From Sphingobium sp. YR768 (GTDB lineage: Bacteria > Pseudomonadota > Alphaproteobacteria > Sphingomonadales > Sphingomonadaceae), in assembly GCF_900111125.1 (NCBI RefSeq), contig NZ_FOGE01000015.1, forward strand, positions 62,001 to 126,000: a stretch of 64,000 nt of DNA, read 5' to 3'. A program made the translations under genes and the position numbers. Each line of letters starts with the position of its first letter. Within the stretch, counting starts at the first letter, position 1. Below, piece by piece: positions 1 to 64,000 of this stretch. A model generated the notes under the pieces. The model saw only the letters and a list, made by a program, of their open reading frames with translations, did no database searches and was not told where the DNA came from.

Positions 1-198
1 CTCGACCCGCCGGACTTCCACGCCGTGGTCGAAGTCTGGCTCGACGGCGCCTGGCACATTGTCGACGCGACCGGCCTCGCGCCGGTCGAAACCATGGTCC
101 GTATCGCCGTCGGCCGGGACGCCACCGACATCGCCTTCATGACCGCCTTCGGCAATGCGGTCATGAACGCTCAGTCGATCACGGTAACTCGACTATAG
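1..198 (+). CDS. Transglutaminase-like protein, C-terminal part
   Basis: The reading frame is open from the first base and stops at 196-198, so only the last 65 residues are here. The fragment has the second half of a transglutaminase-like (papain-fold) domain: a catalytic His in DFHAVVEV, then the Asp in HIVDATG about 18 residues on. The catalytic Cys lies upstream of the window. The tail (MVRIAVGRDATDIAF) matches the end of bacterial transglutaminase-like proteins, which are often putative cysteine proteases. Substrate unknown. Its stop overlaps the convergent lactonase gene by a few bases. Confidence 0.75.
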   Translation, partial: LDPPDFHAVVEVWLDGAWHIVDATGLAPVETMVRIAVGRDATDIAFMTAFGNAVMNAQSITVTRL

Positions 199-1188
199 AG
201 ACTGCAAAGCGATCACCGCCAGCCGGTCGGCGGATGTCAGGAACAGCCGCCCGCCGGCCGCATCGATGGCGCAATTGGCGATCGCCTTGCCGGTGCGGAT
301 CATCCCGAGCAACTGCCCGTCCGGCGCGCAGACATGCACGCCGCCCGGCCCGGTCGCAAACACATGCCCCCGCGCATCGACCTTGATCCCGTCGGGCAGG
401 CCCGGCAGCCCCTGCGCCAGTTCCGCCCGCATGTCCCGGAACAGCCGCCGCTCCGTCGCCAGCCCGTCGCCATCCAGCGCATAGGTCAGCACCTCCGGCT
501 GCCTCTCGTCCGACAGCGCCAGATAGAGGGTGCGCCCGTCCGGCGACAGGGCAACGCCATTGGGCCGCCGATGATCGCCATCCAGCAAGTTGACCGTGCC
601 GTCGGGCGCCAAGCGGTACAGCCCGCATTGGTCCAGTTCGCGCAAGGGGGACGCATCGCCCTCCGCCAGCCCATAGGTCGGATCGGTGAAGTAGATCGCC
701 CCGGACGCCGCGATGCACAGATCATTGGGGCTGTTGAAGCGCTTGCCCTCAAACCGGTCGGCCAGGATGCGGCGCTCCCCGCTGGCAAGGTCGATCCGCA
801 CGATCGCCCGCGTCCCGCTGTCCGCCGCGATCAGTGCGCCGTCTGCATCGATCGCCAGCCCGTTCAGCCCGGCTTCCCGTATCCCGGTGGGAACCGGCGT
901 CTGCAAACCCGACGGAGAAAGGAAAGGCTTCGCCCCGTCCCCCGCGCGCCAGCGATACAGGATGTTGGAGGGCGGATCGTTGAAGAACAGGCAATCCTGC
1001 CGCGCCGCCCAGACCGGCCCTTCGGCCCAGCGAAAACCGCTCGCCAGAAACTCGACGCGGGCCGATGGCGCGATGATCCGGTCCAGCCCCGGATCGATCC
1101 GCATCACGCCCGCCGCGTCCGCCGCCCGTGCAACAGCCGCGATCGGCAAACAGCCAAGCCCCGCCAGCAGCGTCCGTCGCCCGATCAT
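193..1188 (-). CDS. SMP-30/gluconolactonase family protein, exported
   Basis: A 331-residue six-bladed beta-propeller lactonase of the SMP-30/gluconolaconase/LRE family, which opens sugar lactones to aldonic acids using a bound divalent metal. Metal-site motifs are visible: the Glu in RWAEGPVW, the Asn/Asp in FNSPNDLC, and the Asp in GIKVDARG. The start ATG at 1188 overlaps the stop of the upstream oxidoreductase gene (ATGA), so translation is coupled. The N-terminus (MIGRRTLLAGLGCLPIAAVA) looks like a Tat or Sec signal with twin arginines, giving a periplasmic enzyme. Longer upstream starts would give an arginine-rich extension lying inside the previous gene and are unlikely. Inferred role: hydrolysis of the lactone made by the neighbour. 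Confidence 0.85.
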   Translation of the reverse strand: MIGRRTLLAGLGCLPIAAVARAADAAGVMRIDPGLDRIIAPSARVEFLASGFRWAEGPVWAARQDCLFFNDPPSNILYRWRAGDGAKPFLSPSGLQTPVPTGIREAGLNGLAIDADGALIAADSGTRAIVRIDLASGERRILADRFEGKRFNSPNDLCIAASGAIYFTDPTYGLAEGDASPLRELDQCGLYRLAPDGTVNLLDGDHRRPNGVALSPDGRTLYLALSDERQPEVLTYALDGDGLATERRLFRDMRAELAQGLPGLPDGIKVDARGHVFATGPGGVHVCAPDGQLLGMIRTGKAIANCAIDAAGGRLFLTSADRLAVIALQSL

Positions 1189-2282
1189 GCGCCCATCCGC
1201 ACGCTGCGCCCTTCCGCGGCCGATCGATAGATCGCCTCGATCACCCGCAGATCGGCCAGCCCTTCCTCGCCTGGCACGATCGGCGTCGTCCCGCGCTGGA
1301 TGCATTCGGCCAGATGATCGAGTTGGCCCGCAAACTGGTTCTTCGCCGGCGCGGGCAAAGTGCGTGGCGCGGTCACGCCATCCTTGCGGATCGTCATGCT
1401 CTGCCCGCTATAGGGTGTCGCCGGTTCCATATCGATCCACCCCTGCGTGCCGATCACGCGATAGCCATTATGCCCCGAACTATAGCTGGAAATGCAGTTG
1501 GCGATGATCCCCGACGGGAAGCGCAGCATGAAATTGATCCGGTCCTCCACCGTGACAAAGCGCGGATCGTTGCGGTCCGTACTCTCCACTGCGCTCACCT
1601 CCACCGGCTCCTCCCCGGTCAGGTAGCGCGCCGCGTTCAGGCTGTAGATGCCGATATCCATCAGCGATCCGCCGCCGGACAAAGGCTTGTCCAGCCGCCA
1701 CTGATTGGGCTGCGCCGAAAAGCCATGCTCGGCCGTGATCAGTCGCGTCGGCCCGACATGCCCGCCCCGTGCCAACTCGATCGCCAGCCGGTTATAGGGC
1801 TCGAACCGCGATCGATATCCGATCATCAGCTTCTTGCCGGCCTTGGCGCAGGCGGCGATCATCGCCTCGCATTCCGCCGCCGACACCGCCATCGGCTTTT
1901 CGCATAGCACATGCTTGCCCGCCTGCGCGGCGCGGATCACATATTCCGCATGCAGGCTGTTGGGCAGCACGACATAGACGGCGTCGATATCGGGATTGTC
2001 GCGAATGCGATCGAAATCGGCATAGCTATAGCGGTGCGTCGCCGGGATGTCGTACTGATCGCCATATTGGGCCAGCTTGGCCGGCGTCCCGCTGACCAGC
2101 GCAACCAGTTTCGCCTGATCGCACCCCGCGAAATTGGGCATGATCTGCCGCGTCGCATAGGAACCAAGCCCCACGATCGCATAACCGATCCGGCGCGACG
2201 CCGCGAAGGCGGGGCCAGCCATGCCGGCCAGCGCCAGTCCCGCGCCGAAACCGCCCATCATTTCCCGTCTCGATCGGTCCAC
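1185..2282 (-). CDS. Gfo/Idh/MocA oxidoreductase (glucose-fructose oxidoreductase-like), Tat-exported
   Basis: A 365-residue NAD(P)-dependent sugar oxidoreductase. The Rossmann motif GLGSYA is at about residues 38-43 and the family hallmark EKP at about 128-130. I chose a GTG start at 2282 because a GGAGAAGG ribosome site lies 5 bases upstream and because it yields an N-terminus with SRRE followed by a hydrophobic stretch ending PAFAA, a convincing Tat signal. An ATG at 2261 would remove the twin arginines. Zymomonas Gfo is likewise Tat-exported with tightly bound NADP. Inferred role: periplasmic aldose oxidation to a lactone, followed by the coupled lactonase gene. The exact sugar cannot be read from the sequence. 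Confidence 0.85.
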   Translation of the reverse strand: MDRSRREMMGGFGAGLALAGMAGPAFAASRRIGYAIVGLGSYATRQIMPNFAGCDQAKLVALVSGTPAKLAQYGDQYDIPATHRYSYADFDRIRDNPDIDAVYVVLPNSLHAEYVIRAAQAGKHVLCEKPMAVSAAECEAMIAACAKAGKKLMIGYRSRFEPYNRLAIELARGGHVGPTRLITAEHGFSAQPNQWRLDKPLSGGGSLMDIGIYSLNAARYLTGEEPVEVSAVESTDRNDPRFVTVEDRINFMLRFPSGIIANCISSYSSGHNGYRVIGTQGWIDMEPATPYSGQSMTIRKDGVTAPRTLPAPAKNQFAGQLDHLAECIQRGTTPIVPGEEGLADLRVIEAIYRSAAEGRSVRMGA

Positions 2283-2310
2283 GCCGCCTTCTCCAACGGC
2301 TAGAGGAATG

Positions 2311-2592
2311 TCAGTCGGCGGCGTGGCCCAGCGTCGGGCGCATCCAGCCGAAATGCCCGGCGGCAATCGCCACCTGGGTCCGGTTGCGGACATTCAGCTT
2401 GCGCATCAGCGCGGTCATATGAACCTTCACCGTCGCCTCCGCCATGCCCAGTTCATAGGCGATCTGCTTGTTCAACAGGCCCGAATGCACGCAGCGCATG
2501 ACCTTGATCTGGGTCGGCGTAAGGTGCGGGGGTTCCGGGGCGTAGCGATCCTGACGATCGGGTATATGGTGCAAATCCGTCGCGATATGCAT
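2311..2592 (-). CDS. Solo LuxR-type HTH regulator, 93 aa
   Basis: A complete GerE/LuxR DNA-binding domain (about residues 24-80, LTPTQIKVMRCVHSGLLNKQ then a typical recognition helix and AEATVKVHM) with only a 23-residue N-terminus and no receiver, autoinducer or PAS domain. The start has a GGGAGAGG ribosome site 4 bases upstream, so this is not simply the tail of a longer gene. It lies just before the oxidoreductase-lactonase pair on the same strand and is divergent from gntP. Such orphan domains may act as constitutive or protein-controlled regulators. Its target here is unknown, but the divergent spacer is the obvious candidate. Confidence 0.75.
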   Translation of the reverse strand: MHIATDLHHIPDRQDRYAPEPPHLTPTQIKVMRCVHSGLLNKQIAYELGMAEATVKVHMTALMRKLNVRNRTQVAIAAGHFGWMRPTLGHAAD

Positions 2593-2652
2593 CGATCCTC
2601 TCCCTTTTCGATCTGCCGAGGCAGCCCCATCTTGGCCGGACTGTCCTTAGAT

Positions 2653-2668
2653 TCGTTAGCGCTAACGA
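2653..2668. promoter_or_regulatory. Perfect 16-bp palindrome, LacI-type operator
   Basis: TCGTTAGCGCTAACGA is a perfect inverted repeat in the spacer between the divergent solo LuxR gene and gntP. The core TTAGCGCTAA has the shape of LacI-family operators used for sugar regulons in Caulobacter, Xanthomonas and relatives. No LacI-family gene lies in the window, so the regulator would act from elsewhere. The nearby GntR protein usually recognises a different motif (TNGTNNNACNA). The site is 61 bases from the LuxR start and 217 from gntP. Confidence 0.7.
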
Positions 2669-2885
2669 TAGTGGAATCAGTCAGACAGGTTCAAGCAAAA
2701 ATTCGCGTGAATCGGGATTTATTCTAGTTTAACCCGAAATTCCGCGTATAAGCTGTCTAACAGATTTTCGGGATTCGCCCGTCGGATCATCGATCGAACA
2801 AAGTCAGGGAGAGGGTGGGGATGGCGTTACCATTTCGTCGATCGGCAGCATGCGGACCAGTTCTGATCCGTCAGGAGGCGCGCCG

Positions 2886-4232
2886 ATGACGCCTGCCGAC
2901 TATCGCCTGCTGATCGCCGCCATCATCGGCATTGCCCTTTCCATCGCCCTGATCATTCGCGGCCGCCTGCACCCCTTTGTCGGCTTGCTCTGCGGCGCCT
3001 TCACCGTCGGCCTGATCGCCGGCCTGCCGATGGAGGACACGGCCAAGGCGGTTGAGAAGGGCGCGGGCAGTATCCTCGGCGGCACCGGCCTCGTCGTGGC
3101 ATTGGGCCTGGGCCTCGGCGCGATGCTGCAATTGTCGGACGGCGCCGGCGGCCTCGCCCGCGCGGCGTTGCGTATCTCGGGCGTAAAGGGCGCCCCTTGG
3201 GCCAGCCTGTTCACCGCCATCGTCATCGGCCTGCCGCTCTTCTTCGAAACCGGCCTCGTCCTGCTGCTGCCGATCGTTGCGTCGGCCGCCGCCGCGCTCC
3301 CTGCCGGACAGAATGGCGATACGGCAAAGCTCAAACTGATGCTGCCCGCGCTGTCGGGCCTGTCGGTGGTCCATGCGCTGGTGCCGCCGCATCCCGGCCC
3401 CTTGCTCGCGGTCAACGCGCTCGGCGCCAATCTCGGCCTCGCCCTCGTCTATGGCCTGATCGTCGGCATCCCCACCGCGATCATCGCCGGTCCCGTGCTC
3501 GCCCGCTTCACCGCCCCCGGTGTAAAGCTCAACCCGCCCTTGCTCGATCCGGTGAAGGTCGATGTCGCCACCCCTTCGGTCGGCCGCGCGCTGGCCGCCG
3601 TGCTGCTGCCGGTCGTCCTGATCGCCGCCGGACAGGCGGTGGCGCTGCTGCCACCCGCCGTCGCGCCGCATTTCCACTGGCTCGGCTGGGTCAGCGATCC
3701 CGTCGTCGCGCTGCTGATCGCGGTGCTGGTCGCGCTGCCTCTGTTGTTCGGCCGCCGCATCACCGACGCGAAGATTCAGAACGCCATCTGGTCCGAAGCG
3801 ATGATCCCGGCCGGCGGCATCATCCTGGCGATCGGCGCGGGCGGCGCGCTCAAGCAGGTGCTGGTCACGGCGGGCCTCTCCGACCTGCTGGTCCGATTCG
3901 CCGCAGGCGGCGCGATTTCGCCGATCCTGCTCGCGTGGGGCGTGTCGGTCTGCATCCGCCTCGCCACCGGTTCGGCCACGGTTGCCACCATCACCACCGC
4001 GGGCGTGATGCAGGGGCTGGTCGCCGCATCGGGCGTGGAGCCCGAATGGATGGTGCTGGCGATCGGCGCGGGCTCGCTCTTCTTCTCCCACGTCAACGAT
4101 CCCGGCTTCTGGCTGGTCAAATCCTATCTCGGCACGGACATGTCCGGCACGTTCAAGACCTGGTCGATCATGGAAACCGTGGTCGCGGTGGTCGGCCTGC
4201 TCCTCGTGCTTGTCGCGAGCAGCATCTTCTGA
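2886..4232 (+). CDS. gntP: GntP-family gluconate/sugar-acid permease
   Basis: A 448-residue polytopic membrane protein of the GntP (gluconate:H+ symporter) family, with about 12 hydrophobic segments. It has typical family stretches: IIRGRLHPFVGLLCGAF near the N-terminus, GLPLFFETGLVLLLP about residues 117-131, VPPHPGPLLAV, and FSHVNDPGFWLVKSY near the C-terminus. The ATG at 2886 has an ideal AGGAGG site 7 bases upstream, so it was preferred to the longer reading at 2850. It is followed by a GntR regulator and faces the periplasmic oxidoreductase and lactonase. Together these suggest sugar oxidation outside the cytoplasm followed by uptake of the acid. The exact substrate is not proved. Confidence 0.9.
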   Translation: MTPADYRLLIAAIIGIALSIALIIRGRLHPFVGLLCGAFTVGLIAGLPMEDTAKAVEKGAGSILGGTGLVVALGLGLGAMLQLSDGAGGLARAALRISGVKGAPWASLFTAIVIGLPLFFETGLVLLLPIVASAAAALPAGQNGDTAKLKLMLPALSGLSVVHALVPPHPGPLLAVNALGANLGLALVYGLIVGIPTAIIAGPVLARFTAPGVKLNPPLLDPVKVDVATPSVGRALAAVLLPVVLIAAGQAVALLPPAVAPHFHWLGWVSDPVVALLIAVLVALPLLFGRRITDAKIQNAIWSEAMIPAGGIILAIGAGGALKQVLVTAGLSDLLVRFAAGGAISPILLAWGVSVCIRLATGSATVATITTAGVMQGLVAASGVEPEWMVLAIGAGSLFFSHVNDPGFWLVKSYLGTDMSGTFKTWSIMETVVAVVGLLLVLVASSIF

Positions 4233-4246
4233 CTAGGAGGCACAGA

Positions 4247-4279
4247 ATGTTGCCCAGCGATCCACAGGTGCGCCGATGA
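4247..4279 (+). CDS. 10-codon leader ORF coupled to gntR
   Basis: After gntP there is a textbook AGGAGG (4235-4240) six bases before an ATG. The ATG opens a 10-codon frame (MLPSDPQVRR) whose TGA overlaps the ATG of the GntR gene (ATGA). The GntR frame itself has no start codon near that ribosome site, so ribosomes are expected to load on the mini-ORF and reinitiate on gntR. Whether the peptide has any role is unknown. Confidence 0.5.
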   Translation: MLPSDPQVRR

Positions 4280-4953
4280 ACCAGGTCCGGCTGTCCGACC
4301 ATGCCTATGCCGGCATTGTCGAGATCATCAACGACCAGGATCTGGAAGTCGGCGCCCGCCTGCCGTCGGAGGCGGCGCTGGCCGAGCGGTTCGGCGTATC
4401 CCGCGCGATCGTGCGCGAAGCGCTGGTCCGCCTCGCTTCGGACGGCATTACCGAAGCGCGCCGGGGCGCCGGCTCCTTCGTGAAGAGCCGCCCGTCGCAG
4501 CGCCTCGCCGCCTTCATGCCCGCGACCGAACTGCCCGCGACGCTGGGCAGCTATGAAGTCCGCTTCGTGCTGGAGGCGGAGGCTGCGCGCCTCGCCGCCA
4601 CCCGCCGCAGCGCGCTGGAAATGGCGCATGTCGAGGAAGGGATGGAGATGCTGCGCATCGCTCTCCTGTCGAGCGAACCCGCCCACGCCGAGGATATGGA
4701 ACTGCACCGCCGCATTGCCGAGGCGACCGGCAACCCGGCCTTCCTGATCGCCTTCGACGCGCTCCATGCCGATGTCGACAAGATCATGCGCGCCGGCGTC
4801 GACATCAGTCGCTCCCGCCCGCCCGAAGTGATCGCGACGATGCTGCGCGAACATCAACAGATCGTCGCCGCCATCCGCGCCCAGGACTCCGAAGGCGCCG
4901 CGCTCGCGATGCGTTGGCATTTGTGGGAAGGGCGGCGGCGGTTGATGCCTTGA
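4276..4953 (+). CDS. GntR-family (FadR subfamily) transcriptional regulator
   Basis: A 225-residue repressor-type protein. The winged helix is at residues 1-70 (SEAALAERFGVSRAIVREAL, then the wing EARRGAGSFV). An all-helical FCD effector domain follows, with metal/ligand-site residues in ELHRRIAEATGN and, near the C-terminus, REHQQIVAAIRAQD and MRWHL. FadR/FCD regulators commonly answer to organic or sugar acids, which fits the adjacent GntP permease. It is translated through a short leader ORF. It probably controls the gntP unit. Which of the two regulators near this locus binds which site is not visible. Confidence 0.88.
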   Translation: MNQVRLSDHAYAGIVEIINDQDLEVGARLPSEAALAERFGVSRAIVREALVRLASDGITEARRGAGSFVKSRPSQRLAAFMPATELPATLGSYEVRFVLEAEAARLAATRRSALEMAHVEEGMEMLRIALLSSEPAHAEDMELHRRIAEATGNPAFLIAFDALHADVDKIMRAGVDISRSRPPEVIATMLREHQQIVAAIRAQDSEGAALAMRWHLWEGRRRLMP

Positions 4954-4974
4954 AGGTACGGACGATTTTGGGTG

Positions 4975-5126
4975 GCTAGAGCGGGATGACTTCACATTGA
5001 ATCGTCATTGCGAGCGCAGCGAAGCAATCCATGAGCGCGCCATTGGATTGGTTGGGCTTTGCTCGCCTTCGGCCCGCTGCGCTCGCAATGACGGCGTGGG
5101 TCAAGTCAATCTCATCTCACTCTAGC
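4975..5126. repeat. Palindromic intergenic repeat
   Basis: The 327-base spacer between gntR and the next gene is mostly filled by one dyad element. Outer ends read GCTAGAGCGGGATGA (left) and its near complement ending CTCTAGC (right). A perfect 19-bp inverted pair, CGTCATTGCGAGCGCAGCG at 5003-5021 and its complement at 5075-5093, lies inside. The CGTCATTGCGAGC core is a widespread dispersed repeat in alphaproteobacteria. It could fold into a long hairpin and may help end gntR transcription. No gene is seen in the spacer. Confidence 0.75.
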
Positions 5127-5280
5127 GGAGGGTGCAGTTTTGCTCCCCTTTCCGCAAGCGAGATCATTGCAAAAGGCTGTTGGTGCTGATTTGCTGCCGT
5201 CGCAGTGGGGGATTGGAATTTCCATGGGAAGCATCATGGAGCATTTTGCATCTGCGCCCGCCCTGTCCTATAAGGGCGGC

Positions 5281-5760
5281 ATGGCGATCTTTCCCCGTCC
5301 CGTTTCCCCAAAAAGTGCGCTCGGCGACTTCTGGGGCTATTTCAAACAGCAGCGGCAGCATAAATGGCCGTTGCTGGGCCTGTCGATCGCCCTGACATGG
5401 GTGATTATCTGGACGTTCGTCATCGACGCGAACACCAATACGATGCCGACGCGCAACAAGATCATCTATGTGCAAAGCTGGGATGCGAACCGGTCCGACG
5501 CAGCGGTGATTTTGCAGCAGAAGATCGATTTCGCCAAGCGCGAATCGGCGCTGGTCAAGCAGCAGAAGAAGATGCAGGGCTTTGCCGACGCCTTCGGTAT
5601 CGAATGGCGGGAGGAAGAAGCCCGTAACTCCGCCAAACGCAAGGAAGCGGTGAAGGCCATCGACGCGCTGCTGGACGACCGGCTGGCCAAGGCGGAAGCG
5701 GCGGAAAAGACCGCGCCCAAAACCGCTGCTGCACCGTCGGCCGGAGCCGCGCAGCCCTGA
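5281..5760 (+). CDS. Conserved membrane-anchored hypothetical protein before ribD
   Basis: A 159-residue protein with a short cytoplasmic N-terminus (MAIFPRPVSPKSALGDFW), one membrane segment at about residues 32-53 (LLGLSIALTWVIIWTFVI), and a C-terminal half rich in Lys, Glu and Ala that is probably helical or coiled-coil and ends in an Ala/Pro tail. I do not recognise a named family. The frame is open from 5140, with another ATG at 5224. I prefer 5281 because the conserved-looking part begins there and AAGGGCGG precedes it. It abuts ribD closely and probably shares its transcript. No link to riboflavin is evident from its sequence. Confidence 0.65.
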   Translation: MAIFPRPVSPKSALGDFWGYFKQQRQHKWPLLGLSIALTWVIIWTFVIDANTNTMPTRNKIIYVQSWDANRSDAAVILQQKIDFAKRESALVKQQKKMQGFADAFGIEWREEEARNSAKRKEAVKAIDALLDDRLAKAEAAEKTAPKTAAAPSAGAAQP

Positions 5761-5807
5761 GCAAGCCGCCCCTGCCCGCAACGACCGCCGCGCAGGACCG
5801 GCGCTAT

Positions 5808-6761
5808 ATGGCCGCCGCCATCGCGCTGTCGGGGCGCGGGCGCGGCCTTTCCACCCCCAATCCCAATGTCGGCTGCCTGATCGTGAAGGACGGGCATGTC
5901 GTCGGGCGCGGCTGGACCCAGAAAGGCGGCCGCCCCCATGCCGAGGCGCAGGCGCTGGAACAGGCGATGGACCGGGCGCGCGGGGCCACCGCCTATGTGA
6001 CGCTGGAACCCTGTTTTCACCTCAGCCCGCGCGGGCCGCGCTGCGCCGACCTGATGGCCCGTGCCGGCGTCGCGCGGGTGGTGATCGCGCTGCGCGATCC
6101 CGATCCGCGCACCGACGGGCAAGGCGCGGCCTGGCTGCGCGACCGGGGCATTGTCGTCGAAATGGGGCTGATGGCGCAGGAAGCGGCGGAGGCGATGGCG
6201 GGGTTCGTGCTGCGCCAGACGCTGGGGCGGCCGCATGTGACGCTGAAGCTCGGCCTCTCGCTCGACGGGCGGATCGCGCTGGCGGACGGATCCAGCCGCT
6301 GGATCACCGGGCCGGATGCCCGCGCGCATGCGCATATGGAGCGGGCGCGGCATGACGCGATATTGGTAGGCGGCGGCACGCTGCGCGCCGACGCGCCCAG
6401 GTTGGATGTGCGGCTGGCGGGGCTGGAGGATCGTTCGCCGCGCCGGTTGCTGCTGACGCGCGGGAATGCGCCCGACGGCTGGAGCCGGATCGGCGCGCCG
6501 GAAGAGATCGCGACGCTCGATCGGGTCGATCATCTGCTGGTGGAGGGCGGCGCGGAAACGGCCGCCGCTTTCCTGCGGGACGATCTGGTAGACCGGTTGA
6601 TGCTCTATCGTGCACCGATCATCGTGGGCGCGGGGCTGGCGGGGATCGGCGACATTGGCCTCGCCGACCTGCCGCACGCGCATGGCCGCTGGCGCATGAG
6701 CGACGCGCGCGCTCTGGGTGTCGACCGGCTGGAGGTTTACGAGCGGACGCGGAGCGCCTAG
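5808..6761 (+). CDS. ribD: Riboflavin biosynthesis deaminase/reductase RibD
   Basis: A bifunctional enzyme of riboflavin synthesis. The N-terminal CDA-type deaminase has a zinc site (His/Glu in GGRPHAEAQAL, then Cys in TLEPCFH and GPRCADLM). The C-terminal reductase domain begins near residue 140 (VTLKLGLSLDGRIALADG) and uses NADPH. Length (317) is slightly short for the family. Most homologues carry several residues before the YMAAAI motif, and here those codons (DRRYM) exist upstream without an ATG, GTG or TTG, so translation may really begin at a non-standard codon. ATG 5808 is the only standard choice. First recognisable enzyme gene of the rib cluster. Confidence 0.92.
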   Translation: MAAAIALSGRGRGLSTPNPNVGCLIVKDGHVVGRGWTQKGGRPHAEAQALEQAMDRARGATAYVTLEPCFHLSPRGPRCADLMARAGVARVVIALRDPDPRTDGQGAAWLRDRGIVVEMGLMAQEAAEAMAGFVLRQTLGRPHVTLKLGLSLDGRIALADGSSRWITGPDARAHAHMERARHDAILVGGGTLRADAPRLDVRLAGLEDRSPRRLLLTRGNAPDGWSRIGAPEEIATLDRVDHLLVEGGAETAAAFLRDDLVDRLMLYRAPIIVGAGLAGIGDIGLADLPHAHGRWRMSDARALGVDRLEVYERTRSA

Positions 6762-6779
6762 ATCAGCCCCGAACTCACC

Positions 6780-6874
6780 CGTTCGGGCTGAGCGAAGTCG
6801 AAGCCCATGGCTGAGCGAAGCGAAGACACCTCCCTGCGTTCGGTGCTGCCCTTCGACTTCGCTCAGGGCGAACG
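6780..6874. repeat. REP-like palindrome between ribD and ribE
   Basis: Two 24-base arms, CGTTCGGGCTGAGCGAAGTC... at 6780-6803 and its near complement (two mismatches) at 6851-6874, enclose a third partial copy (GGCTGAGCGAAGCGAAG). This GAGCGAAGTCGAAG sequence is a familiar dispersed repeat in sphingomonad genomes. It fills the ribD-ribE gap and would form a stable hairpin in a joint transcript, possibly adjusting expression of the two genes. Confidence 0.75.
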
Positions 6875-6891
6875 GAAGATTGGATTGGCAC

Positions 6892-7503
6892 ATGTTCACC
6901 GGCATCATCACCGACATCGGCACCATCCGCAGCCATGAGCAGCGCGGCGACCTGCGGCTGGTCATCGGCTGCACCTATGCAATGGATGGCGTGGCGATCG
7001 GCGCGTCGATCGCCTGTTCGGGCGCGTGCCTGACGGTGGTGGAAAAGGGCGCGGACTGGTTCGCGGTCGACCTGTCGGCGGAAACCGTCGCCCGCACCGC
7101 GCCGGGCCTGTGGGCAGAGGGTGGCCGGCTGAATCTGGAGCGCGCGCTGAAGGTCGGCGACGAACTGGGCGGGCATATCGTGACCGGCCATGTCGACGGC
7201 ATCGGCCATCTGGTGTCGGCAACCCGCGAAGGCGATTCGACCCGGCTGGTCATCCGCGCGCCACAGGAACTGGCGGCGGCGCTGGCGGCCAAGGGATCGA
7301 TCACGGTCGACGGCATTTCGCTGACGGTGAATGCGGTCGAGGATCAGGCCGATGGCAGCGTGCATTTCGGCCTGAACATCATTCCGCATACCGCCGCCGC
7401 GACCACGCTGGACCAGTTGGCCGAAGGTCGTGCCTTCAATCTGGAGATTGATGTGCTGGCCCGCTATCTGGACCGGATGCAGAGCCTGCGCTCCAGGGCA
7501 TAA
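6892..7503 (+). CDS. ribE: Riboflavin synthase alpha chain
   Basis: A 203-residue protein built of two lumazine-binding repeats. It starts with the signature MFTGIITDIGTI. The second repeat begins near residue 97 (GGHIVTGHVDGIGHL). Further family residues are GACLTVVE in the first repeat and the paired GISLTVNAVE in the second. It joins two molecules of 6,7-dimethyl-8-ribityllumazine to give riboflavin and the recycled pyrimidine, working as a trimer in the cytoplasm. The ATG at 6892 directly gives the universal N-terminus. It follows the palindromic repeat and precedes the separately promoted ribB. Confidence 0.95.
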   Translation: MFTGIITDIGTIRSHEQRGDLRLVIGCTYAMDGVAIGASIACSGACLTVVEKGADWFAVDLSAETVARTAPGLWAEGGRLNLERALKVGDELGGHIVTGHVDGIGHLVSATREGDSTRLVIRAPQELAAALAAKGSITVDGISLTVNAVEDQADGSVHFGLNIIPHTAAATTLDQLAEGRAFNLEIDVLARYLDRMQSLRSRA

Positions 7504-7558
7504 TCCTGTTAGTGGCGATAGAATAACCGGGAGACGCGCTCTTATTGTGATTTCTCAC

Positions 7559-7589
7559 TTGAAATAATCACATTGCAATGTGATATGCT
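7559..7589 (+). promoter_or_regulatory. Probable sigma-70 promoter of ribB
   Basis: TTGAAA at 7559-7564 is a good -35 box, and the GATATGCT stretch at 7582-7589 offers a -10 hexamer at 17-19 bases spacing. The start of ribB is about 30 bases further on, after a strong GGGAAGGAG ribosome site. A perfect palindrome occupies the spacer, so a bound protein would block polymerase. I saw no FMN riboswitch consensus in the 115-base leader. Confidence 0.5.
7567..7584. promoter_or_regulatory. Perfect 18-bp palindrome in the ribB promoter
   Basis: ATCACATTGCAATGTGAT is a perfect inverted repeat with no mismatch, AT-rich in a GC-rich genome. It lies between the candidate -35 and -10 of ribB. A related half-site, ATTGTGAT, is at 7544-7551. 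The dyad form suggests a dimeric HTH repressor. The first gene it controls encodes a RibB that itself begins with an HTH domain, so autoregulation is the simplest idea. Confidence 0.65.
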
Positions 7590-7618
7590 GGCCACCCCGT
7601 CAAGGGAAGGAGTATATC

Positions 7619-8902
7619 ATGTCGTCCGCGCTTCTCGATTCCGTCCGCAGCCTCGTCACCGATGGCGGCATGTCCCGATCCGGTCTGGCGCGCGCCGCCG
7701 GCCTGCACGCCAATAGCCTGCGCAAGCTGGGCGAAAGCGACTGGAACCCGACGGCGGACACGCTGGGCAAGCTGGAAGCCTATCTCTTGAAGCGCGAGGG
7801 CGGCACCGCGCTCGCCAGCCCGGAAGAAATCATCAACGAAGCCCGCAACGGCCGCATGTTCATTCTGGTCGATGACGAGGATCGCGAGAATGAGGGCGAT
7901 CTGGTCATCCCCGCGCAGATGGCGACGCCCGATGCGATCAATTTCATGGCCACCCATGGCCGTGGCCTGATCTGCCTCGCCATGACGCGCCAGCGGGTCG
8001 AGCATCTGGGTCTGGACCTGATGAGCCGCAACAACGGCACCCGCCACGAAACCGCCTTCACCGTGTCGATCGAGGCGCGCGAAGGCGTGACCACCGGCAT
8101 CAGCGCCGCCGACCGTGCCCGCACCGTCTCCGTCGCGATCGACGGCGCGAAGGGCAAGGCGGATATCGTCACGCCCGGCCATGTCTTCCCGCTGATCGCC
8201 AAGGATGGCGGCGTGCTGGTGCGCACCGGCCATACCGAAGCGGCGGTGGATGTCGCGCGGCTGGCTGGCCTGAACCCGTCGGGCGTCATCTGCGAAGTCA
8301 TGAAGGATGACGGCACGATGGCGCGGCTCGACGACCTGATCGTCTTCGCGCAGAAGCATAAACTCAAGATCGGCACGATCCGCGACCTGATCGCCTATCG
8401 CCGCCGCCACGACCATATGGTCGAGCGCCGGTCCGAAACGACTTTCCACAGCAAGTGGGGCGGCGACTGGAAGGCGATCAGCTTCTACAACAAGGCGACG
8501 CAGAGCGAACAGCTGGTGTTGCAGAAGGGCCATGTCGTGCCCGACCAGCCGACGCTGGTGCGCATGCATCAGCTGTCGCTGCTGGACGATGTTTATGGCG
8601 CGGAAGGGCCGCGGGGCGACATGCTCGCCCGGTCGATGGACATCATCGGTCGTGAAGGCGCCGGCCTGATCGTGATCCTGACCGGCAATGAAGACGGCAA
8701 TTTCGTCACCCGCTGTGTCGAAGCGCATGCGGGCAAGGCGCCTGCCGGGATGGACGAATTGCGCAATTATGGCGTCGGCGCGCAGTTGCTCGCCGAACTG
8801 GGCGTGCATGACATGATTCTGCTGTCCAACACCCAGCACAGCCTGATCGCGCTTGACGGCTATGACCTCTCCGTGGTTGGGCAGCGCCCGATCGAGCTGT
8901 AA
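7619..8902 (+). CDS. ribB: HTH-RibB-RibX: DHBP synthase with N-terminal HTH and degenerate GCH II domain
   Basis: A 427-residue three-part protein. Residues 1-60 form an XRE-like helix-turn-helix ([20 protein letters not shown], then ...[12 protein letters not shown]). Residues about 68-265 are 3,4-dihydroxy-2-butanone-4-phosphate synthase, with the acidic [11 protein letters not shown] at 85-95 and [15 protein letters not shown]. The C-terminal part resembles GTP cyclohydrolase II, but the three zinc Cys of the usual CxxD...RCDCG region are absent ([14 protein letters not shown] here). It therefore corresponds to the RibX type without cyclohydrolase activity, and a true RibA is expected elsewhere. 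The ATG at 7619 follows a strong ribosome site. The fused HTH and the promoter palindrome suggest enzyme-linked autoregulation. Confidence 0.9.
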
Positions 8903-8913
8903 GGAACCAAGAC

Positions 8914-9336
8914 ATGGCGAAATTCCTGATCGTCGAAGCCCGCTTCTACGACCATCTCAACGACCTGCTGATCGAAGGCGCGAAGGCCGCGCTGGACGAG
9001 GCCGGCCATAAATATGAGGTGGTTACGGTGCCGGGCGCGCTGGAAATCCCGGGCGCGGTGGCGCTGGCGGCGGAAACCGGCCGCTATGACGGCTTCGTCG
9101 CGATCGGCGTGGTGATCCGCGGCGAAACCTATCATTTCGAAGTGGTGTCGAACGAAAGCGCCCGCGGCCTGATGGCGCTGAGCATGGACGCGATCCCGAT
9201 CGGCAACGGCATCCTGACCGTCGAGAATGAAGAACAGGCGCTGGTCCGCGCCCGCCCCGACCAGAAGGACAAGGGCGGCGAAGCGGCCAAGGCGGCGATC
9301 GCCATGCTGGGCTTGCGGGAACGCTTTGGCGCCTGA
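8914..9336 (+). CDS. ribH: 6,7-dimethyl-8-ribityllumazine synthase
   Basis: A 140-residue lumazine synthase, close to the family length. It condenses the RibB product dihydroxybutanone phosphate with the RibD-derived pyrimidine to give lumazine. Visible motifs: [11 protein letters not shown] with the aromatic stacking residue near the N-terminus, [16 protein letters not shown] for substrate phosphate binding, [13 protein letters not shown] with the catalytic His, and [11 protein letters not shown]. It starts 11 bases after ribB and surely shares its transcript. A strong terminator follows. nusB, a common next gene elsewhere, is not here. Confidence 0.95.
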
Positions 9337-9362
9337 TTGAGGCGCGACTTGTGAATGGAAAG

Positions 9363-9392
9363 GGGCGGTACCCGAACGGACCGCCCTTTTTT
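9363..9392 (+). terminator. Rho-independent terminator after ribH
   Basis: GGGCGGT (9363-9369) and ACCGCCC (9380-9386) form a perfect 7-bp stem with a 10-base loop, followed by TTTTTT. It ends the ribB-ribH transcript. Confidence 0.85.
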
Positions 9393-9674
9393 GTATCTGC
9401 GCGACTTGTCCGAAAGGTCGCTTGGTGACGAGGACGTACAGGGGTAGCTGGTTGGCTTGACACATGCCGGTTGAGCGTGCGGCAGTGGACGCTGAACGAT
9501 GCGCGCCTGATGCAGGCGCTATCGCCATCGGGATATGGCCTGGCCTAACCGCTATGACCCGCGCATCTCCCTCAAAAGCCAACAAGGGCACCCGTCTACA
9601 GCAATCCGGCCTTGGTCCGGTACCTTCGCAACCGTCTCGCCTGCGGGAGCGGGAACAGGATCCGCTTATGTGCT
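9393..9674. other. Intergenic stretch without a recognisable gene
   Basis: About 280 bases between the ribH terminator and the end of fixJ. Short frames exist on both strands but none has a ribosome site together with a plausible protein sequence. I see no RNA gene, repeat or clear promoter. The region lies downstream of both flanking transcripts, so it may simply be a spacer or a decayed gene. Confidence 0.5.
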
Positions 9675-10304
9675 CTACCCGCCTGTCGCCTCCGCGCCAT
9701 CCCCGGCGTGGAAGGCAATCCGCAGCGCTTCGGCCAGGCTCTTCACTTCCAGCTTCTGCATCAGGTTGGCGCGGTGGATTTCCACTGTGCGGGGGCTGAT
9801 GCCCAGGTCATAGGCGATGCTCTTATTGGGTAGCCCCTCGACGAGGCCATCCAGTACGTCGCGTTCCCGGTCGGTCAGGACGTTAAGGCGCGCCTGTGCT
9901 TCCTGCGCGCGGGCGCTTGCCCCGCGTGCGGCCACCGATTGTTTGCGGGCCGCCTCGATACAGGCGAGCAGCGATTGCTTGTCGAACGGCTTTTCGATGA
10001 AATCGCTGGCTCCGGCCTTCATCGCCGCGACCGCCATGTCGACGTCGCCATGGCCGGTCATGATCACGACCGGCAGCATCACGCCGCGCGCGCGCAATTC
10101 GCGCTGCACCTCCAGCCCGTCCATGTCGGGCATGCGCACGTCCAGCAGCACGCAGCCCTGCGGCAGGTCGGCGGCCTCCTTCAGGAAGGGCAGGCCGCCG
10201 TCGAACAGGGTGACGGCAAAGCCGCTGGTCTTGAGCAGGAAGGACAGGGACCGGCGGATCGCCTCGTCATCGTCCACGACATAAATGGGATAGGTGTCGC
10301 TCAT
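9675..10304 (-). CDS. fixJ: FixJ-family response regulator
   Basis: A 209-residue two-domain regulator. The receiver (1-120) has the acidic pair D11/D12, phospho-acceptor D55 in [11 protein letters not shown], and K105 in FIEKPFD. A LuxR-type HTH follows (about 140-205: [20 protein letters not shown], then [14 protein letters not shown]). Its ATG overlaps the stop of the kinase gene (ATGA), so the two are cotranslated. FixJ proteins activate genes for low-oxygen life, usually through a FixK. No fixK is in the window, but likely FNR/FixK boxes stand in front of hemN and ompW 3 kb away. Length and layout are those of the FixJ/TodT class. Confidence 0.9.
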
Positions 10305-11449
10305 TCTTCGTCCGCGCGGTCCAGGGTGAAATGAAAGGCGGTCCCGCCCCAGGGGGAGGGGGTCGCCCAGATGCGGCCGCCATGGCCTTCGACTATGGTC
10401 TGGCTGATCGACAGGCCCACGCCCATGCCGGTCGCCTTGCTGGTGGTGAAGGGGGTGAAGAGCGTGCGCGACATGTCGGGGCTGAGACCCGGCCCGGAAT
10501 CGGCGACCACCACCTCCACCTTGCCATCCTCCACCGGTATGGCCGTCAGGCGCAGGATGCGGACCGGGCGGCCCTCCATCGCTTCGACCGCATTCCTGAC
10601 GAGGTTGATGATGACCTGCTGCAACTGCACCCGGTTGACCAGCACATGGTCGACGGCGCGGTCGACCTGCACGTCCATGTCGATGCCGCGGCTGTCGGTG
10701 CCGATGAAGGCCAGTGCCGCCCCTTCCGCCAGCAGCGCGCGCATCGGTTCGGGCTGGCGCACGGTTTCGCCGCGCTTGATGAACTCGCGCAGCGACCGGA
10801 TGATCTCGCCCGCGCGCAGCGCCTGTTTTGCGCTTTCATCCATCGCCTCGCCCAGCATCTCGCGGTCGACCTCGCCCGGCATGGCGAGCAGGTCGCGCCC
10901 TGCCTCCATATAATTGGCGATCGCGGTCAGCGGCTGGTTCAGTTCATGCGCCAGCGCGGACGCCAGCGTGCCCATCGCCGTCACCCGGCTGGCATGGGCG
11001 AGCTCGGATTGCAGGTCGGCGACCCGCCGTTCGGCCTGTTGCCGCTCGGTAAGGTCGCGGATGAAGCCGGTGAACAGCCGCTGCCCCTGATCCTGCACTT
11101 CGCCCACCGACAATTCGATCGGAAAGGTGGAACCGTCCCGCCGCCGCGCGCTGGTGAGGCGACCGACGCCGATGATCCGCTTTTCGCCGGTGGTGCGATA
11201 ATGCTCGATATAGCCGTCATGCCGTTCCCGGTCGGGGGAGGGCATCAGCATCGAGATATTCTCGCCCAGCACGTCGCTTTCGGCATATTGGAACATGCGC
11301 TGTGCCGCCGCGCTGAACGACACGATCCGCCCGCGCAGGTCGATCACGATCAGCGCATCGGGCACCGTCGCTAGGATCGATCCCAGCAGCGCCTGTTCCA
11401 GACTATGCGCATTCGTAAGTGCGTCGCTGTCATCATCCGCTACCGCCAT
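10301..11449 (-). CDS. fixL: FixL-like oxygen-sensing histidine kinase with haem PAS
   Basis: A 382-residue kinase without membrane segments. The PAS domain (about 20-135) follows rhizobial FixL closely. H77 in [10 protein letters not shown] corresponds to the haem-ligand His200 of Bradyrhizobium FixL, and I92 and R97 in RIIGVGR correspond to the distal Ile215 and Arg220, so haem and oxygen binding are expected. The kinase core has H168 in LAHELNQPL, the N box [10 protein letters not shown], and ADSGPG and [12 protein letters not shown] motifs. The ATG at 11449 matches the natural start of the domain. Longer readings run into the stress-protein gene. It forms a coupled pair with fixJ. Confidence 0.9.
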
Positions 11450-11469
11450 GCGCCTTCCATGCCGTCCTT

Positions 11470-12282
11470 TCAGTGCGCCAGCAAGAGCGGCACGGGCGCG
11501 GTGCGCAGCAGCGAGCGAGTGACGCCACCGAAGATCAGTTCGCGCCAGCGGCCATGGCCAAAGGCGCCCATCACGACCCAGTCGGCACCCAAGGTGGCGA
11601 TCGCTTCCCGCAGGGCGATATCGGTCGTCCGGTCGGCGCGCGGCCAACTGTGCAATTGCGCCTTTATGCCATGGCGGGCCAGATATTCCGGCGCATCGAT
11701 CGCAGGAAAGGGCGTGTCGCGATCCTCCACGGTCACGATGTCGACCGCCTCCGCCAGCTTGAGCAGCGGCACTGCTGCGCGCAGCGCGGCCCCGGCGGGA
11801 TGCGATCCGTCCCACGCCACCAGCGCGCGGCCGGTGACGGCAAAGCCCTTCGCCTCCAGCGGCACGGCCAGCACCGGCGTCCGTCCGCCCAGCGCCAGAT
11901 CGGCGGCGATTGGCAGGGGGGATTGCAGGCTGCTCCGCCCGCCTTCGGGCAGGCTGGCGACGATCAGGTCCGCCAATTTCGCCGCATCGAGCAGGCCGGG
12001 CAGGCTGTCGCCCTCCATCTGGCGCCAGTCCCAGGCGACGTCCTCCTGCACGAAGCGCGCCTCGATCCGGGTGCGGAAGGCCTGATCTATCGCATGGAGT
12101 TCCGCCGCGATCACCGGGGAATAGCCCATGCCATCCTGCGCCCCTGCCGCCATCAGTTCGGGCATGGGCGTCACCTGGACGCACTGGACATGGGCGCTAC
12201 AGGCGCGGGCCAGATCGCAGGCGGCCTGCAACCGGCTTTCGGCGCCCAGATCGTCATGGATATGCAGCAGGATCGTCTTCAT
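11470..12282 (-). CDS. Tandem universal stress protein (UspA family)
   Basis: A 270-residue protein made of two UspA domains. The first begins [11 protein letters not shown]. The second begins near residue 150 and ends with the nucleotide-binding glycine pattern [15 protein letters not shown]...RSLL. Only the second domain keeps the full ATP-type signature. Tandem Usp proteins often belong to low-oxygen and stress regulons in alphaproteobacteria, and this one sits 20 bases before fixL on the same strand. It probably shares its transcript. Its biochemical role (nucleotide-controlled stress switch) is inferred from family only. Confidence 0.85.
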
Positions 12283-12388
12283 GACATGTCTCCATCCGTT
12301 CCTGACCGGATTAGGCCTGCCCCCGTAGGACCACCATCAGGGATAGTCCTTATAGCATTTTCGGGCTTGAAACGGGATTCAAACCGGC

Positions 12389-12739
12389 ATGACGTGGACC
12401 ACGATACGCCTCGAACTCGGCCGCACGCCGGCCTTTCCCAACGGGTCCGCTGCGCGCAGCTATGTGATGCGGCTGCCGCTGGGTGCGGACGGCCAGATCG
12501 ACGAGCAGGAATATGGCCACAATCCCGAATATGCGACCGTGCGCCGTTTCTGGCCCAATGAGCCGGACCGGCACGGCCATCTGCTGCGCACGGCCGAGGG
12601 GTGGGCGCTGTCCTATGCGCCGGAAGACGCCCCGCTGTCGCTGGAAGCCGCGATGATCCGGTCGGGCAGTCATATGACGCTGACCGAACCGGGTGGTCTG
12701 CGCCTGCCCTTCGAGGTGAAGGCGCTGGGTTCGATCTGA
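12389..12739 (+). CDS. Conserved hypothetical protein, 116 aa
   Basis: A soluble 116-residue protein beginning MTWTTIRLELGRTPAFPNGS and rich in aromatic and charged residues, without signal peptide or membrane segment. It contains ARSYVMRLPLGADGQID, then RRFWPNEPDRHGHLL and a Met/Ser-rich end. I do not recognise a Pfam family with confidence. It is divergent from the stress-protein gene with about 100 bases between, and convergent with ompW, with a shared stem-loop behind. Codon use matches its neighbours. No function is proposed. Confidence 0.7.
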   Translation: MTWTTIRLELGRTPAFPNGSAARSYVMRLPLGADGQIDEQEYGHNPEYATVRRFWPNEPDRHGHLLRTAEGWALSYAPEDAPLSLEAAMIRSGSHMTLTEPGGLRLPFEVKALGSI

Positions 12740-12766
12740 AGCCATTTTTCCGTCATCACGAAAGAC

Positions 12767-12798
12767 AGCGGCGGCATCCCGGCCGGAATGCCGCCGCT
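12767..12798. terminator. Stem-loop between convergent genes
   Basis: AGCGGCGGCAT (12767-12777) pairs perfectly with ATGCCGCCGCT (12788-12798) around a 10-base loop. It lies exactly between the ends of the hypothetical gene and ompW and could end both transcripts. T-runs are poor on either side, so efficiency is uncertain. Confidence 0.55.
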
Positions 12799-12804
12799 CT
12801 GGCG

Positions 12805-13467
12805 TCACAGCTTGAAGCCGACGCCCACGCCGAAGACGAACGGGTCGAGATGGACGCGCACCTTCTGCACCCCGGCCGCCGTGGTCGACAGGCGCGTGGT
12901 CGTGTCCATGTCGATATATTTGACGTCGAGATTGAGGAACATCCGGTCATTGAGTTGGATGTCGACGCCTGCCTGCCCGGCCACGCCGAAGCTGTCGGAC
13001 ATATGCACTTTCGTATCGCCCACCGCGCCTTCCAGCGCGCTCGACGCCTTCTCATTATAGAAGATGGTGTAGTTCACACCTGCGCCGACATAGGGGCGGA
13101 TCTTGCCTTCGGGCAGGAAATGATATTGCGCCGTCAGCGTCGGCGGCAGCACCCAGGTCGATGCCAGCTTGCCCAGCGATCCGGTCGTGCCGGTGCGGCC
13201 GCTGGCGGAATGTTTCGTGGTGGCCGCGATCAGTTCGAAGCCGATATGGTCGGTCGCCATATAGGTGAAGTCGATTTCCGGCGTCACCGCATTGTCGACG
13301 CTGACCTTCTCGCCGGGAAAGCCGGGCAGGACGCTGCTGCTCTTCTCATTGGGCGCGACCATGATGCCGCGCAGACGGATCAGTACGTCGCCCTGTCTGG
13401 CCTGTGCCGGGGTGGCCAGTGCGCCCGCGATTGCGGCGGCGCCCAGCATTATGCCCTTGATATGCAT
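12805..13467 (-). CDS. ompW: OmpW-family outer membrane protein
   Basis: A 220-residue beta-barrel precursor. A Sec signal (MHIKGIMLGAAAIAGALATPAQA, cleaved after about residue 23) is followed by an eight-strand OmpW barrel. Family stretches include GDVLIRLRGIMVAPNEKSS near the mature N-terminus, LPPTLTAQYHFLP, RPYVGAGVNYTIFYNE, and a C-terminal strand ending in FGVGVGFKL. The ATG at 13467 has a GGAG ribosome site. OmpW proteins form narrow hydrophobic channels and are widely induced under oxygen limitation. Here the gene diverges from hemN across a spacer holding two FNR/FixK-like boxes, which supports such control. Confidence 0.9.
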   Translation of the reverse strand: MHIKGIMLGAAAIAGALATPAQARQGDVLIRLRGIMVAPNEKSSSVLPGFPGEKVSVDNAVTPEIDFTYMATDHIGFELIAATTKHSASGRTGTTGSLGKLASTWVLPPTLTAQYHFLPEGKIRPYVGAGVNYTIFYNEKASSALEGAVGDTKVHMSDSFGVAGQAGVDIQLNDRMFLNLDVKYIDMDTTTRLSTTAAGVQKVRVHLDPFVFGVGVGFKL

Positions 13468-13528
13468 GAGGGGGGTCTCCTTCCCTTGGTTGATGACCCG
13501 CCTTTGCGCCCGGCCGCGCGTGTCGGCA

Positions 13529-13542
13529 TTGATCGAGCGCAA
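13529..13542. promoter_or_regulatory. FNR/FixK-like box 1 (ompW-hemN spacer)
   Basis: TTGATCGAGCGCAA matches the FNR/FixK pattern TTGAY-N4-RTCAA with one side in the common TTGCG form (reverse reading TTGCG-CTCG-ATCAA). Its centre is 68 bases from the ompW start and 53 from hemN, so it could serve either divergent promoter. Confidence 0.65.
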
Positions 13543-13550
13543 GCCGCAAT

Positions 13551-13564
13551 TTGACATGGCGCAA
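13551..13564. promoter_or_regulatory. FNR/FixK-like box 2 (ompW-hemN spacer)
   Basis: TTGACATGGCGCAA has the same half-sites (TTGAC and TTGCG) and the same 4-base gap as box 1, 22 bases further on. The pair spaced two helical turns apart is unlikely by chance in front of two classic oxygen-regulated genes. Confidence 0.55.
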
Positions 13565-13588
13565 TGCAGGGGGAGGGCCGGTTATGCG

Positions 13589-14908
13589 ATGCCGCTCTGC
13601 ATGTGGACCTATCATCCCGACCTGCTGGCCCGGCCGGTGCCGCGCTACACCAGCTATCCCACCGCCGCGCAGTTCGGCGACGCCGTCGGCGCGGCCGATC
13701 TTGCCAGTCGGCTCGATGCGGTGGTGGAGGACACGGCGCTGTCGCTCTATGTCCACATTCCCTATTGCCATGACATATGCTGGTATTGCGGTTGCAACAC
13801 CGGGGCCGCCAACAAGGCGCAGCGCCTGAGCGCCTATGTCGACGCGCTGGAGCGGGAAATTGCGATGGTCGCCGCGCGGCTGGGCGGGCGCGGGCGGGTG
13901 GGGCGCATCGCCTTTGGCGGGGGCAGCCCCAATTCCCTGCCGCTGGTCGATTTCATCCGGCTGCTCCAGCATATCACCCTGTGTTTCGAGGCGCATGACG
14001 CGCAGATTTCGGTCGAACTGGACCCCCGCCAACTGGACGCCCGGTGGATCGAGGCGATGGCGGTGATGGGGGTGGATCGGGTCAATCTGGGCGTGCAGAC
14101 CTTCACGCCGCATGTGCAGGCGCGGATCGGGCGCATCCAGCCGCTCGACATGGTGGAGCGGGCGGTCGAGGGCTTCGCCCGGGCTGGTGTCGCCACCGGG
14201 TTCGACCTGATGTACGGATTGCCCGGCCAGACGATGGACGATCTGGCGGCCACGCTGGACGCCAGCAGCGCCATGGCGCCTGCGCGCATCGCCTTGTTCG
14301 GCTATGCGCATATGCCGCGACTGCTGCCGCGTCAGCGCCGGATCGATGCGCAGGATTTGCCTGATGTCGCAACGCGGTTCGCGATGGCGGATGCCGGGCA
14401 TCGGCAACTGACGGCGGCAGGCTGGCAGCCGGTGGGGTTCGATCATTTCGCGCGGCCGGATGACGGGCTGGCTATCGCCGTGCGGCAGGGGCGGTTGCGG
14501 CGCAATTTTCAGGGCTTTACCGACGATCCGGCCGATGTGCTGCTAGGCTTCGGGGCAAGCGCGATCAGCCAGTTTCCCGATCTGATCGTCCAGAATGAGA
14601 AGCGCGCGGGGCCATGGCGCGAACGGATCGAGGCGGGGGCACTGACCGCATCGCGCGGCACGCTGCGCAGCGCGGACGATCGTCGGCGCGGCCGGGTGAT
14701 CGAAGCGCTGTTGTGTCGGGGCGAGGCGCAGGTGGGGGAAGGGCTGGCGATGCCGGACCTGCGCATGTTCGAGCAACTGGGGCTGGTGCATGTCACTGCC
14801 GGGCGGCTGGCGCTGACGCCGCAGGCTCTGCCCTATGCCCGCAGCATCGCCGCCTGTTTCGACGCCTATCTCCAGCCGGTCGAGCAGCGGTTCAGCCATG
14901 CGGTGTAG
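13589..14908 (+). CDS. hemN: Oxygen-independent coproporphyrinogen III oxidase
   Basis: A 439-residue radical-SAM enzyme of anaerobic haem synthesis. It decarboxylates coproporphyrinogen III to protoporphyrinogen IX. The 4Fe-4S motif CHDICWYC is at C60-C64-C67, with the extra Cys typical of HemN (CGC). Other marks are PRYTSYPTA near the N-terminus, GGGSPNSL for SAM binding, VNLGVQTF, and GFDLMYGLPGQT. I chose ATG 13589, 11 bases after GGGGGAGGG. 13601 is possible. Placing it beside ompW and near fixLJ, behind FNR-like boxes, fits low-oxygen induction of haem synthesis. Confidence 0.92.
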   Translation: MPLCMWTYHPDLLARPVPRYTSYPTAAQFGDAVGAADLASRLDAVVEDTALSLYVHIPYCHDICWYCGCNTGAANKAQRLSAYVDALEREIAMVAARLGGRGRVGRIAFGGGSPNSLPLVDFIRLLQHITLCFEAHDAQISVELDPRQLDARWIEAMAVMGVDRVNLGVQTFTPHVQARIGRIQPLDMVERAVEGFARAGVATGFDLMYGLPGQTMDDLAATLDASSAMAPARIALFGYAHMPRLLPRQRRIDAQDLPDVATRFAMADAGHRQLTAAGWQPVGFDHFARPDDGLAIAVRQGRLRRNFQGFTDDPADVLLGFGASAISQFPDLIVQNEKRAGPWRERIEAGALTASRGTLRSADDRRRGRVIEALLCRGEAQVGEGLAMPDLRMFEQLGLVHVTAGRLALTPQALPYARSIAACFDAYLQPVEQRFSHAV

Positions 14909-15128
14909 CGGCCTGTTGCTGGCGGCGCTGGTCGCCACGACCATCGCGCCGCGTCCCGCCGCATCCGGCGCCATGGTGGCGGGCTTTTGCGGGCAGGCCC
15001 CGCCGGGCTGGAAACCGCCCTGGCAGCGCAAGCCGGCTGCGCCGTCGGCGCCCGATACCACCTGTCACCTGATGCTGTGCGATCGGCGCAAGGCGGGCGG
15101 CAAAGCCGGAGCGGAAAGTCCGGCATAG
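14898..15128 (+). CDS. Small secreted Cys-containing protein, 76 aa
   Basis: Begins inside the end of hemN (overlap 11 bases). It has a clear Sec signal (MRCSGLLLAALVATTIAPRP...) followed by a short, Pro/Lys-rich mature part with three Cys in C-x(29)-C-x(4)-C order (FCGQ, TCHLMLC). I know no named family. It may bind metal or be disulfide-linked in the periplasm. The signal peptide makes it more credible than the many shadow frames here, but its size leaves doubt. Confidence 0.5.
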   Translation: MRCSGLLLAALVATTIAPRPAASGAMVAGFCGQAPPGWKPPWQRKPAAPSAPDTTCHLMLCDRRKAGGKAGAESPA

Positions 15129-15215
15129 CTTTTCTGTCCCGCGCGCCAGCATTGCTTGCGCGCCGATTCTCTATAGCATCGGTAGATAAGCCGTGCGATT
15201 CGGTCGGGAGGATAT

Positions 15216-15380
15216 ATGCAGGACGATCAGATGCAGGATCAGGACGGGCTTTTCGCCCGCTGGCGCACGCGCCTGTCGCAGGCCCTGTTGCGTGAGCCTG
15301 CCGTCATCCTGCTGGAACGGGATGCGGACGCGCTGGAGCAGGAGGCGGGCCTTTCTGCCCTTTGCGAAGCGGCGCACTGA
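15216..15380 (+). CDS. Small acidic protein, 54 aa
   Basis: A 54-residue frame starting MQDDQMQDQDGLFARWRTRL with a strong GGGAGGA site 4 bases upstream. It is mostly charged and probably helical (RLSQALLREPAVILLERDAD...), with one Cys near the end. No signal or membrane segment. It sits alone between the secreted small protein and the nitroreductase. The ribosome site and amphipathic composition support a real gene. Function unknown. Confidence 0.6.
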   Translation: MQDDQMQDQDGLFARWRTRLSQALLREPAVILLERDADALEQEAGLSALCEAAH

Positions 15381-15450
15381 CCCCCTTCGCATTTGATGCA
15401 GGCGCCCCTACATGGTGGCGGACCCTCATCGCATATTTGCAGGAGATAGA

Positions 15451-16044
15451 ATGGCTACCAATCCCCGCGCGGTAACCCGTGCCGTCGATACGCTTTTTCT
15501 CGATCGCTGGTCGCCCCGCGCATTCGATTCCTCCGCCATTCCGCAGGATGATCTGGACACGATTTTCGATGGTGCGCGCTGGGCGCCGTCCGCCTTCAAC
15601 TATCAGCCCTGGCGCTTCCTCTATGCGCATCGCGATGGCGCCGACTGGCAGCGTTTCCTGGACGTCCTGCTGCCTTTCAACCAGAGCTGGGTGCAGAATG
15701 CCGGCGCCATCGTCTTCGTCCTGTCCGACACGCTGATGGCGGCGCCGGGCTCCGAAGACTATAAGCCGTCCTACAGCCACAGCTTCGATGCCGGCGCCGC
15801 CTGGGCGCTGCTGGCGTTGCAAGCGACGCGGCTGGGCTACCACACCCATGGCATGACCGGGGTGGATTTCGACAAGGCGCGCGCCGAACTGGGCGTGCCC
15901 GATCGTTTCCGTATCGAAGCCGCCATCGCCATCGGCAAGCAGGGCGACAAGGCCGTGCTGCCCGAAGCGCTGCAGGCGCGCGAAGCGCCCAGCGATCGCA
16001 AGCCGATCGAGAGCTTCGCTTTCGAAGGGAATTTCCCCGCCTGA
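15451..16044 (+). CDS. Nitroreductase family protein (FMN)
   Basis: A 196-residue FMN-dependent oxidoreductase of the nitroreductase fold. The N-terminal phosphate-binding motif RWSPRAFDSS is at about residues 18-27, with GARWAPSAFNYQPWRF after it and a C-terminal GKQGDKAVLP that contributes to the flavin site. It reduces nitro, quinone or enone compounds with NAD(P)H. The physiological substrate is not given by sequence. The ATG at 15451 follows AGGAGA by 4 bases. A strong stem-loop lies 44 bases after its stop, just before the LOV photoreceptor gene. Confidence 0.88.
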   Translation: MATNPRAVTRAVDTLFLDRWSPRAFDSSAIPQDDLDTIFDGARWAPSAFNYQPWRFLYAHRDGADWQRFLDVLLPFNQSWVQNAGAIVFVLSDTLMAAPGSEDYKPSYSHSFDAGAAWALLALQATRLGYHTHGMTGVDFDKARAELGVPDRFRIEAAIAIGKQGDKAVLPEALQAREAPSDRKPIESFAFEGNFPA

Positions 16045-16087
16045 TCCAGCCGCTTGCGGCTGGCGTCCAGATTGGGCAACATGGCTG

Positions 16088-16115
16088 AAGGGCGCCGCAT
16101 TGGTGGCGCCCTTTT
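16088..16115 (+). terminator. Terminator or attenuator before the LOV operon
   Basis: GGGCGCC and GGCGCCC form a perfect 7-bp stem around an 8-base loop, followed by TTTTC. It ends only 21 bases before the LOV-HTH start, which leaves no room for a full promoter between. It may therefore be both the nitroreductase terminator and a leader hairpin of the next operon. Confidence 0.7.
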
Positions 16116-16135
16116 CGTCATCTGGTGCCCTGTCC

Positions 16136-16705
16136 ATGTCTCTGCCCGAAATGATCGCCGAAAGTGCCGTGGCGGCGGTCATCACCAATCCGCGCCTGCC
16201 GGACAATCCGATCGTCGAATGCAACGATGCCTTCACCGCGCTGACCGGATTCCAGCGGGACGAGATTGTCGGGCGCAACTGCCGCTTTCTGGCAGGGGAC
16301 GATCCGCCGGGGCCGCAGGTGGAGATTATCCGTGCGGCGCTGCGCGATCGTCGGCCGATATTGGTGGAACTGCGCAATTATCGCAAGGATGGCACGCCCT
16401 TTCGCAATGCGGTGATGATCGCGCCGATCTTTGGCGCGGACGGAACGCTGGATTATTTCCTGGGATCGCAGATGGCGGTCGAAGGCGACCGGGGAGATGA
16501 TGCGCGGGCCCGGATCGCGACCCTGACCGATCGGCAACGCACCGTATTGGTCGCCATGACGGCCGGCCGGCTGAACAAGCAGATCGCCTTTGATCTTGGC
16601 CTGACGGAACGCACCGTGAAGATGCACCGCGCCGCGATGCTGCGCGCGCTGGATGTGCGGACGGCGGCCGAAGCGATCCGGCTGGCGATCGAGGCGGGGC
16701 TGTAG
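16136..16705 (+). CDS. LOV-HTH blue-light photoreceptor/transcription factor (EL222-like)
   Basis: A 189-residue one-component regulator. The LOV domain (about 1-115) contains the diagnostic GRNCRFLAG, with C49 as the residue that forms the flavin adduct, plus ELRNYRKDGTPFRNAV and the Gln in YFLGSQ. A LuxR-type HTH follows (about 128-188: LTDRQRTVLVAMTAGRLNKQ, RTVKMHRAAMLRAL). Domain order, length and wording match EL222 of Erythrobacter litoralis, which dimerises and binds DNA under blue light. ATG 16136 was chosen as the first ATG giving a full LOV domain. No clear ribosome site supports it. It is followed 4 bases later by the DUF969 gene. Confidence 0.88.
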   Translation: MSLPEMIAESAVAAVITNPRLPDNPIVECNDAFTALTGFQRDEIVGRNCRFLAGDDPPGPQVEIIRAALRDRRPILVELRNYRKDGTPFRNAVMIAPIFGADGTLDYFLGSQMAVEGDRGDDARARIATLTDRQRTVLVAMTAGRLNKQIAFDLGLTERTVKMHRAAMLRALDVRTAAEAIRLAIEAGL

Positions 16706-16709
16706 CGGC

Positions 16710-17384
16710 ATGGTGCTGCTGGGCATCGCGATCATCGTGGCGGGATTCCTGCTGCGCTTTCATCCCTTGCTGGTCATCCTCGCGTCGGCGATCGTCACCG
16801 GCCTTGCCGCCGGGCTGGACCCGCTGGCGATCATCGCCGCGCTGGGCAAGGCCTTCAACGAGGCGCGCTATGTCAGCATCATCTGGATCGTGCTGCCGGT
16901 CGTGGGCCTGCTGGAGGCGAACGGGCTTCAGGAGCGGGCACGGGGCCTGATCGGCCGGATGCATGGGGCGACCGTCGGCCGCTTCCTCACCGGCTATCTG
17001 CTGCTGCGACAGGCGCTGGCGGCGGTGGGGCTGACATCGGTGGCGGGCCATCCACAGACGGTGCGCCCGCTGGTCGCGCCGATCGCCGAAGCGGCCGCTG
17101 AGGCGCAGGCCGGGGAATTGAGCGAGGGCGATCGCGAAGAAATCAAAGCCTGGGCCGCAGCGACCGACAATATCGGGCTGTTCTTTGGCGAGGATATCTT
17201 TCTGGCGATCGGATCGATCCTTCTGATCAAGGGGCTGCTGGAGCAATATGACATCGTGCTGGAGCCGCTCCAGCTATCGGTCTGGGCGATCCCGACCGCG
17301 ATCGCGGCCTTCCTGATCCACGGTTTCCGGCTCTGGCGGCTCGACAGGCGGCTGAAGCGGGGCCGGGGAGCCAGGGCAGCATGA
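16710..17384 (+). CDS. DUF969 family membrane protein
   Basis: A 224-residue polytopic membrane protein of the DUF969 family. Hydrophobic segments are visible at about 2-20 (MVLLGIAIIVAGFLLRF), 24-45, 65-85, and near the C-terminus (WAIPTAIAAFLIHGF). Conserved-looking loops are FNEARYVSIIWIVLPVVGLLE and TSVAGHPQTVRPL. DUF969 and DUF979 genes are typically adjacent and are thought to make up a two-subunit permease. In Gram-positive bacteria such pairs can lie near pyrrolidone-carboxylate peptidase. It starts 4 bases after the LOV gene and overlaps the DUF979 gene (ATGA). Substrate unknown. Confidence 0.85.
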   Translation: MVLLGIAIIVAGFLLRFHPLLVILASAIVTGLAAGLDPLAIIAALGKAFNEARYVSIIWIVLPVVGLLEANGLQERARGLIGRMHGATVGRFLTGYLLLRQALAAVGLTSVAGHPQTVRPLVAPIAEAAAEAQAGELSEGDREEIKAWAAATDNIGLFFGEDIFLAIGSILLIKGLLEQYDIVLEPLQLSVWAIPTAIAAFLIHGFRLWRLDRRLKRGRGARAA

Positions 17385-18304
17385 TCACGCTCCACTGGGT
17401 CTATGCCATCGCCGGGGCTATCTTTGCCGCCTATGCGCTGCTCGGCGCGCGCGAACGGCCGGTCAACGCCGCCTTCTGGGCGTTGCTGGCGCTCAGCATG
17501 TGGGCGGGCGACCGGCTTGGCGATCTGGGCAACGGTATCTTGGTGCTGGGGCTGGTGGCTCTGGGCGTGCTGGGGCGACTGGGGCGCAGCGATGGCGCGG
17601 TGCCGTTGGAGGTGCGTCAAGCACGGGCAGCGAAATTCGGCAATCGGCTGTTCGTCATCGCGCTGATCATCCCCGCTACGGCGCTGCTTGGCACGATCCT
17701 GTTCAAGCAGGCGCCCGACTGGTTCGACGGGAAACAGGCGACGCTGATCGCGCTGGCGCTGGGCGTGCTGATCGCCATGGTCACGGGATGCCTGTGGTTG
17801 CGCGCCGGGCCGATGGTGCCGCTGGAACAGGGGCGGCGCCTGATGGACAGTGTCGGCTGGGCGGCGATCCTGCCGCAGATGCTGGCCAGCCTGGGCGCTG
17901 TCTTCGCTCTGGCGGGCGTCGGCGATGTCGTGGGCGGCATCGTGCAACAGGCGATCCCGCAGGGCAGCCTGCTGGGCGCGGTGATCGCCTATGGGCTGGG
18001 CATGGCGCTCTTCACCATGATCATGGGCAATGCCTTCGCCGCCTTTCCGGTGATGACGGCGGCGATCGGCATTCCGCTGTTGATCCACACCTATCATGGC
18101 GATCCCGCCGTGGTCTGCGCGATCGGGATGCTGGCGGGCTTTTGCGGCACATTGCTGACGCCCATGGCCGCCAATTTCAACCTCGTCCCCGCCGCCCTGC
18201 TGGAACTGAAAGACGAGCATGGCGTCATCAAGCGGCAGGTCGGCACCGCCGTTCCGTTGCTGATCGTCAACATCCTCCTGATCTACTGGCTGGCTTTCCC
18301 ATGA
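17381..18304 (+). CDS. DUF979 family membrane protein
   Basis: A 307-residue membrane protein with eight to ten hydrophobic segments of the DUF979 family. It has AKFGNRLFVIALIIPATALLGT mid-N-terminal, GWAAILPQMLASLGAVFALAGVG, GNAFAAFPVMTAAIG, and a C-terminal LIVNILLIYWLAFP. It is the partner of DUF969 and probably the main transport subunit. The gene overlaps both neighbours by four bases (ATGA at each end), indicating fixed stoichiometry. Its substrate is not known. The neighbouring DUF2891 protein may process it. Confidence 0.85.
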   Translation: MITLHWVYAIAGAIFAAYALLGARERPVNAAFWALLALSMWAGDRLGDLGNGILVLGLVALGVLGRLGRSDGAVPLEVRQARAAKFGNRLFVIALIIPATALLGTILFKQAPDWFDGKQATLIALALGVLIAMVTGCLWLRAGPMVPLEQGRRLMDSVGWAAILPQMLASLGAVFALAGVGDVVGGIVQQAIPQGSLLGAVIAYGLGMALFTMIMGNAFAAFPVMTAAIGIPLLIHTYHGDPAVVCAIGMLAGFCGTLLTPMAANFNLVPAALLELKDEHGVIKRQVGTAVPLLIVNILLIYWLAFP

Positions 18305-19290
18305 CCCTTTTGACCCAAGATATTGCCGGCCGTTTTGCGGTGCTCACTTTGTCGCATCTCGGGCGGCGCTACCCCTATAAGATGGATCTGGTCTGGGCCG
18401 GGCCGCAGGATGCGCGGGAACCGGCCGAACATCACCCCATCTTCCATGGCAGTTTCGACTGGCATAGCTGCGTCCATGGCTGGTGGCAGGTGATGCGGTT
18501 GATGCGGCTTTATCCCGACATGGAGATTGCCGCTGAAATCCGCGCGTGGGCGGACGCGATGCTGGTGCCGGACAAGGTGGCGGGCGAACTGGCCTATCTT
18601 AACCGGCCGCTCAGCGCGGGGTTTGAGCGGCCCTATGGCTGGGCTTGGCTGCTGGCGCTGCATCAGGAACTGGTGCTGCATGACGCACCCTGGGCGCAGG
18701 CGATCGCGCCGCTGGCCGACGCCTTTGCCGCGCGCTTCCATGCCTTCCTGCCCAAGCTGACCTATCCGCTGCGGGTCGGCACCCATTTCAACATCGCCTT
18801 CGCGCTGACGCTGGCGCTGGGCTGGGCGCAGACGCGTGATCCCGCATTGGTGACGCTGATTCGCGATCGGGCGATCGGCTGGTTCGGGCAGGACAAGGGC
18901 TGTCAGGCGTGGGAGCCGGGTGGGGACGAATTCCTGTCCTCCGCGCTCACCGAAGCGCTGTTGATGAGCCGCCTGCTGTCCGGCGCGGATTTCGCCATCT
19001 GGTTCCATGATTTCCTGCCGCATCTGGGGGAAGGAACACCGAGGACCCTGTTCACCCCGGCCATCGTGTCCGATCGCGGCGACGGCAAGATCGCGCATCT
19101 CGACGGGCTGAACCTCAGCCGCGCCTGGTGCTGGCGCGGGATCGCGGCGGCGCTGGGGGTGGATGATCCGGTCAGCGCTTTGGCGCAGGATGCCGCGCGC
19201 GTGCATATCGACGCCAGCCTGCCGCATGTCGCAGGCGACTATATGGGCGAACATTGGCTCGCCACCTTCGCGCTGCTGGCGCTGGAATAG
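18301..19290 (+). CDS. DUF2891 family protein
   Basis: A 329-residue soluble protein of the DUF2891 family, probably an alpha/alpha barrel by its regular helices and aromatic/acidic loops. Notable motifs are HPIFHGSFDWHSCVHGWWQ at about 40-58, RPYGWAWLLALHQEL, YPLRVGTHFNIAFAL, and EPGGDEFLSSALTEALLM, whose His/Asp/Glu pattern resembles glycoside-processing or metal enzymes. No enzymatic role is established. It overlaps the DUF979 gene by four bases and ends the LOV operon. No signal peptide, so cytoplasmic. Confidence 0.82.
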   Translation: MTLLTQDIAGRFAVLTLSHLGRRYPYKMDLVWAGPQDAREPAEHHPIFHGSFDWHSCVHGWWQVMRLMRLYPDMEIAAEIRAWADAMLVPDKVAGELAYLNRPLSAGFERPYGWAWLLALHQELVLHDAPWAQAIAPLADAFAARFHAFLPKLTYPLRVGTHFNIAFALTLALGWAQTRDPALVTLIRDRAIGWFGQDKGCQAWEPGGDEFLSSALTEALLMSRLLSGADFAIWFHDFLPHLGEGTPRTLFTPAIVSDRGDGKIAHLDGLNLSRAWCWRGIAAALGVDDPVSALAQDAARVHIDASLPHVAGDYMGEHWLATFALLALE

Positions 19291-19325
19291 GGAGGCGTAG
19301 ACTTACGTCTGGAAGCAGGCTTGTC

Positions 19326-19350
19326 GATGGGGAGAAAGGCGTTCCCCATC
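19326..19350 (+). terminator. Stem-loop after the DUF2891 gene
   Basis: GATGGGGA and TCCCCATC form a perfect 8-bp stem around a 9-base loop. There is no T-run directly behind it, so it is a weak terminator candidate or an RNA-stabilising hairpin. Confidence 0.35.
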
Positions 19351-19402
19351 TGTTGGGGGAACCGATACTCAATTTCACCAAAACCCTGCATTCACAAGGT
19401 GA

Positions 19403-19477
19403 TGGTGACCCCTACGGGAATCGAACCCGTGTTTCAGCCGTGAAAGGGCCGCGTCCTAACCGCTAGACGAAGGGGCC
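19403..19477 (-). tRNA. tRNA-Glu (anticodon TTC)
   Basis: Read on the minus strand: acceptor arm GGCCCCT pairs with AGGGGTC (one G-U pair), the D-arm is TCTAGCGGTTAGGA, the anticodon loop CTTTCAC carries TTC, and the T-arm is CGGGTTCGATTCCCG. The CCA end is encoded. All standard cloverleaf features are present. It is alone, between the LOV operon and recJ. Confidence 0.97.
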
Positions 19478-19578
19478 GTTCGTTGTCGCCGCCGTGGCAG
19501 CGCTGCGAAGCGAGGGCGCAATTAGGCGGGGACGGGGAAACGGTCAACCCCCTATGCGCAAGAAAATTGCAATTAATC

Positions 19579-21345
19579 TCAATCGGCCCATGCGGCGTCC
19601 TCCAGATGCAGTTCGGCGGCGGGGCGGCTGCCCCAATCGTCGATCTTCGCCTTGCCTGCGATCCACAGCCGCCGGTCGCGCGGCGCGCCCAGGATCGCCT
19701 GGCCCAGATCGGTTTCGGCCTGACGGAAGGCGATGGTCTTGATCGAGCGGCCGTCATCCCCCGCCATGATCGCGCGCAGATGGCCGTTGCCCACGACATC
19801 GGCCTTGATCACGCGCATCTTGCCTGCGGCGATCAGGGGCGCGGGCCAGCCCGCGCCATAGGGGCCGCCCTGTTCGATCGCGGCGACGAAATCCGGGTTG
19901 ACGGCCGATGGCGCCAGCACGGCATCGATCAGCAATGCGCGGTCGTCCCGCGCCTTGGCGACGGCGGCGGACAGGCGATCGTCCAGGTATTCGGCCAGCG
20001 CGTCGATCCGGTCGGCCGCGACGGTAAGGCCCGCCGCCATGGCATGGCCTCCGCCCGCGACCAGCAGGCCGCTATCCTTGGCCGCCAGCACCGCCGCGCC
20101 CAGATCCACGCCGGAAATGGAACGGCCGGAGCCTTTGCCCACGCCCGCGTCGTCAAGGGCGATGACGATGGCCGGGCGGCCAGCCTTTTCCTTGATGCGG
20201 CCGGCGACGATGCCGATGACGCCGGGATGCCAGCCTTCGCCCGCGATTACCGCGACCGCGCGATTGCCCTGCGCGGCGAGCAGCGCCTCGGCCTGTTCCT
20301 GCACCGTCGATTCGATGGCGCGGCGTTCTTCATTATACTGATCGAGCTCTGCGGCGATGCGGGCGGCTTCGGCCGGGTCCGTCGTCGTCAGCAGGCGCAC
20401 GCCAAGGTCCGCCTGTCCCACACGCCCGCCAGCGTTGATGCGCGGCCCCAGCGCGAAGCCCAGATCATGGCAAAGCGGGGCGCGGGTCAGGCGGCTGGCG
20501 TCGATCAGGGCGGACAGGCCGATATTGCGGCGCTTGGCCATGACCTTGAGCCCCTGCGCCACGAAGGCGCGGTTGAGGCCTCTGAGTTGCGCCACGTCCG
20601 CGACGGTGCCCAGCGCAACGATATCCAGCAGGTCCAATATATTGGGCTTGGCCCGAACGGCGAACCAGCCGCGTGCGTCGAGCGCCTTCAGCAGCCGGGC
20701 GCCGAGCAGGAAGGCGACGCCGACGGCGGCCAGATGGCCGTGCAGGGCGGCTTCGGGATGTTCGTCCAGCCGGTTGGGGTTCACCAGCGCGAAGGCTTCG
20801 GGCAACTGGGTCGCGCATTTATGATGGTCGACCACGACGACATCGACGCCGGTCTGCTTTGCCATGGCCAGCGCCTCGAACGCCTGTGCGCCGCAATCGA
20901 CGGTGACGATCAGCGTGGCGCCTTCGCCCGCCAGCCGGACCAGCGCCTCGCCCGAGGGGCCATAGCCCTCCATCAGGCGGTCGGGAATATAGGGGCGGGC
21001 GTTCAGCCCCAGATCGCGCAGCAGCAGGATCAGCAGGGCGGCGCTGGTGGCGCCATCGACGTCATAATCGCCGAAGATGCGGACATCTTCGCCGCGCTGG
21101 ACGGCGTCGGCCAGTCGTTCGGCGGCGGCGTCCATGTCGCGGAACAGGCTGGGATCGGGCATGAACTGCCGGATGGTGGGGTTGCGATGCGCCTCCAGCC
21201 CGTCGCGCGGGCAGCCACGCGCCAGCAGCAATTGCGTCACCAGATCATCGGGCAGATAGGTCGGGTCGCGCGCGTCTGCGCCGCCCCCCCGCCAGCGCCA
21301 GGGCTGGCCGGAAATGGATCGCGAGATATTGAGCGCAAATGTCAT
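19579..21345 (-). CDS. recJ: Single-stranded-DNA-specific exonuclease RecJ
   Basis: A 588-residue 5'-3' exonuclease of the DHH phosphoesterase family, active on single-stranded DNA in recombination and mismatch repair. Motif I is FGDYDVDGATS at about 91-101, motif III (DHH) is VVVDHHK at 171-177, and GGHAMAAGLT of the DHHA1 domain is further on. The C-terminal OB-like domain ends in ELHLEDA. Full length for the family. ATG 21345 gives the usual start. It is divergent from tamA across 140 bases. Confidence 0.95.
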   Translation of the reverse strand: MTFALNISRSISGQPWRWRGGGADARDPTYLPDDLVTQLLLARGCPRDGLEAHRNPTIRQFMPDPSLFRDMDAAAERLADAVQRGEDVRIFGDYDVDGATSAALLILLLRDLGLNARPYIPDRLMEGYGPSGEALVRLAGEGATLIVTVDCGAQAFEALAMAKQTGVDVVVVDHHKCATQLPEAFALVNPNRLDEHPEAALHGHLAAVGVAFLLGARLLKALDARGWFAVRAKPNILDLLDIVALGTVADVAQLRGLNRAFVAQGLKVMAKRRNIGLSALIDASRLTRAPLCHDLGFALGPRINAGGRVGQADLGVRLLTTTDPAEAARIAAELDQYNEERRAIESTVQEQAEALLAAQGNRAVAVIAGEGWHPGVIGIVAGRIKEKAGRPAIVIALDDAGVGKGSGRSISGVDLGAAVLAAKDSGLLVAGGGHAMAAGLTVAADRIDALAEYLDDRLSAAVAKARDDRALLIDAVLAPSAVNPDFVAAIEQGGPYGAGWPAPLIAAGKMRVIKADVVGNGHLRAIMAGDDGRSIKTIAFRQAETDLGQAILGAPRDRRLWIAGKAKIDDWGSRPAAELHLEDAAWAD

Positions 21346-21392
21346 GTTCCGCCTCTAGACCGGGTGACGTCATGAGGGAAGCAGGCCAAATC

Positions 21393-21488
21393 ATGTCGCA
21401 GGCGGAACCGTCGCAACATCCTGAGCGTATTGCCTCTTTGCTGCGCATGTGGAATGCGCGGCGTGAAAGGGGCATCGCAGGTTCATGA
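21393..21488 (+). CDS. Possible 31-aa ORF coupled to tamA
   Basis: A short frame starting MSQAEPSQHPERIASLLRMW and rich in Arg, whose TGA overlaps the ATG of tamA (ATGA). GCAGG stands 7 bases before its ATG. An in-frame ATG at 21372 would add 7 residues. It may be a leader peptide that sets tamA translation, or a small protein. No family known. Confidence 0.35.
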   Translation: MSQAEPSQHPERIASLLRMWNARRERGIAGS

Positions 21489-23584
21489 TCAGACGACAGG
21501 CATATCATGTCCGGCGCATGTTGAGCCTGTTCCTGCTGACGGCCTCGCCTCTGCCCCTGATGGCGCAGACGGCGCCGTCGACGACGGAGCCCGCGACCGA
21601 AGAACCGATCCTGCCCGATGACCAGTTTGAGGCCCGCCTGTCCAAGATGGAGGGCGCCGATCCCAACGCGCCCCTGCCGTCGATCGACAACTGGATCGAC
21701 CAGCAAATGCCGGCGCAGGGCAGTGCGGCGACCGATCTGCCGCCGGCGACCGAACCGGCCGAAGAACAGGAACTGGCGCAGCCGCTGCCGCCGCTCGACA
21801 GCGTGACGGTTCCGGCCAATGCGGCGGCCAATAGCGATCCCAATGCCAAGCTGCCCGATATCCGCTATGCCACCAGCATCGAAGGGTTCGGCAAGACCGG
21901 GCTGGAGGATGAATTCCGCGCCGAATCGGCCCTGATCGATGGAAAGGGCAAGGCGGAAACCGCCGCCATGGTGCAGGCGCGCGCGCATGAAGATGAAAAG
22001 CTCGCCACGCGCCTTTTCTATTCGCAGGGCTATTATGATGCGACCGCGCTCGCCAGCCTGGATCAGGCCGGGGACGGGACGCTGAAGGCCGTCATCTCCG
22101 TCACGCCGGGCAAGCGCTACAAGATCGGCGCGATCGTCGTCACCGCCGATCCGACCGTGCCGCCGACGCTGATCCGTGACAGCCTGCCGCTCAAGACCGG
22201 CGACTATATCATCGCCACTAATGTCGAGGGGGCGGAGGCCAATGTCGCGCTGAAGCTGCCGGAAAATGGCTATGCCTTCGCCAAGGTCGGCGAACGAGAC
22301 ATATTGCTCGATGCCGCGACGGTGACGGGCGACTATACGCTGCCGGTCGATGTCGGACCGCGCGGTACCTTCCGCAAGATCACGACCAGCGGCGAAAAGC
22401 AGGCGTTCGGCGCCGACCATATGGAGGTCATCAAGCGCTACAAGCCGGGCCAGATCTATGACAGCCGCAAGGTGGATGATCTGCGCAAGGCGCTGGTGGC
22501 GACCGGGCTGTTCTCCACCGTCGGGGTCGATCCTGTGCGGACGGGCGAGGTCGCGCCGGATGGCACCGAATATGTCGACCTGCATGTCGAACAGGAAGCC
22601 GGGCCGCCACGCACGCTGGCGGGCGAGGCAGGCTATGGCACGGGGCAGGGCTTCCGCGCGGAGGGGACATGGACCCACCGCAACCTCTTCCCGCCCGAAG
22701 GCGCGCTGATCGGTGGCGTGATCGCGGGCACGCAGGAACAGGGCGTTTCGGGCACATTCCGCCGCTCCAATGCGGGCAAGCGGGACAAGACGTTCCAGAC
22801 CGGCATCACGCTCAATCACCAGAATTACGACGCCTATGAAGCCTTTACGGCGGGTCTCAACATCGGCTGGTCGCGTGCGTCAACGCCGATCTTCCAGAAG
22901 CGCTGGACATACAGCTATGGCGGGGAAATCCTGCTGACCAACGAACAGGTGGTGGTCGATCCGGCGACGGCGGACAAGACGCGGCGCACCTATTTCATCG
23001 GCGGCCTGCCGGTGCAGATCGGCTATGACCGGTCCAACGACCTGTTGAACCCGACCAAGGGGTTCCGCGCCACCGTGCGGGCCGAACCGGAAGGATCGCT
23101 CCAGGGCAATTTCTCCCCCTATCTGCGCGCCAGCTTCGACCTGACCGGCTATTATCCGGTGTCCGACAGTCTGGTGATTGCGGGCCGGGCCAAGGTCGGC
23201 ACGATCACCGGCGTCAGCCGCGACGATGTTGCGCCGTCCCGGCGCATCTATGCGGGCGGCGGCGGATCGGTGCGCGGCTATGGCTATCAGGAACTGGGGC
23301 CGAAGGACGCCAATAATGATCCGATCGGTGGACGGTCGGTCAATGAATTCGCGGTCGAGAGCCGCTATCGCTTCGGCAATTATGGCGTCGTCGCCTTTGT
23401 GGATGCCGGTCAGGTCTATGAAAGCTCCATGCCCAAATTCTCCGACATGCGCTATGGCGTCGGCCTGGGTGGCCGTTTCTACACCAATTTCGGCCCCTTC
23501 CGCGCGGACATAGCGATGCCGATCAACCGGCAGCCCGGTGAATCCAAATTCTCCCTCTATATCGGCATCGGACAGGCCTTCTGA
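21485..23584 (+). CDS. tamA: Outer membrane translocation/assembly module TamA
   Basis: A 699-residue Omp85-family barrel protein. After a signal peptide (to about MAQTAP) come a low-complexity Pro/Glu-rich stretch (30-110), POTRA-type domains (about 125-360, with FYSQGYYDATALASLDQ), and a 16-strand barrel with the Omp85 hallmark VRGYGYQELGP in loop 6 and the ending FSLYIGIGQAF, whose last Phe is the Bam signal. With TamB it forms a complex that helps insert outer-membrane proteins or carry lipids. Its TGA overlaps the tamB ATG, the usual arrangement. Confidence 0.92.
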   Translation: MIRRQAYHVRRMLSLFLLTASPLPLMAQTAPSTTEPATEEPILPDDQFEARLSKMEGADPNAPLPSIDNWIDQQMPAQGSAATDLPPATEPAEEQELAQPLPPLDSVTVPANAAANSDPNAKLPDIRYATSIEGFGKTGLEDEFRAESALIDGKGKAETAAMVQARAHEDEKLATRLFYSQGYYDATALASLDQAGDGTLKAVISVTPGKRYKIGAIVVTADPTVPPTLIRDSLPLKTGDYIIATNVEGAEANVALKLPENGYAFAKVGERDILLDAATVTGDYTLPVDVGPRGTFRKITTSGEKQAFGADHMEVIKRYKPGQIYDSRKVDDLRKALVATGLFSTVGVDPVRTGEVAPDGTEYVDLHVEQEAGPPRTLAGEAGYGTGQGFRAEGTWTHRNLFPPEGALIGGVIAGTQEQGVSGTFRRSNAGKRDKTFQTGITLNHQNYDAYEAFTAGLNIGWSRASTPIFQKRWTYSYGGEILLTNEQVVVDPATADKTRRTYFIGGLPVQIGYDRSNDLLNPTKGFRATVRAEPEGSLQGNFSPYLRASFDLTGYYPVSDSLVIAGRAKVGTITGVSRDDVAPSRRIYAGGGGSVRGYGYQELGPKDANNDPIGGRSVNEFAVESRYRFGNYGVVAFVDAGQVYESSMPKFSDMRYGVGLGGRFYTNFGPFRADIAMPINRQPGESKFSLYIGIGQAF

Positions 23585-26500
23585 TGGCGCAGGATGACAC
23601 CCCGCCCGCCGCCACCGAAACCATGGTGATCCGCGCGAAGCGGCCTTTGTGGCAGAAGATCGCGATTGGCGCCGTCGGCCTTGTCGTGGGGCTGGTCGTG
23701 CTGGTCGCGGGCCTGTTGCTGGGCCTCAATACCCAGCCGGGCAAGAAATTCCTGATCCAGCAGATTGCCGCGCTTCAGATGGAGTCCGGCATGAAGATCG
23801 AGGTCGGCCGGATCGACGGATCGATCTATAGCGACATGACGATCCATGATCTGGTGCTGCGCGATCCCAAGGGCGTGTTCGCGGTCAGCCCCAAGGTGCA
23901 TGTGGTGTGGCGCCCCTTCCGCTACATCAACAACCATATTTCGGTCAGCCTGCTGGAAACGCCGCTGGTCGTGCTGGCGCGCAGCCCGCAATTCAATGTG
24001 GTGGAAAGCGATCCCAACGCGCCGATCCTGCCGGATCTGGACATCGACGTCGACCGGATGAAGATTGGCAAGTTCATCCTGGCCAAGCCGGTGATCGGCC
24101 AGAAGCGCGAAATCGCGATCGACGGCGTCACCCATATTGCCGACGGCCGGGCGATATTGTCCGCCGATGCCATTGTCGACAGCGGCGATCGGTTGCAGGC
24201 GAAGCTGGATGCGGTGCCCGCGCAAAATCGTCTGGCGATGAGCGGCACGCTGACCGCGCCCAAGGGCGGTGTCATTGCCGCCATGTCGGGCCTGACCGAC
24301 GGCATGACCGCGACGCTGGATGGCAAGGGCAGCTGGCAGGCGTGGGACGGCCGGATCATCGCCCATACGCCCAAGGGCGAACTGGCGAATATCGCGCTGG
24401 CCGCGCGTGACGGCAATTTCACCGCCAAGGGACCGGTGCGGCCCGGATTGGTGTTCGAGGGGCCGGTGGACCGGCTGACCGCGCCGCAACTGGACGTCGA
24501 CCTGTTCGCCGGTCTCAACGAACGGCGCGTGAACCTGAAGGGCACGGTGCGCTCGCCCGCCATGACGGCGGATGCGCAGGGCCTGATCGACCTTGGCAAG
24601 AGCCAGTTCAGCGCGCTGAAGATCAACGCCGCGCTGCTGACGCCCGGTGCGATCATGGAAAAGGTGAAGGGCAGCGACGTGCGCGCCTCCATCATCCTCG
24701 ATGGGCCGATGGCGACGCCTTTCATCGACTATGACATCACCGCCAAGAGCATCGCCTTCGACGCGACCGGGATCGAGAATCTGAAGGCCAGCGGCCGGGC
24801 GGTGATCGACGCCGATCGCATCCGCATTCCGGTGAACGCCACGGCGACCCGTGTGACCGGCCTCAACGCCGCGGCGGGCGGCCTGCTCCAGAATCTGCGG
24901 GTAAAGGGCGATTTCGCTTATGCTGCGGGCAAGCTGATCAGCGACAATCTGAAGATCGACAGCAACAAGATCGACGCCACCGCCATCGTGCTCGCCGACA
25001 TCGACAATGCCATCTATCGCGGCGCGCTCAAAGGTCGGGTGAATGATTACAAGGTGGACGGCGTCGGCATCGTCAACCTCAATACCGATGTGGAGCTGAT
25101 CCCCGGTCCCAGGGGCGGCTTTGGTCTGGGCGGGCGCTTTGGCGTGCGGACGGCACGGTGGGAAAATGCATCGGTCCGCGATTTTCTGGGCGGCAATGCT
25201 GTCATGTCCGGCCGGATCGGCATGACGCCGGAGGGCAAGTTCACGCTGGCGGGCCTGAAGGGCGCGGCGCCCAATTTCACCATCCATAGCGGTTCGGGCA
25301 GCTACGACACCGACGGGCAGGTCGCGTTTGATGCGACGGCTTCGTCCAAACAATATGGCCCGCTGGCACTGACGGTGCGCGGGACGATGGAGCGGCCGCA
25401 GGCGGTGTTGCGCGCGGCGCGGCCCAATGTCGGCGTGCAACTGACCGACGTGGTCGCCAGGCTGAACGGCGAGGCGGCGGGCTATCGGCTCGAAGCCACG
25501 GGTGGTTCGCCTTATGGTCCCTTCTTCGCCAATGTGCTGATCCGGACGGCACAGGGGCCGCTGACCATCGACGTGACGAAGGCCCGATTTGCCGGGATCG
25601 ACATGAACGGCCGCATCCAGCAGAGCGCCGCCGGTCCCTTCACCGGGCAACTGGCGATGAACGGCTCCGGCATCAACGGCGCGGTCAAGCTGGCGGCGGT
25701 CGGTAAGGTGCAGGGGGTGGACGTGAACGCCACGGCCAGCAATGCCAAGCTGCCTGGCGAAGCGGATATCGTCATCGGCCGGGCGATCGTCACCGCCTCC
25801 ATGCTGCTGACCGACCAGCCGCAGATCAAGGCCGACGCGCAGATCGCCAATGCGGCCTATGGCGCCTATGTCGTGCGCAAGGCGCGGGCGCGGGTGGACT
25901 ATCAGGGCGGGCGCGGGCGCGCGCAACTGGTTGCGGATGGCTCCAGCGGCGTGCCCTTCTCGGTCGCGGTCAACGCGGCGCTGCGGCCCGATCTCTATGC
26001 CGTGCATATGCAGGGCAAGGCCGCGAATATCGACTTCAAGCTGGCGCAGCCCGCCATCATCCGGGTCGAACAGGGCGGCTATCGTCTGGAACCGGCCACG
26101 CTGGTCCTGCCGCAGGGCAAGGTCGATCTGGCGGGTCGCTTCGGTGACAGCACGACCGCGCAGGCGCGGTTCAAGGATTTCGATCTGGCGATCGTCAATC
26201 TCGCTTCGCCGGGGCTGGGCATTGGCGGGCGGGCGACCGGCACGCTGGATTATAGCCAGCAGGGCAGCGCCTTCCCGACCGCGACGACGCGGCTGGCCAT
26301 CGCCGATTTCCGCCGGTCGAGCCTGAGCGCCGTGTCCGATCCGGTGTCGATGAATGTGGAAGGCAAGCTGTCTTCGGCGGGCGGCGACATGCGCGGACTG
26401 ATCCGCGAAGGGAACAGCACGCTCGGCCGCTTCGTCGCGACGTTGGCGCCACCGGGGGCTGGCGCAAGCTGGGCGGAGCAGTTGCAGAATGCGCCGCTTG

Positions 26501-27795
26501 GCGGGGGCATCCGCTATGCGGGGCCGGCCGATGTGCTCTTCTCCTTCGCGGGGCTGGCCGACCAGCAACTGACGGGCGGGCTGGCGGTTGCGGTGGACTT
26601 TAGCGGGAAGCTGGCCGATCCGCGCCTGAATGGCGTGGTGCGCGCCAATGCGCTGACCTATGAGAATGAGACGTTCGGCACCCGCGTCACCCAGATGAAG
26701 CTGGATGGCCGCTTTACCAACGATCATTTGGAAATCCGTGATTTCTCCGGCCGGGCCGGTGACGGCACCGTGCAGGCGTCCGGCAATGTCGGGCTGGCGG
26801 CGGACAGCGGCTTCCCGATGGCGATCGCGGTGAAGATGGATCATGCGCGACTGGCGCGCAGCGAAGACATCACCAGCGTCGTCAGCGGTACGCTGAACAT
26901 CACCAACAGCGCGCAGACCGGCGGCCTGATCAAGGGCGACCTGTCGCTGCCCGAAACCCGGTACAAGGTGGCGTGGCAGGGCGGCACCGAGATTCGCGAG
27001 CTGACCGGCATCCGGCGCAAGGGCGCTGGCCCCGATGCCCTGGACCAGCGGCTGGCGGCGCGCAAGGCGGAAGCCAAAGCGACCGACTGGAAGCTCGACA
27101 TTCGGGTGCGGGCGGACAATCAGATCTATGTCACCGGCATGGGGCTGGATTCCGAATGGAAAACCGACATGCGCGTGACCGGCACCACCGCCGCGCCGCG
27201 TGTCATCGGCAAGATCCAGGTGCTGCGTGGCCGCTACAGCTTCTCGGGCCATCAGTTCGATCTGGAGCAGGGCATCATCACCTTCAACGGGCCGATGCTG
27301 AACCCGACGCTGGCTATCAAGGCGGAAACGACGATCGACAGCGTGACGGCGGGCCTTCAGGTGACCGGATCGGCGCAGCAGCCGGAAATCGCCTTCATCT
27401 CCACGCCGACCTTGCCGCAGGATGAAATCCTGTCGCGCATCCTGTTCGGCGAGAATGTCGCCAACCTCTCCGCGACGCAGGCGATCCAGCTTGCTGCTGC
27501 TCTCAACGGGTTGCGGGGTGGCAGCGGCGGCCTCAATCCGATGGGCAAGCTACAGGGCGCGACCGGGCTGGACCGCATCGGTATCGTTGGTGGCGATGAA
27601 GCGACCGGACGCAGCACGTCGCTGGCGGTCGGGCAGCATATCTCCAACAATATCTATGTGGAGGTGATCACCGATTCGAAGGGCTTCACCGCGACGCAGC
27701 TGGAAATCGCCCTGTCGAAGACGCTGAGCCTGTTGTCGAAGACCGGCACCAATGCCGGATCGTCGGCGAACCTGCGCTATTCGAAGGATTATTGA
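23584..27795 (+). CDS. tamB: Translocation/assembly module TamB
   Basis: A 1403-residue AsmA/TamB-type protein. One membrane anchor near residues 25-48 (IAIGAVGLVVGLVVLVAGLLL) is followed by a very long periplasmic beta-helical stretch with repeated beta-rich units, and a C-terminal DUF490/TamB domain (from about 1060, with FSGHQFDLEQGIITFNGP and SRILFGENVANLSATQAIQLA). It bridges inner and outer membranes and works with TamA in protein insertion or phospholipid transport. Length is ordinary. It is translationally coupled to tamA. A large antisense frame lies opposite it and is a codon shadow. Confidence 0.93.
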   Translation: MAQDDTPPAATETMVIRAKRPLWQKIAIGAVGLVVGLVVLVAGLLLGLNTQPGKKFLIQQIAALQMESGMKIEVGRIDGSIYSDMTIHDLVLRDPKGVFAVSPKVHVVWRPFRYINNHISVSLLETPLVVLARSPQFNVVESDPNAPILPDLDIDVDRMKIGKFILAKPVIGQKREIAIDGVTHIADGRAILSADAIVDSGDRLQAKLDAVPAQNRLAMSGTLTAPKGGVIAAMSGLTDGMTATLDGKGSWQAWDGRIIAHTPKGELANIALAARDGNFTAKGPVRPGLVFEGPVDRLTAPQLDVDLFAGLNERRVNLKGTVRSPAMTADAQGLIDLGKSQFSALKINAALLTPGAIMEKVKGSDVRASIILDGPMATPFIDYDITAKSIAFDATGIENLKASGRAVIDADRIRIPVNATATRVTGLNAAAGGLLQNLRVKGDFAYAAGKLISDNLKIDSNKIDATAIVLADIDNAIYRGALKGRVNDYKVDGVGIVNLNTDVELIPGPRGGFGLGGRFGVRTARWENASVRDFLGGNAVMSGRIGMTPEGKFTLAGLKGAAPNFTIHSGSGSYDTDGQVAFDATASSKQYGPLALTVRGTMERPQAVLRAARPNVGVQLTDVVARLNGEAAGYRLEATGGSPYGPFFANVLIRTAQGPLTIDVTKARFAGIDMNGRIQQSAAGPFTGQLAMNGSGINGAVKLAAVGKVQGVDVNATASNAKLPGEADIVIGRAIVTASMLLTDQPQIKADAQIANAAYGAYVVRKARARVDYQGGRGRAQLVADGSSGVPFSVAVNAALRPDLYAVHMQGKAANIDFKLAQPAIIRVEQGGYRLEPATLVLPQGKVDLAGRFGDSTTAQARFKDFDLAIVNLASPGLGIGGRATGTLDYSQQGSAFPTATTRLAIADFRRSSLSAVSDPVSMNVEGKLSSAGGDMRGLIREGNSTLGRFVATLAPPGAGASWAEQLQNAPLGGGIRYAGPADVLFSFAGLADQQLTGGLAVAVDFSGKLADPRLNGVVRANALTYENETFGTRVTQMKLDGRFTNDHLEIRDFSGRAGDGTVQASGNVGLAADSGFPMAIAVKMDHARLARSEDITSVVSGTLNITNSAQTGGLIKGDLSLPETRYKVAWQGGTEIRELTGIRRKGAGPDALDQRLAARKAEAKATDWKLDIRVRADNQIYVTGMGLDSEWKTDMRVTGTTAAPRVIGKIQVLRGRYSFSGHQFDLEQGIITFNGPMLNPTLAIKAETTIDSVTAGLQVTGSAQQPEIAFISTPTLPQDEILSRILFGENVANLSATQAIQLAAALNGLRGGSGGLNPMGKLQGATGLDRIGIVGGDEATGRSTSLAVGQHISNNIYVEVITDSKGFTATQLEIALSKTLSLLSKTGTNAGSSANLRYSKDY

Positions 27796-27831
27796 CCGGG
27801 TGTCGGCGCGAAAGCGCTGACGCGAAACCCT

Positions 27832-30735
27832 TCAGAGGCGGGCGATCAGTTCGTCCTGTCGCGCGGTGTCGATGAACGGGCAGGCACGCAGGAGCGCCGC
27901 CAGGTCGACCGGCATGGCGGGTAGCTGGCACAGGTCATAGAGATCGCGATACGTATCCCCTTCGCCGAACGGTACGGGTTCGATGTCCCATGTTCCGGTC
28001 GAGGCATAATAGTCGCGGAACTTGGTGCCGTCGCCCAGCAGATTGTCGCCCAACTTCAGCCACATCGCTGGTACGCCATAGGCATGGGCGGCGATGATGC
28101 CATGCAGCGAGCTGGATGCGATGCGGCGACAGGCGGCGATCTGGTCAATCACCTGCAAGAGTTCGCCGTTGATGTCTATTTCGATGATGCCTTCGGGCAG
28201 CGCGGGAATGGCGGTCAGGGGCTGATCGCGGACATGGCGGATCAGGCCGAGCTTGTGTCGCTTGCGCGCCGCCGGGCGATAGAAGAGCGGCATCAGTAGC
28301 GCCGGATCGCCATAGCAGGGCGGACAGTCGATCCCCTGATCCAGCAGCATCTGGCGGCTGATCGGGCCGCGCACCGCGCAAATCCGCCTTGGCGCCTCGC
28401 GGACGCGGTCGCCCGCCGCGATGAAGCCGGTGCCCCAGACGATGGTGCGTCCGTTGGCGTTGGCAAGGTGGCTGCCGATGACGCTCTGGATCGGTTCCGG
28501 ATCGCTCTTGCGCACATGATGCGCGTGGTGGACCGGGCGGCCGGTCAGTAACTCGACCAGATGGGGATTGAGCTTGTCGCCCCAATTTTCCCGCACGATC
28601 GGGGTGATCGACCAATGAAGCGTAACCGGCGGCGGGACGGCGCCATGATCATAGGCGTCCCATTGCGGCGTGGACCGCAGCGCGCCGGCATTGATCAACG
28701 ATTGGGATCCTTCGAACCGGCGGGAATCGGCCGACAGCATCGGTCGCGCCCGATCTGTCTCCAGATCGGCATAGCAGCTATATTCCTGCGAGCTGTCACC
28801 ATATTGATGCTCGGCCGCAACCCGTCGGGCGCGCTCGGCGAAATCGGGCCGGAACTTATAGTGGAGCAAAAGCATCGAAACCGATGCGACCTTAGCCGGG
28901 GAGGTGTAATGCGAGGCGTAGAGTTGCTCTATCCGTCCGCCGCCGCGCAGCCCCGAACTTTTCGTCAGCGGCATGGGGCGATAGTCGAGCAGTCGCGATC
29001 GCGGTCCGCCGCTATAGTTGACATAGGGCGCGAGAATATAGGGGGCAGGGGCAGCAGGTGGGTCGAAATGGCGGCAGACCTGCGTGAAATCACCCTGTGG
29101 ATCGTCCAGCGCGGCCATGGTTTCGGGCAACATGTCGAGCATGAAGCCCGCCAGCACCTCAGCCCCCTCCGCCCGCATATGATCCCACAGCGCGCTGATC
29201 GGGCGGCTTTCATAATGGGGATAGACCAGATGTTCGTCGGCATCGACGCGCAGACATAATGTGTCTGCATAGTCGGGACGGGCGATCAGCGGATTGAACC
29301 AATGATTGCCTGCGGCCGCCCGGCGAAAGCTTGCCGATGTGCTGTAGAGTTCGACATCCTCCTGGGCCATCAGCCATTCCCGGCTGCCATCGGTCGATCC
29401 ATTGTCGATCATCACGAAACGACGCACGCCGATCCGACGGTAATGGGCCAAGAAGGCTGGAAGCATGACGAGCTCGTTGCGCAGCTGGCAGAAAACGACC
29501 ACCGATGGGGGCGGGCCGGACAGCGCCTTGAGGCATTGCAATTCGTGGCTGCGATCGAGCCCGGCCGTCATCCGCCGTCGATGCCAATAGGATGCCTGCG
29601 CCTGTGCGATCCGGCCGCGCTGCGCATCCTGCCATTCGAATATCTGGCCCAGCACGGGCGGGCTATAGGGCCAGTCTCGTACCGTCGCGCGTAAGGCGTC
29701 GATCATGGCTTCGGCCTCGTCCGTGGCGCCATTCTTGACCAGGGCTTCGGCAAGCCTGCCGCGCGCCACGATTGCGGCCGGGCTGTCGGGATAGGCCTGG
29801 TGTGTTTCGAACTCTGCGCGTGCGTTGCGCAACGCCACGGCTTCATCACTCTCCTGCGAATGACGGCGGAAGATCAGCCCTCGCAACTCGTCGTTCGCGC
29901 CCGTCAGTTCCGCCAGTCGATGCTGGAGCGTGTCGGAGAAATAATGATTGCGCCCGTTGACCAGCTTCAGGACGATCCGTCCCAATATCGCTGCGTCCAG
30001 CGGCAGAGAGTTGATGCGTTGCAGAAAGGCGCACATGTCGGCATCGTCGCCCTGCTGGTTGATCAGCCGCGCTTCATGAGTCAGAAAGCGCCGGTCTGCC
30101 GGGAAGCGGAGGGCGGCAGTTTGTAGGACACGCCGCACCTGCGCCGCATCGCGGTCTTTCAGGAAGATGTCGATCATGCCGATCAGGGCGGACGGATCGT
30201 CGGGTTGAAGCGCATCCGCCACCATCTGGTCGGCCAGTGCTTCGGTCAGCCGTCCGGCATCGGTAGCCACGCGGGCGCGCAGGCGGCGCATCTCAGCCTC
30301 GATCGGCGTGCCCAGATGGAGCGACACGGCGCTGTCCAGCAGGTCGAAGGCCAAAACAGGATGGCCGAGCGTGGCATGAATGGCGGCTTCACGCGGAACG
30401 CCGCCGGCATTGCGCCCTTTCGCCGGCAAAAAGGCGCGATAGGCGGAAAGGGCAGCCCCGATGTCCCCGCATTGCTCCAGCGCCAGGCCCAGCCTACCCT
30501 GATCCGCGCGTGACAAGGGTTGCTGTGCGGCGCAACGTTGCCACAGCGCGGCGGCATCGCGATAATGGCGTTCGCGTGACGCGCACAGGGCCTGCACCCG
30601 GATGATCTCTGCCGCATCAAGATGCAGGAAGGGTGCGATCAGGGCATTGGCGGCCTGGATATCGCCCGATTGCATGGCGACGATCGCCTGATCGACTGCT
30701 GTGCGCATTGCCACGGCTTGCCCTGCGTCGTTCAT
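27832..30735 (-). CDS. TPR-glycosyltransferase-polysaccharide pyruvyltransferase fusion
   Basis: A 967-residue three-part protein. Residues 1-405 are helical TPR-like repeats. Residues about 411-650 form a GT2/GT92-like glycosyltransferase (VVVFCQLRNELVMLPAFLAH, DNGSTDG at 444-450, DADEH at 498-502 as the metal DxD site). Residues about 705-967 are a polysaccharide pyruvyltransferase domain (NWGDKLNPHLVELLTG, VWGTGF, VRGPISRQML, YGDPALLMP, SSLHGIIAAHAYG). Pyruvyltransferases add ketal pyruvate to cell-surface glycans, which is common in sphingan-type polymers. It may both transfer a sugar and pyruvylate it. Acceptor unknown. No secretion signal. Stands alone in the strand. Confidence 0.85.
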   Translation of the reverse strand: MNDAGQAVAMRTAVDQAIVAMQSGDIQAANALIAPFLHLDAAEIIRVQALCASRERHYRDAAALWQRCAAQQPLSRADQGRLGLALEQCGDIGAALSAYRAFLPAKGRNAGGVPREAAIHATLGHPVLAFDLLDSAVSLHLGTPIEAEMRRLRARVATDAGRLTEALADQMVADALQPDDPSALIGMIDIFLKDRDAAQVRRVLQTAALRFPADRRFLTHEARLINQQGDDADMCAFLQRINSLPLDAAILGRIVLKLVNGRNHYFSDTLQHRLAELTGANDELRGLIFRRHSQESDEAVALRNARAEFETHQAYPDSPAAIVARGRLAEALVKNGATDEAEAMIDALRATVRDWPYSPPVLGQIFEWQDAQRGRIAQAQASYWHRRRMTAGLDRSHELQCLKALSGPPPSVVVFCQLRNELVMLPAFLAHYRRIGVRRFVMIDNGSTDGSREWLMAQEDVELYSTSASFRRAAAGNHWFNPLIARPDYADTLCLRVDADEHLVYPHYESRPISALWDHMRAEGAEVLAGFMLDMLPETMAALDDPQGDFTQVCRHFDPPAAPAPYILAPYVNYSGGPRSRLLDYRPMPLTKSSGLRGGGRIEQLYASHYTSPAKVASVSMLLLHYKFRPDFAERARRVAAEHQYGDSSQEYSCYADLETDRARPMLSADSRRFEGSQSLINAGALRSTPQWDAYDHGAVPPPVTLHWSITPIVRENWGDKLNPHLVELLTGRPVHHAHHVRKSDPEPIQSVIGSHLANANGRTIVWGTGFIAAGDRVREAPRRICAVRGPISRQMLLDQGIDCPPCYGDPALLMPLFYRPAARKRHKLGLIRHVRDQPLTAIPALPEGIIEIDINGELLQVIDQIAACRRIASSSLHGIIAAHAYGVPAMWLKLGDNLLGDGTKFRDYYASTGTWDIEPVPFGEGDTYRDLYDLCQLPAMPVDLAALLRACPFIDTARQDELIARL

Positions 30736-30809
30736 CCGCGCTCCCTCTGTCTCTCGCGCACGAAGACGTAGCCGAATTTTACCGGAGGTCCAGCCGTCCG
30801 GTATCGGAA

Positions 30810-31577
30810 TTAGGCGCCATCGGGCAGAGCGATCATCGATATCTGCCGCCCATAGTCGCTTTCCTGCGCGTGGCAGGCGCGGCGATAGCTGTAGAAGCGG
30901 TCGGGCTGGCTATAGGTGTCCTCGTCCAGCAGGGCGATCCGTCCGATGCCTGCACCAGCAAGGCGTGTGGCCACATAGGCTGCTATGTCGAACTGGTGAT
31001 GGCCGGGACGTCCGGGGGTGAAGAAGCGCTCATTGGCGCTGTCGTCCTGTTCGAAGCGGGCGGCGAAATCGTCGCCCACTTCATAGGAGGCGCGGCCGAT
31101 GCAGGGGCCGATGGCGCAGGCGATTCGGGCCGGATCGGCGCCCAGCGCGACCATCGCCTCGATCGTCCGGTCGGTCACGCCGCCGATCGCGCCCTTCCAC
31201 CCGGCATGGGCCGCGCCCACGACGCCCGCATTCGCGTCGGCGAACAGCACCGGGACGCAGTCTGCGGTCAATATGCCCAGAACCAGCCCCGGATGGTTCG
31301 TCACCATCGCATCGGCGGCGGGTCGTGCGGTGTCGGCGATCGGATCGGTCACCGTCACCACATCGGGGGAGTGCACCTGATGCACCGTCACCAGAGTCGC
31401 GCCCGGCAGCAGCGCATCCCGCGCCAGATCACGGTTGCGCATCACGGCTTCGCGATCATCCTGCGACCCAAGGCCGACATTCAGCCCGGCATGCACGCCC
31501 GTCGATACGCCGCCGCGCCGTCCCGCAAAGCCGTGCGGCACGTCTTCCAGCCCGTTCGCGCGCAGCAATTCGATCAT
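30810..31577 (-). CDS. pgeF: Purine nucleoside phosphorylase/laccase-domain protein YfiH
   Basis: A 255-residue protein of the YfiH/PgeF (cytosolic copper oxidase-like, DUF152) family. It shows VTVHQVHSPDVV, TADCVPVLFAD, HAGWKGAIGGV, and AIGPCIGRASYEV, which supply the His/Cys zinc site. Homologues cleave purine nucleosides and protect peptidoglycan synthesis from wrong amino acid incorporation. Full length. It sits 74 bases after the fusion gene's start on the same strand, and is divergent from the permease. Confidence 0.9.
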   Translation of the reverse strand: MIELLRANGLEDVPHGFAGRRGGVSTGVHAGLNVGLGSQDDREAVMRNRDLARDALLPGATLVTVHQVHSPDVVTVTDPIADTARPAADAMVTNHPGLVLGILTADCVPVLFADANAGVVGAAHAGWKGAIGGVTDRTIEAMVALGADPARIACAIGPCIGRASYEVGDDFAARFEQDDSANERFFTPGRPGHHQFDIAAYVATRLAGAGIGRIALLDEDTYSQPDRFYSYRRACHAQESDYGRQISMIALPDGA

Positions 31578-31738
31578 AGGTCAGCTCCTTGTCAGTCTGC
31601 GCCGCTATTGGACGAGCATGTCTCATCCACGCAACATACTTGCGCGTGGCGGATTAGGCGATAGTCTCGCGTTCATAGCTCAAGGGGGGCGGCGTCACGC
31701 TGCCCGAGCAAAACAGATGAGTGTAAAGGGCATCATTC

Positions 31739-33301
31739 ATGATTTTCGGGCGCGTTAAGCCTCTCGACGCCATATTGGCGACGGCAGAGAAAAAATCGCT
31801 GCACCGGTCGCTGGGCGCATTCCAGTTGACCATGCTGGGCATCGGCGCCGTTATCGGCACCGGCATTTTCGTGCTCACGGCGGAGGCGGCGCAGAAGGCC
31901 GGCCCCGGCATGATGCTTTCCTTCGTCATTGCCGGCTTCGTCTGCGCCGTAGCAGCGCTATGTTACGCCGAAATGGCGGCGATGGTCCCGGTTTCCGGTT
32001 CCGCCTACACCTATAGCTATGCCGTGATGGGCGAATTGATCGCCTGGATGGTCGGCTGGGCGTTGATTCTGGAATATGCGGTCGCCGCGGGCGCCGTGTC
32101 GGTGGGCTGGTCCGGCTATGTCGTGGGCCTGATCGAACATACATTCCACCTCGACATACCAGATTTGCTGACGCGCGGACCGTTCGATGGCGGCATGGTG
32201 AACCTGCCGGCGATGCTGATCGCGTCGCTCGTCACCTGGCTGCTGGTCATCGGCACGAAGGAGAGCGCGACCGTCAACGCCGTGCTGGTGCTGATCAAGG
32301 TGTCGGCGCTCACCCTGTTCATCGTTCTGGCCCTGCCGGTCATCAACATGGACAAGTTCACGCCCTTCGCCCCGCTCGGTTTTTCGGGCATTTCGGCTGC
32401 GGCCGCCTCGATCTTCTTCGCCTATGTCGGTTTCGACGCCGTTTCGACCGCCGCGGAAGAAACCAAAAATCCGCAGCGTAACATGCCGATCGGCCTGATC
32501 GGTTCGCTCGGTATCTGCACCATCTTCTACATGCTGGTTGCCGCTGGCGTCATCGGCACCGTCGGCGCCCAGCCGGTCGCTGGTCCGGCCGGCGAAGTGC
32601 TGGCCCCCGGTTCGACCGCTTTGTCGCAGCAATGCGCCGCGCTGGCCGCCGCTGGTACGGAAGCCGTCACCTGCTCGAAGGAGGCGCTGGCCTGGACCCT
32701 GCGTGAAATCGGCTGGCCCCAGATCGGCAACCTGCTCGGCCTCGCCGCCGGTCTGGCGCTGCCCTCGGTCATCCTGATGATGATGTTCGGCCAGACCCGC
32801 ATCTTCTTCGTCATGAGCCGTGACGGCTTGCTCCCGGCCGTCTTCTCGAAGGTCCACCCGACCTACAAGACGCCGCATGTCATCACCATCCTGACCGGCA
32901 TCTTCGTGGCGCTGTTCGCCGCCTTCTTCCCGGTTGGCATTCTGGCCGACATCTCCAATTCGGGCACGCTCTTTGCCTTCGCCGCCGTGTCGATCGCGGT
33001 GATGCAGTTGCGCAAGACCGATCCGAACCGCGCCCGTCCGTTCCGCACTCCCGCGATCATGGTGACCGCACCGATCGCGATCCTGGGCTGCCTCTATCTC
33101 TTCTGGAGCCTGGGCGTCGAAACCAAGCTGATGTTCGTCGGCTGGGCTGCCGTCGGCCTGATCGTCTATTTCGCTTATAGCCGCAGCCGCAGCCATGTCG
33201 GCCGGGGCGTGGTGGATGTCGCGGAAGATGATGCGGGCATCCCGCCGCAGCCGGTGCCGCCGCTTCCCGGCGCGCATACGCCGGGCGGCAAGGACGCCTG
33301 A
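31739..33301 (+). CDS. APC-superfamily amino acid permease
   Basis: A 520-residue transporter with about 12 membrane helices, of the cationic/branched amino acid (YfnA/CAT-like) branch of the APC superfamily. Signature GIGAVIGTGIFVLTAEAA is at 37-54, with FFAYVGFDAVSTAAEETKNP in helix 6-7. A loop of about 50 residues between two helices contains two Cys (QQCAALAA...TCSK), which may pair in the periplasm. The substrate is not clear. The ATG at 31739 agrees with the family start. A strong two-way terminator follows. Confidence 0.9.
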   Translation: MIFGRVKPLDAILATAEKKSLHRSLGAFQLTMLGIGAVIGTGIFVLTAEAAQKAGPGMMLSFVIAGFVCAVAALCYAEMAAMVPVSGSAYTYSYAVMGELIAWMVGWALILEYAVAAGAVSVGWSGYVVGLIEHTFHLDIPDLLTRGPFDGGMVNLPAMLIASLVTWLLVIGTKESATVNAVLVLIKVSALTLFIVLALPVINMDKFTPFAPLGFSGISAAAASIFFAYVGFDAVSTAAEETKNPQRNMPIGLIGSLGICTIFYMLVAAGVIGTVGAQPVAGPAGEVLAPGSTALSQQCAALAAAGTEAVTCSKEALAWTLREIGWPQIGNLLGLAAGLALPSVILMMMFGQTRIFFVMSRDGLLPAVFSKVHPTYKTPHVITILTGIFVALFAAFFPVGILADISNSGTLFAFAAVSIAVMQLRKTDPNRARPFRTPAIMVTAPIAILGCLYLFWSLGVETKLMFVGWAAVGLIVYFAYSRSRSHVGRGVVDVAEDDAGIPPQPVPPLPGAHTPGGKDA

Positions 33302-33308
33302 TCGAAGC

Positions 33309-33339
33309 AAAAAAAGGGGCGGGAAACCGCCCCTTTTTT
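33309..33339. terminator. Bidirectional terminator
   Basis: AAAAAAAGGGGCGG-GAAA-CCGCCCCTTTTTTT is a perfect stem with A and T tails on either side. It ends both the permease gene (+) and the exporter gene (-). Confidence 0.9.
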
Positions 33340-33350
33340 AATGCTCCATT

Positions 33351-34616
33351 TTAATGGAAGTCGACGTCGGCGTCGCGGAGCGAACCCAGATTGGGGCGCG
33401 TGAACAGCTTGCCATGTTCGGCCCAGATCACGATCAGGAAAGATACCGAGCCAAAGACCAGCAACCCGATGGTGAAGGGCAGTGTCGTGCCATCGAATGC
33501 CCGCCCGACCACGCTGCCCAAAGCGCTCGACAGGGCGGTCGTCAGAAAGGCCTGGAAGGACGATGCGACACCAGCCCCCTTGTGGAACGGTTCCATCGAG
33601 ATTGCGCTGAAATTGGACGCGGTGAAGGCGACCGTCATCATCGTCATCGCCTGAAGCGCCATGAAGCTGACCAGCGTCTCATGCCCGGTCAGGATCACCG
33701 CCAGATGGATCGCCGCGATCAGGATGAAGGCGATCAGCGCACTCTGGCTCATCCGCCGGGCACCGAAGCGCGACACCAGCCGACTGTTGATCAGGCTGCC
33801 CAGTCCCATACAGCCGGCGATCGTCGCAAAGCCGATCGGGAAGATTTTCTCCGCATGGAACACATCGAAGAAGATCTGCTGGATCGACAGGATGAAGCCG
33901 ATCAGGCCGCCCATCACCACGCCGCTCGCCAGCATATAGCCGATCGAACTGCGGGTGCGGATGACGGTGCCGATGGTGTGGAGCAGGGCGCCCGGCGTGA
34001 TGCGGATGCGGTTTTCGGGCTTGAGCGTTTCGGGCAGGCGCGTGATCATCCAGCCCAGGATCAGGCTGGCCAGAATCACCAGCACCCAGAAAATCCAGCG
34101 CCATGGCGCGACCCACAGGACCGCTTGTCCAAAGCTGGGCGCCATCACCGGGATCAGCATGAACACCGCGAAGATCAATGACATGACTCGCGCCATGGCG
34201 TCACCCTTGAACTGGTCGCGGACGATGCCGACGGTGATGACGCGGCTTGCCCCGGCAAAGAAACCGGCACTGGCCCGCGCCGCCAGCATCATGAAGAAGC
34301 TTTGCGCACTGGCGCAGGCAATGGTGGACAGGATGAACAGCGCCATCGCGCATCCCAGGACCCGCTTGCGCCCGAACCGGTCGGACAGCACGCCGAACAG
34401 CAGCGATCCGAACCCCAGCCCCAGAAAATAGATGCTGATGATCAATTGCCGGTCGTTGGGATGCGGAATGGCCAGATCACGGCCGATATCCGGCAGCGCC
34501 GGCAGCATGGGATCGATCGACAGGGCGTTCATCGCCATAAGGCAGGCGCACAGCAGCACGAATTCGCGGAAATGGATTTCTCGCGATGGGGCGGCGGTGG
34601 AAGGTGTCTGGGTCAT
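33351..34616 (-). CDS. Bcr/CflA-type MFS drug exporter
   Basis: A 421-residue major facilitator with 12 membrane helices. The family motif A follows helix 2 (GVLSDRFGRKRVLG at about 75-88) and an acidic MNALSIDPMLPALP precedes it in helix 1, typical of Bcr/CflA proton-driven exporters of drugs such as bicyclomycin or chloramphenicol. The range of compounds cannot be told. The ATG at 34616 was preferred to a longer reading with a Cys/Arg-rich leader. Shares a terminator with the convergent permease. Confidence 0.87.
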   Translation of the reverse strand: MTQTPSTAAPSREIHFREFVLLCACLMAMNALSIDPMLPALPDIGRDLAIPHPNDRQLIISIYFLGLGFGSLLFGVLSDRFGRKRVLGCAMALFILSTIACASAQSFFMMLAARASAGFFAGASRVITVGIVRDQFKGDAMARVMSLIFAVFMLIPVMAPSFGQAVLWVAPWRWIFWVLVILASLILGWMITRLPETLKPENRIRITPGALLHTIGTVIRTRSSIGYMLASGVVMGGLIGFILSIQQIFFDVFHAEKIFPIGFATIAGCMGLGSLINSRLVSRFGARRMSQSALIAFILIAAIHLAVILTGHETLVSFMALQAMTMMTVAFTASNFSAISMEPFHKGAGVASSFQAFLTTALSSALGSVVGRAFDGTTLPFTIGLLVFGSVSFLIVIWAEHGKLFTRPNLGSLRDADVDFH

Positions 34617-34834
34617 GCGGGCGGCTATGGGGGCAACAGGCCCCTTGTTCCAGTCTTTATCTGCCACGCAATGCCGTAACGGCACCCGATCATTCCAAGC
34701 AGAGGCCCATTTCTTCCTATGATATCATGGAAAATTTCGCGTTAACCATTTTTTATCGCTTCCCGGTCCAACCTGCTGCTCGTGGAAAAGGGGGTCCAGA
34801 TCCATTGCATTAGGATTGAACAGGGGCAGACATC

Positions 34835-35131
34835 ATGGGTAACAGCATCAAGAGCGCACAATTTCTGATGGAAGCCCGCCTGTCGCGGGCGGCATATGGA
34901 ACGGCGGACGACTGTTTTGACTTGGGCGTCGCTTATAGCTGCGGCGAAGGCGAACTCCCGATCGACCTGATCGAAGCGCATAAATGGTTCAACCTCGCCG
35001 CGCTGCGTGGCAGCGAGCAGGGGCAATCGATGCGCGCCGAAATCGCCGAGGAAATGACGGCCCGCGAAATCGCCGAAGCCCAGCGTCAGGCGCGCGCGGT
35101 GATCGCCTTCACGCAGATGCGGGCCGCCTGA
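34835..35131 (+). CDS. Sel1-repeat protein, 98 aa
   Basis: A short helical protein with one clear Sel1-like repeat: FDLGVAYSCGEG...DLIEAHKWFNLAALRGSEQ. It lacks a signal peptide. The rest is charged helix ending in the Met/Ala-rich tail. Sel1 repeats bind partner proteins. A small single-repeat version such as this may be an adaptor. Its stop at 35131 directly abuts the end of the convergent GNAT-like gene. About 220 bases of spacer precede it and carry an AT-rich patch, perhaps its promoter. Confidence 0.8.
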   Translation: MGNSIKSAQFLMEARLSRAAYGTADDCFDLGVAYSCGEGELPIDLIEAHKWFNLAALRGSEQGQSMRAEIAEEMTAREIAEAQRQARAVIAFTQMRAA

Positions 35132-36265
35132 TCAGTCGCCTTTCCGGAACGGCGTTCGTTCGCTGAGCCATAGCCGATCGCGCTGCACGCCTTCGCGTTC
35201 GGCGGCCAGAAAATCGGCGATCGCCCGGCGAAATCCCGGATTGGGGATATGGTGGGCTGACCAGGTCGGCTCAGGTGCATAGCCGCGTGCCAGCTTGTGG
35301 CCGCCCTGTGCACCGGCCTCGACCTTGTTCAGGCCGCGCGCGATGGCGACGTCGATCGCCTGATAATAGCAAAGTTCGAAATGCAGGTTGGGGACATCTT
35401 CGGTGCAGCCCCAATAGCGACCATAGAGCGTGTCCGCGCCGATCAGGTTGAGCGCGCCCGCGATCGGCTGGCCGTCGCGTAGAGCGAGCATCAGCAAAGC
35501 CTTATCCGCCATGGTTTCGCCCAGGATCGAGAAGAAAGCGCGGGTCAGATAGGGCTGGCCCCATTTGCGCGCGCCGGTATCCTGGTAGAAAGTCCAGAAA
35601 ATATCCCAATGCGCTTCGGTCAGGTCGCTGCCGGTCAGGTGCAGTATCTCCAGCCCTTCGACGGCACGTCGCCTTTCCTTGCGGATGTTCTTGCGCTTTT
35701 CGCTCGACAGGTCGGCCAGAAAATCGTCGAAGCTGCCATAGCCGCGATTGGTCCAGTGGAACTGGCTATCCTCGCGGATCAGCCATCCTGCCGCTTCGAA
35801 TAGCGGCACCTGATCGGCATCGATGAAGGTCGCGTGGGCCGATGACAGCCCGTTGCGCTCGACCAGCATCTCCAGTCCGTCGATCAGTGCGGGCGCCTGT
35901 TCAGGATCGCGCAGCAGCAGGCGCGGGCCGGGCACGGGGGAGAAGGGGGCAGCGATCTGGATCTTGGGATAATAGCGTCCGCCAGCCCGCTCCCATGCGT
36001 CGGCCCAGCTATGGTCGAACACATATTCGCCCTGGCTGTGGCTCTTGCCATAGGCGGGCGCGGCAGCGGCGATGCGGCCGTCCGAGCCGTCGATGACGAG
36101 CGGGATGGGCTGCCAGCCGCTGGCGCCGCCCACGCTGCCCGATCGTTCCAGCGCGACGAGGAAATCCCATGACACGAAGGGGTTGGCATCCCCCGCGCAG
36201 GCATCCCACTCCGCACGGTCGAAATCCGCCACGCCTGACGCGATGCGTGCCGTGACGTCAGCCAT
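35132..36265 (-). CDS. GNAT-like COG3146 (DUF482) protein
   Basis: A 377-residue protein of the DUF482/COG3146 family, a GNAT-fold acyltransferase group related to FemAB-like peptidyltransferases. Conserved motifs: ANPFVSWDFLVALERSGSV near the N-terminus, YVFDHSWADAWERAG, SEKRKNIRKERRRA (basic centre), FYQDTGARKWGQPYLTR, and EAGAQGGHKLARGY with the His typical of the family. Natural substrate unknown. ATG 36265 overlaps the GDPD gene by 8 bases. Last gene of a five-gene operon. Confidence 0.87.
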   Translation of the reverse strand: MADVTARIASGVADFDRAEWDACAGDANPFVSWDFLVALERSGSVGGASGWQPIPLVIDGSDGRIAAAAPAYGKSHSQGEYVFDHSWADAWERAGGRYYPKIQIAAPFSPVPGPRLLLRDPEQAPALIDGLEMLVERNGLSSAHATFIDADQVPLFEAAGWLIREDSQFHWTNRGYGSFDDFLADLSSEKRKNIRKERRRAVEGLEILHLTGSDLTEAHWDIFWTFYQDTGARKWGQPYLTRAFFSILGETMADKALLMLALRDGQPIAGALNLIGADTLYGRYWGCTEDVPNLHFELCYYQAIDVAIARGLNKVEAGAQGGHKLARGYAPEPTWSAHHIPNPGFRRAIADFLAAEREGVQRDRLWLSERTPFRKGD

Positions 36266-36989
36266 GCGCGATCTCGAAGATGATCTGGTCGGCATGGACC
36301 GCTGCACGATGGCGGTCGCTGTCGCTGCGCACCGTCCATGTCAGCACGGGCAGACCCCTTGCGCGGGCGCGGCGGGACAGGGCGGAGGGCAGGTCGCGAA
36401 TGTCACAGGCGATAAAATCGGGTTTCGCGAGCCAAAGCGCAAGGGTGCGTTCGATCCGGCCGCGCAGCCAGCCCTTGCCCTGTTGCGTCACGACCAGTCC
36501 GCGTATCTGATCGGGGCGATGGCGCGCAAACCAGCGCATCGCCCGGGGGTTGAAGGACATGACCGCCACGGGCGCATCGGGCCAGGATGCGAGGTCATGC
36601 GCCACCGCCCGGCAAATCGGGGCGATGTCCCGGTCATCCGACTTGATTTCGACCAGCAAGGGAGTCTGTCCGCCGCAGCGGGCTAGCAATGTGGAGAGGC
36701 GCGGGATCATGCCGCCATCGGGCAGCGCTAGGCAATCCAGCGTGGCGCCATCCAGATCGGCCAGCTTGTCGTCCCGGCTGGCCAAGCGACCCAGCCGGGC
36801 GTCGTGAAACACGAAGGCGGCGCCATCCCGGCTTGGCCGGACATCGCATTCGATGCCGTAATGGCCAGCGATGGCGGCTTCGAAGGCCGCCATCCCGTTT
36901 TCGCTGATCCAGCCCCCATGCAGGCCCCTATGGGCGAAGGGGCGGGCGGTCAGCCAGTCGGTCGGGCGATCAGGCCGCCGGGCGGACAA
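36258..36989 (-). CDS. ugpQ: Glycerophosphodiester phosphodiesterase
   Basis: A 243-residue TIM-barrel enzyme that splits glycerophosphodiesters to glycerol-3-phosphate and an alcohol. Catalytic motifs: AHRGLHG near residue 19, ENGMAAFEAA, IECDVRPSRDG, and VFHDARLGR. The Glu/Asp metal pair is seen in IECD and LLVEIKSDD. I chose a TTG start at 36989 (reading MSARRPDRPTDWL) because no ATG or GTG stands near. It lies inside the end of the RidA gene. CTG 36953 is the alternative. Coupled to neighbours. Confidence 0.85.
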   Translation of the reverse strand: MSARRPDRPTDWLTARPFAHRGLHGGWISENGMAAFEAAIAGHYGIECDVRPSRDGAAFVFHDARLGRLASRDDKLADLDGATLDCLALPDGGMIPRLSTLLARCGGQTPLLVEIKSDDRDIAPICRAVAHDLASWPDAPVAVMSFNPRAMRWFARHRPDQIRGLVVTQQGKGWLRGRIERTLALWLAKPDFIACDIRDLPSALSRRARARGLPVLTWTVRSDSDRHRAAVHADQIIFEIAHG

Positions 36990-37434
36990 GGACGACCGCG
37001 TCGATTTCGACCACCGCACCCAGCGGCAAGACGGGCACGCCCACGGCGCTGCGCGCATGCTTGCCCGCTTCGCCGAAAATCTCGACCATCAGTTCGGATG
37101 CGCCATTGGCGACCTTGGGCTGGTCGGTGAAGGTCGGCGCGCTGGAAATGAAGGCGCCCAGCTTCACGATCCGCTCGACCCGGTCGAGGTCGCCCAGCGC
37201 CGCCTTCATCTGCGCGATCAGGTTGAGGCCGCAGACGCGCGCAGCGGCGACGCCATAGTCCAGGTCGCGATCTTCCCCCAGTCGGCCGGTCATCAGGCCA
37301 TCGGGCGCCAGGGCGATCTGGCCGCTGATATGCAGCAGGCCATTGGCCTCCACCGTGGGCACATAGGCGGCGACCGGTGCGGCGGCCTGGGGCAGGGTGA
37401 TGCCGAGTTCGGCAATACGGGCTTCGATGCTCAT
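36970..37434 (-). CDS. RidA family (YjgF/YER057c/UK114) protein
   Basis: A 154-residue RidA-type protein that forms trimers and deaminates reactive enamine/imine intermediates from pyridoxal enzymes. It shows LLHISGQIALAPDG near residue 34, GRLGEDRDLDYGVAAAR, and a C-terminal RSAVGVPVLPLGAVVEIDAV with the substrate Arg and Glu. It is of the longer (about 150 aa) RidA subgroup. The ATG overlaps the HAD gene stop (ATGA). Stop inside the next gene's start. Confidence 0.9.
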   Translation of the reverse strand: MSIEARIAELGITLPQAAAPVAAYVPTVEANGLLHISGQIALAPDGLMTGRLGEDRDLDYGVAAARVCGLNLIAQMKAALGDLDRVERIVKLGAFISSAPTFTDQPKVANGASELMVEIFGEAGKHARSAVGVPVLPLGAVVEIDAVVLVRPAA

Positions 37435-38087
37435 GCGATAACTCCATCGGATAAAGGTGATTCGATCGGGGCCGGGCCTTGCGCCAGTCGCTCCATGATC
37501 CAGTGTTCGGCGGTGGCCCAATCGTCGATCCGGGCATGGGCATAGGGCGCGGTCGGCACATAGGCGGCGATTTCGGGTTCGCCCACCAGATGCAGCCGCC
37601 AGACGCCCGGCGCATGGGTGGCGACCGAATGATGATGTTCGGCCAGATCGTCGATGAACAAGGCGACGCTGGGCTGCCGCTCCGCGACGATCGCCGCGAG
37701 AGGCCGACCCTTGCCGCCCTGGTTCCAGTGGACCGGCAGGGTAAGGCCATGGGCTGCGAGTTGCTGCGCCCGTGCCGCCTGATGCCGCTCGGTAATGTTG
37801 GTCAGCACTTCGATATCGGCGATCACGGACAGGCGCAGCAAGGCTTCGACCGCATTTGCGATCGGAGTCTGGCGGTGCATTTCCGTTTCGAAAAAGCCCA
37901 GCAGCAATTCCCAGACATGCTGCCGCTCCAGCGGCTCGCCGCTATCCTTGTGCCGCAGCGCCTCGGCAAAACCCCGCTCGCGCATGTCGAAATGCACGCC
38001 ATGGGTTTCGTCCAGCCATTCCCGGAACGGCACGACCATGTGCAACAGCACTTCGTCGCAGTCGGTGATGATCAGGGGACGGGTCAT
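37431..38087 (-). CDS. HAD-superfamily hydrolase
   Basis: A 218-residue haloacid-dehalogenase-like protein. Motif I is TDCDEVLLHM (nucleophile D8, acid D10 as DxD), motif II is EVLTNITE, the Lys of motif III is probably in QGGKGRPLAAI, and motif IV is FIDDLAEHH. The cap is small. Substrate unknown. ATG overlaps DUF3572 stop and its own stop overlaps the RidA ATG, fixing it inside the operon. Confidence 0.82.
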   Translation of the reverse strand: MTRPLIITDCDEVLLHMVVPFREWLDETHGVHFDMRERGFAEALRHKDSGEPLERQHVWELLLGFFETEMHRQTPIANAVEALLRLSVIADIEVLTNITERHQAARAQQLAAHGLTLPVHWNQGGKGRPLAAIVAERQPSVALFIDDLAEHHHSVATHAPGVWRLHLVGEPEIAAYVPTAPYAHARIDDWATAEHWIMERLAQGPAPIESPLSDGVIA

Positions 38088-38383
38088 GCGTTCAATCTCT
38101 GCTGCGCTGCGATCAGGGCGGCGGGGGTGGCGTCGATCGCTTCGGCGCAGGCGATCAGGTCGGGCTCATGGTCGGACAGGAAGGTGAGGACCGCGCCCAA
38201 TATGGCGGGATTGTCGATCCCCGCGCGCAGGGCGTCGACATCAAGGCCGGTCAGCGCCAGCAACCGATCGGCACGGCCACTGTCGCCCAGCGTCCAGCCC
38301 AGCGCCATCAGCGCCAGCGTTGCCGCCTCTTCCGCGCTATCCTGTCGGCTATCCGGCTTGCCATTCTCGGCTGTGGGTCGCAT
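38084..38383 (-). CDS. DUF3572 family protein
   Basis: A 99-residue protein of the DUF3572 family, found widely in alphaproteobacteria. It has AEEAATLALMALGWTLGD at about 18-35, RADRLLALTGLDVDALR, and a helical ending PAALIAAQQRLNA. Homologues often lie beside divK, as here (67 bases, divergent). ATG 38383 gives the family-like length. ATG 38431 would add 16 residues. First gene of the HAD-RidA-GDPD-GNAT operon. No function is known. Confidence 0.82.
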   Translation of the reverse strand: MRPTAENGKPDSRQDSAEEAATLALMALGWTLGDSGRADRLLALTGLDVDALRAGIDNPAILGAVLTFLSDHEPDLIACAEAIDATPAALIAAQQRLNA

Positions 38384-38450
38384 GATGGCCTTTCGGGGCG
38401 GGGCGGCTGACGGGTGCGCTCCAATAGGCATTTCGGAACGCGGGTGACTG

Positions 38451-38813
38451 GTGGCAAAGCGCGTGCTCGTTGTCGAGGACAACGAACTCAATCTCAAACT
38501 TTTTTGCGACCTGCTGCGCGCGCACGGGCATGAAGTGCTTCCGCTGCGCGACGGGCGCGACGTATTGGCGCAAGCGCAGGCGTTCCTGCCCGATCTTGTC
38601 ATCACCGACATCCATCTGCCTCATGTCAGCGGGCTGGACCTGATCATTTCGCTGAAGGCCGACGACCGGCTGTCCGCCGTCCCGATCATGGCGGTCACGG
38701 CCTATGCGGGGCAGGGCGATGAGGAACGGATTCGCACGGCGGGGGCGCAAGCCTATGTGTCCAAGCCGATTTCCGTGCTGCGCTTCGTGGAGCAGGTGAA
38801 CGCCCTGTTGTAA
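38451..38813 (+). CDS. divK: DivK-like single-domain response regulator
   Basis: A 120-residue receiver with no output domain. E9/D10, phospho-acceptor D53 in ITDIHLPHVSG, T83, and K105 in VSKPIS are all in place. It starts KRVLVVEDNELNLKLFCDLL, typical of DivK, the cell-cycle regulator that connects PleC/DivJ to DivL-CckA. The start codon is GTG at 38451 without a strong ribosome site. In Caulobacter pleD follows divK. Here it does not, and a divergent DUF3572 gene stands in front as in many relatives. Confidence 0.85.
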   Translation: MAKRVLVVEDNELNLKLFCDLLRAHGHEVLPLRDGRDVLAQAQAFLPDLVITDIHLPHVSGLDLIISLKADDRLSAVPIMAVTAYAGQGDEERIRTAGAQAYVSKPISVLRFVEQVNALL

Positions 38814-38838
38814 CGATCGGGCAAAGCGCTTCACAATA

Positions 38839-38856
38839 TCGTCATCCAGCTTTCAT
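38839..38856 (+). promoter_or_regulatory. Candidate Pho box before phoX
   Basis: TCGTCAT-CCAG-CTTTCAT has two PhoB-type 7-mers (consensus CTGTCAT) with the proper 11-base period, 107 bases before the phoX ATG. Matches are 5 and 6 of 7. Confidence 0.5.
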
Positions 38857-38962
38857 CACGCCTACATCGACCCGCCCTTTTCGCGTCATCCCCGTCTGTC
38901 ACCCCCCGCAACGCAGGGGCGCGGCGCATTGCCGACAGCCTGAACGCACAGGGGTAATATTC

Positions 38963-40825
38963 ATGTCTCATCTGACCGACGAGGCGCGCGCGGCCTATCG
39001 CGACGCGCAGCCGACCATTGATATGGGCGACAACAGCCTGGAATCGATCGTCGCGGCCAATCCGGCCCGCCGCACCATCCTGAAGAACGGCCTGCTCGGC
39101 CTGTCGATCCTGCCGATGCTGGGCGCGCTGGCCGCCTGCGACGATGACGATGATTCGAGCAGCCCGACGCCAACCCCCACGCCTACGCCGACCCCGACGC
39201 CCAGCTATGGCATCGCCTTCACGCCGGTCGCCGCCAACATGAACGATACGGTGACGGTGCCCAACGGCTATACCGTCGACATCCTGCTGAAGGCGGGCGA
39301 TTCGATCGAAACCGGCGCCGCCTATTCGGGCAGCTATCCGACCCCGGCCGACGCCGAAAAGTGGGCCGGCGGCAATCATGACGGCATGGAATATTTCGAA
39401 CTGTCGGGCACTAACGCCAATAGTGGCGGCTTGCTGGCGCTGAACTTCGAATATCCCGACTTCAACATCCTGATGGCGGGCGGCTATGACGCCGCGACCG
39501 CGACCGCCGACCAGAAGGCGCTGGCCCTGTCGGCCGTCGGCATCGGCGTGGTGGAAATCGCCAAGGCTTCCGACGGCAAATGGTCGGTCAAGTCGGGCTC
39601 TAAATATAATAAGCGCTACACAGGCAACAGCAGCTACAAGGCGACCGGTCCTGCCGCTGGTCTGCTGTCCGGCACGATCAAGGGCATGCTCAACAATTGC
39701 TCGTCGGGCCGCACCCCCTGGGGCACCTATCTGACCTGCGAGGAATCGACCGACAATTATCTCGATCCGACGCAGCCGGAGGAAAATTACGGCTGGGTGG
39801 TCGAAATCGATCCCTATCAGGAACTGGATGCGCCGACCAAGCGCACCGCGCTCGGCCGTTTCGACCATGAAAATGTCGCCCACATGGTCGACAGCAACAG
39901 CCGTGTCGCCTTCTATATGGGTCATGACGGCACGCCGGGCTGCATCTACAAGTTCGTCTGTGATCGCGCCTTCAACGCGAGCAATCGCGCCAACAACCGC
40001 GACATGCTCGACCATGGCACGCTCTATGTCGCCCGTTTCAATGCGGACGGCACGGGCGAATGGCGCGCGCTGGTTCAGGGGCAGAACGGCCTGACCGCTG
40101 GCGCGTCCGACCCCGGCAACACCAGCCAGAGCGCGACGCCGATCACCCCGACGACGGTCGACTTCAACAATCAGGCCGATGTCATGATCAACACCATCTC
40201 GGCGGCGCGTGTCGCCGGTGGTACGGTGATGGATCGCCCGGAATGGATCACGGTTGCGCCCGACAACAGCGCCATCTTCGTGACGCTGACCAACAATAGC
40301 AGCCGCCGTTCGACCGACGCCGCCAATCCGCGCACCGTCAACCGCCACGGGCATATCGTGAAGTTCAAGGAAACCGGCAACTCGCCGCTGGCCATGACCT
40401 TCACCTGGGAAATCTTCCTGCTGGCGGGCGATCCGTCGCTGGCCGGTTTCGGCGACAAGCTGGAAGGCAATATCAACGGCGACACCTTCTCCAGCCCCGA
40501 CGGCATCCGCATCGATCCGCAGGGCCGTCTGTGGGTCCAGACCGATCATTCGGTGCCGGGCAATTCGGGTGATTCGTCGCGCACGATCGAACAGGTGTTC
40601 GGCCAGAATGCGATGTTCTACATCGACCAGTCGACCAAAAAGTCGATGCGCTTCCTGGTGGGGCCTGAAGGGTGCGAGATCACCGGCATCGCCTATACGC
40701 CGGACCTGACCAACTTTTTCATCAACATCCAGCACCCGACCGGCGAATGGCCGGTGTCGGGTCAGGAACCGCGTTCCTCGACCATCGTCGTGCGCCGTAC
40801 CGACGCCAAGCCGGTCGGCAACTAA
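38963..40825 (+). CDS. phoX: PhoX-family alkaline phosphatase, Tat lipoprotein
   Basis: A 620-residue phosphatase of the PhoX (DUF839) family, Fe/Ca-dependent. Arg36-Arg37 begin a Tat signal (RRTILKNGLLGLSILPMLGALAAC) ending in a lipobox LAAC with C59, so the enzyme is predicted to be both Tat-exported and lipid-anchored. A DDDDD stretch and a Thr-Pro linker follow. The core shows GNHDGMEYFEL, TCEESTDNY with the metal Cys, GRFDHENVAH, and HGHIVKFKE. It frees phosphate from monoesters in the periplasm or at the surface. A Pho box candidate upstream agrees with phosphate-starvation control. Confidence 0.9.
   Translation: MSHLTDEARAAYRDAQPTIDMGDNSLESIVAANPARRTILKNGLLGLSILPMLGALAACDDDDDSSSPTPTPTPTPTPTPSYGIAFTPVAANMNDTVTVPNGYTVDILLKAGDSIETGAAYSGSYPTPADAEKWAGGNHDGMEYFELSGTNANSGGLLALNFEYPDFNILMAGGYDAATATADQKALALSAVGIGVVEIAKASDGKWSVKSGSKYNKRYTGNSSYKATGPAAGLLSGTIKGMLNNCSSGRTPWGTYLTCEESTDNYLDPTQPEENYGWVVEIDPYQELDAPTKRTALGRFDHENVAHMVDSNSRVAFYMGHDGTPGCIYKFVCDRAFNASNRANNRDMLDHGTLYVARFNADGTGEWRALVQGQNGLTAGASDPGNTSQSATPITPTTVDFNNQADVMINTISAARVAGGTVMDRPEWITVAPDNSAIFVTLTNNSSRRSTDAANPRTVNRHGHIVKFKETGNSPLAMTFTWEIFLLAGDPSLAGFGDKLEGNINGDTFSSPDGIRIDPQGRLWVQTDHSVPGNSGDSSRTIEQVFGQNAMFYIDQSTKKSMRFLVGPEGCEITGIAYTPDLTNFFINIQHPTGEWPVSGQEPRSSTIVVRRTDAKPVGN
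39164..39202 (+). repeat. Thr-Pro repeat linker in phoX
   Basis: Thirteen codons alternate Pro and Thr (P68 to P80) using near-identical ACG/ACC CCC/CCG hexamers, so the DNA is an imperfect hexanucleotide array. It forms a stiff tether between the lipid anchor and the enzyme. Length variation among strains would be expected. Confidence 0.75.
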
Positions 40826-40836
40826 TATCGGAAAAG

Positions 40837-40866
40837 GCCCCTGTCCTTTGAGGGCAGGGGTTTATT
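40837..40866 (+). terminator. phoX terminator
   Basis: CCCCTGTCC pairs with GGGCAGGGG (one G-U pair) around a short TTTGA loop, followed by TTTATT. It lies 14 bases after the phoX stop. Confidence 0.75.
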
Positions 40867-40896
40867 GGGGGCGTTCCGGCAGGAGCGCCCCCTTTT
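40867..40896 (+). terminator. Second stem-loop behind phoX
   Basis: GGGGGCG pairs with CGCCCCC, followed by TTTT. It comes directly after the first terminator, giving a tandem pair. Confidence 0.65.
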
Positions 40897-40934
40897 CCGT
40901 ATCCGGCTGGCACCCGGCATGTCCGGCCAACAGC

Positions 40935-40966
40935 AAAAGGCCCGCTCCCTTGCAGGGACGGGCCTT
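40935..40966 (-). terminator. rpmG terminator
   Basis: On the minus strand AAAGGCCCGTCCCT and AGGGAGCGGGCCTTTT form a long stem around TGCA, with a T-run. A smaller GCGGGC/GCCCGC hairpin at 41001-41017 lies closer to the stop. Confidence 0.75.
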
Positions 40967-41023
40967 TGTCCGTTCCGAAAAAGCCGGAAAGATCAGGCGC
41001 GCGGGCGAAAGGCCCGCAGCGGC

Positions 41024-41191
41024 TTACTTGATCTTGGCTTCCTTGAATTCGACATGCTTGCGCACGACCGGGTCATACTTGCTGAAGCTCAGCTTTTCGG
41101 TCTTGGTGCGCGGATTCTTCTTGGTGACGTAGAAAAAGCCAGTGTCAGCCGTGCTGACGAGGCGGATCTTGACAGTTGCTGGCTTGGCCAT
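41024..41191 (-). CDS. rpmG: 50S ribosomal protein L33
   Basis: A 55-residue ribosomal protein beginning [20 protein letters not shown] and ending [10 protein letters not shown]. It is the Cys-free form of L33 (no CxxC pair), the usual zinc-independent paralogue in many proteobacteria. ATG at 41191. It is monocistronic, with terminators on either side. It is shorter than the 60-residue cut used for most ORF calling, yet unmistakable. Confidence 0.95.
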
Positions 41192-41392
41192 GGCCTTATT
41201 CCCTGGTCGTAAAGAGCGTAAAAAATAAAGCGGCTCGCCAATGGTGAGTGGCGGACCGCCCGTTTCAGCGGTCGCCCATGGGCCAGATTCGGCCCTCTGT
41301 CAAGGCTGCGACGATTGGCCCTTCAGGCTTTACGCGCCTTTAACCCGGGTAAGGCTATGAAGAAACGGGGCGAAACGAAGGGAGTGCATCCC

Positions 41393-41716
41393 ATGCGACA
41401 TGATCCGATGCTGGCGATTTTAACGGACCTGATGCGCCGGGTCGATGGGCTGGCGGGGCAGCGGGGCCATTTTTCGGTTGCTCGCTTGCAGGATGAGGTC
41501 GACCAGATTCGCCACATCGCCCGTGCCTTTGGTCTGGACGCGGTGGAGGGGCTGGCCGCCACATTGGGGTCGGCCACCTCGCTCCATGGTCTGGGGCCGG
41601 TGGTGCTCTCCTATCTCGACCTGATGCGCGATGCGATTGCCGAGGATATGCCGGTGGTCGATATCGTGCCGATCATTCCGCCGACCATCGCCACCGTCAC
41701 AGCCTTGCGCGCCTGA
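41393..41716 (+). CDS. Conserved hypothetical protein, 107 aa
   Basis: A helical soluble protein starting MRHDPMLAILTDLMRRVDGL, with GGGAG before its ATG. The sequence has amphipathic helices (HFSVARLQDEVDQIRHIARAF, LSYLDLMRDAIAED) and a hydrophobic end (VVDIVPIIPPTIATVTALRA). No family recognised. It lies 13 bases before the UPF0016 gene and probably shares its transcript. An ATG at 41357 would add 12 residues. Confidence 0.7.
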   Translation: MRHDPMLAILTDLMRRVDGLAGQRGHFSVARLQDEVDQIRHIARAFGLDAVEGLAATLGSATSLHGLGPVVLSYLDLMRDAIAEDMPVVDIVPIIPPTIATVTALRA

Positions 41717-41729
41717 GCCCGGCTGGCCG

Positions 41730-42296
41730 ATGGACGCCCTGCTGATCGCGTTGCTCGGCTGTCTGCTTGGCGAAATGGGGGGCAAGAGCCAGTTGCTCGT
41801 GCTTGCGCTCGCCACCCGTTATGAACGCAATGGCGCGATCATCGGCGGCATCATCGTGGCAGCGGTGGCCAATGCGGCTATATCCGCCTTTGCCGGTGCG
41901 TGGATCGGCCCGATGCTGGGGAGCGACGCACGGCTGCTGTTCCTGGCGCTTTCCATCCTGTTTCTGGGCGTGGGCCTGTTCTGGCGGGCTTCTCCGCCCG
42001 ACACGCTCGGTGGCTGGCGGACCGGCGCCTTCCTGACCACGGCGCTGGGCCTTTTCATCCTGGGCTTTGGCGACGGCCCGCAATTCCTGATCCTGGGCAT
42101 CGCGACGCGCACGGCTGATCCCATCCTCGCTGGCATAGGTGGTGCGATCGGCGTCATCGTCGCGCTGGTGCCGGTGGTGGTGGTCCGCGGCCAGTTACTG
42201 GCTGCCCTGCCGTTGCGCGCGATTCGCTGGACCGGAGGGATCATATTGCTCGCTGTCGGCGTCCTCATGGCGCTGTCCGCGACGGGGATCATCTGA
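41730..42296 (+). CDS. UPF0016/GDT1-like membrane protein, degenerate motifs
   Basis: A 188-residue protein with six membrane helices arranged as two repeats, as in the GDT1/TMEM165/MneA cation exporters. The family motif ExGDK(T/S) is altered in both repeats: EMGGKSQLLVLALATRY in the first and GFGDGPQFLILGIATRT in the second. The first keeps Glu, Gly, Lys and Ser but loses Asp. The second keeps Gly-Asp. Export of manganese or calcium is the family role. The changed residues leave the activity doubtful. No riboswitch seen upstream. Confidence 0.75.
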   Translation: MDALLIALLGCLLGEMGGKSQLLVLALATRYERNGAIIGGIIVAAVANAAISAFAGAWIGPMLGSDARLLFLALSILFLGVGLFWRASPPDTLGGWRTGAFLTTALGLFILGFGDGPQFLILGIATRTADPILAGIGGAIGVIVALVPVVVVRGQLLAALPLRAIRWTGGIILLAVGVLMALSATGII

Positions 42297-42406
42297 TCGA
42301 AGGCATTGATCAGCCTGATCGGGATTTCCGTCGTGAAAAAATGGCACCAACTTGCCGCGCGATCATTATATGTCCGAAACCAGTTTCCCGAACAGGAGGA
42401 CAGTGA

Positions 42407-42898
42407 ATGACCGCCCCCGACCTCAAGACCCCGACTGATCTGAAAAGCAACGCGACCAAGTCCGTCGCCGAAGCGCTGAACGGTGCGCTGGCGGACAGCT
42501 ATGCGCTGTACCTGAAGACCAAGAATTTCCACTGGCACGTCTCCGGCCCGCATTTCCGCGACTATCATCTGATGTTCGATGAGCAGGCGACCGAGATTCT
42601 GGGCGTGACCGACCTGATCGCCGAGCGCGTGCGCAAGACCGGCAATGTCACGCTGCGTTCCATCGGCGATATCGCCCGGCACCAGAGCGTGAAAGATAAT
42701 GACGCCGACTTCGTCAGCCCGGCCGACATGCTCAAGGAACTGCGCGACGACAATCTGGCGCTGGTCGAAACCTTCCGCGCGGTGAAGGCCGCCGCCACCG
42801 AAGCGGGCGATAACGCCACCGAAGGCATTGTCGACGACTGGACCGATCAGGCCGAACAGCGCGCCTGGTTCCTGTTCGAGGCGGCACGCGGCGCCTGA
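42407..42898 (+). CDS. dps: Dps-like DNA-binding ferritin
   Basis: A 163-residue Dps-family protein that forms a 12-mer, stores iron and shields DNA. Ferroxidase-site residues are seen in TKNFHWHVSGPHFRDYHLMFDEQ (His, His, Asp, Glu) at about 38-60 and ATEILGVTDLIAERVRKTG. The N-terminal tail has a few Lys for DNA contact. AGGAGG is 7 bases upstream of the ATG. A strong terminator follows. Confidence 0.93.
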   Translation: MTAPDLKTPTDLKSNATKSVAEALNGALADSYALYLKTKNFHWHVSGPHFRDYHLMFDEQATEILGVTDLIAERVRKTGNVTLRSIGDIARHQSVKDNDADFVSPADMLKELRDDNLALVETFRAVKAAATEAGDNATEGIVDDWTDQAEQRAWFLFEAARGA

Positions 42899-42916
42899 TT
42901 GGCCGTTACGGCAAAG

Positions 42917-42950
42917 AAAAAGCCCTCCGGTGGAAATCGGGGGGCTTTTT
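42917..42950. terminator. Bidirectional terminator after dps
   Basis: AAAAAGCCCTCCG pairs with CGGGGGGCTTTTT (one mismatch), with A and T tails. It serves dps (+) and the GreA/B-like gene (-). Confidence 0.85.
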
Positions 42951-42955
42951 CATGA

Positions 42956-43426
42956 TCACTCTTCGGTGAGTATCTCGATCGCGACAATCTCGATCGCCTC
43001 GACCTTCCCGGCGAAATCCACCTTCTCGCCGACTTCCGCATCCATCATCGCGCGGGCGAGGGGGGAGGAGAAACTGATCCGGCCTTCATGGGGATCGGCT
43101 TCGTCATCGCCGACCAGCGCAACCGTCTTTTCCTGCTTGTTCAGCCGATAGGTGACCCGTGTGCCGAAGGCGACGGCCTCGCCATCCGCCACCGGCCGCA
43201 ATTCCGCCGTCGCCAGCCGCGTGCGCCAATAGCGCAATTCGCGCTTATGCTTCTTGGCGGCCTCTTCCTCCATGGCGGCGGTGTCGATGGCTTCCAGCGC
43301 CTCGACCTTGTCCCGCGTCAGCCGCAATCCGCGCGCCGTCACCCAATTGGGACCGGGCGGGATCGGCAGCTCGAACTTGGGCTCCATATGCTCATCATCG
43401 CTCTCGCGACGAAAGGCGACACTCAC
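42956..43426 (-). CDS. GreA/GreB-family transcription factor
   Basis: A 156-residue protein whose C-terminal half (from about 80) is a GreA/GreB FKBP-like domain (VAFGTRVTYRLNKQEKTVAL, then ISFSSPLARAMMDAEVGEKV). The N-terminal coiled coil is short and holds LEAIDTAAMEEEAAKKHKREL. It binds the RNA polymerase channel. A GTG start at 43426 was preferred because CAGGAGAG stands 7 bases before it and the protein then reads MSVAFRRESDDEH. It lies 78 bases after cobT. Confidence 0.85.
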   Translation of the reverse strand: MSVAFRRESDDEHMEPKFELPIPPGPNWVTARGLRLTRDKVEALEAIDTAAMEEEAAKKHKRELRYWRTRLATAELRPVADGEAVAFGTRVTYRLNKQEKTVALVGDDEADPHEGRISFSSPLARAMMDAEVGEKVDFAGKVEAIEIVAIEILTEE

Positions 43427-43504
43427 GTCATCACTCTCCTGAAAATAGCGAACCATGCCCCGGATGCTCTCCGGCGCATGGTTCAACCCATCCCTATGTC
43501 GGGA

Positions 43505-45331
43505 TCAATCTTCGTCGAACAAGCCCGCAAGCTGCTCGACCATGGTGCCGCCCAATTGCTCGGCATCCATGATCGTCACGGCACGGCGATAATAGCGGGT
43601 CACGTCATGGCCGATGCCGATCGCCACCAGTTGCACCGGCGAGCGATTCTCGATCCAGTCGATCACCTGCCGCAAATGGCGCTCCAGATAGGTGCCGCTG
43701 TTCACCGACAGGGTCGAATCATCCACTGGCGCGCCGTCGGAAATCACCATCAGGATGCGGCGCTCTTCCTGGCGTGCGATCAGGCGGCTATGCGCCCAGA
43801 GCAGCGCTTCGCCGTCGATATTTTCTTTCAGCAGCCCTTCGCGCATCATCAGGCCCAGATTCTTGCGCGCGCGGCGCCAGGGATCGTCGGCCTTCTTGTA
43901 GATGATGTGGCGCAGGTCGTTCAGGCGGCCGGGCATGGGCGGACGGCCCGCGGCCAGCCATTGCTCGCGGCTCTGCCCGCCCTTCCACGCGCGGGTGGTG
44001 AAGCCCAAAATCTCGGTCTTCACGCCGCAGCGTTCCAGCGTGCGCGCCATGATGTCGGCGCTGATCGCCGCGATGCTGATCGGCCGCCCGCGCATCGATC
44101 CCGAATTGTCGATCAGCAGCGTGACGACGGTATCGCGAAACTCGGTATCCCGCTCTATCTTGTAGGATAGCGAGCGAGTGGGATCGATCACGATCCGCGC
44201 CAGCCGCGCTGCGTCCAGCATGCCTTCTTCCTGATCGAAATCCCAGCTGCGCGATTGTTGCGCCATCAGCCGGCGTTGCAGCCGGTTGGCCAGCTTCGTC
44301 ACCGCGCCCTGCAAGCTGACAAGCTGCTGGTCGAGGAAGCCGCGCAGCCGCACCAGCTCATCCTCGTCGCACAAATCCTCCGGCGCGACGACTTCGTCGA
44401 ACTTGGTCGTATAGGGCTTATAGTCGAAGCCGGGCGGCAGGTCGGACATCGGGCGATTGGGGCGAACCGGCATCATGCCTTCCTCGCCCATATCGTCGGC
44501 GCCCTCGTCGCTGTCGGCGTCGAACTCGTCGCTATAGTCGGTTTCGCCCTCTTCGGTGTCGCCGCCCTGATCTTCGGCGCGCGCCTCGGCATTCATGTCG
44601 CTGTCGCCGGCCTCGTCCTGGCCGCTTTCGCCTTCTTCCTGCTGCTCTTCCTCGTCTTCACCTTCATCCTGCGATTCGGGTTCTTCGGTGTCGGGCGGCA
44701 CATCGGCGTCGATCAACTGGAGATGTTCCAGCATCGTCGTGGTCAGCTTCTGGAAGGCGCGCTGATCGTCGATCGCCAGCATCAGCGAATCAAGGTCCGG
44801 TCCGGCCTTGTCCTCGATCCACTGGTCGAGCATCGCCACACCGGACGCCGCATCCTTGGGGATCGCCTGCCCGGTCAGTCGCTCGCGCACCTTGAGCGCC
44901 AATGCGGTCGACAGCGGCACTTCGTCGGCGGCGCGGGCGCGCCGGATCGCGTCGGATTTCAGTCGCAGATCCAGCGCATGGTTGAGGTTGGCGCGCACGC
45001 CCGCCATCGCCCGCGATCCGATCGCCTCGACCCGCGCCTGCTCGACAGCATCGAATACGGCGCGCGCCACTGCTTCGGACGGGGTGGTAGCGGCATGGAG
45101 CTTTGCATCATGATGCCGCAGCTTGAGGGCATGGGCATCGGCAAAGCCGCGCGCTAGGGCCACCTGATCGGCGGGCAGGGCGCGGCCGGGCGTCGGCACC
45201 TTGATCGCCTTGCCCGCAGCATGGGGCGTGTCAGCGGTGAAGCTGACCTCAACCTCCGCATCGCGCGTGATGGCGCGGGCGGTGCCGGACAAGACATCCT
45301 TGAAGGCGTCGATGGGCGATCGTTCGGTCAT
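43505..45331 (-). CDS. cobT: Cobaltochelatase subunit CobT
   Basis: A 608-residue protein with an N-terminal helical domain, a very acidic central stretch (about 225-300, rich in Asp/Glu/Gln), and a VWA domain with the MIDAS motif [11 protein letters not shown] at about 410. CobT works with the AAA+ protein CobS and CobN to put cobalt in the corrin ring in aerobic B12 synthesis. No CobN or other B12 gene is in the window. CobST-like pairs may also serve as chaperones for other metalation tasks. It overlaps osmC (ATGA). Confidence 0.92.
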
Positions 45332-45750
45332 GGCCGCTCCGGTTCGCCGACGCGCGGCACGGCGATCGTCTCGATCTGAGTCTCCACCTCGCTCATCAGC
45401 TTGTGGACCGGGCATTTTGCGGCCACGGCGATCAACTTGTCATGCTGCTCGTCGGTCATCGGCCCGGTCAGCGCGATACGGGTGGTCAGCTTATAGACGC
45501 CCTTACGCTCCTCGCTCGCGTCGCGGACCACGCCGACATGGATATTCTCCACCGGAATGCCGTTGCGCTGCGCATACCACAGCATGGTCATCGCCTTGCA
45601 CGCGCCCAGTGCGCTATCATACAGGTCATGCGGGTCCGGCCCGCCGTCATGGCCGTCGGGCGCGGACATATCCGCAATCATCTCATGCCCGCGGATGCTG
45701 ATCCGGTGCGCTGTGCCGCCTGTCGGGTCGATCCGCTCGACGATGATCAT
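45328..45750 (-). CDS. OsmC-family peroxidase-like protein
   Basis: A 140-residue OsmC/Ohr-fold protein. Catalytic Cys pair: [14 protein letters not shown] at about 63-76 and [10 protein letters not shown] at about 117-126. Such proteins reduce organic hydroperoxides in the cytoplasm. It is inserted between cobS and cobT: 7 bases after cobS and with its stop overlapping the cobT ATG. Start ATG 45750. Confidence 0.9.
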
Positions 45751-45757
45751 CGCGCGC

Positions 45758-46765
45758 TCAGCTCGCCCGGCTCGCCACGCTTTCGGGCAGATCCTTCCCG
45801 AACACGCGCTGATAATATTCGGCGACCAGCGCCCGTTCCGCCTCATCGCATTTGTTGAGGAAGGAGAGGCGGAAGGCGAAGCCGACATTCTTGAAGATCA
45901 GCGCATTCTGCGCCCAGCTGATCACGGTGCGCGGCGACATGACGGTCGAGATATCGCCGTTGATGAAGCCCTGCCGCGTCAGTTCGGCGACCTTGATCAT
46001 ATTCTCGACTTCCTTGCGGCCGCCTTCATGATCATATTCGCCGGACTTGGCCAGCACCACCTGCGCCTCGGTCGCGGCGGGCAGGTAATTCAGCGCCACC
46101 ACCAGATTCCAGCGGTCCATCTGACCCTGGTTGATCTGCTGCGTGCCATGATAGAGGCCTGTCGTATCGCCCAGACCCACGGTGTTGGCGGTCGCGAACA
46201 GGCGGAAATGCGGGTTCGGGCGGATCACACGATTCTGGTCGAGCAGGGTCATCTTGCCGTCCGTTTCCAGCACGCGCTGGATCACGAACATCACGTCTGG
46301 CCGGCCGGCATCATATTCGTCGAACACCAGCGCGACCGGACGCTGCAACGCCCAGGGGAGCAGGCCTTCCTTGAACTGCGTCACCTGCTGGCCATCCTGC
46401 AACACGATGGCGTCGCGGCCGACCAGATCGATACGGCTGATATGCGCGTCGAGGTTGATGCGGATGCACGGCCATTTCAGCCGCGCGGCAATCTGTTCGA
46501 TATGGCTCGACTTGCCGGTGCCATGATAGCCCTGCACCATGACACGGCGATTATAGGCAAAGCCTGCAAGAATCGCGAGAGTGGTGTCCGCATCGAAGAC
46601 ATAGGCAGGGTCGAGATCGGGCACACGTTCATCCGCCTGAGAAAAGGCCGGAATCTTCATGTCGACATCGATGCCGAAGACTTCGCGTGCGTCCACTTCG
46701 CGATCGGGCGCCTCCAGCAGCGTTTCGGCGCGGGTATCGGGCTGGACGTTGGAAATATCGGTCAT
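45758..46765 (-). CDS. cobS: Cobaltochelatase subunit CobS (AAA+/MoxR-like)
   Basis: A 335-residue AAA+ ATPase. Walker A is GYHGTGKSS at about 79-87, Walker B is VALVFDEYD, and sensor 1 is [10 protein letters not shown]-terminal part ([23 protein letters not shown]) is typical CobS. It forms a hexameric ring with CobT and drives CobN. First gene of the cobS-osmC-cobT unit, 86 bases after the Hsp70-like gene's end. Confidence 0.94.
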
Positions 46766-46851
46766 CGGGTCGTCATCTTTCTGCGAGTCACTCGCGCCCT
46801 AACCCAAATTTGAAGGGCGTGTCGATAGAGTGGCGGCAGTTGCTGCGCGGA

Positions 46852-48144
46852 TCAAGCCGCCCATTCCGCCAAATTGGCCTCCTCGCCAATCAGGGCCAGT
46901 CCATGGGCAATGGAGGTGAGTTCGCCACCGGTAGCGATGCGATCGTCGCCGAAACGTTGGCGGAAGATGCGCCGGATTGCCGGAATCAGTGACGATCCCC
47001 CGGTCAGGAATACCCGGTCGATAGTATCAGGCGTCACCCCGGCCTTGCTCAGCGCCCAGTCCACCGTCTCTTCGATTCGGGCGATGTCGGGTGCGATCCA
47101 GCTTTCGAAATCGGCGCGCGATACCGTCTGCTCGATATCGATCCCGCCGCCAGAAAAGCGGAAGCTGGCACTTTCCGCATCGGACAGGGCGCGTTTCAGG
47201 GCACCGACCGCGTCATAGAGCGGATAGCCCAGTTCCTTCTCGATGACCGTGATCATCCGTCCGATCGCGGCAGGATCGTTCGCCGCCTTTTGCAGCCGGG
47301 CCAGTTCGTCCATCGTCCGCCGGTTGCGCATCAGGGCAAGGCGCGACCAGTCGGCAAAATCGGCGAAATAGCTGCGCGGTATCTCCAATTGCTTGCCGAA
47401 ACTCTCGTAACTGCTGCCCTTGCCCAGCATCGGCAGCACCAGATGATCGACGATGCGATAATCGAACCGGTCGCCGGCAAGGCCGATGCCGACCGATCCC
47501 AGCGGTACGCAACGCCGCGCCGCACCCGGCGCTTCGACCCGAACCAGCGAAAAGTCGCTGGTGCCGCCGCCAAAGTCCGCGACAAGGATGGTGGCCGCCT
47601 CGGTCAGCCGGCTGGCATAACTGAAGGCTGCGCCCAGCGGCTCATAGACATAATGCACCTCGCTGCCGAAGTCGGCGAACATCGCGTCATAGCGCTTTCG
47701 CGCCAGCGCCTCATCGGGCCGGGCGCCGGCATATTCGACCGGTCGGCCGACGACGATCCGTTCAGGCCGCCGGTCAAGTGTGCCGCCGGCATGATGGATC
47801 ATCTTTCCCAAAAACAGCCGTCCCAGTTCCTCGAACCGAAATCGCTTCTCGAACACATTGGCCGTTTCGAAGATCGGGCTGGCAGCAACCGACTTGAACG
47901 ACTGGAGGAACCGGCTGTCCTCGGGAAATTCCAGATATTCTGCGATCGCCCATGGCCCTGCCTCATGCGCCATGCCGCCTTTCACGTCGCTGTCATGCCA
48001 GAAGCAAAGCGCGGATCGGAACACTTCGCCCGTCGCCTGATTGCCCGCAAAGCTGACCAGTCGCGATTCTCCGCCATTCGCCAGCGCCGCCACACTGTTG
48101 GTCGTGCCGAAATCCAGCCCCAGCGCACGCGCGGTCTGTTGCAT
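46852..48144 (-). CDS. Hsp70-like protein (YegD type)
   Basis: A 430-residue protein with only the actin-fold nucleotide domain of Hsp70: ALGLDFGTTNSVAALANG at the N-terminus, VADFGGGTSDFSLVRVE as phosphate 2, and VFLTGGSSLIPAIRRIF near the end. There is no peptide-binding domain. YegD-like proteins are of uncertain role. Its neighbour two hundred bases upstream encodes a J-domain protein, a possible partner. ATG 48144. A longer reading would add Arg/His-rich codons with no similarity. Confidence 0.88.
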   Translation of the reverse strand: MQQTARALGLDFGTTNSVAALANGGESRLVSFAGNQATGEVFRSALCFWHDSDVKGGMAHEAGPWAIAEYLEFPEDSRFLQSFKSVAASPIFETANVFEKRFRFEELGRLFLGKMIHHAGGTLDRRPERIVVGRPVEYAGARPDEALARKRYDAMFADFGSEVHYVYEPLGAAFSYASRLTEAATILVADFGGGTSDFSLVRVEAPGAARRCVPLGSVGIGLAGDRFDYRIVDHLVLPMLGKGSSYESFGKQLEIPRSYFADFADWSRLALMRNRRTMDELARLQKAANDPAAIGRMITVIEKELGYPLYDAVGALKRALSDAESASFRFSGGGIDIEQTVSRADFESWIAPDIARIEETVDWALSKAGVTPDTIDRVFLTGGSSLIPAIRRIFRQRFGDDRIATGGELTSIAHGLALIGEEANLAEWAA

Positions 48145-48371
48145 GATCCTATCTCCGGTCTGGAAGGGGCGGGCGCTATGGCAGCGTGACCGGTCCGGCG
48201 CAAGGGGATGGCCTGTCCTATCCTGGACTACCTTGGCAAAATGACGATCGCGCACCAGCCTGCCTGTGAGGCTCGCGCTGTGCTCTTTCTCATCGCAATC
48301 AAGGCAGAATTTTGTAAGAAAATTTCCGATATTTGCAGTAAAATGTCAAATTCAACGGGAAATATGCGAAG
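48145..48371. other. Intergenic region before the Hsp70-like gene
   Basis: About 230 bases between the J-domain gene end and the Hsp70-like start. The part at 48300-48370 is AT-rich compared to its surroundings (for example TTTGTAAGAAAATTTCCG). It probably holds the Hsp70-like promoter. No sigma-32 box or other gene stands out. Confidence 0.4.
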
Positions 48372-48989
48372 TTAAGCGAAAGCGGGAGCCTTGCGTAAAT
48401 GGCCATAGGCTTCGATCACGGCCTGCAAGGCGCTTTCATAGCTGCGATCGCCGCCATTATGGTCCGGGTGATAGCGACGGAGCAATTCGGTGTAGCGGCT
48501 GCGCAGCGCCTTGCGATCAGCGTCGATCGACAATTCCATCGTCGACAGGGCCTTGCGATCCTCGTTCGACAGGAATTTGCCGTCCTGCCGCATCTGGTTG
48601 TCGGCCCGCGCCTTGGCCACCCGTTCGCGAAACTTCGCGCCGATCGCGTCGAGCGGGTCCTGGAAATCCGACCATTTGGGCGGCGGACTGGCGGCATTGG
48701 AGGAGAAAGCGCGCGTCTCCCGCTCCCAGCCGGCATAGGGGCGCTGCGCTGCGGCGATTTCCTCCGGGCTCATGCCGGTGAAGAAATTATAGCCCTGATT
48801 GAAGGCGCGGACATGATCCAGGCAGAACCAGCGCCAGCGTGGCCCTTCATGGTTCGATCGACCGCCTTCTTCTAGCGGCGCGCGAAATTCCCCCGGCTCG
48901 GGGCATCCGGGAACGGCGCAGGGGCGATCGCTTTCCACGCGGCCATGGAAACGGTTGAAACGGCGGGTCGAAAACGGGTCGGTGCTCAA
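48372..48989 (-). CDS. J-domain (DnaJ-like) protein
   Basis: A 205-residue protein with a C-terminal J domain (about 140-200, HPD in LLRRYHPDHNGGDRS) and an N-terminal part with two Cys/His patterns (CAVPGCPEPGEFRAP, WFCLDHVRAFN) that may bind zinc. I chose TTG 48989 (MSTDPFSTRRFNRF), supported by AGGA 6 bases upstream. The longer frame would run through bolA. Such C-terminal-J proteins next to cobS and bolA are common in alphaproteobacteria. Divergent from bolA. Confidence 0.85.
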   Translation of the reverse strand: MSTDPFSTRRFNRFHGRVESDRPCAVPGCPEPGEFRAPLEEGGRSNHEGPRWRWFCLDHVRAFNQGYNFFTGMSPEEIAAAQRPYAGWERETRAFSSNAASPPPKWSDFQDPLDAIGAKFRERVAKARADNQMRQDGKFLSNEDRKALSTMELSIDADRKALRSRYTELLRRYHPDHNGGDRSYESALQAVIEAYGHLRKAPAFA

Positions 48990-49034
48990 GATTGTCCTGA
49001 TGGCATGGCTGACAAAGCAGCCTATATAGGGGAC

Positions 49035-49322
49035 ATGACCACCGACCTCAAAGGCCCCGTTGCCACCGAAATCGAAGCGCGGCTGCGTGCCGCCCTGTCG
49101 CCCGCCCATCTCGCCGTCATCGACGACAGCGAGAAACATCGTGGCCATGCCGGCCATGACGGGTCGGGGGAAAGCCATTTCACGGTCGAGATCGTGGCCG
49201 ATCGCTTCACAGGGCAAAGCCGCGTCGGGCGCCAGCGCCTCGTCAACGCCGCGCTCGCCGACCTGTTGCGTGACAAGGTGCACGCCCTCGCCATCAAGGC
49301 CCGCGCGCCTGAGGAAGCCTGA
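49035..49322 (+). CDS. bolA: BolA-family protein
   Basis: A 95-residue BolA-type protein with the family's class II KH-like fold. It has LAVIDDSEKHRGHAGHDGSG at about 25-44 with the conserved His, ESHFTVEIVADRF, and the C-terminal helix-turn-helix-like QRLVNAALADLLRDKVHALAIKA. BolA proteins work with monothiol glutaredoxins in Fe-S handling. GGGGAC stands before the ATG. Stop overlaps pirin's ATG (TGATG). Confidence 0.9.
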   Translation: MTTDLKGPVATEIEARLRAALSPAHLAVIDDSEKHRGHAGHDGSGESHFTVEIVADRFTGQSRVGRQRLVNAALADLLRDKVHALAIKARAPEEA

Positions 49323-50227
49323 TGACGCCGGACGACTTCATTATTCAGGCGATCACCCCGACCACCCATGATCTGGGCGATTTCAAGGTGCATCGCTCGC
49401 TGCCCGTGAAGGGGCGGACCATGGTCGGCCCGTTCATCTTCTTCGATCAGGCCGGGCCGGCGAAGATCGGGGCGGGGCAGGGGATCGACGTGCGGCCGCA
49501 CCCGCATATCAACCTCGCCACCGTGACTTACATGTATGAAGGCAGCTTCCTTCACCGGGATTCGCTGGGCACCGAGCAGTTGATCGAGCCGGGCGCGGTC
49601 AATCTGATGACGGCCGGCAAGGGCATCGTCCATTCGGAGCGCTCGCCTGACGAGGATCGCGCGAAGCTGTCGAAACTCTCCGCGATCCAGACCTGGCTCG
49701 CCTTGCCTGACCGGTTCGAGGAGATGGACCCGGCCTTCGAGCATGTGAGCGAAGGCGGCCTGCCGGTGATCGAGGATGGCGCGGTGCGTGCGCGTGTCAT
49801 CATGGGTTCGCTTTGGGGCGCGACGTCACCCGTCACCACCTATGCCCAGACCATCTACGCCGATATCCAGCTCGCACCAGGCAGCCGAATTCCCATCGAT
49901 CCGTCGGCGGACGAACGGGCGCTCTATGTGTCGGGCGGGGACGCTGCACTTGATGGGCTGCTGCTGGCACCGCAGACCCTCTATGTCCTGCGTCCCGGCG
50001 TTTCCGCGACGTTGATGAGCGTCGATGGCGGCCGGGTCGTGCTATGCGGGGGAGAGGCCTTCACCTCGCCGCGCCATGTCTGGTGGAATTTCGTCGCCTC
50101 GACGCCGGAGCGGCTGATGCAGGCCCGCGAGGATTGGGACGCGATGCGCTTCCCGCTGATCCCCGGCGATGATCAGGAATTTATTCCGATTCCGCAAGGG
50201 CGGCCCAAGACGGTCAGTTACCCCTGA
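49322..50227 (+). CDS. Pirin family protein
   Basis: A 301-residue bicupin pirin. Metal ligands: H60 and H62 in RPHPHINLATVTY, H104 and E106 in GKGIVHSE. The second cupin is degenerate as usual. Some pirins have quercetinase activity. Others regulate proteins. The role here is unknown. It is coupled to bolA and tail to tail with the zinc-ribbon gene. Confidence 0.9.
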   Translation: MTPDDFIIQAITPTTHDLGDFKVHRSLPVKGRTMVGPFIFFDQAGPAKIGAGQGIDVRPHPHINLATVTYMYEGSFLHRDSLGTEQLIEPGAVNLMTAGKGIVHSERSPDEDRAKLSKLSAIQTWLALPDRFEEMDPAFEHVSEGGLPVIEDGAVRARVIMGSLWGATSPVTTYAQTIYADIQLAPGSRIPIDPSADERALYVSGGDAALDGLLLAPQTLYVLRPGVSATLMSVDGGRVVLCGGEAFTSPRHVWWNFVASTPERLMQAREDWDAMRFPLIPGDDQEFIPIPQGRPKTVSYP

Positions 50228-50236
50228 CCGATCGGA

Positions 50237-51079
50237 TCAGGGCACGAAGGTCAGTGAGAGATTTTCGGCGTTTTTCGGGATGTCGATCCGGCTTTCGTTG
50301 ATCGACGCTTCCTCGCCGGGTTTCAGCCGACTCTTGTCCGCCTTGGTCGTCCAGCTGAACACCAGCCGGTTCTGCCGGTCGCGCAGTTGCACCAGCACCG
50401 GCGGCACCGGCAGCGTCTGCGCGCCGCTGTTTACGATGCGCGCGCCGAAGGCGAAATATTCCTCCCCGGTCGGCAGCTTGCGGCGTTCGGCCGGCTTCGA
50501 CAGATAGAAGAGCAGGTCCGGATCGCCTTCTTCCGGGACGATGCCCATGGCGACCATCCAGCTGGGCGGGCCGAAATAATAGAGCGCGCCGCCCGCCGCC
50601 GCGACGAGCAGGAAGAAAGCCGCGGCCGCATAGGTCCACAATTTGATCGGATTGCGGCGCGGCTTGAACGGGGGCGCTGGCGCGAAATGGCTTTCCTGCA
50701 CCGGATCGACCGGCGCACCGGCATAGATGTCGTCGAAGCGATTGTCGAACGGAGCGGCGCTGGCGGGGGGCGGCACGGCTTGTGCCTCTTCCTGTGCGTC
50801 CTCCGCCACGGGAGCCGCTTCGGCTTCAGGCGCGGGTGGCGTTACCGGGATATCCGCGACGGCAGGCGGTGCGGGAGGTGGCGGGGCCGGTGGCTGCACC
50901 GTTGGTGTGACGACGGGCGCGGCCGCGCTTATCGGCGCTTCTTCGCGCGGGGGCAGGACGGCCGGTTCCTGGAACCAGCTATGTTTGCAGGCCGCGCACC
51001 GGACCTGGCGGCCATTCTGGCCTACGGCGCTATCGGGCACGACATAGCGCGTCGCGCAATTGGGGCACACCAGGATCAT
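50237..51079 (-). CDS. MJ0042-type zinc-ribbon/DUF3426 membrane protein
   Basis: A 280-residue protein. The N-terminal zinc ribbon has C5-x2-C8 and C28-x2-C31 (CPNC, CAAC), followed by a Pro/Ala-rich linker (40-135), one membrane helix at about 148-170 ([23 protein letters not shown]), and an Ig-like DUF3426 domain ([21 protein letters not shown]). Such proteins occur near ftsE in sphingomonads and others. Function unknown. Divergent from ftsE. Confidence 0.87.
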
Positions 51080-51245
51080 TTCGCTTCATAGGCATGGCAG
51101 GGACTCGCGCGCAAGCGGCAACAATCCGACATGCGATGCAATGCGACTCGCCTGATCGCGCGGCGCGGGCTTTACGTCGCCCTGCCCGCTGTGCCATGGC
51201 GGTGGCTTCGGGACGCAGGGAGCGCAGAGGCGCCAGATTTCAGAC

Positions 51246-51956
51246 ATGTCGGCCATCGTCCAGTTCGAGAATGTTGGCCTGCGCTATGGTCTGGACAGTG
51301 AAACCCTGTCCGACGTCAGCTTTTCTCTTGCCAGCGGCGGCTTCTACTTCCTGACCGGCGCATCGGGTGCGGGCAAGACGTCGCTGCTCAAATTGCTGTA
51401 TCTGGCGCAGCGGCCCAGTCGGGGCGTCATTCGCCTGTTCGACGAAGATGTGGTAACGTTGCCGCGCAAGCGATTGCCGGGCTTTCGCCGACGCATCGGC
51501 GTCGTCTTCCAGGATTTCCGCCTCGTCCCGCATCTGTCCGCTTATGACAATATCGCGCTGCCGCTGCGCGTCGCGGGCATGGAGGAAAGCGAGATCGACG
51601 CGCCGGTGGCGGAAATGCTCAATTGGGTGGGGCTGGGCGATCGCGGTGATGCGCGCCCGGCAACCTTGTCCGGCGGGGAGCAGCAGCGTGTCGCTATCGC
51701 CCGCGCCGTGATCGGTCGCCCCGAAATATTGGTGGCCGACGAACCGACCGGCAACGTCGACGCGGACATGGCCCGCCGCCTGATGACCCTGTTCGAAGCG
51801 CTCAACCGTCTTGGCACCACGATCGTCGTCGCCACCCATGACCTGCCACTGATCGCGCAGGTGAAGGGCGCGCAGATGATGAAGCTGGACAAGGGGCGGC
51901 TGGCCGATCCCACCGGCACACTCCGTTATCCGCCGCGCTCGCAGGAACGGCCATGA
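51246..51956 (+). CDS. ftsE: Cell division ATP-binding protein FtsE
   Basis: A 236-residue ABC ATPase. Walker A GASGAGKTS at about 38-46, Q loop VFQDFRLVPH, signature LSGGEQQRV, Walker B EILVADEPTGNVD, and the switch His in VATHD are all present. With FtsX it controls peptidoglycan hydrolases at the division site. ATG lies after a modest ribosome site. FtsX overlaps its end (ATGATGA). Confidence 0.95.
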   Translation: MSAIVQFENVGLRYGLDSETLSDVSFSLASGGFYFLTGASGAGKTSLLKLLYLAQRPSRGVIRLFDEDVVTLPRKRLPGFRRRIGVVFQDFRLVPHLSAYDNIALPLRVAGMEESEIDAPVAEMLNWVGLGDRGDARPATLSGGEQQRVAIARAVIGRPEILVADEPTGNVDADMARRLMTLFEALNRLGTTIVVATHDLPLIAQVKGAQMMKLDKGRLADPTGTLRYPPRSQERP

Positions 51957-52861
51957 TGACAGGCCATGCCAATCGGAAGGCTGCGGCTGCCGCGCGCAAC
52001 CGCCTGCTGCCCGAAGGCCGGGTGGCCGGGCCGATGCCATGGATCATCGCGATCATGATGTTCCTGACCGTGCTGTCCGCCGCCGCCGGTCTTGGCCTGG
52101 GCGCAGCCGTCCGTTCCATGAGCGCCGACCTGGCCGGTCGGGCCAGCGTCCAGGTGGTGGAAGCCGATGCGGCGGCGCGCGATCGGCTTGCTGCCCGCAC
52201 GTTGCAGGCGTTGCGTGGGGCGGATGGCGTTCGCGCAGCCGATCCGGTCGATCCGGCGTTGCTGGCCGACCAGTTGCGGCCATGGCTGGGCGATGCGGCG
52301 ACCAGCGGCGACCTGCCGGTTCCGGCGCTGATCGACGTCATGCTGACGCCGGGGGATGCCGATGCGAATGTCGATCGTCTGCGTCGTCTGCTCGGTGGCC
52401 TGTCGTCCAAGCTGCGGATCGAACCGCATGCCGCGTTTCTGCTGCCTTTGGCGGGTTTGCTGGGTGCGCTCGGCTGGCTGGCCGGCGGGGTCGTCCTGCT
52501 GATGATCCTGGCCACCGGCGCAGTGGTCGTGCTGGCGGCGCGCGGCGCGCATGACAGCCATCGCACCACTATTGACGTGCTGCATCTGATGGGATCGACC
52601 GACGTGCAGATCGCGCGCCTGTTTCAGCGGCGCATAGGCCTCGATGCTTTTCTCGGCAGCGCATTGGGCTTCGCCTTCGCCATATTGGTGATCGTCCTGA
52701 TCGGCTTGCGGCTGACGGCCATGGGGTCGGAATTGCTGGGGGCCGTCACGCTCGACACGCGCGGCTGGATCGTGCTGGCGTCGTTGCCGCTGCTGGGCGT
52801 TCTGCTGGCGACGCTGACCGCGCGCTGGACCGTGCTGCGAGCGCTGGGGCGATCGCTATGA
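51953..52861 (+). CDS. ftsX: Cell division protein FtsX
   Basis: A 302-residue membrane subunit with four helices: one at about 24-46 and three in the C-terminal half (residues 165-195, 226-250, 265-285). The large periplasmic loop between helices 1 and 2 is the amidase-activator site. HLMGSTDVQIARLFQRRIGLDAF is a typical coupling helix. Starts at tandem ATG codons inside ftsE and its TGA overlaps the YdcF ATG. Confidence 0.92.
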   Translation: MMTGHANRKAAAAARNRLLPEGRVAGPMPWIIAIMMFLTVLSAAAGLGLGAAVRSMSADLAGRASVQVVEADAAARDRLAARTLQALRGADGVRAADPVDPALLADQLRPWLGDAATSGDLPVPALIDVMLTPGDADANVDRLRRLLGGLSSKLRIEPHAAFLLPLAGLLGALGWLAGGVVLLMILATGAVVVLAARGAHDSHRTTIDVLHLMGSTDVQIARLFQRRIGLDAFLGSALGFAFAILVIVLIGLRLTAMGSELLGAVTLDTRGWIVLASLPLLGVLLATLTARWTVLRALGRSL

Positions 52862-53388
52862 TCGTTCGCCTCTTCTCCGTGATTCTGCTCGGCTGGATGC
52901 TGGGTTTTGCCTGGTTCGCGATCTTTCTGCCCCAGCCGCTCGATGGGCGGCCGACCGATGCGATCGTCGTGCTGACCGGCGGGGCGGGGCGGATCGACCG
53001 GGGCCTGGCCCTGCTGGAGGATGGCGCGGCCAAGCGGATGCTGATTTCCGGCGTCGACCGGTCGGTCCGTCCGGTCGAACTGGCGGCGGAGTATAAGGCG
53101 CCGGAGCAATTGTTCAGTTGCTGCATCACGCTGGGCCGGGAGGCGATCGATACCCGTTCCAATGCGATCGAGACGGCGCGCTGGCTGGAGCGGCGCGATT
53201 ATAAGACCGTGCGACTGATCACCACCGACTGGCATATGCGGCGTTCCGCGCTGGAACTGCGTCAGGCGCTGCCCGCCCGCGTCACGTTGGTCTATGATGC
53301 GGTGCCCAGCCGTCCCAGCCTCACCATGTTGCTGCGCGAATATAATAAATATCTGCTGCGGCGGGTCGCCGCGCTGATCGGTATTTGA
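52858..53388 (+). CDS. YdcF-like (DUF218) protein
   Basis: A 176-residue protein with an N-terminal membrane anchor (VILLGWMLGFAWFAIFL) and a DUF218 Rossmann-like domain: AIVVLTGGAGRIDRGLALLE, then SRSNAIETARWL-type (TRSNAIETARWLERR) and TTDWHMRRS. DUF218 proteins (SanA, ElyC) deal with envelope barrier function. It is third in the ftsEX operon, overlapping both sides. Confidence 0.87.
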   Translation: MIVRLFSVILLGWMLGFAWFAIFLPQPLDGRPTDAIVVLTGGAGRIDRGLALLEDGAAKRMLISGVDRSVRPVELAAEYKAPEQLFSCCITLGREAIDTRSNAIETARWLERRDYKTVRLITTDWHMRRSALELRQALPARVTLVYDAVPSRPSLTMLLREYNKYLLRRVAALIGI

Positions 53389-53399
53389 AGACAGGTCCT

Positions 53400-54086
53400 A
53401 TGCTCACTGCCTTGCGTTCCCTCATTTTCATGGCGCTCTTCTACAGCGGGAGCTTGCTCTTCGTGCTGTGGGCGATGCTGTTCGGCTGGGTCACGCCGCT
53501 GACGGTGCAGCGCACCGCCACGGGCTGGAGCCGTTTCCATCGCGCCTGCGTCCAGTGGATATTGGGGCAGAAGATCGTGGTGGAGGGCGATCTGCCGATC
53601 GGCCCCTATCTCTATATCGTGAAGCATGAATCGATGTTCGAGACGATCGACATGCTCTGCCTGCTCGATCGGCCGGCGATCGGCGCGAAGCGGGAATTGT
53701 TCGATATCCCGCTCTGGGGCGGGATTGCCCGGCGTTACGGCTTGATCCCGATCGAGCGTACGGCGGGCGCCAGTGCGCTGCGTACCCTGCGGGCCGAAGC
53801 GCGGGATCGGATAGCGCAGGGGCGCCCCATTTGCCTCTTCCCGGAAGGGACGCGTGTTCCCCATGGAGAATCGCCGCCCTTGAAGGCCGGTTTCGCGGGG
53901 CTTTACGGCCTGCTCGGCCTGCCAGTGGTGCCGATCGCGATCGACAGCGGCCGGGTGTCGCCGCGCGGCAAATTCCTGAAGCGGGCGGGCGTGATCACTT
54001 ACAAAGTTGGCGAAATGCTGCCCACCGGTCTTGATCGCAAGGAGGCGGAAATTCGCGTCCACGCCGCGATCAACGCTCTGAACTGA
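53400..54086 (+). CDS. plsC: 1-acyl-sn-glycerol-3-phosphate acyltransferase (PlsC-like)
   Basis: A 228-residue acyltransferase with an N-terminal helix (ALFYSGSLLFVLWAMLFGW). Motif I is KHESMFETID, an H-x4-E form instead of the normal NHxxxxD. Motif III is FPEGTRVPHG. It makes phosphatidic acid from lyso-phosphatidate for phospholipids. ATG 53400 follows CAGG. TTG 53385 is possible and overlaps YdcF. Ends the ftsEX operon. Confidence 0.87.
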   Translation: MLTALRSLIFMALFYSGSLLFVLWAMLFGWVTPLTVQRTATGWSRFHRACVQWILGQKIVVEGDLPIGPYLYIVKHESMFETIDMLCLLDRPAIGAKRELFDIPLWGGIARRYGLIPIERTAGASALRTLRAEARDRIAQGRPICLFPEGTRVPHGESPPLKAGFAGLYGLLGLPVVPIAIDSGRVSPRGKFLKRAGVITYKVGEMLPTGLDRKEAEIRVHAAINALN

Positions 54087-54089
54087 GGA

Positions 54090-54995
54090 TCAGTGCGACC
54101 GGCCGAAGTCCGGCTTTGCGTCGTCCTGCCCCTGTTCGATGATCGACCGGCGGATCGCGCGGGTGCGGGTGAACAGGTTGAACAGCGCGTCGCCGTCATT
54201 CCAGCGGATCGCGCGCTGAAGCGCCGACAGATCCTCTGAAAAGCGCTGGAGCATTTCCAGCACCGCATCCTTGTTCGCCAGGAACACATCGCGCCACATG
54301 GTCGGGTCCGACGCGGCGATGCGGGTAAAGTCGCGGAAGCCGCCGGCCGAATATTTGATCACCTCGCTCTGGGTGACATTTTCCAGATCGCTGGCAGTGC
54401 CGACGATGGTGTAGGCGATCAGGTGCGGCAGATGGCTGGTCACCGCCAGCACCATGTCATGATGCGCGGGGTCCATCGTTTCGACATCGGCGCCGACGCG
54501 CCGCCATAGCTCGACCACCCGCTCGACCGCAACCGGATCGGCATCGGCAGGCGGGGTGACGATCGACCAGCGGCCCTTGAACAGAGTGGCGAAGCCGGCC
54601 TCCGGCCCGCTATTTTCCGTGCCCGCGACGGGATGGGCGGGGATGATCCTGCGGCCGGGCAGCGCGGCATTGAGCTGCGCCAGCACGTCCGCCTTGCAGG
54701 AGCCGACATCGCTGATGATCGCGTCTGTAGGCAGGTCATCGGCAATCTCCGCCGCCGCCGCGCCCATGGCGCGCACGGGAACGCACAGGATGACCAGATC
54801 GGCATCGGTCACGGACGCACCTGCCGTGTCGGTAATGTTGTCGCACAGGTCGATGCGCCGCGCGGTTTCCCGTACGGCGGGATCGGCGTCATGGCCGGTG
54901 ACGCGCACGGTCGGCATCTCCGCCCGGATCGCGCGGGCGAGGGAGGAGCCGATCAGCCCCAGGCCGATGATGGTGACGCGGGCGAAAGGCAGCAT
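54090..54995 (-). CDS. tyrC: Prephenate/arogenate (cyclohexadienyl) dehydrogenase
   Basis: A 301-residue NAD(P) dehydrogenase of tyrosine synthesis. The Rossmann motif TIIGLGLIGSSLARAI is at about 7-22. Catalytic His motif is SHLPHLIAY, with HPVAGTENSG before it. C-terminal helical dimer domain. The hisC-tyrC order, 4 bases apart, matches Zymomonas mobilis, in which the pair was described as an aromatic/histidine unit. No chorismate mutase or ACT domain is attached. Confidence 0.93.
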   Translation of the reverse strand: MLPFARVTIIGLGLIGSSLARAIRAEMPTVRVTGHDADPAVRETARRIDLCDNITDTAGASVTDADLVILCVPVRAMGAAAAEIADDLPTDAIISDVGSCKADVLAQLNAALPGRRIIPAHPVAGTENSGPEAGFATLFKGRWSIVTPPADADPVAVERVVELWRRVGADVETMDPAHHDMVLAVTSHLPHLIAYTIVGTASDLENVTQSEVIKYSAGGFRDFTRIAASDPTMWRDVFLANKDAVLEMLQRFSEDLSALQRAIRWNDGDALFNLFTRTRAIRRSIIEQGQDDAKPDFGRSH

Positions 54996-54999
54996 GGCG

Positions 55000-56109
55000 T
55001 CAGGCCGACTCCGCCATGGCGCGCAGCTTGTTGGCGACCGCGCGGGTCTGCGCTTTGGTGCCGATAGTGATGCGCAGGCCGTTGGGCAGGCCCTGTCCGG
55101 GCAGCCAGCGGGTGGCATAGCCTTCGTCCCACAGGCCTTTCATCGCCGCTTCGGCGGTCAGCTTGCCGTTGAACAGGATCAGCAGAAAGTTGGTCTTGCT
55201 CGGCACGACGCGCAGGCCATGGTTGGACAGCGCGGCGATCTCGCCCGCCAGCCATTCGCGCCAGCGGGCATTGTGGGTGCGGCTCGATTCGACCCAGCCC
55301 GTATCGCCGATCGCCGCGATCGCCGCCGCTTGTCCCGCCGTCGTCACGTTGAACGGCGCGCGGATGCGATGGAGAATGTCGATCACATCGGCGCTGGCAT
55401 AGCCCCAGCCGATGCGTTCGGCGGCCAGGCCGTAAATCTTGGAGAAGGTGCGGGTGACGAACACATTGGACGCGGTGCGTGCCAGTTCCAGCCCGCCATC
55501 ATCCTCGTCCGCGTCCAGATATTCGGCATAGGCCTGATCCAGCACGAACAATATGTCGGGGCGCAGACCGGCGTGCAGGCGCGCAATTTCCTCGCGACTG
55601 GTCATGGTGCCGGTCGGATTATTGGGGTTGGCGAGGAAGACGACCTTCGTCTTCTCGGTCACGGCGGCGAGCAGGGCGTCCACATCGGTCGCATAATCGG
55701 CGTCCGGCGCCTCGACCGGGGTCGCGCCCACGCGACGGGCGGCGATGTCATAGACCGAAAAACCATAGCGCATGAACAATATTTCATCGCCCGGCCCGGC
55801 ATAAGCGGAGGCGGCGATATGCAGCAGTTCGTCCGACCCGGTGCCATAGATGATCCGCGCGGGATCAAGGTCATGCGCCGCGCCGATCGCCTCGCGCAGC
55901 TTCGTTGCGCCGGGATCGGGATAGGTAGCGAGATCGGCGGTCGCCGCCACCAGCGCTGCGCGCGCGGCCGCGCCGGTGCCGAGCGGATTTTCATTGGCGG
56001 ACAGCTTGATCAGCGGACGACCATCGTCGGTCGCGGCCTTGCCCGGCACATAGGCATGAATGCCGAGAATCCAGTCCTTGGGTGCGGGTTTTGTAGCTGT
56101 CTCTGTCAT
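55000..56109 (-). CDS. hisC: Histidinol-phosphate/aromatic aminotransferase
   Basis: A 369-residue fold-type I PLP enzyme. SANENPLG at about 37-44, [24 protein letters not shown], and the PLP Lys in [17 protein letters not shown] are seen. It converts imidazole-acetol phosphate to histidinol phosphate and probably also transaminates prephenate or phenylpyruvate, as in Zymomonas. ATG 56109 follows a clear start. It is 4 bases before tyrC. Confidence 0.93.
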
Positions 56110-56187
56110 GGGGCGCGGCTTTAGCGGCTTTGGCGGCAAAGGCAAAGCCGCTGGATGAAGCGTCCATAATGACGAGGGCGCTACGCC

Positions 56188-56556
56188 TCAGCCAAGGTCG
56201 TCCAGATCATGGAGCGGACGGATTTCGATGATGCTGGGGCCGGGCATGGGGTTGGGGCAGCGCTTCACCCAGGCGACCGCTTCGTCCATATCCTTGACCT
56301 CCCATAGCCAGAAGCCGGCGACCAGTTCATTCGGCTGGGGGAAGGGGCCATCGATGACGGTGCGGGTCGCGCCATCGAAGGCGACGCGCTTGCCCCGCGC
56401 GGATTCGGTCAGGCCATCGGCCATGATGAGGATGCCGGCATCCTGAAGCGCGTCGTTGAACCGGCCCATCGCCTCCATCATGGCGTCCGTTTCCGGCGAT
56501 CGCTGGAAGCCCTTTTCGCTTTCCTCGGTCGCCTTCACCAATATCATCACCCGCAT
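56188..56556 (-). CDS. YCII-related protein
   Basis: A 122-residue YCII/DGPF-type protein with RVMILVKATEESEKGF at the start, GLTESARGKRVAF mid-way, DGPFPQPNELVAGFWLWEV (the DGPF motif) and a Pro-rich ending. The family's function is poorly known. In other bacteria relatives go with ECF sigma factors. Two tandem ATGs follow GGAGG, and the second (56556) has better spacing. Confidence 0.85.
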   Translation of the reverse strand: MRVMILVKATEESEKGFQRSPETDAMMEAMGRFNDALQDAGILIMADGLTESARGKRVAFDGATRTVIDGPFPQPNELVAGFWLWEVKDMDEAVAWVKRCPNPMPGPSIIEIRPLHDLDDLG

Positions 56557-56662
56557 CATTGCCTCCTCGCCGGGGTTTGGGCCGACGGTGGAAATCTTGG
56601 ACAATCGGCGTGCCGACGCAAATGCTTTTCGACAGGGGAAGAGGCCCTGTAAGCTACGTGCC

Positions 56663-57403
56663 TCAGCCGATCGGCAGCCAGTCCAGATCCATATCCTTAT
56701 GCCGGTTGGTATAATGGCCGATTTCCTCCAGCCGTCCCATTTCCTTCAGCGTGATGCGGCCATTGGACCGGCTGATCAGGCCTTCCTGCTCCATCTGCCG
56801 GATCATGCGGTTCACATGAACGGACGTCAGGCCGATGGAATCGCCGATTTCCTCCTGCGTCAGCTTCAGGTCGAAACTGTCGATGATGCTGTCGTCGGTG
56901 ACGCGCAGCCGGTCGAACATGTCGAGCAGGAAGGAAGCGACCCGCGCCTTGGCCGATGTGCGGCCCAGTGCAGCCAGACGGTCCGTCATCGAGACCCGTT
57001 CGGCATTGGACAGCAGAAAGAGCAGGGCGGCGACCCGCGGATATTCTTCCAGCAGTCGACGTAGCGCATGTTTGTCGAACGGACAGATGATCGCGTCCGA
57101 CAATGCGATAAGCGACTCCGGCGCCTTGCTGTAGATCGTGCTGGCCGACCCGATGAAGTCGCCGGGGAAGTAGACACGCAATATCTGTCGGCTGCCATCG
57201 GGCAGGATGACGAAACTCATCACCCGACCTTCGCGCAGGACGAACAATTCCGTTACGGTTTCGTTGACGCGCTGGATCATGGCGCCGCGCTTCACCTTGC
57301 GCGGATTTTCCTCAAGCCGGGCCAACGCTTCCTTTTCCGCTTCCGACAGCGGCACTTGCTTGGCCAATCTTGTCGCGAAACAGCTATTTGCCACCAAGAA
57401 CAC
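56663..57403 (-). CDS. Crp/Fnr-family regulator without Fe-S cysteines
   Basis: A 246-residue regulator with a cyclic-nucleotide-like fold (about 20-130: ELFVLREGRVMSFVI, YFPGDFIGSAS) and a C-terminal HTH (LTQEEIGDSIGLTSVHVNRM). It lacks the Cys cluster of FNR and the recognition helix reads SVHVNR instead of the E-x2-SR of FNR/FixK, so it should not read the FNR-type boxes in front of hemN. Start is GTG 57403, with GTG 57394 as an alternative. Its divergent spacer is shared with murA. Confidence 0.85.
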   Translation of the reverse strand: MFLVANSCFATRLAKQVPLSEAEKEALARLEENPRKVKRGAMIQRVNETVTELFVLREGRVMSFVILPDGSRQILRVYFPGDFIGSASTIYSKAPESLIALSDAIICPFDKHALRRLLEEYPRVAALLFLLSNAERVSMTDRLAALGRTSAKARVASFLLDMFDRLRVTDDSIIDSFDLKLTQEEIGDSIGLTSVHVNRMIRQMEQEGLISRSNGRITLKEMGRLEEIGHYTNRHKDMDLDWLPIG

Positions 57404-57604
57404 CTTTTTCCGAAATTGTCGTTACGATGGCAGAACGCCTGATCTGCCTTTTGGCTGCATTTTCAGAATCTGCACTAAACTCGATCAAGGGATGCTGCCG
57501 CTTTGCAAATATGTTGCATGCCGTGCCGCCGCGGCGATTAACTATGCCAGATGGCCGTCGAGCCGCCTTGCACGGCGCGCGGGAGACGTTATGAACGCTG
57601 TCCA

Positions 57605-58888
57605 ATGGACCGTATTCATATCCGCGGCGGCAAAGCGCTTTCCGGCCGCCTTCCCATCTCCGGCGCGAAGAACGCCGCCCTGACGCTGCTGCCTTGCGCG
57701 TTGCTGACTGACGAGCCGGTGACGCTGCGCAACCTGCCGCGTCTGGCCGATGTCGACAGTTTCGGTCATCTGCTGAATCAGCTTGGTGTGTCGACCATGA
57801 TCGAGGGCGCAAGGCCCGAGGATTTCGGCCGCGTCATGACGATGCGGGCGGGCCGCGTGACCTCGACCGAGGCGCCCTATGACATCGTACGCAAGATGCG
57901 CGCCTCCATCCTGGTGCTGGGGCCCTTGCTGGCCCGTGCGGGCGAAGCGCGCGTGTCGCTGCCTGGCGGCTGCGCCATCGGCAATCGCCCGATCGACCTG
58001 CATCTGAAAGCGCTGGAAGCCTTTGGCGCGATCATCGAAATCGCGGCCGGCTATGTCCGTGCCAGCCTGCCCGACGGCGGTTTGCCCGGCGGTCTCTATA
58101 CTTTCCCGGTCGTGTCGGTCGGTGCGACGGAAAATGCGCTGATGGCGGCCTCGCTCGCAAAGGGCACCTGCATCCTTGAAAATGCCGCACGCGAACCGGA
58201 AATCGTTGATCTGTGCAACCTTCTGGTCGCCATGGGCGCGGAGATCGAGGGCATCGGCAGTTCGCGTCTGGTGATCCATGGCAAGGACCGGCTGCACGGC
58301 GCGACCTATCGCGTCATGCCCGACCGGATCGAGGCGGGCAGCTATGCCTGCGCCGCCGCGATCACGGGTGGTTCGCTCGACCTGATCGGCGCCAATGCCG
58401 AGGACATGCAGGCGATCCTGTCTGCCCTGCGTGATGCGGGCGTGCAGGTGGACGTGCATAAGGACGGCATTCGTGTCGCCTCCGATGGCAAGCTCAAGCC
58501 CCTGACCCTGTCGACCGCGCCCTTCCCGGCTTTCCCGACCGACATGCAGGCGCAGTTCATGGCGATGCTGACGCTGGCCGATGGCGCGTCGGTGCTGACC
58601 GAGACGATCTTCGAGAACCGCTACATGCATGTGCCCGAACTGGCGCGCATGGGTGCCGATATCGCCGTCAATGGCCGCACGGCGATCGTGCGCGGTGTCG
58701 ACCGGCTGGTCGGCGCGCCGGTGATGGCGACCGACCTGCGCGCATCGATGAGCCTGATCCTGGCGGGTCTGGCGGCCGAAGGCGAAACCCAGGTCAACCG
58801 CGTCTATCATCTGGATCGCGGCTATGAACGGCTGGAGGAAAAGCTCTCCGCCGTTGGCGCCGATATCGAGCGGGTCAGCGATGGCTGA
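57605..58888 (+). CDS. murA: UDP-N-acetylglucosamine enolpyruvyl transferase MurA
   Basis: A 427-residue enzyme that commits UDP-GlcNAc to peptidoglycan. K22/N23 in SGAKNAALT, the catalytic Cys in [14 protein letters not shown] (fosfomycin target), the [13 protein letters not shown] region, and [12 protein letters not shown] are seen. ATG 57605 fits the family start; upstream in-frame codons lack similarity. The histidine kinase gene follows 8 bases later and may share the transcript. Confidence 0.96.
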
Positions 58889-58896
58889 GCGGCGTG

Positions 58897-60423
58897 ATGG
58901 CTGAAGGGCGGGGGCTGGCAACCGATCGGGCCGCGCTGCTGGCGCTCTATGAGCTCGACGCCGGGGGATTCCGCACGCTCGACGATATTACCGCTTTTGC
59001 GGCGCAATTATGCGATGCGCCGATCGCCCTTGTCAGCATCGTGGAGGATGTGCGCCAGCGCTTTCTGGCGCGCACCGGGCTGGATGCGGAGGAGACGCCG
59101 CGCGATGTCTCCTTCTGTGCGCTGGCGATGCTGGGCGATGCGATTTTCGTCGTGCCCGATGCCACGCAGGACGCGCGCTTTGCCGACAATGCGCTGGTCA
59201 CGGGAGCGCCGCATATCCGCTTTTATGCCGGTGCGCCGCTGACGGATGCGGATGGCGAACCTCTGGGCGCGCTTTGCATCATCGATACGCAGCCGCGCGC
59301 GGACCTGACCCCGCTCCAGCGGCAGGGGCTGACGCTGCTGGCGCGGCAGGTGATGGTCGAACTGGAAGGGCGGCGTCGCGATCGCGAGACGATCCTTCAG
59401 CAGCGGCAGGATGCGGCGGCGGTGGCCGACAGCGATCGCATGTTCCGCACGCTGGCCGACGCCATGCCGCAGATGGTCTGGTCTACGCTGCCGGACGGCT
59501 ATCATGATTATTATAATGCCCGCTGGTACGAATATACCGGCGTACCGGCCGGATCGACCGATGGAGCGGCGTGGAACGGGATGTTCCATGTCGATGATCA
59601 GGCCCGCGCGTGGGACAAGTGGCGCCAAAGCCTGAAGAGCGGCGATCCCTATGAGATCGAATATCGGCTGCGGCATCATAGCGGCGAGTATCGCTGGACG
59701 CTGGGTCGCGCGCTGCCGATCCGCGATGTCGATGGCCATATCGTCCGCTGGATCGGCACCTGCACCGATATCCACGAACAAAGGCTGATGATGGAAGAGC
59801 GCGAGATGATCGCGCATGAACTGTCGCACCGGATCAAGAATATCTTTTCGGTCATTGCCGGGCTGATCGGCCTGTCGGCGCGTCAGCATCCCGAAATCGG
59901 CGATGTGGCGGAGGATCTGCGCGATCGCATATTGGCGCTGGGCCGGGCGCATGATTTCGTGCGTCCCCATAGCGCCGAATCCGCGCCGCAGGTCGGTCAG
60001 GGGCAGGGGCGGCTATGGGGTATTCTCGACCAGATATTTGCGCCCTATCGTAGCGGTCAGAAATCGCGCATCCTGCTGTCGGGTGACGATCCGCGGATCG
60101 ACGATCGATCGGCAACGCCGCTGGCGCTATTGTTCCATGAACTGGCGACGAATGCGGCGAAATATGGCGGCCTGTCTACCGCCGAGGGCCGGATTCACGT
60201 CCATATCGTGCAGGAAGGCGCCGATGTGCGGATCGAATGGCAGGAAACGGGCGGTCCGACCGTGTCGCCATCCGGGGTGGCGGGCTTTGGCAGTCGTCTG
60301 ATGACGCTTAGTGTCGAACGGCAACTGGGCGGCCGGATCGTGCGGGACTGGCAGCCGGACGGGCTGTGCCTCAGCCTCTGGATTCCATCCCGTTCCATGA
60401 GCCGGGCGGTGGGAAGGGCGTAA
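58897..60423 (+). CDS. GAF-PAS sensor kinase of HWE/HisKA_2 type
   Basis: A 508-residue soluble kinase. The GAF domain is at about 15-155, the PAS domain at about 183-295 (WYEYTGVPAGSTDGAAW, then a PAC tail RWIGTCTDIHEQR), and the HWE/HisKA_2 kinase after it: phospho-acceptor H311 in HELSHRIKNIFSV, N box LLFHELATNAAKYG, and GFGSRLMTLSVERQLGG. Such kinases often feed single-domain receivers or the PhyR stress system. The next gene, convergent and overlapping by 53 bases, is just such a receiver. Start 58897 chosen; GTG 58894 is in frame. Confidence 0.88.
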   Translation: MAEGRGLATDRAALLALYELDAGGFRTLDDITAFAAQLCDAPIALVSIVEDVRQRFLARTGLDAEETPRDVSFCALAMLGDAIFVVPDATQDARFADNALVTGAPHIRFYAGAPLTDADGEPLGALCIIDTQPRADLTPLQRQGLTLLARQVMVELEGRRRDRETILQQRQDAAAVADSDRMFRTLADAMPQMVWSTLPDGYHDYYNARWYEYTGVPAGSTDGAAWNGMFHVDDQARAWDKWRQSLKSGDPYEIEYRLRHHSGEYRWTLGRALPIRDVDGHIVRWIGTCTDIHEQRLMMEEREMIAHELSHRIKNIFSVIAGLIGLSARQHPEIGDVAEDLRDRILALGRAHDFVRPHSAESAPQVGQGQGRLWGILDQIFAPYRSGQKSRILLSGDDPRIDDRSATPLALLFHELATNAAKYGGLSTAEGRIHVHIVQEGADVRIEWQETGGPTVSPSGVAGFGSRLMTLSVERQLGGRIVRDWQPDGLCLSLWIPSRSMSRAVGRA

Positions 60424-60805
60424 AGCCAGCGATTTCGGCGGCGAGAAGATCGGGTGCATCGGTGGCGGCAAGTTTCAGAGCAGCCGAAATGCTGTGGGCA
60501 CGGAATGGCTTGGTGATGACACCAAGGGCCGCAATGGAAGCTTCGCCGATCTGAGCCGGGTTGGCGGTGACATAGATGACCTTGATGCCATGCTGGCTGG
60601 CCAATTCGATGCCGATCTGCGGCCCGGTCGGGCCATCACGCAGGTTCAGGTCGACAAGGGCGATGTCGCAATCGGCAGCGCTGGCAAGCGCGGCTTCCCG
60701 GTCAGCGGCGATGGCGCCGACATCGAATCCGGCATCCTCGACGATTTGCTCGATTTCCAGTGCGACGAAAATTTCGTCCTCTACGATCAGAACCTTCTTG
60801 CTCAT
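60371..60805 (-). CDS. Single-domain response regulator
   Basis: A 144-residue receiver with an extra C-terminal tail. D10, phospho-acceptor D52 in ALVDLNLRDGP, T80 and K99 in GVITKPF are present. The rest (SAALKLAATDAPDLLAAE...) is helical with no output domain. The C-terminal 17 codons lie antisense to the kinase gene. It is the likely partner of that kinase. ATG 60805 chosen; an upstream in-frame ATG adds 5 residues. Confidence 0.85.
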   Translation of the reverse strand: MSKKVLIVEDEIFVALEIEQIVEDAGFDVGAIAADREAALASAADCDIALVDLNLRDGPTGPQIGIELASQHGIKVIYVTANPAQIGEASIAALGVITKPFRAHSISAALKLAATDAPDLLAAEIAGFTPFPPPGSWNGMESRG

Positions 60806-60903
60806 TCCACAGCTCATCAAACTCGGTGAGAGATAAAACCGTGTGGCGGGTTAGGTTCCCTCTTTCGAGGAAAAAATGACAGCGTTCGACAGAATTGCCG
60901 GGT

Positions 60904-61122
60904 TCAGTCCTGAACGCTGGTCCATAATGTGTCGAAAGCCGTGCCCTTCATCAGCAGGACCGAAGCTGGATAGCCGGCCTCGCTTGCTTTTTTCGCCGTG
61001 TCCGTGGCGGTGTCGACCGCTTCCTGTTGTGTCGGGAAGGGGCCGTAATATTTATTGTTCAGATTGATCTTCCAGGCGCTTTCATGTTCCAGAACGATGT
61101 AGCGGGCATGGGGCAGGGGCAT
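60904..61122 (-). CDS. DUF2188-like small protein, 72 aa
   Basis: A 72-residue protein starting MPLPHARYIVLEHESAWKIN and going on with YYGPFPTQQEAVDTATDTAKKA, a beta-hairpin plus helix that resembles the DUF2188 fold. No Cys or signal. Function unknown. Its stop region has a small GTTCAG/CTGAAC dyad. A plus-strand frame opposite it with a good ribosome site is less protein-like. Confidence 0.75.
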   Translation of the reverse strand: MPLPHARYIVLEHESAWKINLNNKYYGPFPTQQEAVDTATDTAKKASEAGYPASVLLMKGTAFDTLWTSVQD

Positions 61123-61236
61123 ATGCGAAACCTTGATATCACCCGGCGCTGGCGGACGTCATGCCGGACGGAAAGATGATGCCGCTGGATGCCCTTCTCT
61201 TCGCCCATTGGTCAAGCGCCTGCGTCTTCTTCAGGG

Positions 61237-61956
61237 TCAGGCAGTCACATTGTGGACGAACATATAGCCTTCATTGCGGATAGTGCGGATGACCGGACCT
61301 TTCAGCCCGCTGACCGACAATTTGCGGCGCAGACGGCAGAGTTGCACGTCGATCGACCGATCGAAATGCTCGCTGGCCGATCCATAGACCTGATCGAGCA
61401 GGACGGCGCGATCCAGTATCTTGCGGGGGTGCTGAATGAAGACGCGCAATAGCTGAAATTCGCCGTCAGACAGCGAAATCGGCGCACCGACCGGATTGAA
61501 GAGTTGCCCGGTGGTCAGGTCGACACGCCAGCCTTCGAAAGAGGCGAAGGCACGGGCCGGGGTATCAATGCGCGATGCAGGTCCCTTGCGTCCACGCAGG
61601 GCGGCGCGAATGCGGGCCAGCAATTCGCGTGGATTAGCCGGTTTGCACAGGCAATCTTCCGCGCCCATTTCCAGTGCGGCGATCCGTTCCGCCTCGTTGC
61701 AGGCAGTCGAGTGGACGATGACCGGCAGGCTGCGCGCCACGGCCAGTTCCCGCAGCAGGGCGGGCGCTTCATCCGGCACGGCCAGCGTGTCCAGGATGAC
61801 CAGTGCATAGTCATTCTGCGCCAGCCTCTCCCGCACCATGTGTGCGTTGAGGGCGGAATCGATCGCAAAGCCATAGGGCGCGAAATCATCGGCCAGGCTG
61901 GCCAGCAGGGTGGTGTCCTTATCAACGATAAGAAGGCGACTGTTGAGGCCCGTCAT
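61237..61956 (-). CDS. OmpR-like response regulator
   Basis: A 239-residue two-domain regulator. The receiver has D12, phospho-acceptor D56 in LVILDTLAVPDE, S83 and K105 in CLCKPANP. The winged helix (about 145-236) includes LSDGEFQLLRVFIQHPRKIL and RSIDVQLCRLRRKL. No kinase gene is adjacent. ATG 61956 lies inside the end of the sulfotransferase gene (35-base overlap), so it may be coupled to the glycan genes upstream. Confidence 0.88.
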   Translation of the reverse strand: MTGLNSRLLIVDKDTTLLASLADDFAPYGFAIDSALNAHMVRERLAQNDYALVILDTLAVPDEAPALLRELAVARSLPVIVHSTACNEAERIAALEMGAEDCLCKPANPRELLARIRAALRGRKGPASRIDTPARAFASFEGWRVDLTTGQLFNPVGAPISLSDGEFQLLRVFIQHPRKILDRAVLLDQVYGSASEHFDRSIDVQLCRLRRKLSVSGLKGPVIRTIRNEGYMFVHNVTA

Positions 61957-62911
61957 GCAGGTGAGGACGCTGCCGCCAGCGCAAAACCGTCTTATCTTCC
62001 TGATCGGCCCGCGCCTGCCACTGCAACCGGGCGGCCAGCAACTGTTCACTCGATGCGAAATGGGCGCGCAGGCGGCTGGCCAGACCCGCGTCAAGCAGGT
62101 CGTTGGTCGTCAGCGGGCGCCCGAAGCGGCCGCTGGTATTGGCTGCGCGCAACAGGCGGCGGCTGAGGCCGTACCAGCCGGGAATATGCACCAGCCAGCT
62201 CTTGTCCGCGACCGCGCGTCGGGTGAACAGGTTCAGGCCTCTGGCCAGCCACAGCAGCGAGCGGCTGAGCGAGGGATTGCGCCGGCCCCAGTCGACATGG
62301 GCGAGATCGACGTCCAGCCCGAAGCGGGCGGCATAGGCGGCGGCAAAACCGCGCGGATCGGCCCGAAAATCCTCATAGCGAAAGACATGGACCTGCCTGG
62401 GGCCGAACAGGGCGTCATAATGATTGATCAGGCGGATCGTGTCGAAATGATCGAGGCGGAAGCCGGGGGCCTCGTCCCGTTCCGGCGCGACGGGGCTCAG
62501 GCGATCGCGCCCGAACATATAGCGTCTCAGGCTGAAGGTGCCGCCGCCCTTTACATATTGCAGCCAGGCGGAAATGATGGCGGACAGCGGATCGCGGACG
62601 AAGATGACGATTTGCGCGTTGGGCAGGGTGCGCAGGATGCGGTCGGCGACATCCTTCGACAGATTGCCGGCCAGACCGCCATTATGCAGCCCGCCGCTCA
62701 GATTCTCCTCGCACAGGATCATGGTGTCGGGCGATTCACCAAGTCGTGCGCGCGCTTGCGCCGGATCGAAATGCAGCGCGCCCGCGTCGAGGAAGGCGCC
62801 GCGCGCGATCGCGCGGGGGATGTAGCGGCGATTGCGGACGGCGGGATAGAAGCTGTCCTGAAACCAGGTGGTGCCCGTCTTGTGATAGCCGATATGGACG
62901 ATCGGTCCCAT
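61922..62911 (-). CDS. Sulfotransferase-like protein
   Basis: A 329-residue PAPS-dependent sulfotransferase fold. The 5'-phosphosulfate loop is HIGYHKTGTTWFQ at about 4-16, the 3'-phosphate site is IVIFVRDPLSAIISAWL, and YEDFRADP follows. Probably acts on a cell-surface glycan or lipid, given the glycosyltransferase gene next to it (the stop and start codons overlap as TGATG). Substrate unknown. Confidence 0.82.
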   Translation of the reverse strand: MGPIVHIGYHKTGTTWFQDSFYPAVRNRRYIPRAIARGAFLDAGALHFDPAQARARLGESPDTMILCEENLSGGLHNGGLAGNLSKDVADRILRTLPNAQIVIFVRDPLSAIISAWLQYVKGGGTFSLRRYMFGRDRLSPVAPERDEAPGFRLDHFDTIRLINHYDALFGPRQVHVFRYEDFRADPRGFAAAYAARFGLDVDLAHVDWGRRNPSLSRSLLWLARGLNLFTRRAVADKSWLVHIPGWYGLSRRLLRAANTSGRFGRPLTTNDLLDAGLASRLRAHFASSEQLLAARLQWQARADQEDKTVLRWRQRPHLHDGPQQSPSYR

Positions 62912-64000
62912 CAGGCAGCCTCCGCCAGGGAAGCGGGGGGCGGGCTGGCAGTTTCGCCTTCGCCCAGCGACAGGCTGCAATGCCGGTCCCAGGACAGGCT
63001 TTCCGCCGCCCATTGGCGTGCCCGGTCGCCCAGACGGCGGCAGAGCGCCGGATCAGCGACCAGCATGTCGATCGCCGCCTGAATCGCCTCGACCGAACGG
63101 CCATCCACGACAAGGCCGGTGACGCCGTCACGAACCAGTTCGGACGGGCCGCCATCCTGTCCGACGATGCACACCAGGCCCTGCGCCATGGCATCGGCAA
63201 TGGACAGGCCGAAGCCTTCGATTTCCGCGCCATCCTCCAGCGCGATCTGAGGGTGGAGGAAGATGTCGGCGCCGGCATAGGCGGCGGCCAGTTCCGCGTC
63301 GGAGGCATAGCCCGCCATCGTCACCACGCCATCCAGCCCGCAATGGCGGATGGTTTCGCGCACCCGCACGGAATCGACGCCGCGCCCGACGATGACATGG
63401 CGCAGGCGCGCGCCCGTCTGCACGCAACCGGCAATGGCGCGGACGGCGGCCGAGACATTCTTGCGGGCGACAAGGCGGCAGACGGTGAGCAGTTGCGCGC
63501 CGCTATTGCCGCGCGCGAAGGCCGTGGCGGGGCGTTCGGCCGGCATCACCACGCCATTCCAGGCGGTGACGGTGCGGCTGGCAAGATCGGGCAGGCGCTC
63601 TAGCAACAGCGCGCGGGTCACGTCGCTGACGGCGACGATGCGGCGCGCCCGCTTCAACGTCAGGCGCAACAGCGCGAAGGCGATGCCGCGCGGGCGCCCG
63701 ACTTCCCGGCCATGGATGGTCACGACCAGCGGACGGGGAAAGAGCAAGGCGGGCAGCGCCGCGCGCCAGGTGCAGGCATGAATCAGCTCGGGCCGCTCAC
63801 CCTTGGCCCAGGCGGAGAGCATGGCCCGGAACAGGCGCCAATAGACGGTCAGCATCGACGCCTCTCCGACGTCGATCAGGCGGATGCCGCCATCCTGCAC
63901 GCGGCGCGGCCCGGCCGAGCTTTTGGCGAAGATGGTGACGCGCCGCCCCTGCATCGCATAAGCGCGACCGACTTCGCGGGCATAGGTCTGCACCCCGCCT
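62911..64000 (-). CDS. GT4-family glycosyltransferase, 5' end cut
   Basis: The frame is open to the window end, so the N-terminus is missing. At least 363 residues are here: GGVQTYAREVGRAYA (GT4/GT1 donor loop), VVTIHGREVG, VTAWNGVVMP, LLTVCRLVARKNV for nucleotide sugar binding, and the E-x7-E motif EGFGLSIADAMAQG. It transfers sugar from an activated donor, retaining the anomer. With the sulfotransferase it suggests a small surface-glycan locus that extends beyond the window. Confidence 0.88.
   Translation of the reverse strand, partial: GGVQTYAREVGRAYAMQGRRVTIFAKSSAGPRRVQDGGIRLIDVGEASMLTVYWRLFRAMLSAWAKGERPELIHACTWRAALPALLFPRPLVVTIHGREVGRPRGIAFALLRLTLKRARRIVAVSDVTRALLLERLPDLASRTVTAWNGVVMPAERPATAFARGNSGAQLLTVCRLVARKNVSAAVRAIAGCVQTGARLRHVIVGRGVDSVRVRETIRHCGLDGVVTMAGYASDAELAAAYAGADIFLHPQIALEDGAEIEGFGLSIADAMAQGLVCIVGQDGGPSELVRDGVTGLVVDGRSVEAIQAAIDMLVADPALCRRLGDRARQWAAESLSWDRHCSLSLGEGETASPPPASLAEAA

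Follow-up and report, generated by a model that had tools for sequence, protein, structure and literature searches.

The window, i.e., the whole stretch of 64,000 nucleotides of Sphingobium sp. YR768 DNA that was analyzed, contains four consecutive plus strand genes encoding an EL222-like LOV-HTH one-component regulator (16136..16705, +), a DUF969 protein (16710..17384, +; PF06149, E=3e-87), a DUF979 protein (17381..18304, +; PF06166, E=6.6e-110) and an all-helical DUF2891 protein (18301..19290, +; Pfam, E=2.5e-126). The spacing between the genes is +4, -4 and -4 bases, and these coordinates agree with the earlier note, which described DUF969 as following the LOV gene after 4 bases and the members of the trio as joined by 4-bp overlaps. 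As indicated in the available parts of two papers, DUF969 is a putative half of a 5-oxoproline transporter (PMC12795558, PMC11467057) and DUF979 is its putative second half (PMC11467057). A nitroreductase-family gene (PF00881; 15412..16044, +; the start may be at 15451) ends 91 bp 5' of the LOV gene; we consider it to be a syntenic upstream neighbor and do not claim it as a member of the operon. It is immediately 5' of the LOV gene in 15 of the 21 loci where LOV and the trio are linked (see below), and in five further linked loci it lies past FolE and amine oxidase genes. The 3' edge of the operon is formed by a tRNA-Glu gene (19403..19477, -), where an Rfam search matched only the tRNA, and beside it, downstream of the operon, is a RecJ gene on the opposite strand.

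EL222-type LOV-HTH proteins have a LOV domain with a photoactive Cys and a conserved Gln, and EL222 itself is widely used as an optogenetic switch. The protein from the window has the photoactive Cys in GRNCRFLAG, as the earlier note reported, and LGSQ; NCRF, LGSQ and KMHR are all present, with no internal stop, in each of the 21 linked LOV copies. Pfam recognizes PAS_9 and GerE (E=2.1e-14 at residues 129-184) and there is no kinase family among its Pfam matches. The top PDB match is EL222 from Erythrobacter litoralis (8a5r, E=3e-53), which shares the photoactive-Cys LOV domain and the C-terminal LuxR-type HTH without a kinase; the alignment covers residues 5-189 and hence both parts of the protein. 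It is followed by 3p7n (E=5.9e-53), which is listed as a sensor histidine kinase. The best reading of this sequence is an EL222-type blue-light transcription factor, and we predict that it binds DNA in a light-dependent manner.

The gene order is not confined to a single strain. In a survey of 94 Sphingobium genomes, with linkage called from coordinates and gene context, the LOV-DUF969-DUF979-DUF2891 order was found in 21, which is more than chance would produce; the LOV gene is followed directly by the trio, at a distance of 0 to 22 bp from DUF969. The linked members include Sphingobium sp. AP50, S. psychrophilum, S. xenophagum NBRC 107872, Sphingobium sp. AS12 and Leaf26. An EL222-like LOV gene is present in 49 of the 94 genomes (E up to 1e-36), DUF979 in 42 (43 loci) and both in 32. 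However, 11 of these 32 genomes hold the two apart, and so the earlier description of the photoreceptor as "locked" or "welded" to the transporter was too strong. Outside the genus, none of the 28 genomes with both genes in a 298-genome family sample has the linkage, and even the closest pair is separated by 99 kb.

A tree of the three joined trio proteins (53 tips, six of which have no DUF2891 gene call and were entered as gaps) splits the LOV-linked loci from the rest, together with the box-only loci described below and the loci fronted by an amidase gene (support 0.982); some inner nodes have a support below 0.5, and the node that places the box-only loci has 0.205. At four loci in the genus a penicillin-amidase-family gene precedes the trio, without a box, and the LOV gene is elsewhere in the genome; a fifth locus of this kind (L081), which ends at a contig edge, probably belongs with them and also has no box. 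The amidase was identified by Pfam, with L087 as the locus tested. By parsimony only, the history of the linkage fits one LOV gain and at least two losses.

The substrate of the trio, which had been given as unknown, can now be narrowed to a candidate. The accessible part of one paper reports that Campylobacter jejuni required a DUF969-DUF979-DUF2891 operon to use 5-oxoproline, a growth phenotype that is preliminary (PMC12795558), and, as far as the available text of another goes, DUF979 belongs to an ion transporter superfamily (PMC11467057). In the portions of these papers that are available, the function of the DUF969/DUF979 pair is so far based on gene neighborhood and this one preliminary growth experiment (PMC12795558, PMC11467057). 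An OplAH-type 5-oxoprolinase is encoded by all 42 of the Sphingobium genomes that have DUF979 and by four of the 52 that do not (Fisher p=1.7e-22, with the genomes counted as independent despite their kinship). The matches in the 42 genomes are nearly full length, and the copy in G029 has an internal stop. OplAH is 5' of the trio and on the same strand in seven of the 43 genus loci and in 23 of the 29 loci that were examined out of 112 outside the genus. The OplAH of the window genome (G000:C69:122072-125629) is 70% identical to that of locus L102, which has the Pfam domains Hydant_A_N, Hydantoinase_A and Hydantoinase_B. Judged by this co-occurrence and by analogy to C. jejuni, 5-oxoproline is a strong candidate for the substrate.

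DUF2891 was also called uncharacterised. This does not hold for its structure: that of C. jejuni Cj0554 has been solved (8ieu, 8iev) and matches the DUF2891 model. When the fold was compared for clues to function, only the protein's own family stood out. PxpABC was considered as the partner enzyme and rejected; PxpA was matched in one of the 94 genus genomes, and the window genome has no match to Escherichia coli PxpA at E<=1e-20.

The LOV gene is preceded at 43 bp by a motif that we refer to as the box (GCAACATGGCTGAAGGG, 16076..16092, +). It fits GCAACATGN4AAGGG exactly, and none of 200 shuffles matches it as well. The box contains a putative -10 element, CAACAT (16077-16082), and a putative -35 element, TTGCGG, is at 16054..16059 (+); the latter was assigned from the spacing of TTGC and CAACAT across the examined promoters. 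TTGCNN is 17-18 bp 5' of a CAACAT-like hexamer in 37 of 59 promoters, a set that comprises 39 LOV promoters, 18 named loci picked after the box survey and two box-only loci, several of them near copies. This spacing suggests that, in LOV promoters, a putative -10 falls within the box. The core-promoter reading is tentative because a generic sigma-70 scan of the locus called no promoter; a terminator scan called nothing either. The region from the box to the LOV start also has a hairpin with a short T run (16087..16114, +; 12-bp stem, -23.1 kcal/mol for 16084-16118), which is perhaps the terminator of the nitroreductase gene.

A box within two mismatches is present 5' of 23 of 39 LOV genes (the genus plus two relatives) and in 18 of the 39 named loci. 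The LOV boxes are 27-62 bp from the start codon and are found next to varied neighbors. Twelve of the 21 linked LOV promoters are within two mismatches of the box, and the other nine are at 4-5 mismatches, a level that shuffles often reach. The window genome has six matches within one mismatch, vs. two for a control pattern; the six are the LOV promoter, the photolyase promoter, three sites inside called genes and one site without a clear 3' gene. A stricter pattern, GCAAYATGNNCNAAGGG, has 16 exact matches in the 94 genomes, 12 of them at LOV or photolyase promoters, two within genes and two without a clear gene, vs. one match for the reversed control. Because loci from which the pattern was derived are among these exact matches, they are less independent evidence than the photolyase test.

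A photolyase was identified in 81 of the 94 genomes, and the test covers the 78 in which its start could be placed (that is, without G394, G405 and G017). The box was scored at 36-46 bp 5' of the start and recurs at a distance of 39-44 bp; in the window genome it is 39 bp 5' of the photolyase gene. A box within three mismatches is present in 24 of the 28 genomes with a LOV protein of at least 70% identity, four of the 13 with 57-69%, none of the three with 44-47% and none of the 34 without a LOV gene. At four mismatches, the numbers for the same classes are 27, six, zero and one. Shuffles reached three mismatches in 12 of 3900 cases; the p value of 1e-10 is a guide only, because the genomes are related and it is uncorrected for phylogeny. 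In 30 photolyase promoters selected for having a box, the box is followed directly by TTGGAACC and, about 16 bp further, by CATTG. The TTGGAA...CAT(T) pair is present in 36 of 41 promoters from genomes with a LOV protein of at least 57% identity, one of three at 44-47% and 16 of 34 without LOV. Since the pair also occurs without LOV, the photolyase box looks like an add-on 5' of a core promoter.

The LOV gene has a broader setting than the transporter. Of at least 80 retained LOV loci, the neighborhoods of 39 were examined. LOV loci outside of Sphingobium include those of Novosphingobium, Sphingopyxis, Gluconobacter and Gluconacetobacter, and in the 33 named non-Sphingobium loci (L140-L173 without L161) LOV and an amine-oxidase-like gene are arranged head to head in 20, FolE is between or next to LOV and the amine oxidase in 10 and a photolyase is inside the locus in six. 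In S. xenophagum and its kin, LOV lies between the trio and the FolE and amine oxidase genes. A module dedicated to light and transport is therefore too narrow a description; the synteny in 21 genomes and the conserved box make the LOV-transporter connection in the earlier note plausible, and, from its photolyase, FolE and FAD amine oxidase setting, the LOV protein does not appear to serve only the transporter. Two additional genes were considered as targets and rejected. The folE of the window genome has no box within three mismatches across its 3.6-kb locus. Of 20 OplAH loci, 18 lack a box in the 400 bp 5' of the gene; the other two (L330 and L333) have matches with 2-3 mismatches.

Some of the trio loci without LOV linkage display a related pattern. 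When 700 bp upstream of each of these 22 loci were scanned, no box within three mismatches was present in 19. The other three (G377, G378 and G036) have a box with zero or one mismatch at 110-117 bp 5' of DUF969. In these loci TTGCGG is 17 bp 5' of CAACAT, and the box is followed by an ATG and a leader ORF of about 20 codons, whose stop is separated from DUF969 by 12 bp; this arrangement resembles that between LOV and DUF969 in the linked loci of the 12-bp class. The simplest reading of these sequences is that the body of the LOV gene was deleted and that its promoter would now drive the trio directly. The three genomes carry another LOV gene that is 60-62% identical. In G036 and G378 this gene has LGSL, not LGSQ, which makes light control there uncertain, and so, the retained box may go unserved.

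We propose, with moderate confidence, that the LOV-HTH protein is a blue-light photorepair regulator whose own box-bearing promoter also drives genes for 5-oxoproline uptake. The conserved role of the protein would be photorepair, through photolyase and, in relatives, FolE and the FAD amine oxidase, and in one Sphingobium lineage DUF969-DUF979-DUF2891 would have become attached behind the LOV gene. The LOV protein would bind the box, the trio would be transcribed from this promoter in a single transcript with the LOV gene, and an OplAH, whose gene is located at another site in the genome, would open the imported 5-oxoproline to give glutamate. Light control of the trio operon is plausible from the synteny in 21 genomes, the box at the LOV promoter and the three loci that appear to retain this promoter. 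Several results speak against the proposal: nine of the 21 linked LOV promoters match the box only at 4-5 mismatches, the amidase-fronted loci and 19 of the 22 unlinked trio loci lack it, as do most OplAH loci, the remaining LOV gene has LGSL in G036 and G378, and one photolyase promoter from a LOV-less genome passes at four mismatches. If true, blue light would be tied to the uptake of an amino-acid waste product.

Two published promoters bear on the direction of control. In the available part of the paper describing them, EL222 activates pBLind from a site upstream of the core promoter, and an operator between -35 and -10 in pBLrep leads to light repression (PMC9614035). By this comparison, the photolyase box just 5' of a conserved -35-like element may point to activation and the box over the putative -10 of the LOV operon may hint at light repression. 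It is possible, but we hold it only tentatively, that EL222-family proteins are native photoreactivation regulators and that light here raises photolyase and lowers both the LOV operon and 5-oxoproline uptake. Light would then trade nitrogen scavenging against DNA repair.

Other explanations have to be considered. The trio might be a passenger that landed behind LOV and is read through, or is transcribed from an internal promoter of the LOV gene, with light control that was never selected. One gain with at least two losses would suit this explanation, as would the 22 of 43 genus trio loci that are unlinked to LOV. However, the linkage persists across LOV proteins as diverged as about 70-72% identity, and the promoter apparently outlives the LOV body in three genomes; consequently, we regard a passenger as rather unlikely. 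A less probable explanation still is that the box is solely a core promoter element and the LOV protein acts elsewhere. The -10-like hexamer in the box, properly spaced from TTGC in 37 of the 59 promoters, is what one would expect from such an element. In contrast, the photolyase box sits 5' of a separate TTGGAACC-N16-CATTG pair and is absent, within three mismatches, from the 34 LOV-less genomes. It is also quite improbable, and to us the least probable of these explanations, that the trio handles or imports something other than 5-oxoproline and that DUF2891 is a sugar-type hydrolase or epimerase, because OplAH both co-occurs with and adjoins the trio and, from the text that is available, the C. 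jejuni mutant has a phenotype on 5-oxoproline (PMC12795558).

The individual parts of the photorepair and uptake proposal are of known kinds. What is new is their pairing and the evidence on natural EL222-type targets, and this may be partly known. Rivera-Cancel et al. are said to have described natural EL222 DNA sites in 2012, and some native sites are reportedly already in print. In the accessible portions of the open-access literature, we found no native EL222 target gene named, a matter perhaps partly known from the 2012 report, no work that links a LOV-HTH protein with DUF969/DUF979 and no earlier proposal that ties blue light to 5-oxoproline uptake. Unlike EL222, the protein at the Sphingobium locus has native targets that can be proposed from comparative genomics, and, with a box that the photolyase promoter shares with the LOV gene, the locus allows a natural EL222-type role to be tested directly. 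The box fits the published EL222 operators in part; their RGNCY half sites, as given in the available text, resemble parts of it (PMC10521638).

Several known systems have similar features. For example, the Pseudomonas class II LitR and short-LOV regulon has light-inducible PhrB and FolE and, in its cluster, a gene for an FAD-dependent oxidoreductase, which resembles the set of LOV neighbors here (PMC9758184, available in part). However, that system uses two proteins, with a separate MerR-type LitR, whereas the LOV protein here carries its own HTH, and the part of that paper that is available mentions no transporter trio (PMC9758184). Corynebacterium glutamicum PxpTABC also combines regulated uptake of 5-oxoproline with its hydrolysis, but, according to the accessible text, it does so with an APC-superfamily transporter, the PxpABC enzyme and a GntR-type 5-oxoproline sensor (PMC13274462). 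C. jejuni Cj0552-Cj0554 has the same three families in the identical order; unlike the operon here, it is reported to respond to glutamine, and no LOV gene is mentioned in the available part of the paper (PMC12795558). Finally, the same trio is present in other family genomes as OplAH-DUF969-DUF979-DUF2891, where the first gene encodes 5-oxoprolinase, whereas here it encodes a photoreceptor.

The LOV-HTH paralogues at four loci, L121-L124 (in genomes G369, G378, G036 and G396, respectively), have LGSL in place of the LGSQ motif of the others, which carries the conserved glutamine. The L124 copy additionally lacks the photoactive-cysteine motif GRNCRFL, and its row matching the LGSQ-type pattern is LGSLT. 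The four are possibly altered or light-independent LOV proteins.

A stable hairpin (window 16087-16114) separates the LOV box from the start of the LOV gene, and similar inverted repeats are also present in other nitroreductase-LOV loci. The candidate readings are that it is the terminator of the upstream gene or that it is an attenuator. In the photolyase promoters, for example that of L130, TTGGAACC-N16-CATTG is conserved, and their GGAAC presumably resembles the -35 element of the alphaproteobacterial general-stress sigma factor EcfG.

At L083, L086, L087 and L088, a penicillin-amidase-family gene, assigned by a Pfam test on L087, lies 9 bp upstream of the DUF969-DUF979-DUF2891 trio, and the L081 trio is probably also behind such a gene. 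Perhaps this enzyme is another source of the imported compound.

Elsewhere in the window, a GntP-family permease gene is followed by a gene that we take to encode a putative GntR/FadR-type regulator (window 2886-4953). A PAS histidine kinase is also paired with a LuxR-type response regulator (window 9675-12282); this pair, FixL/FixJ-like as judged by its domains, adjoins a universal stress protein gene.
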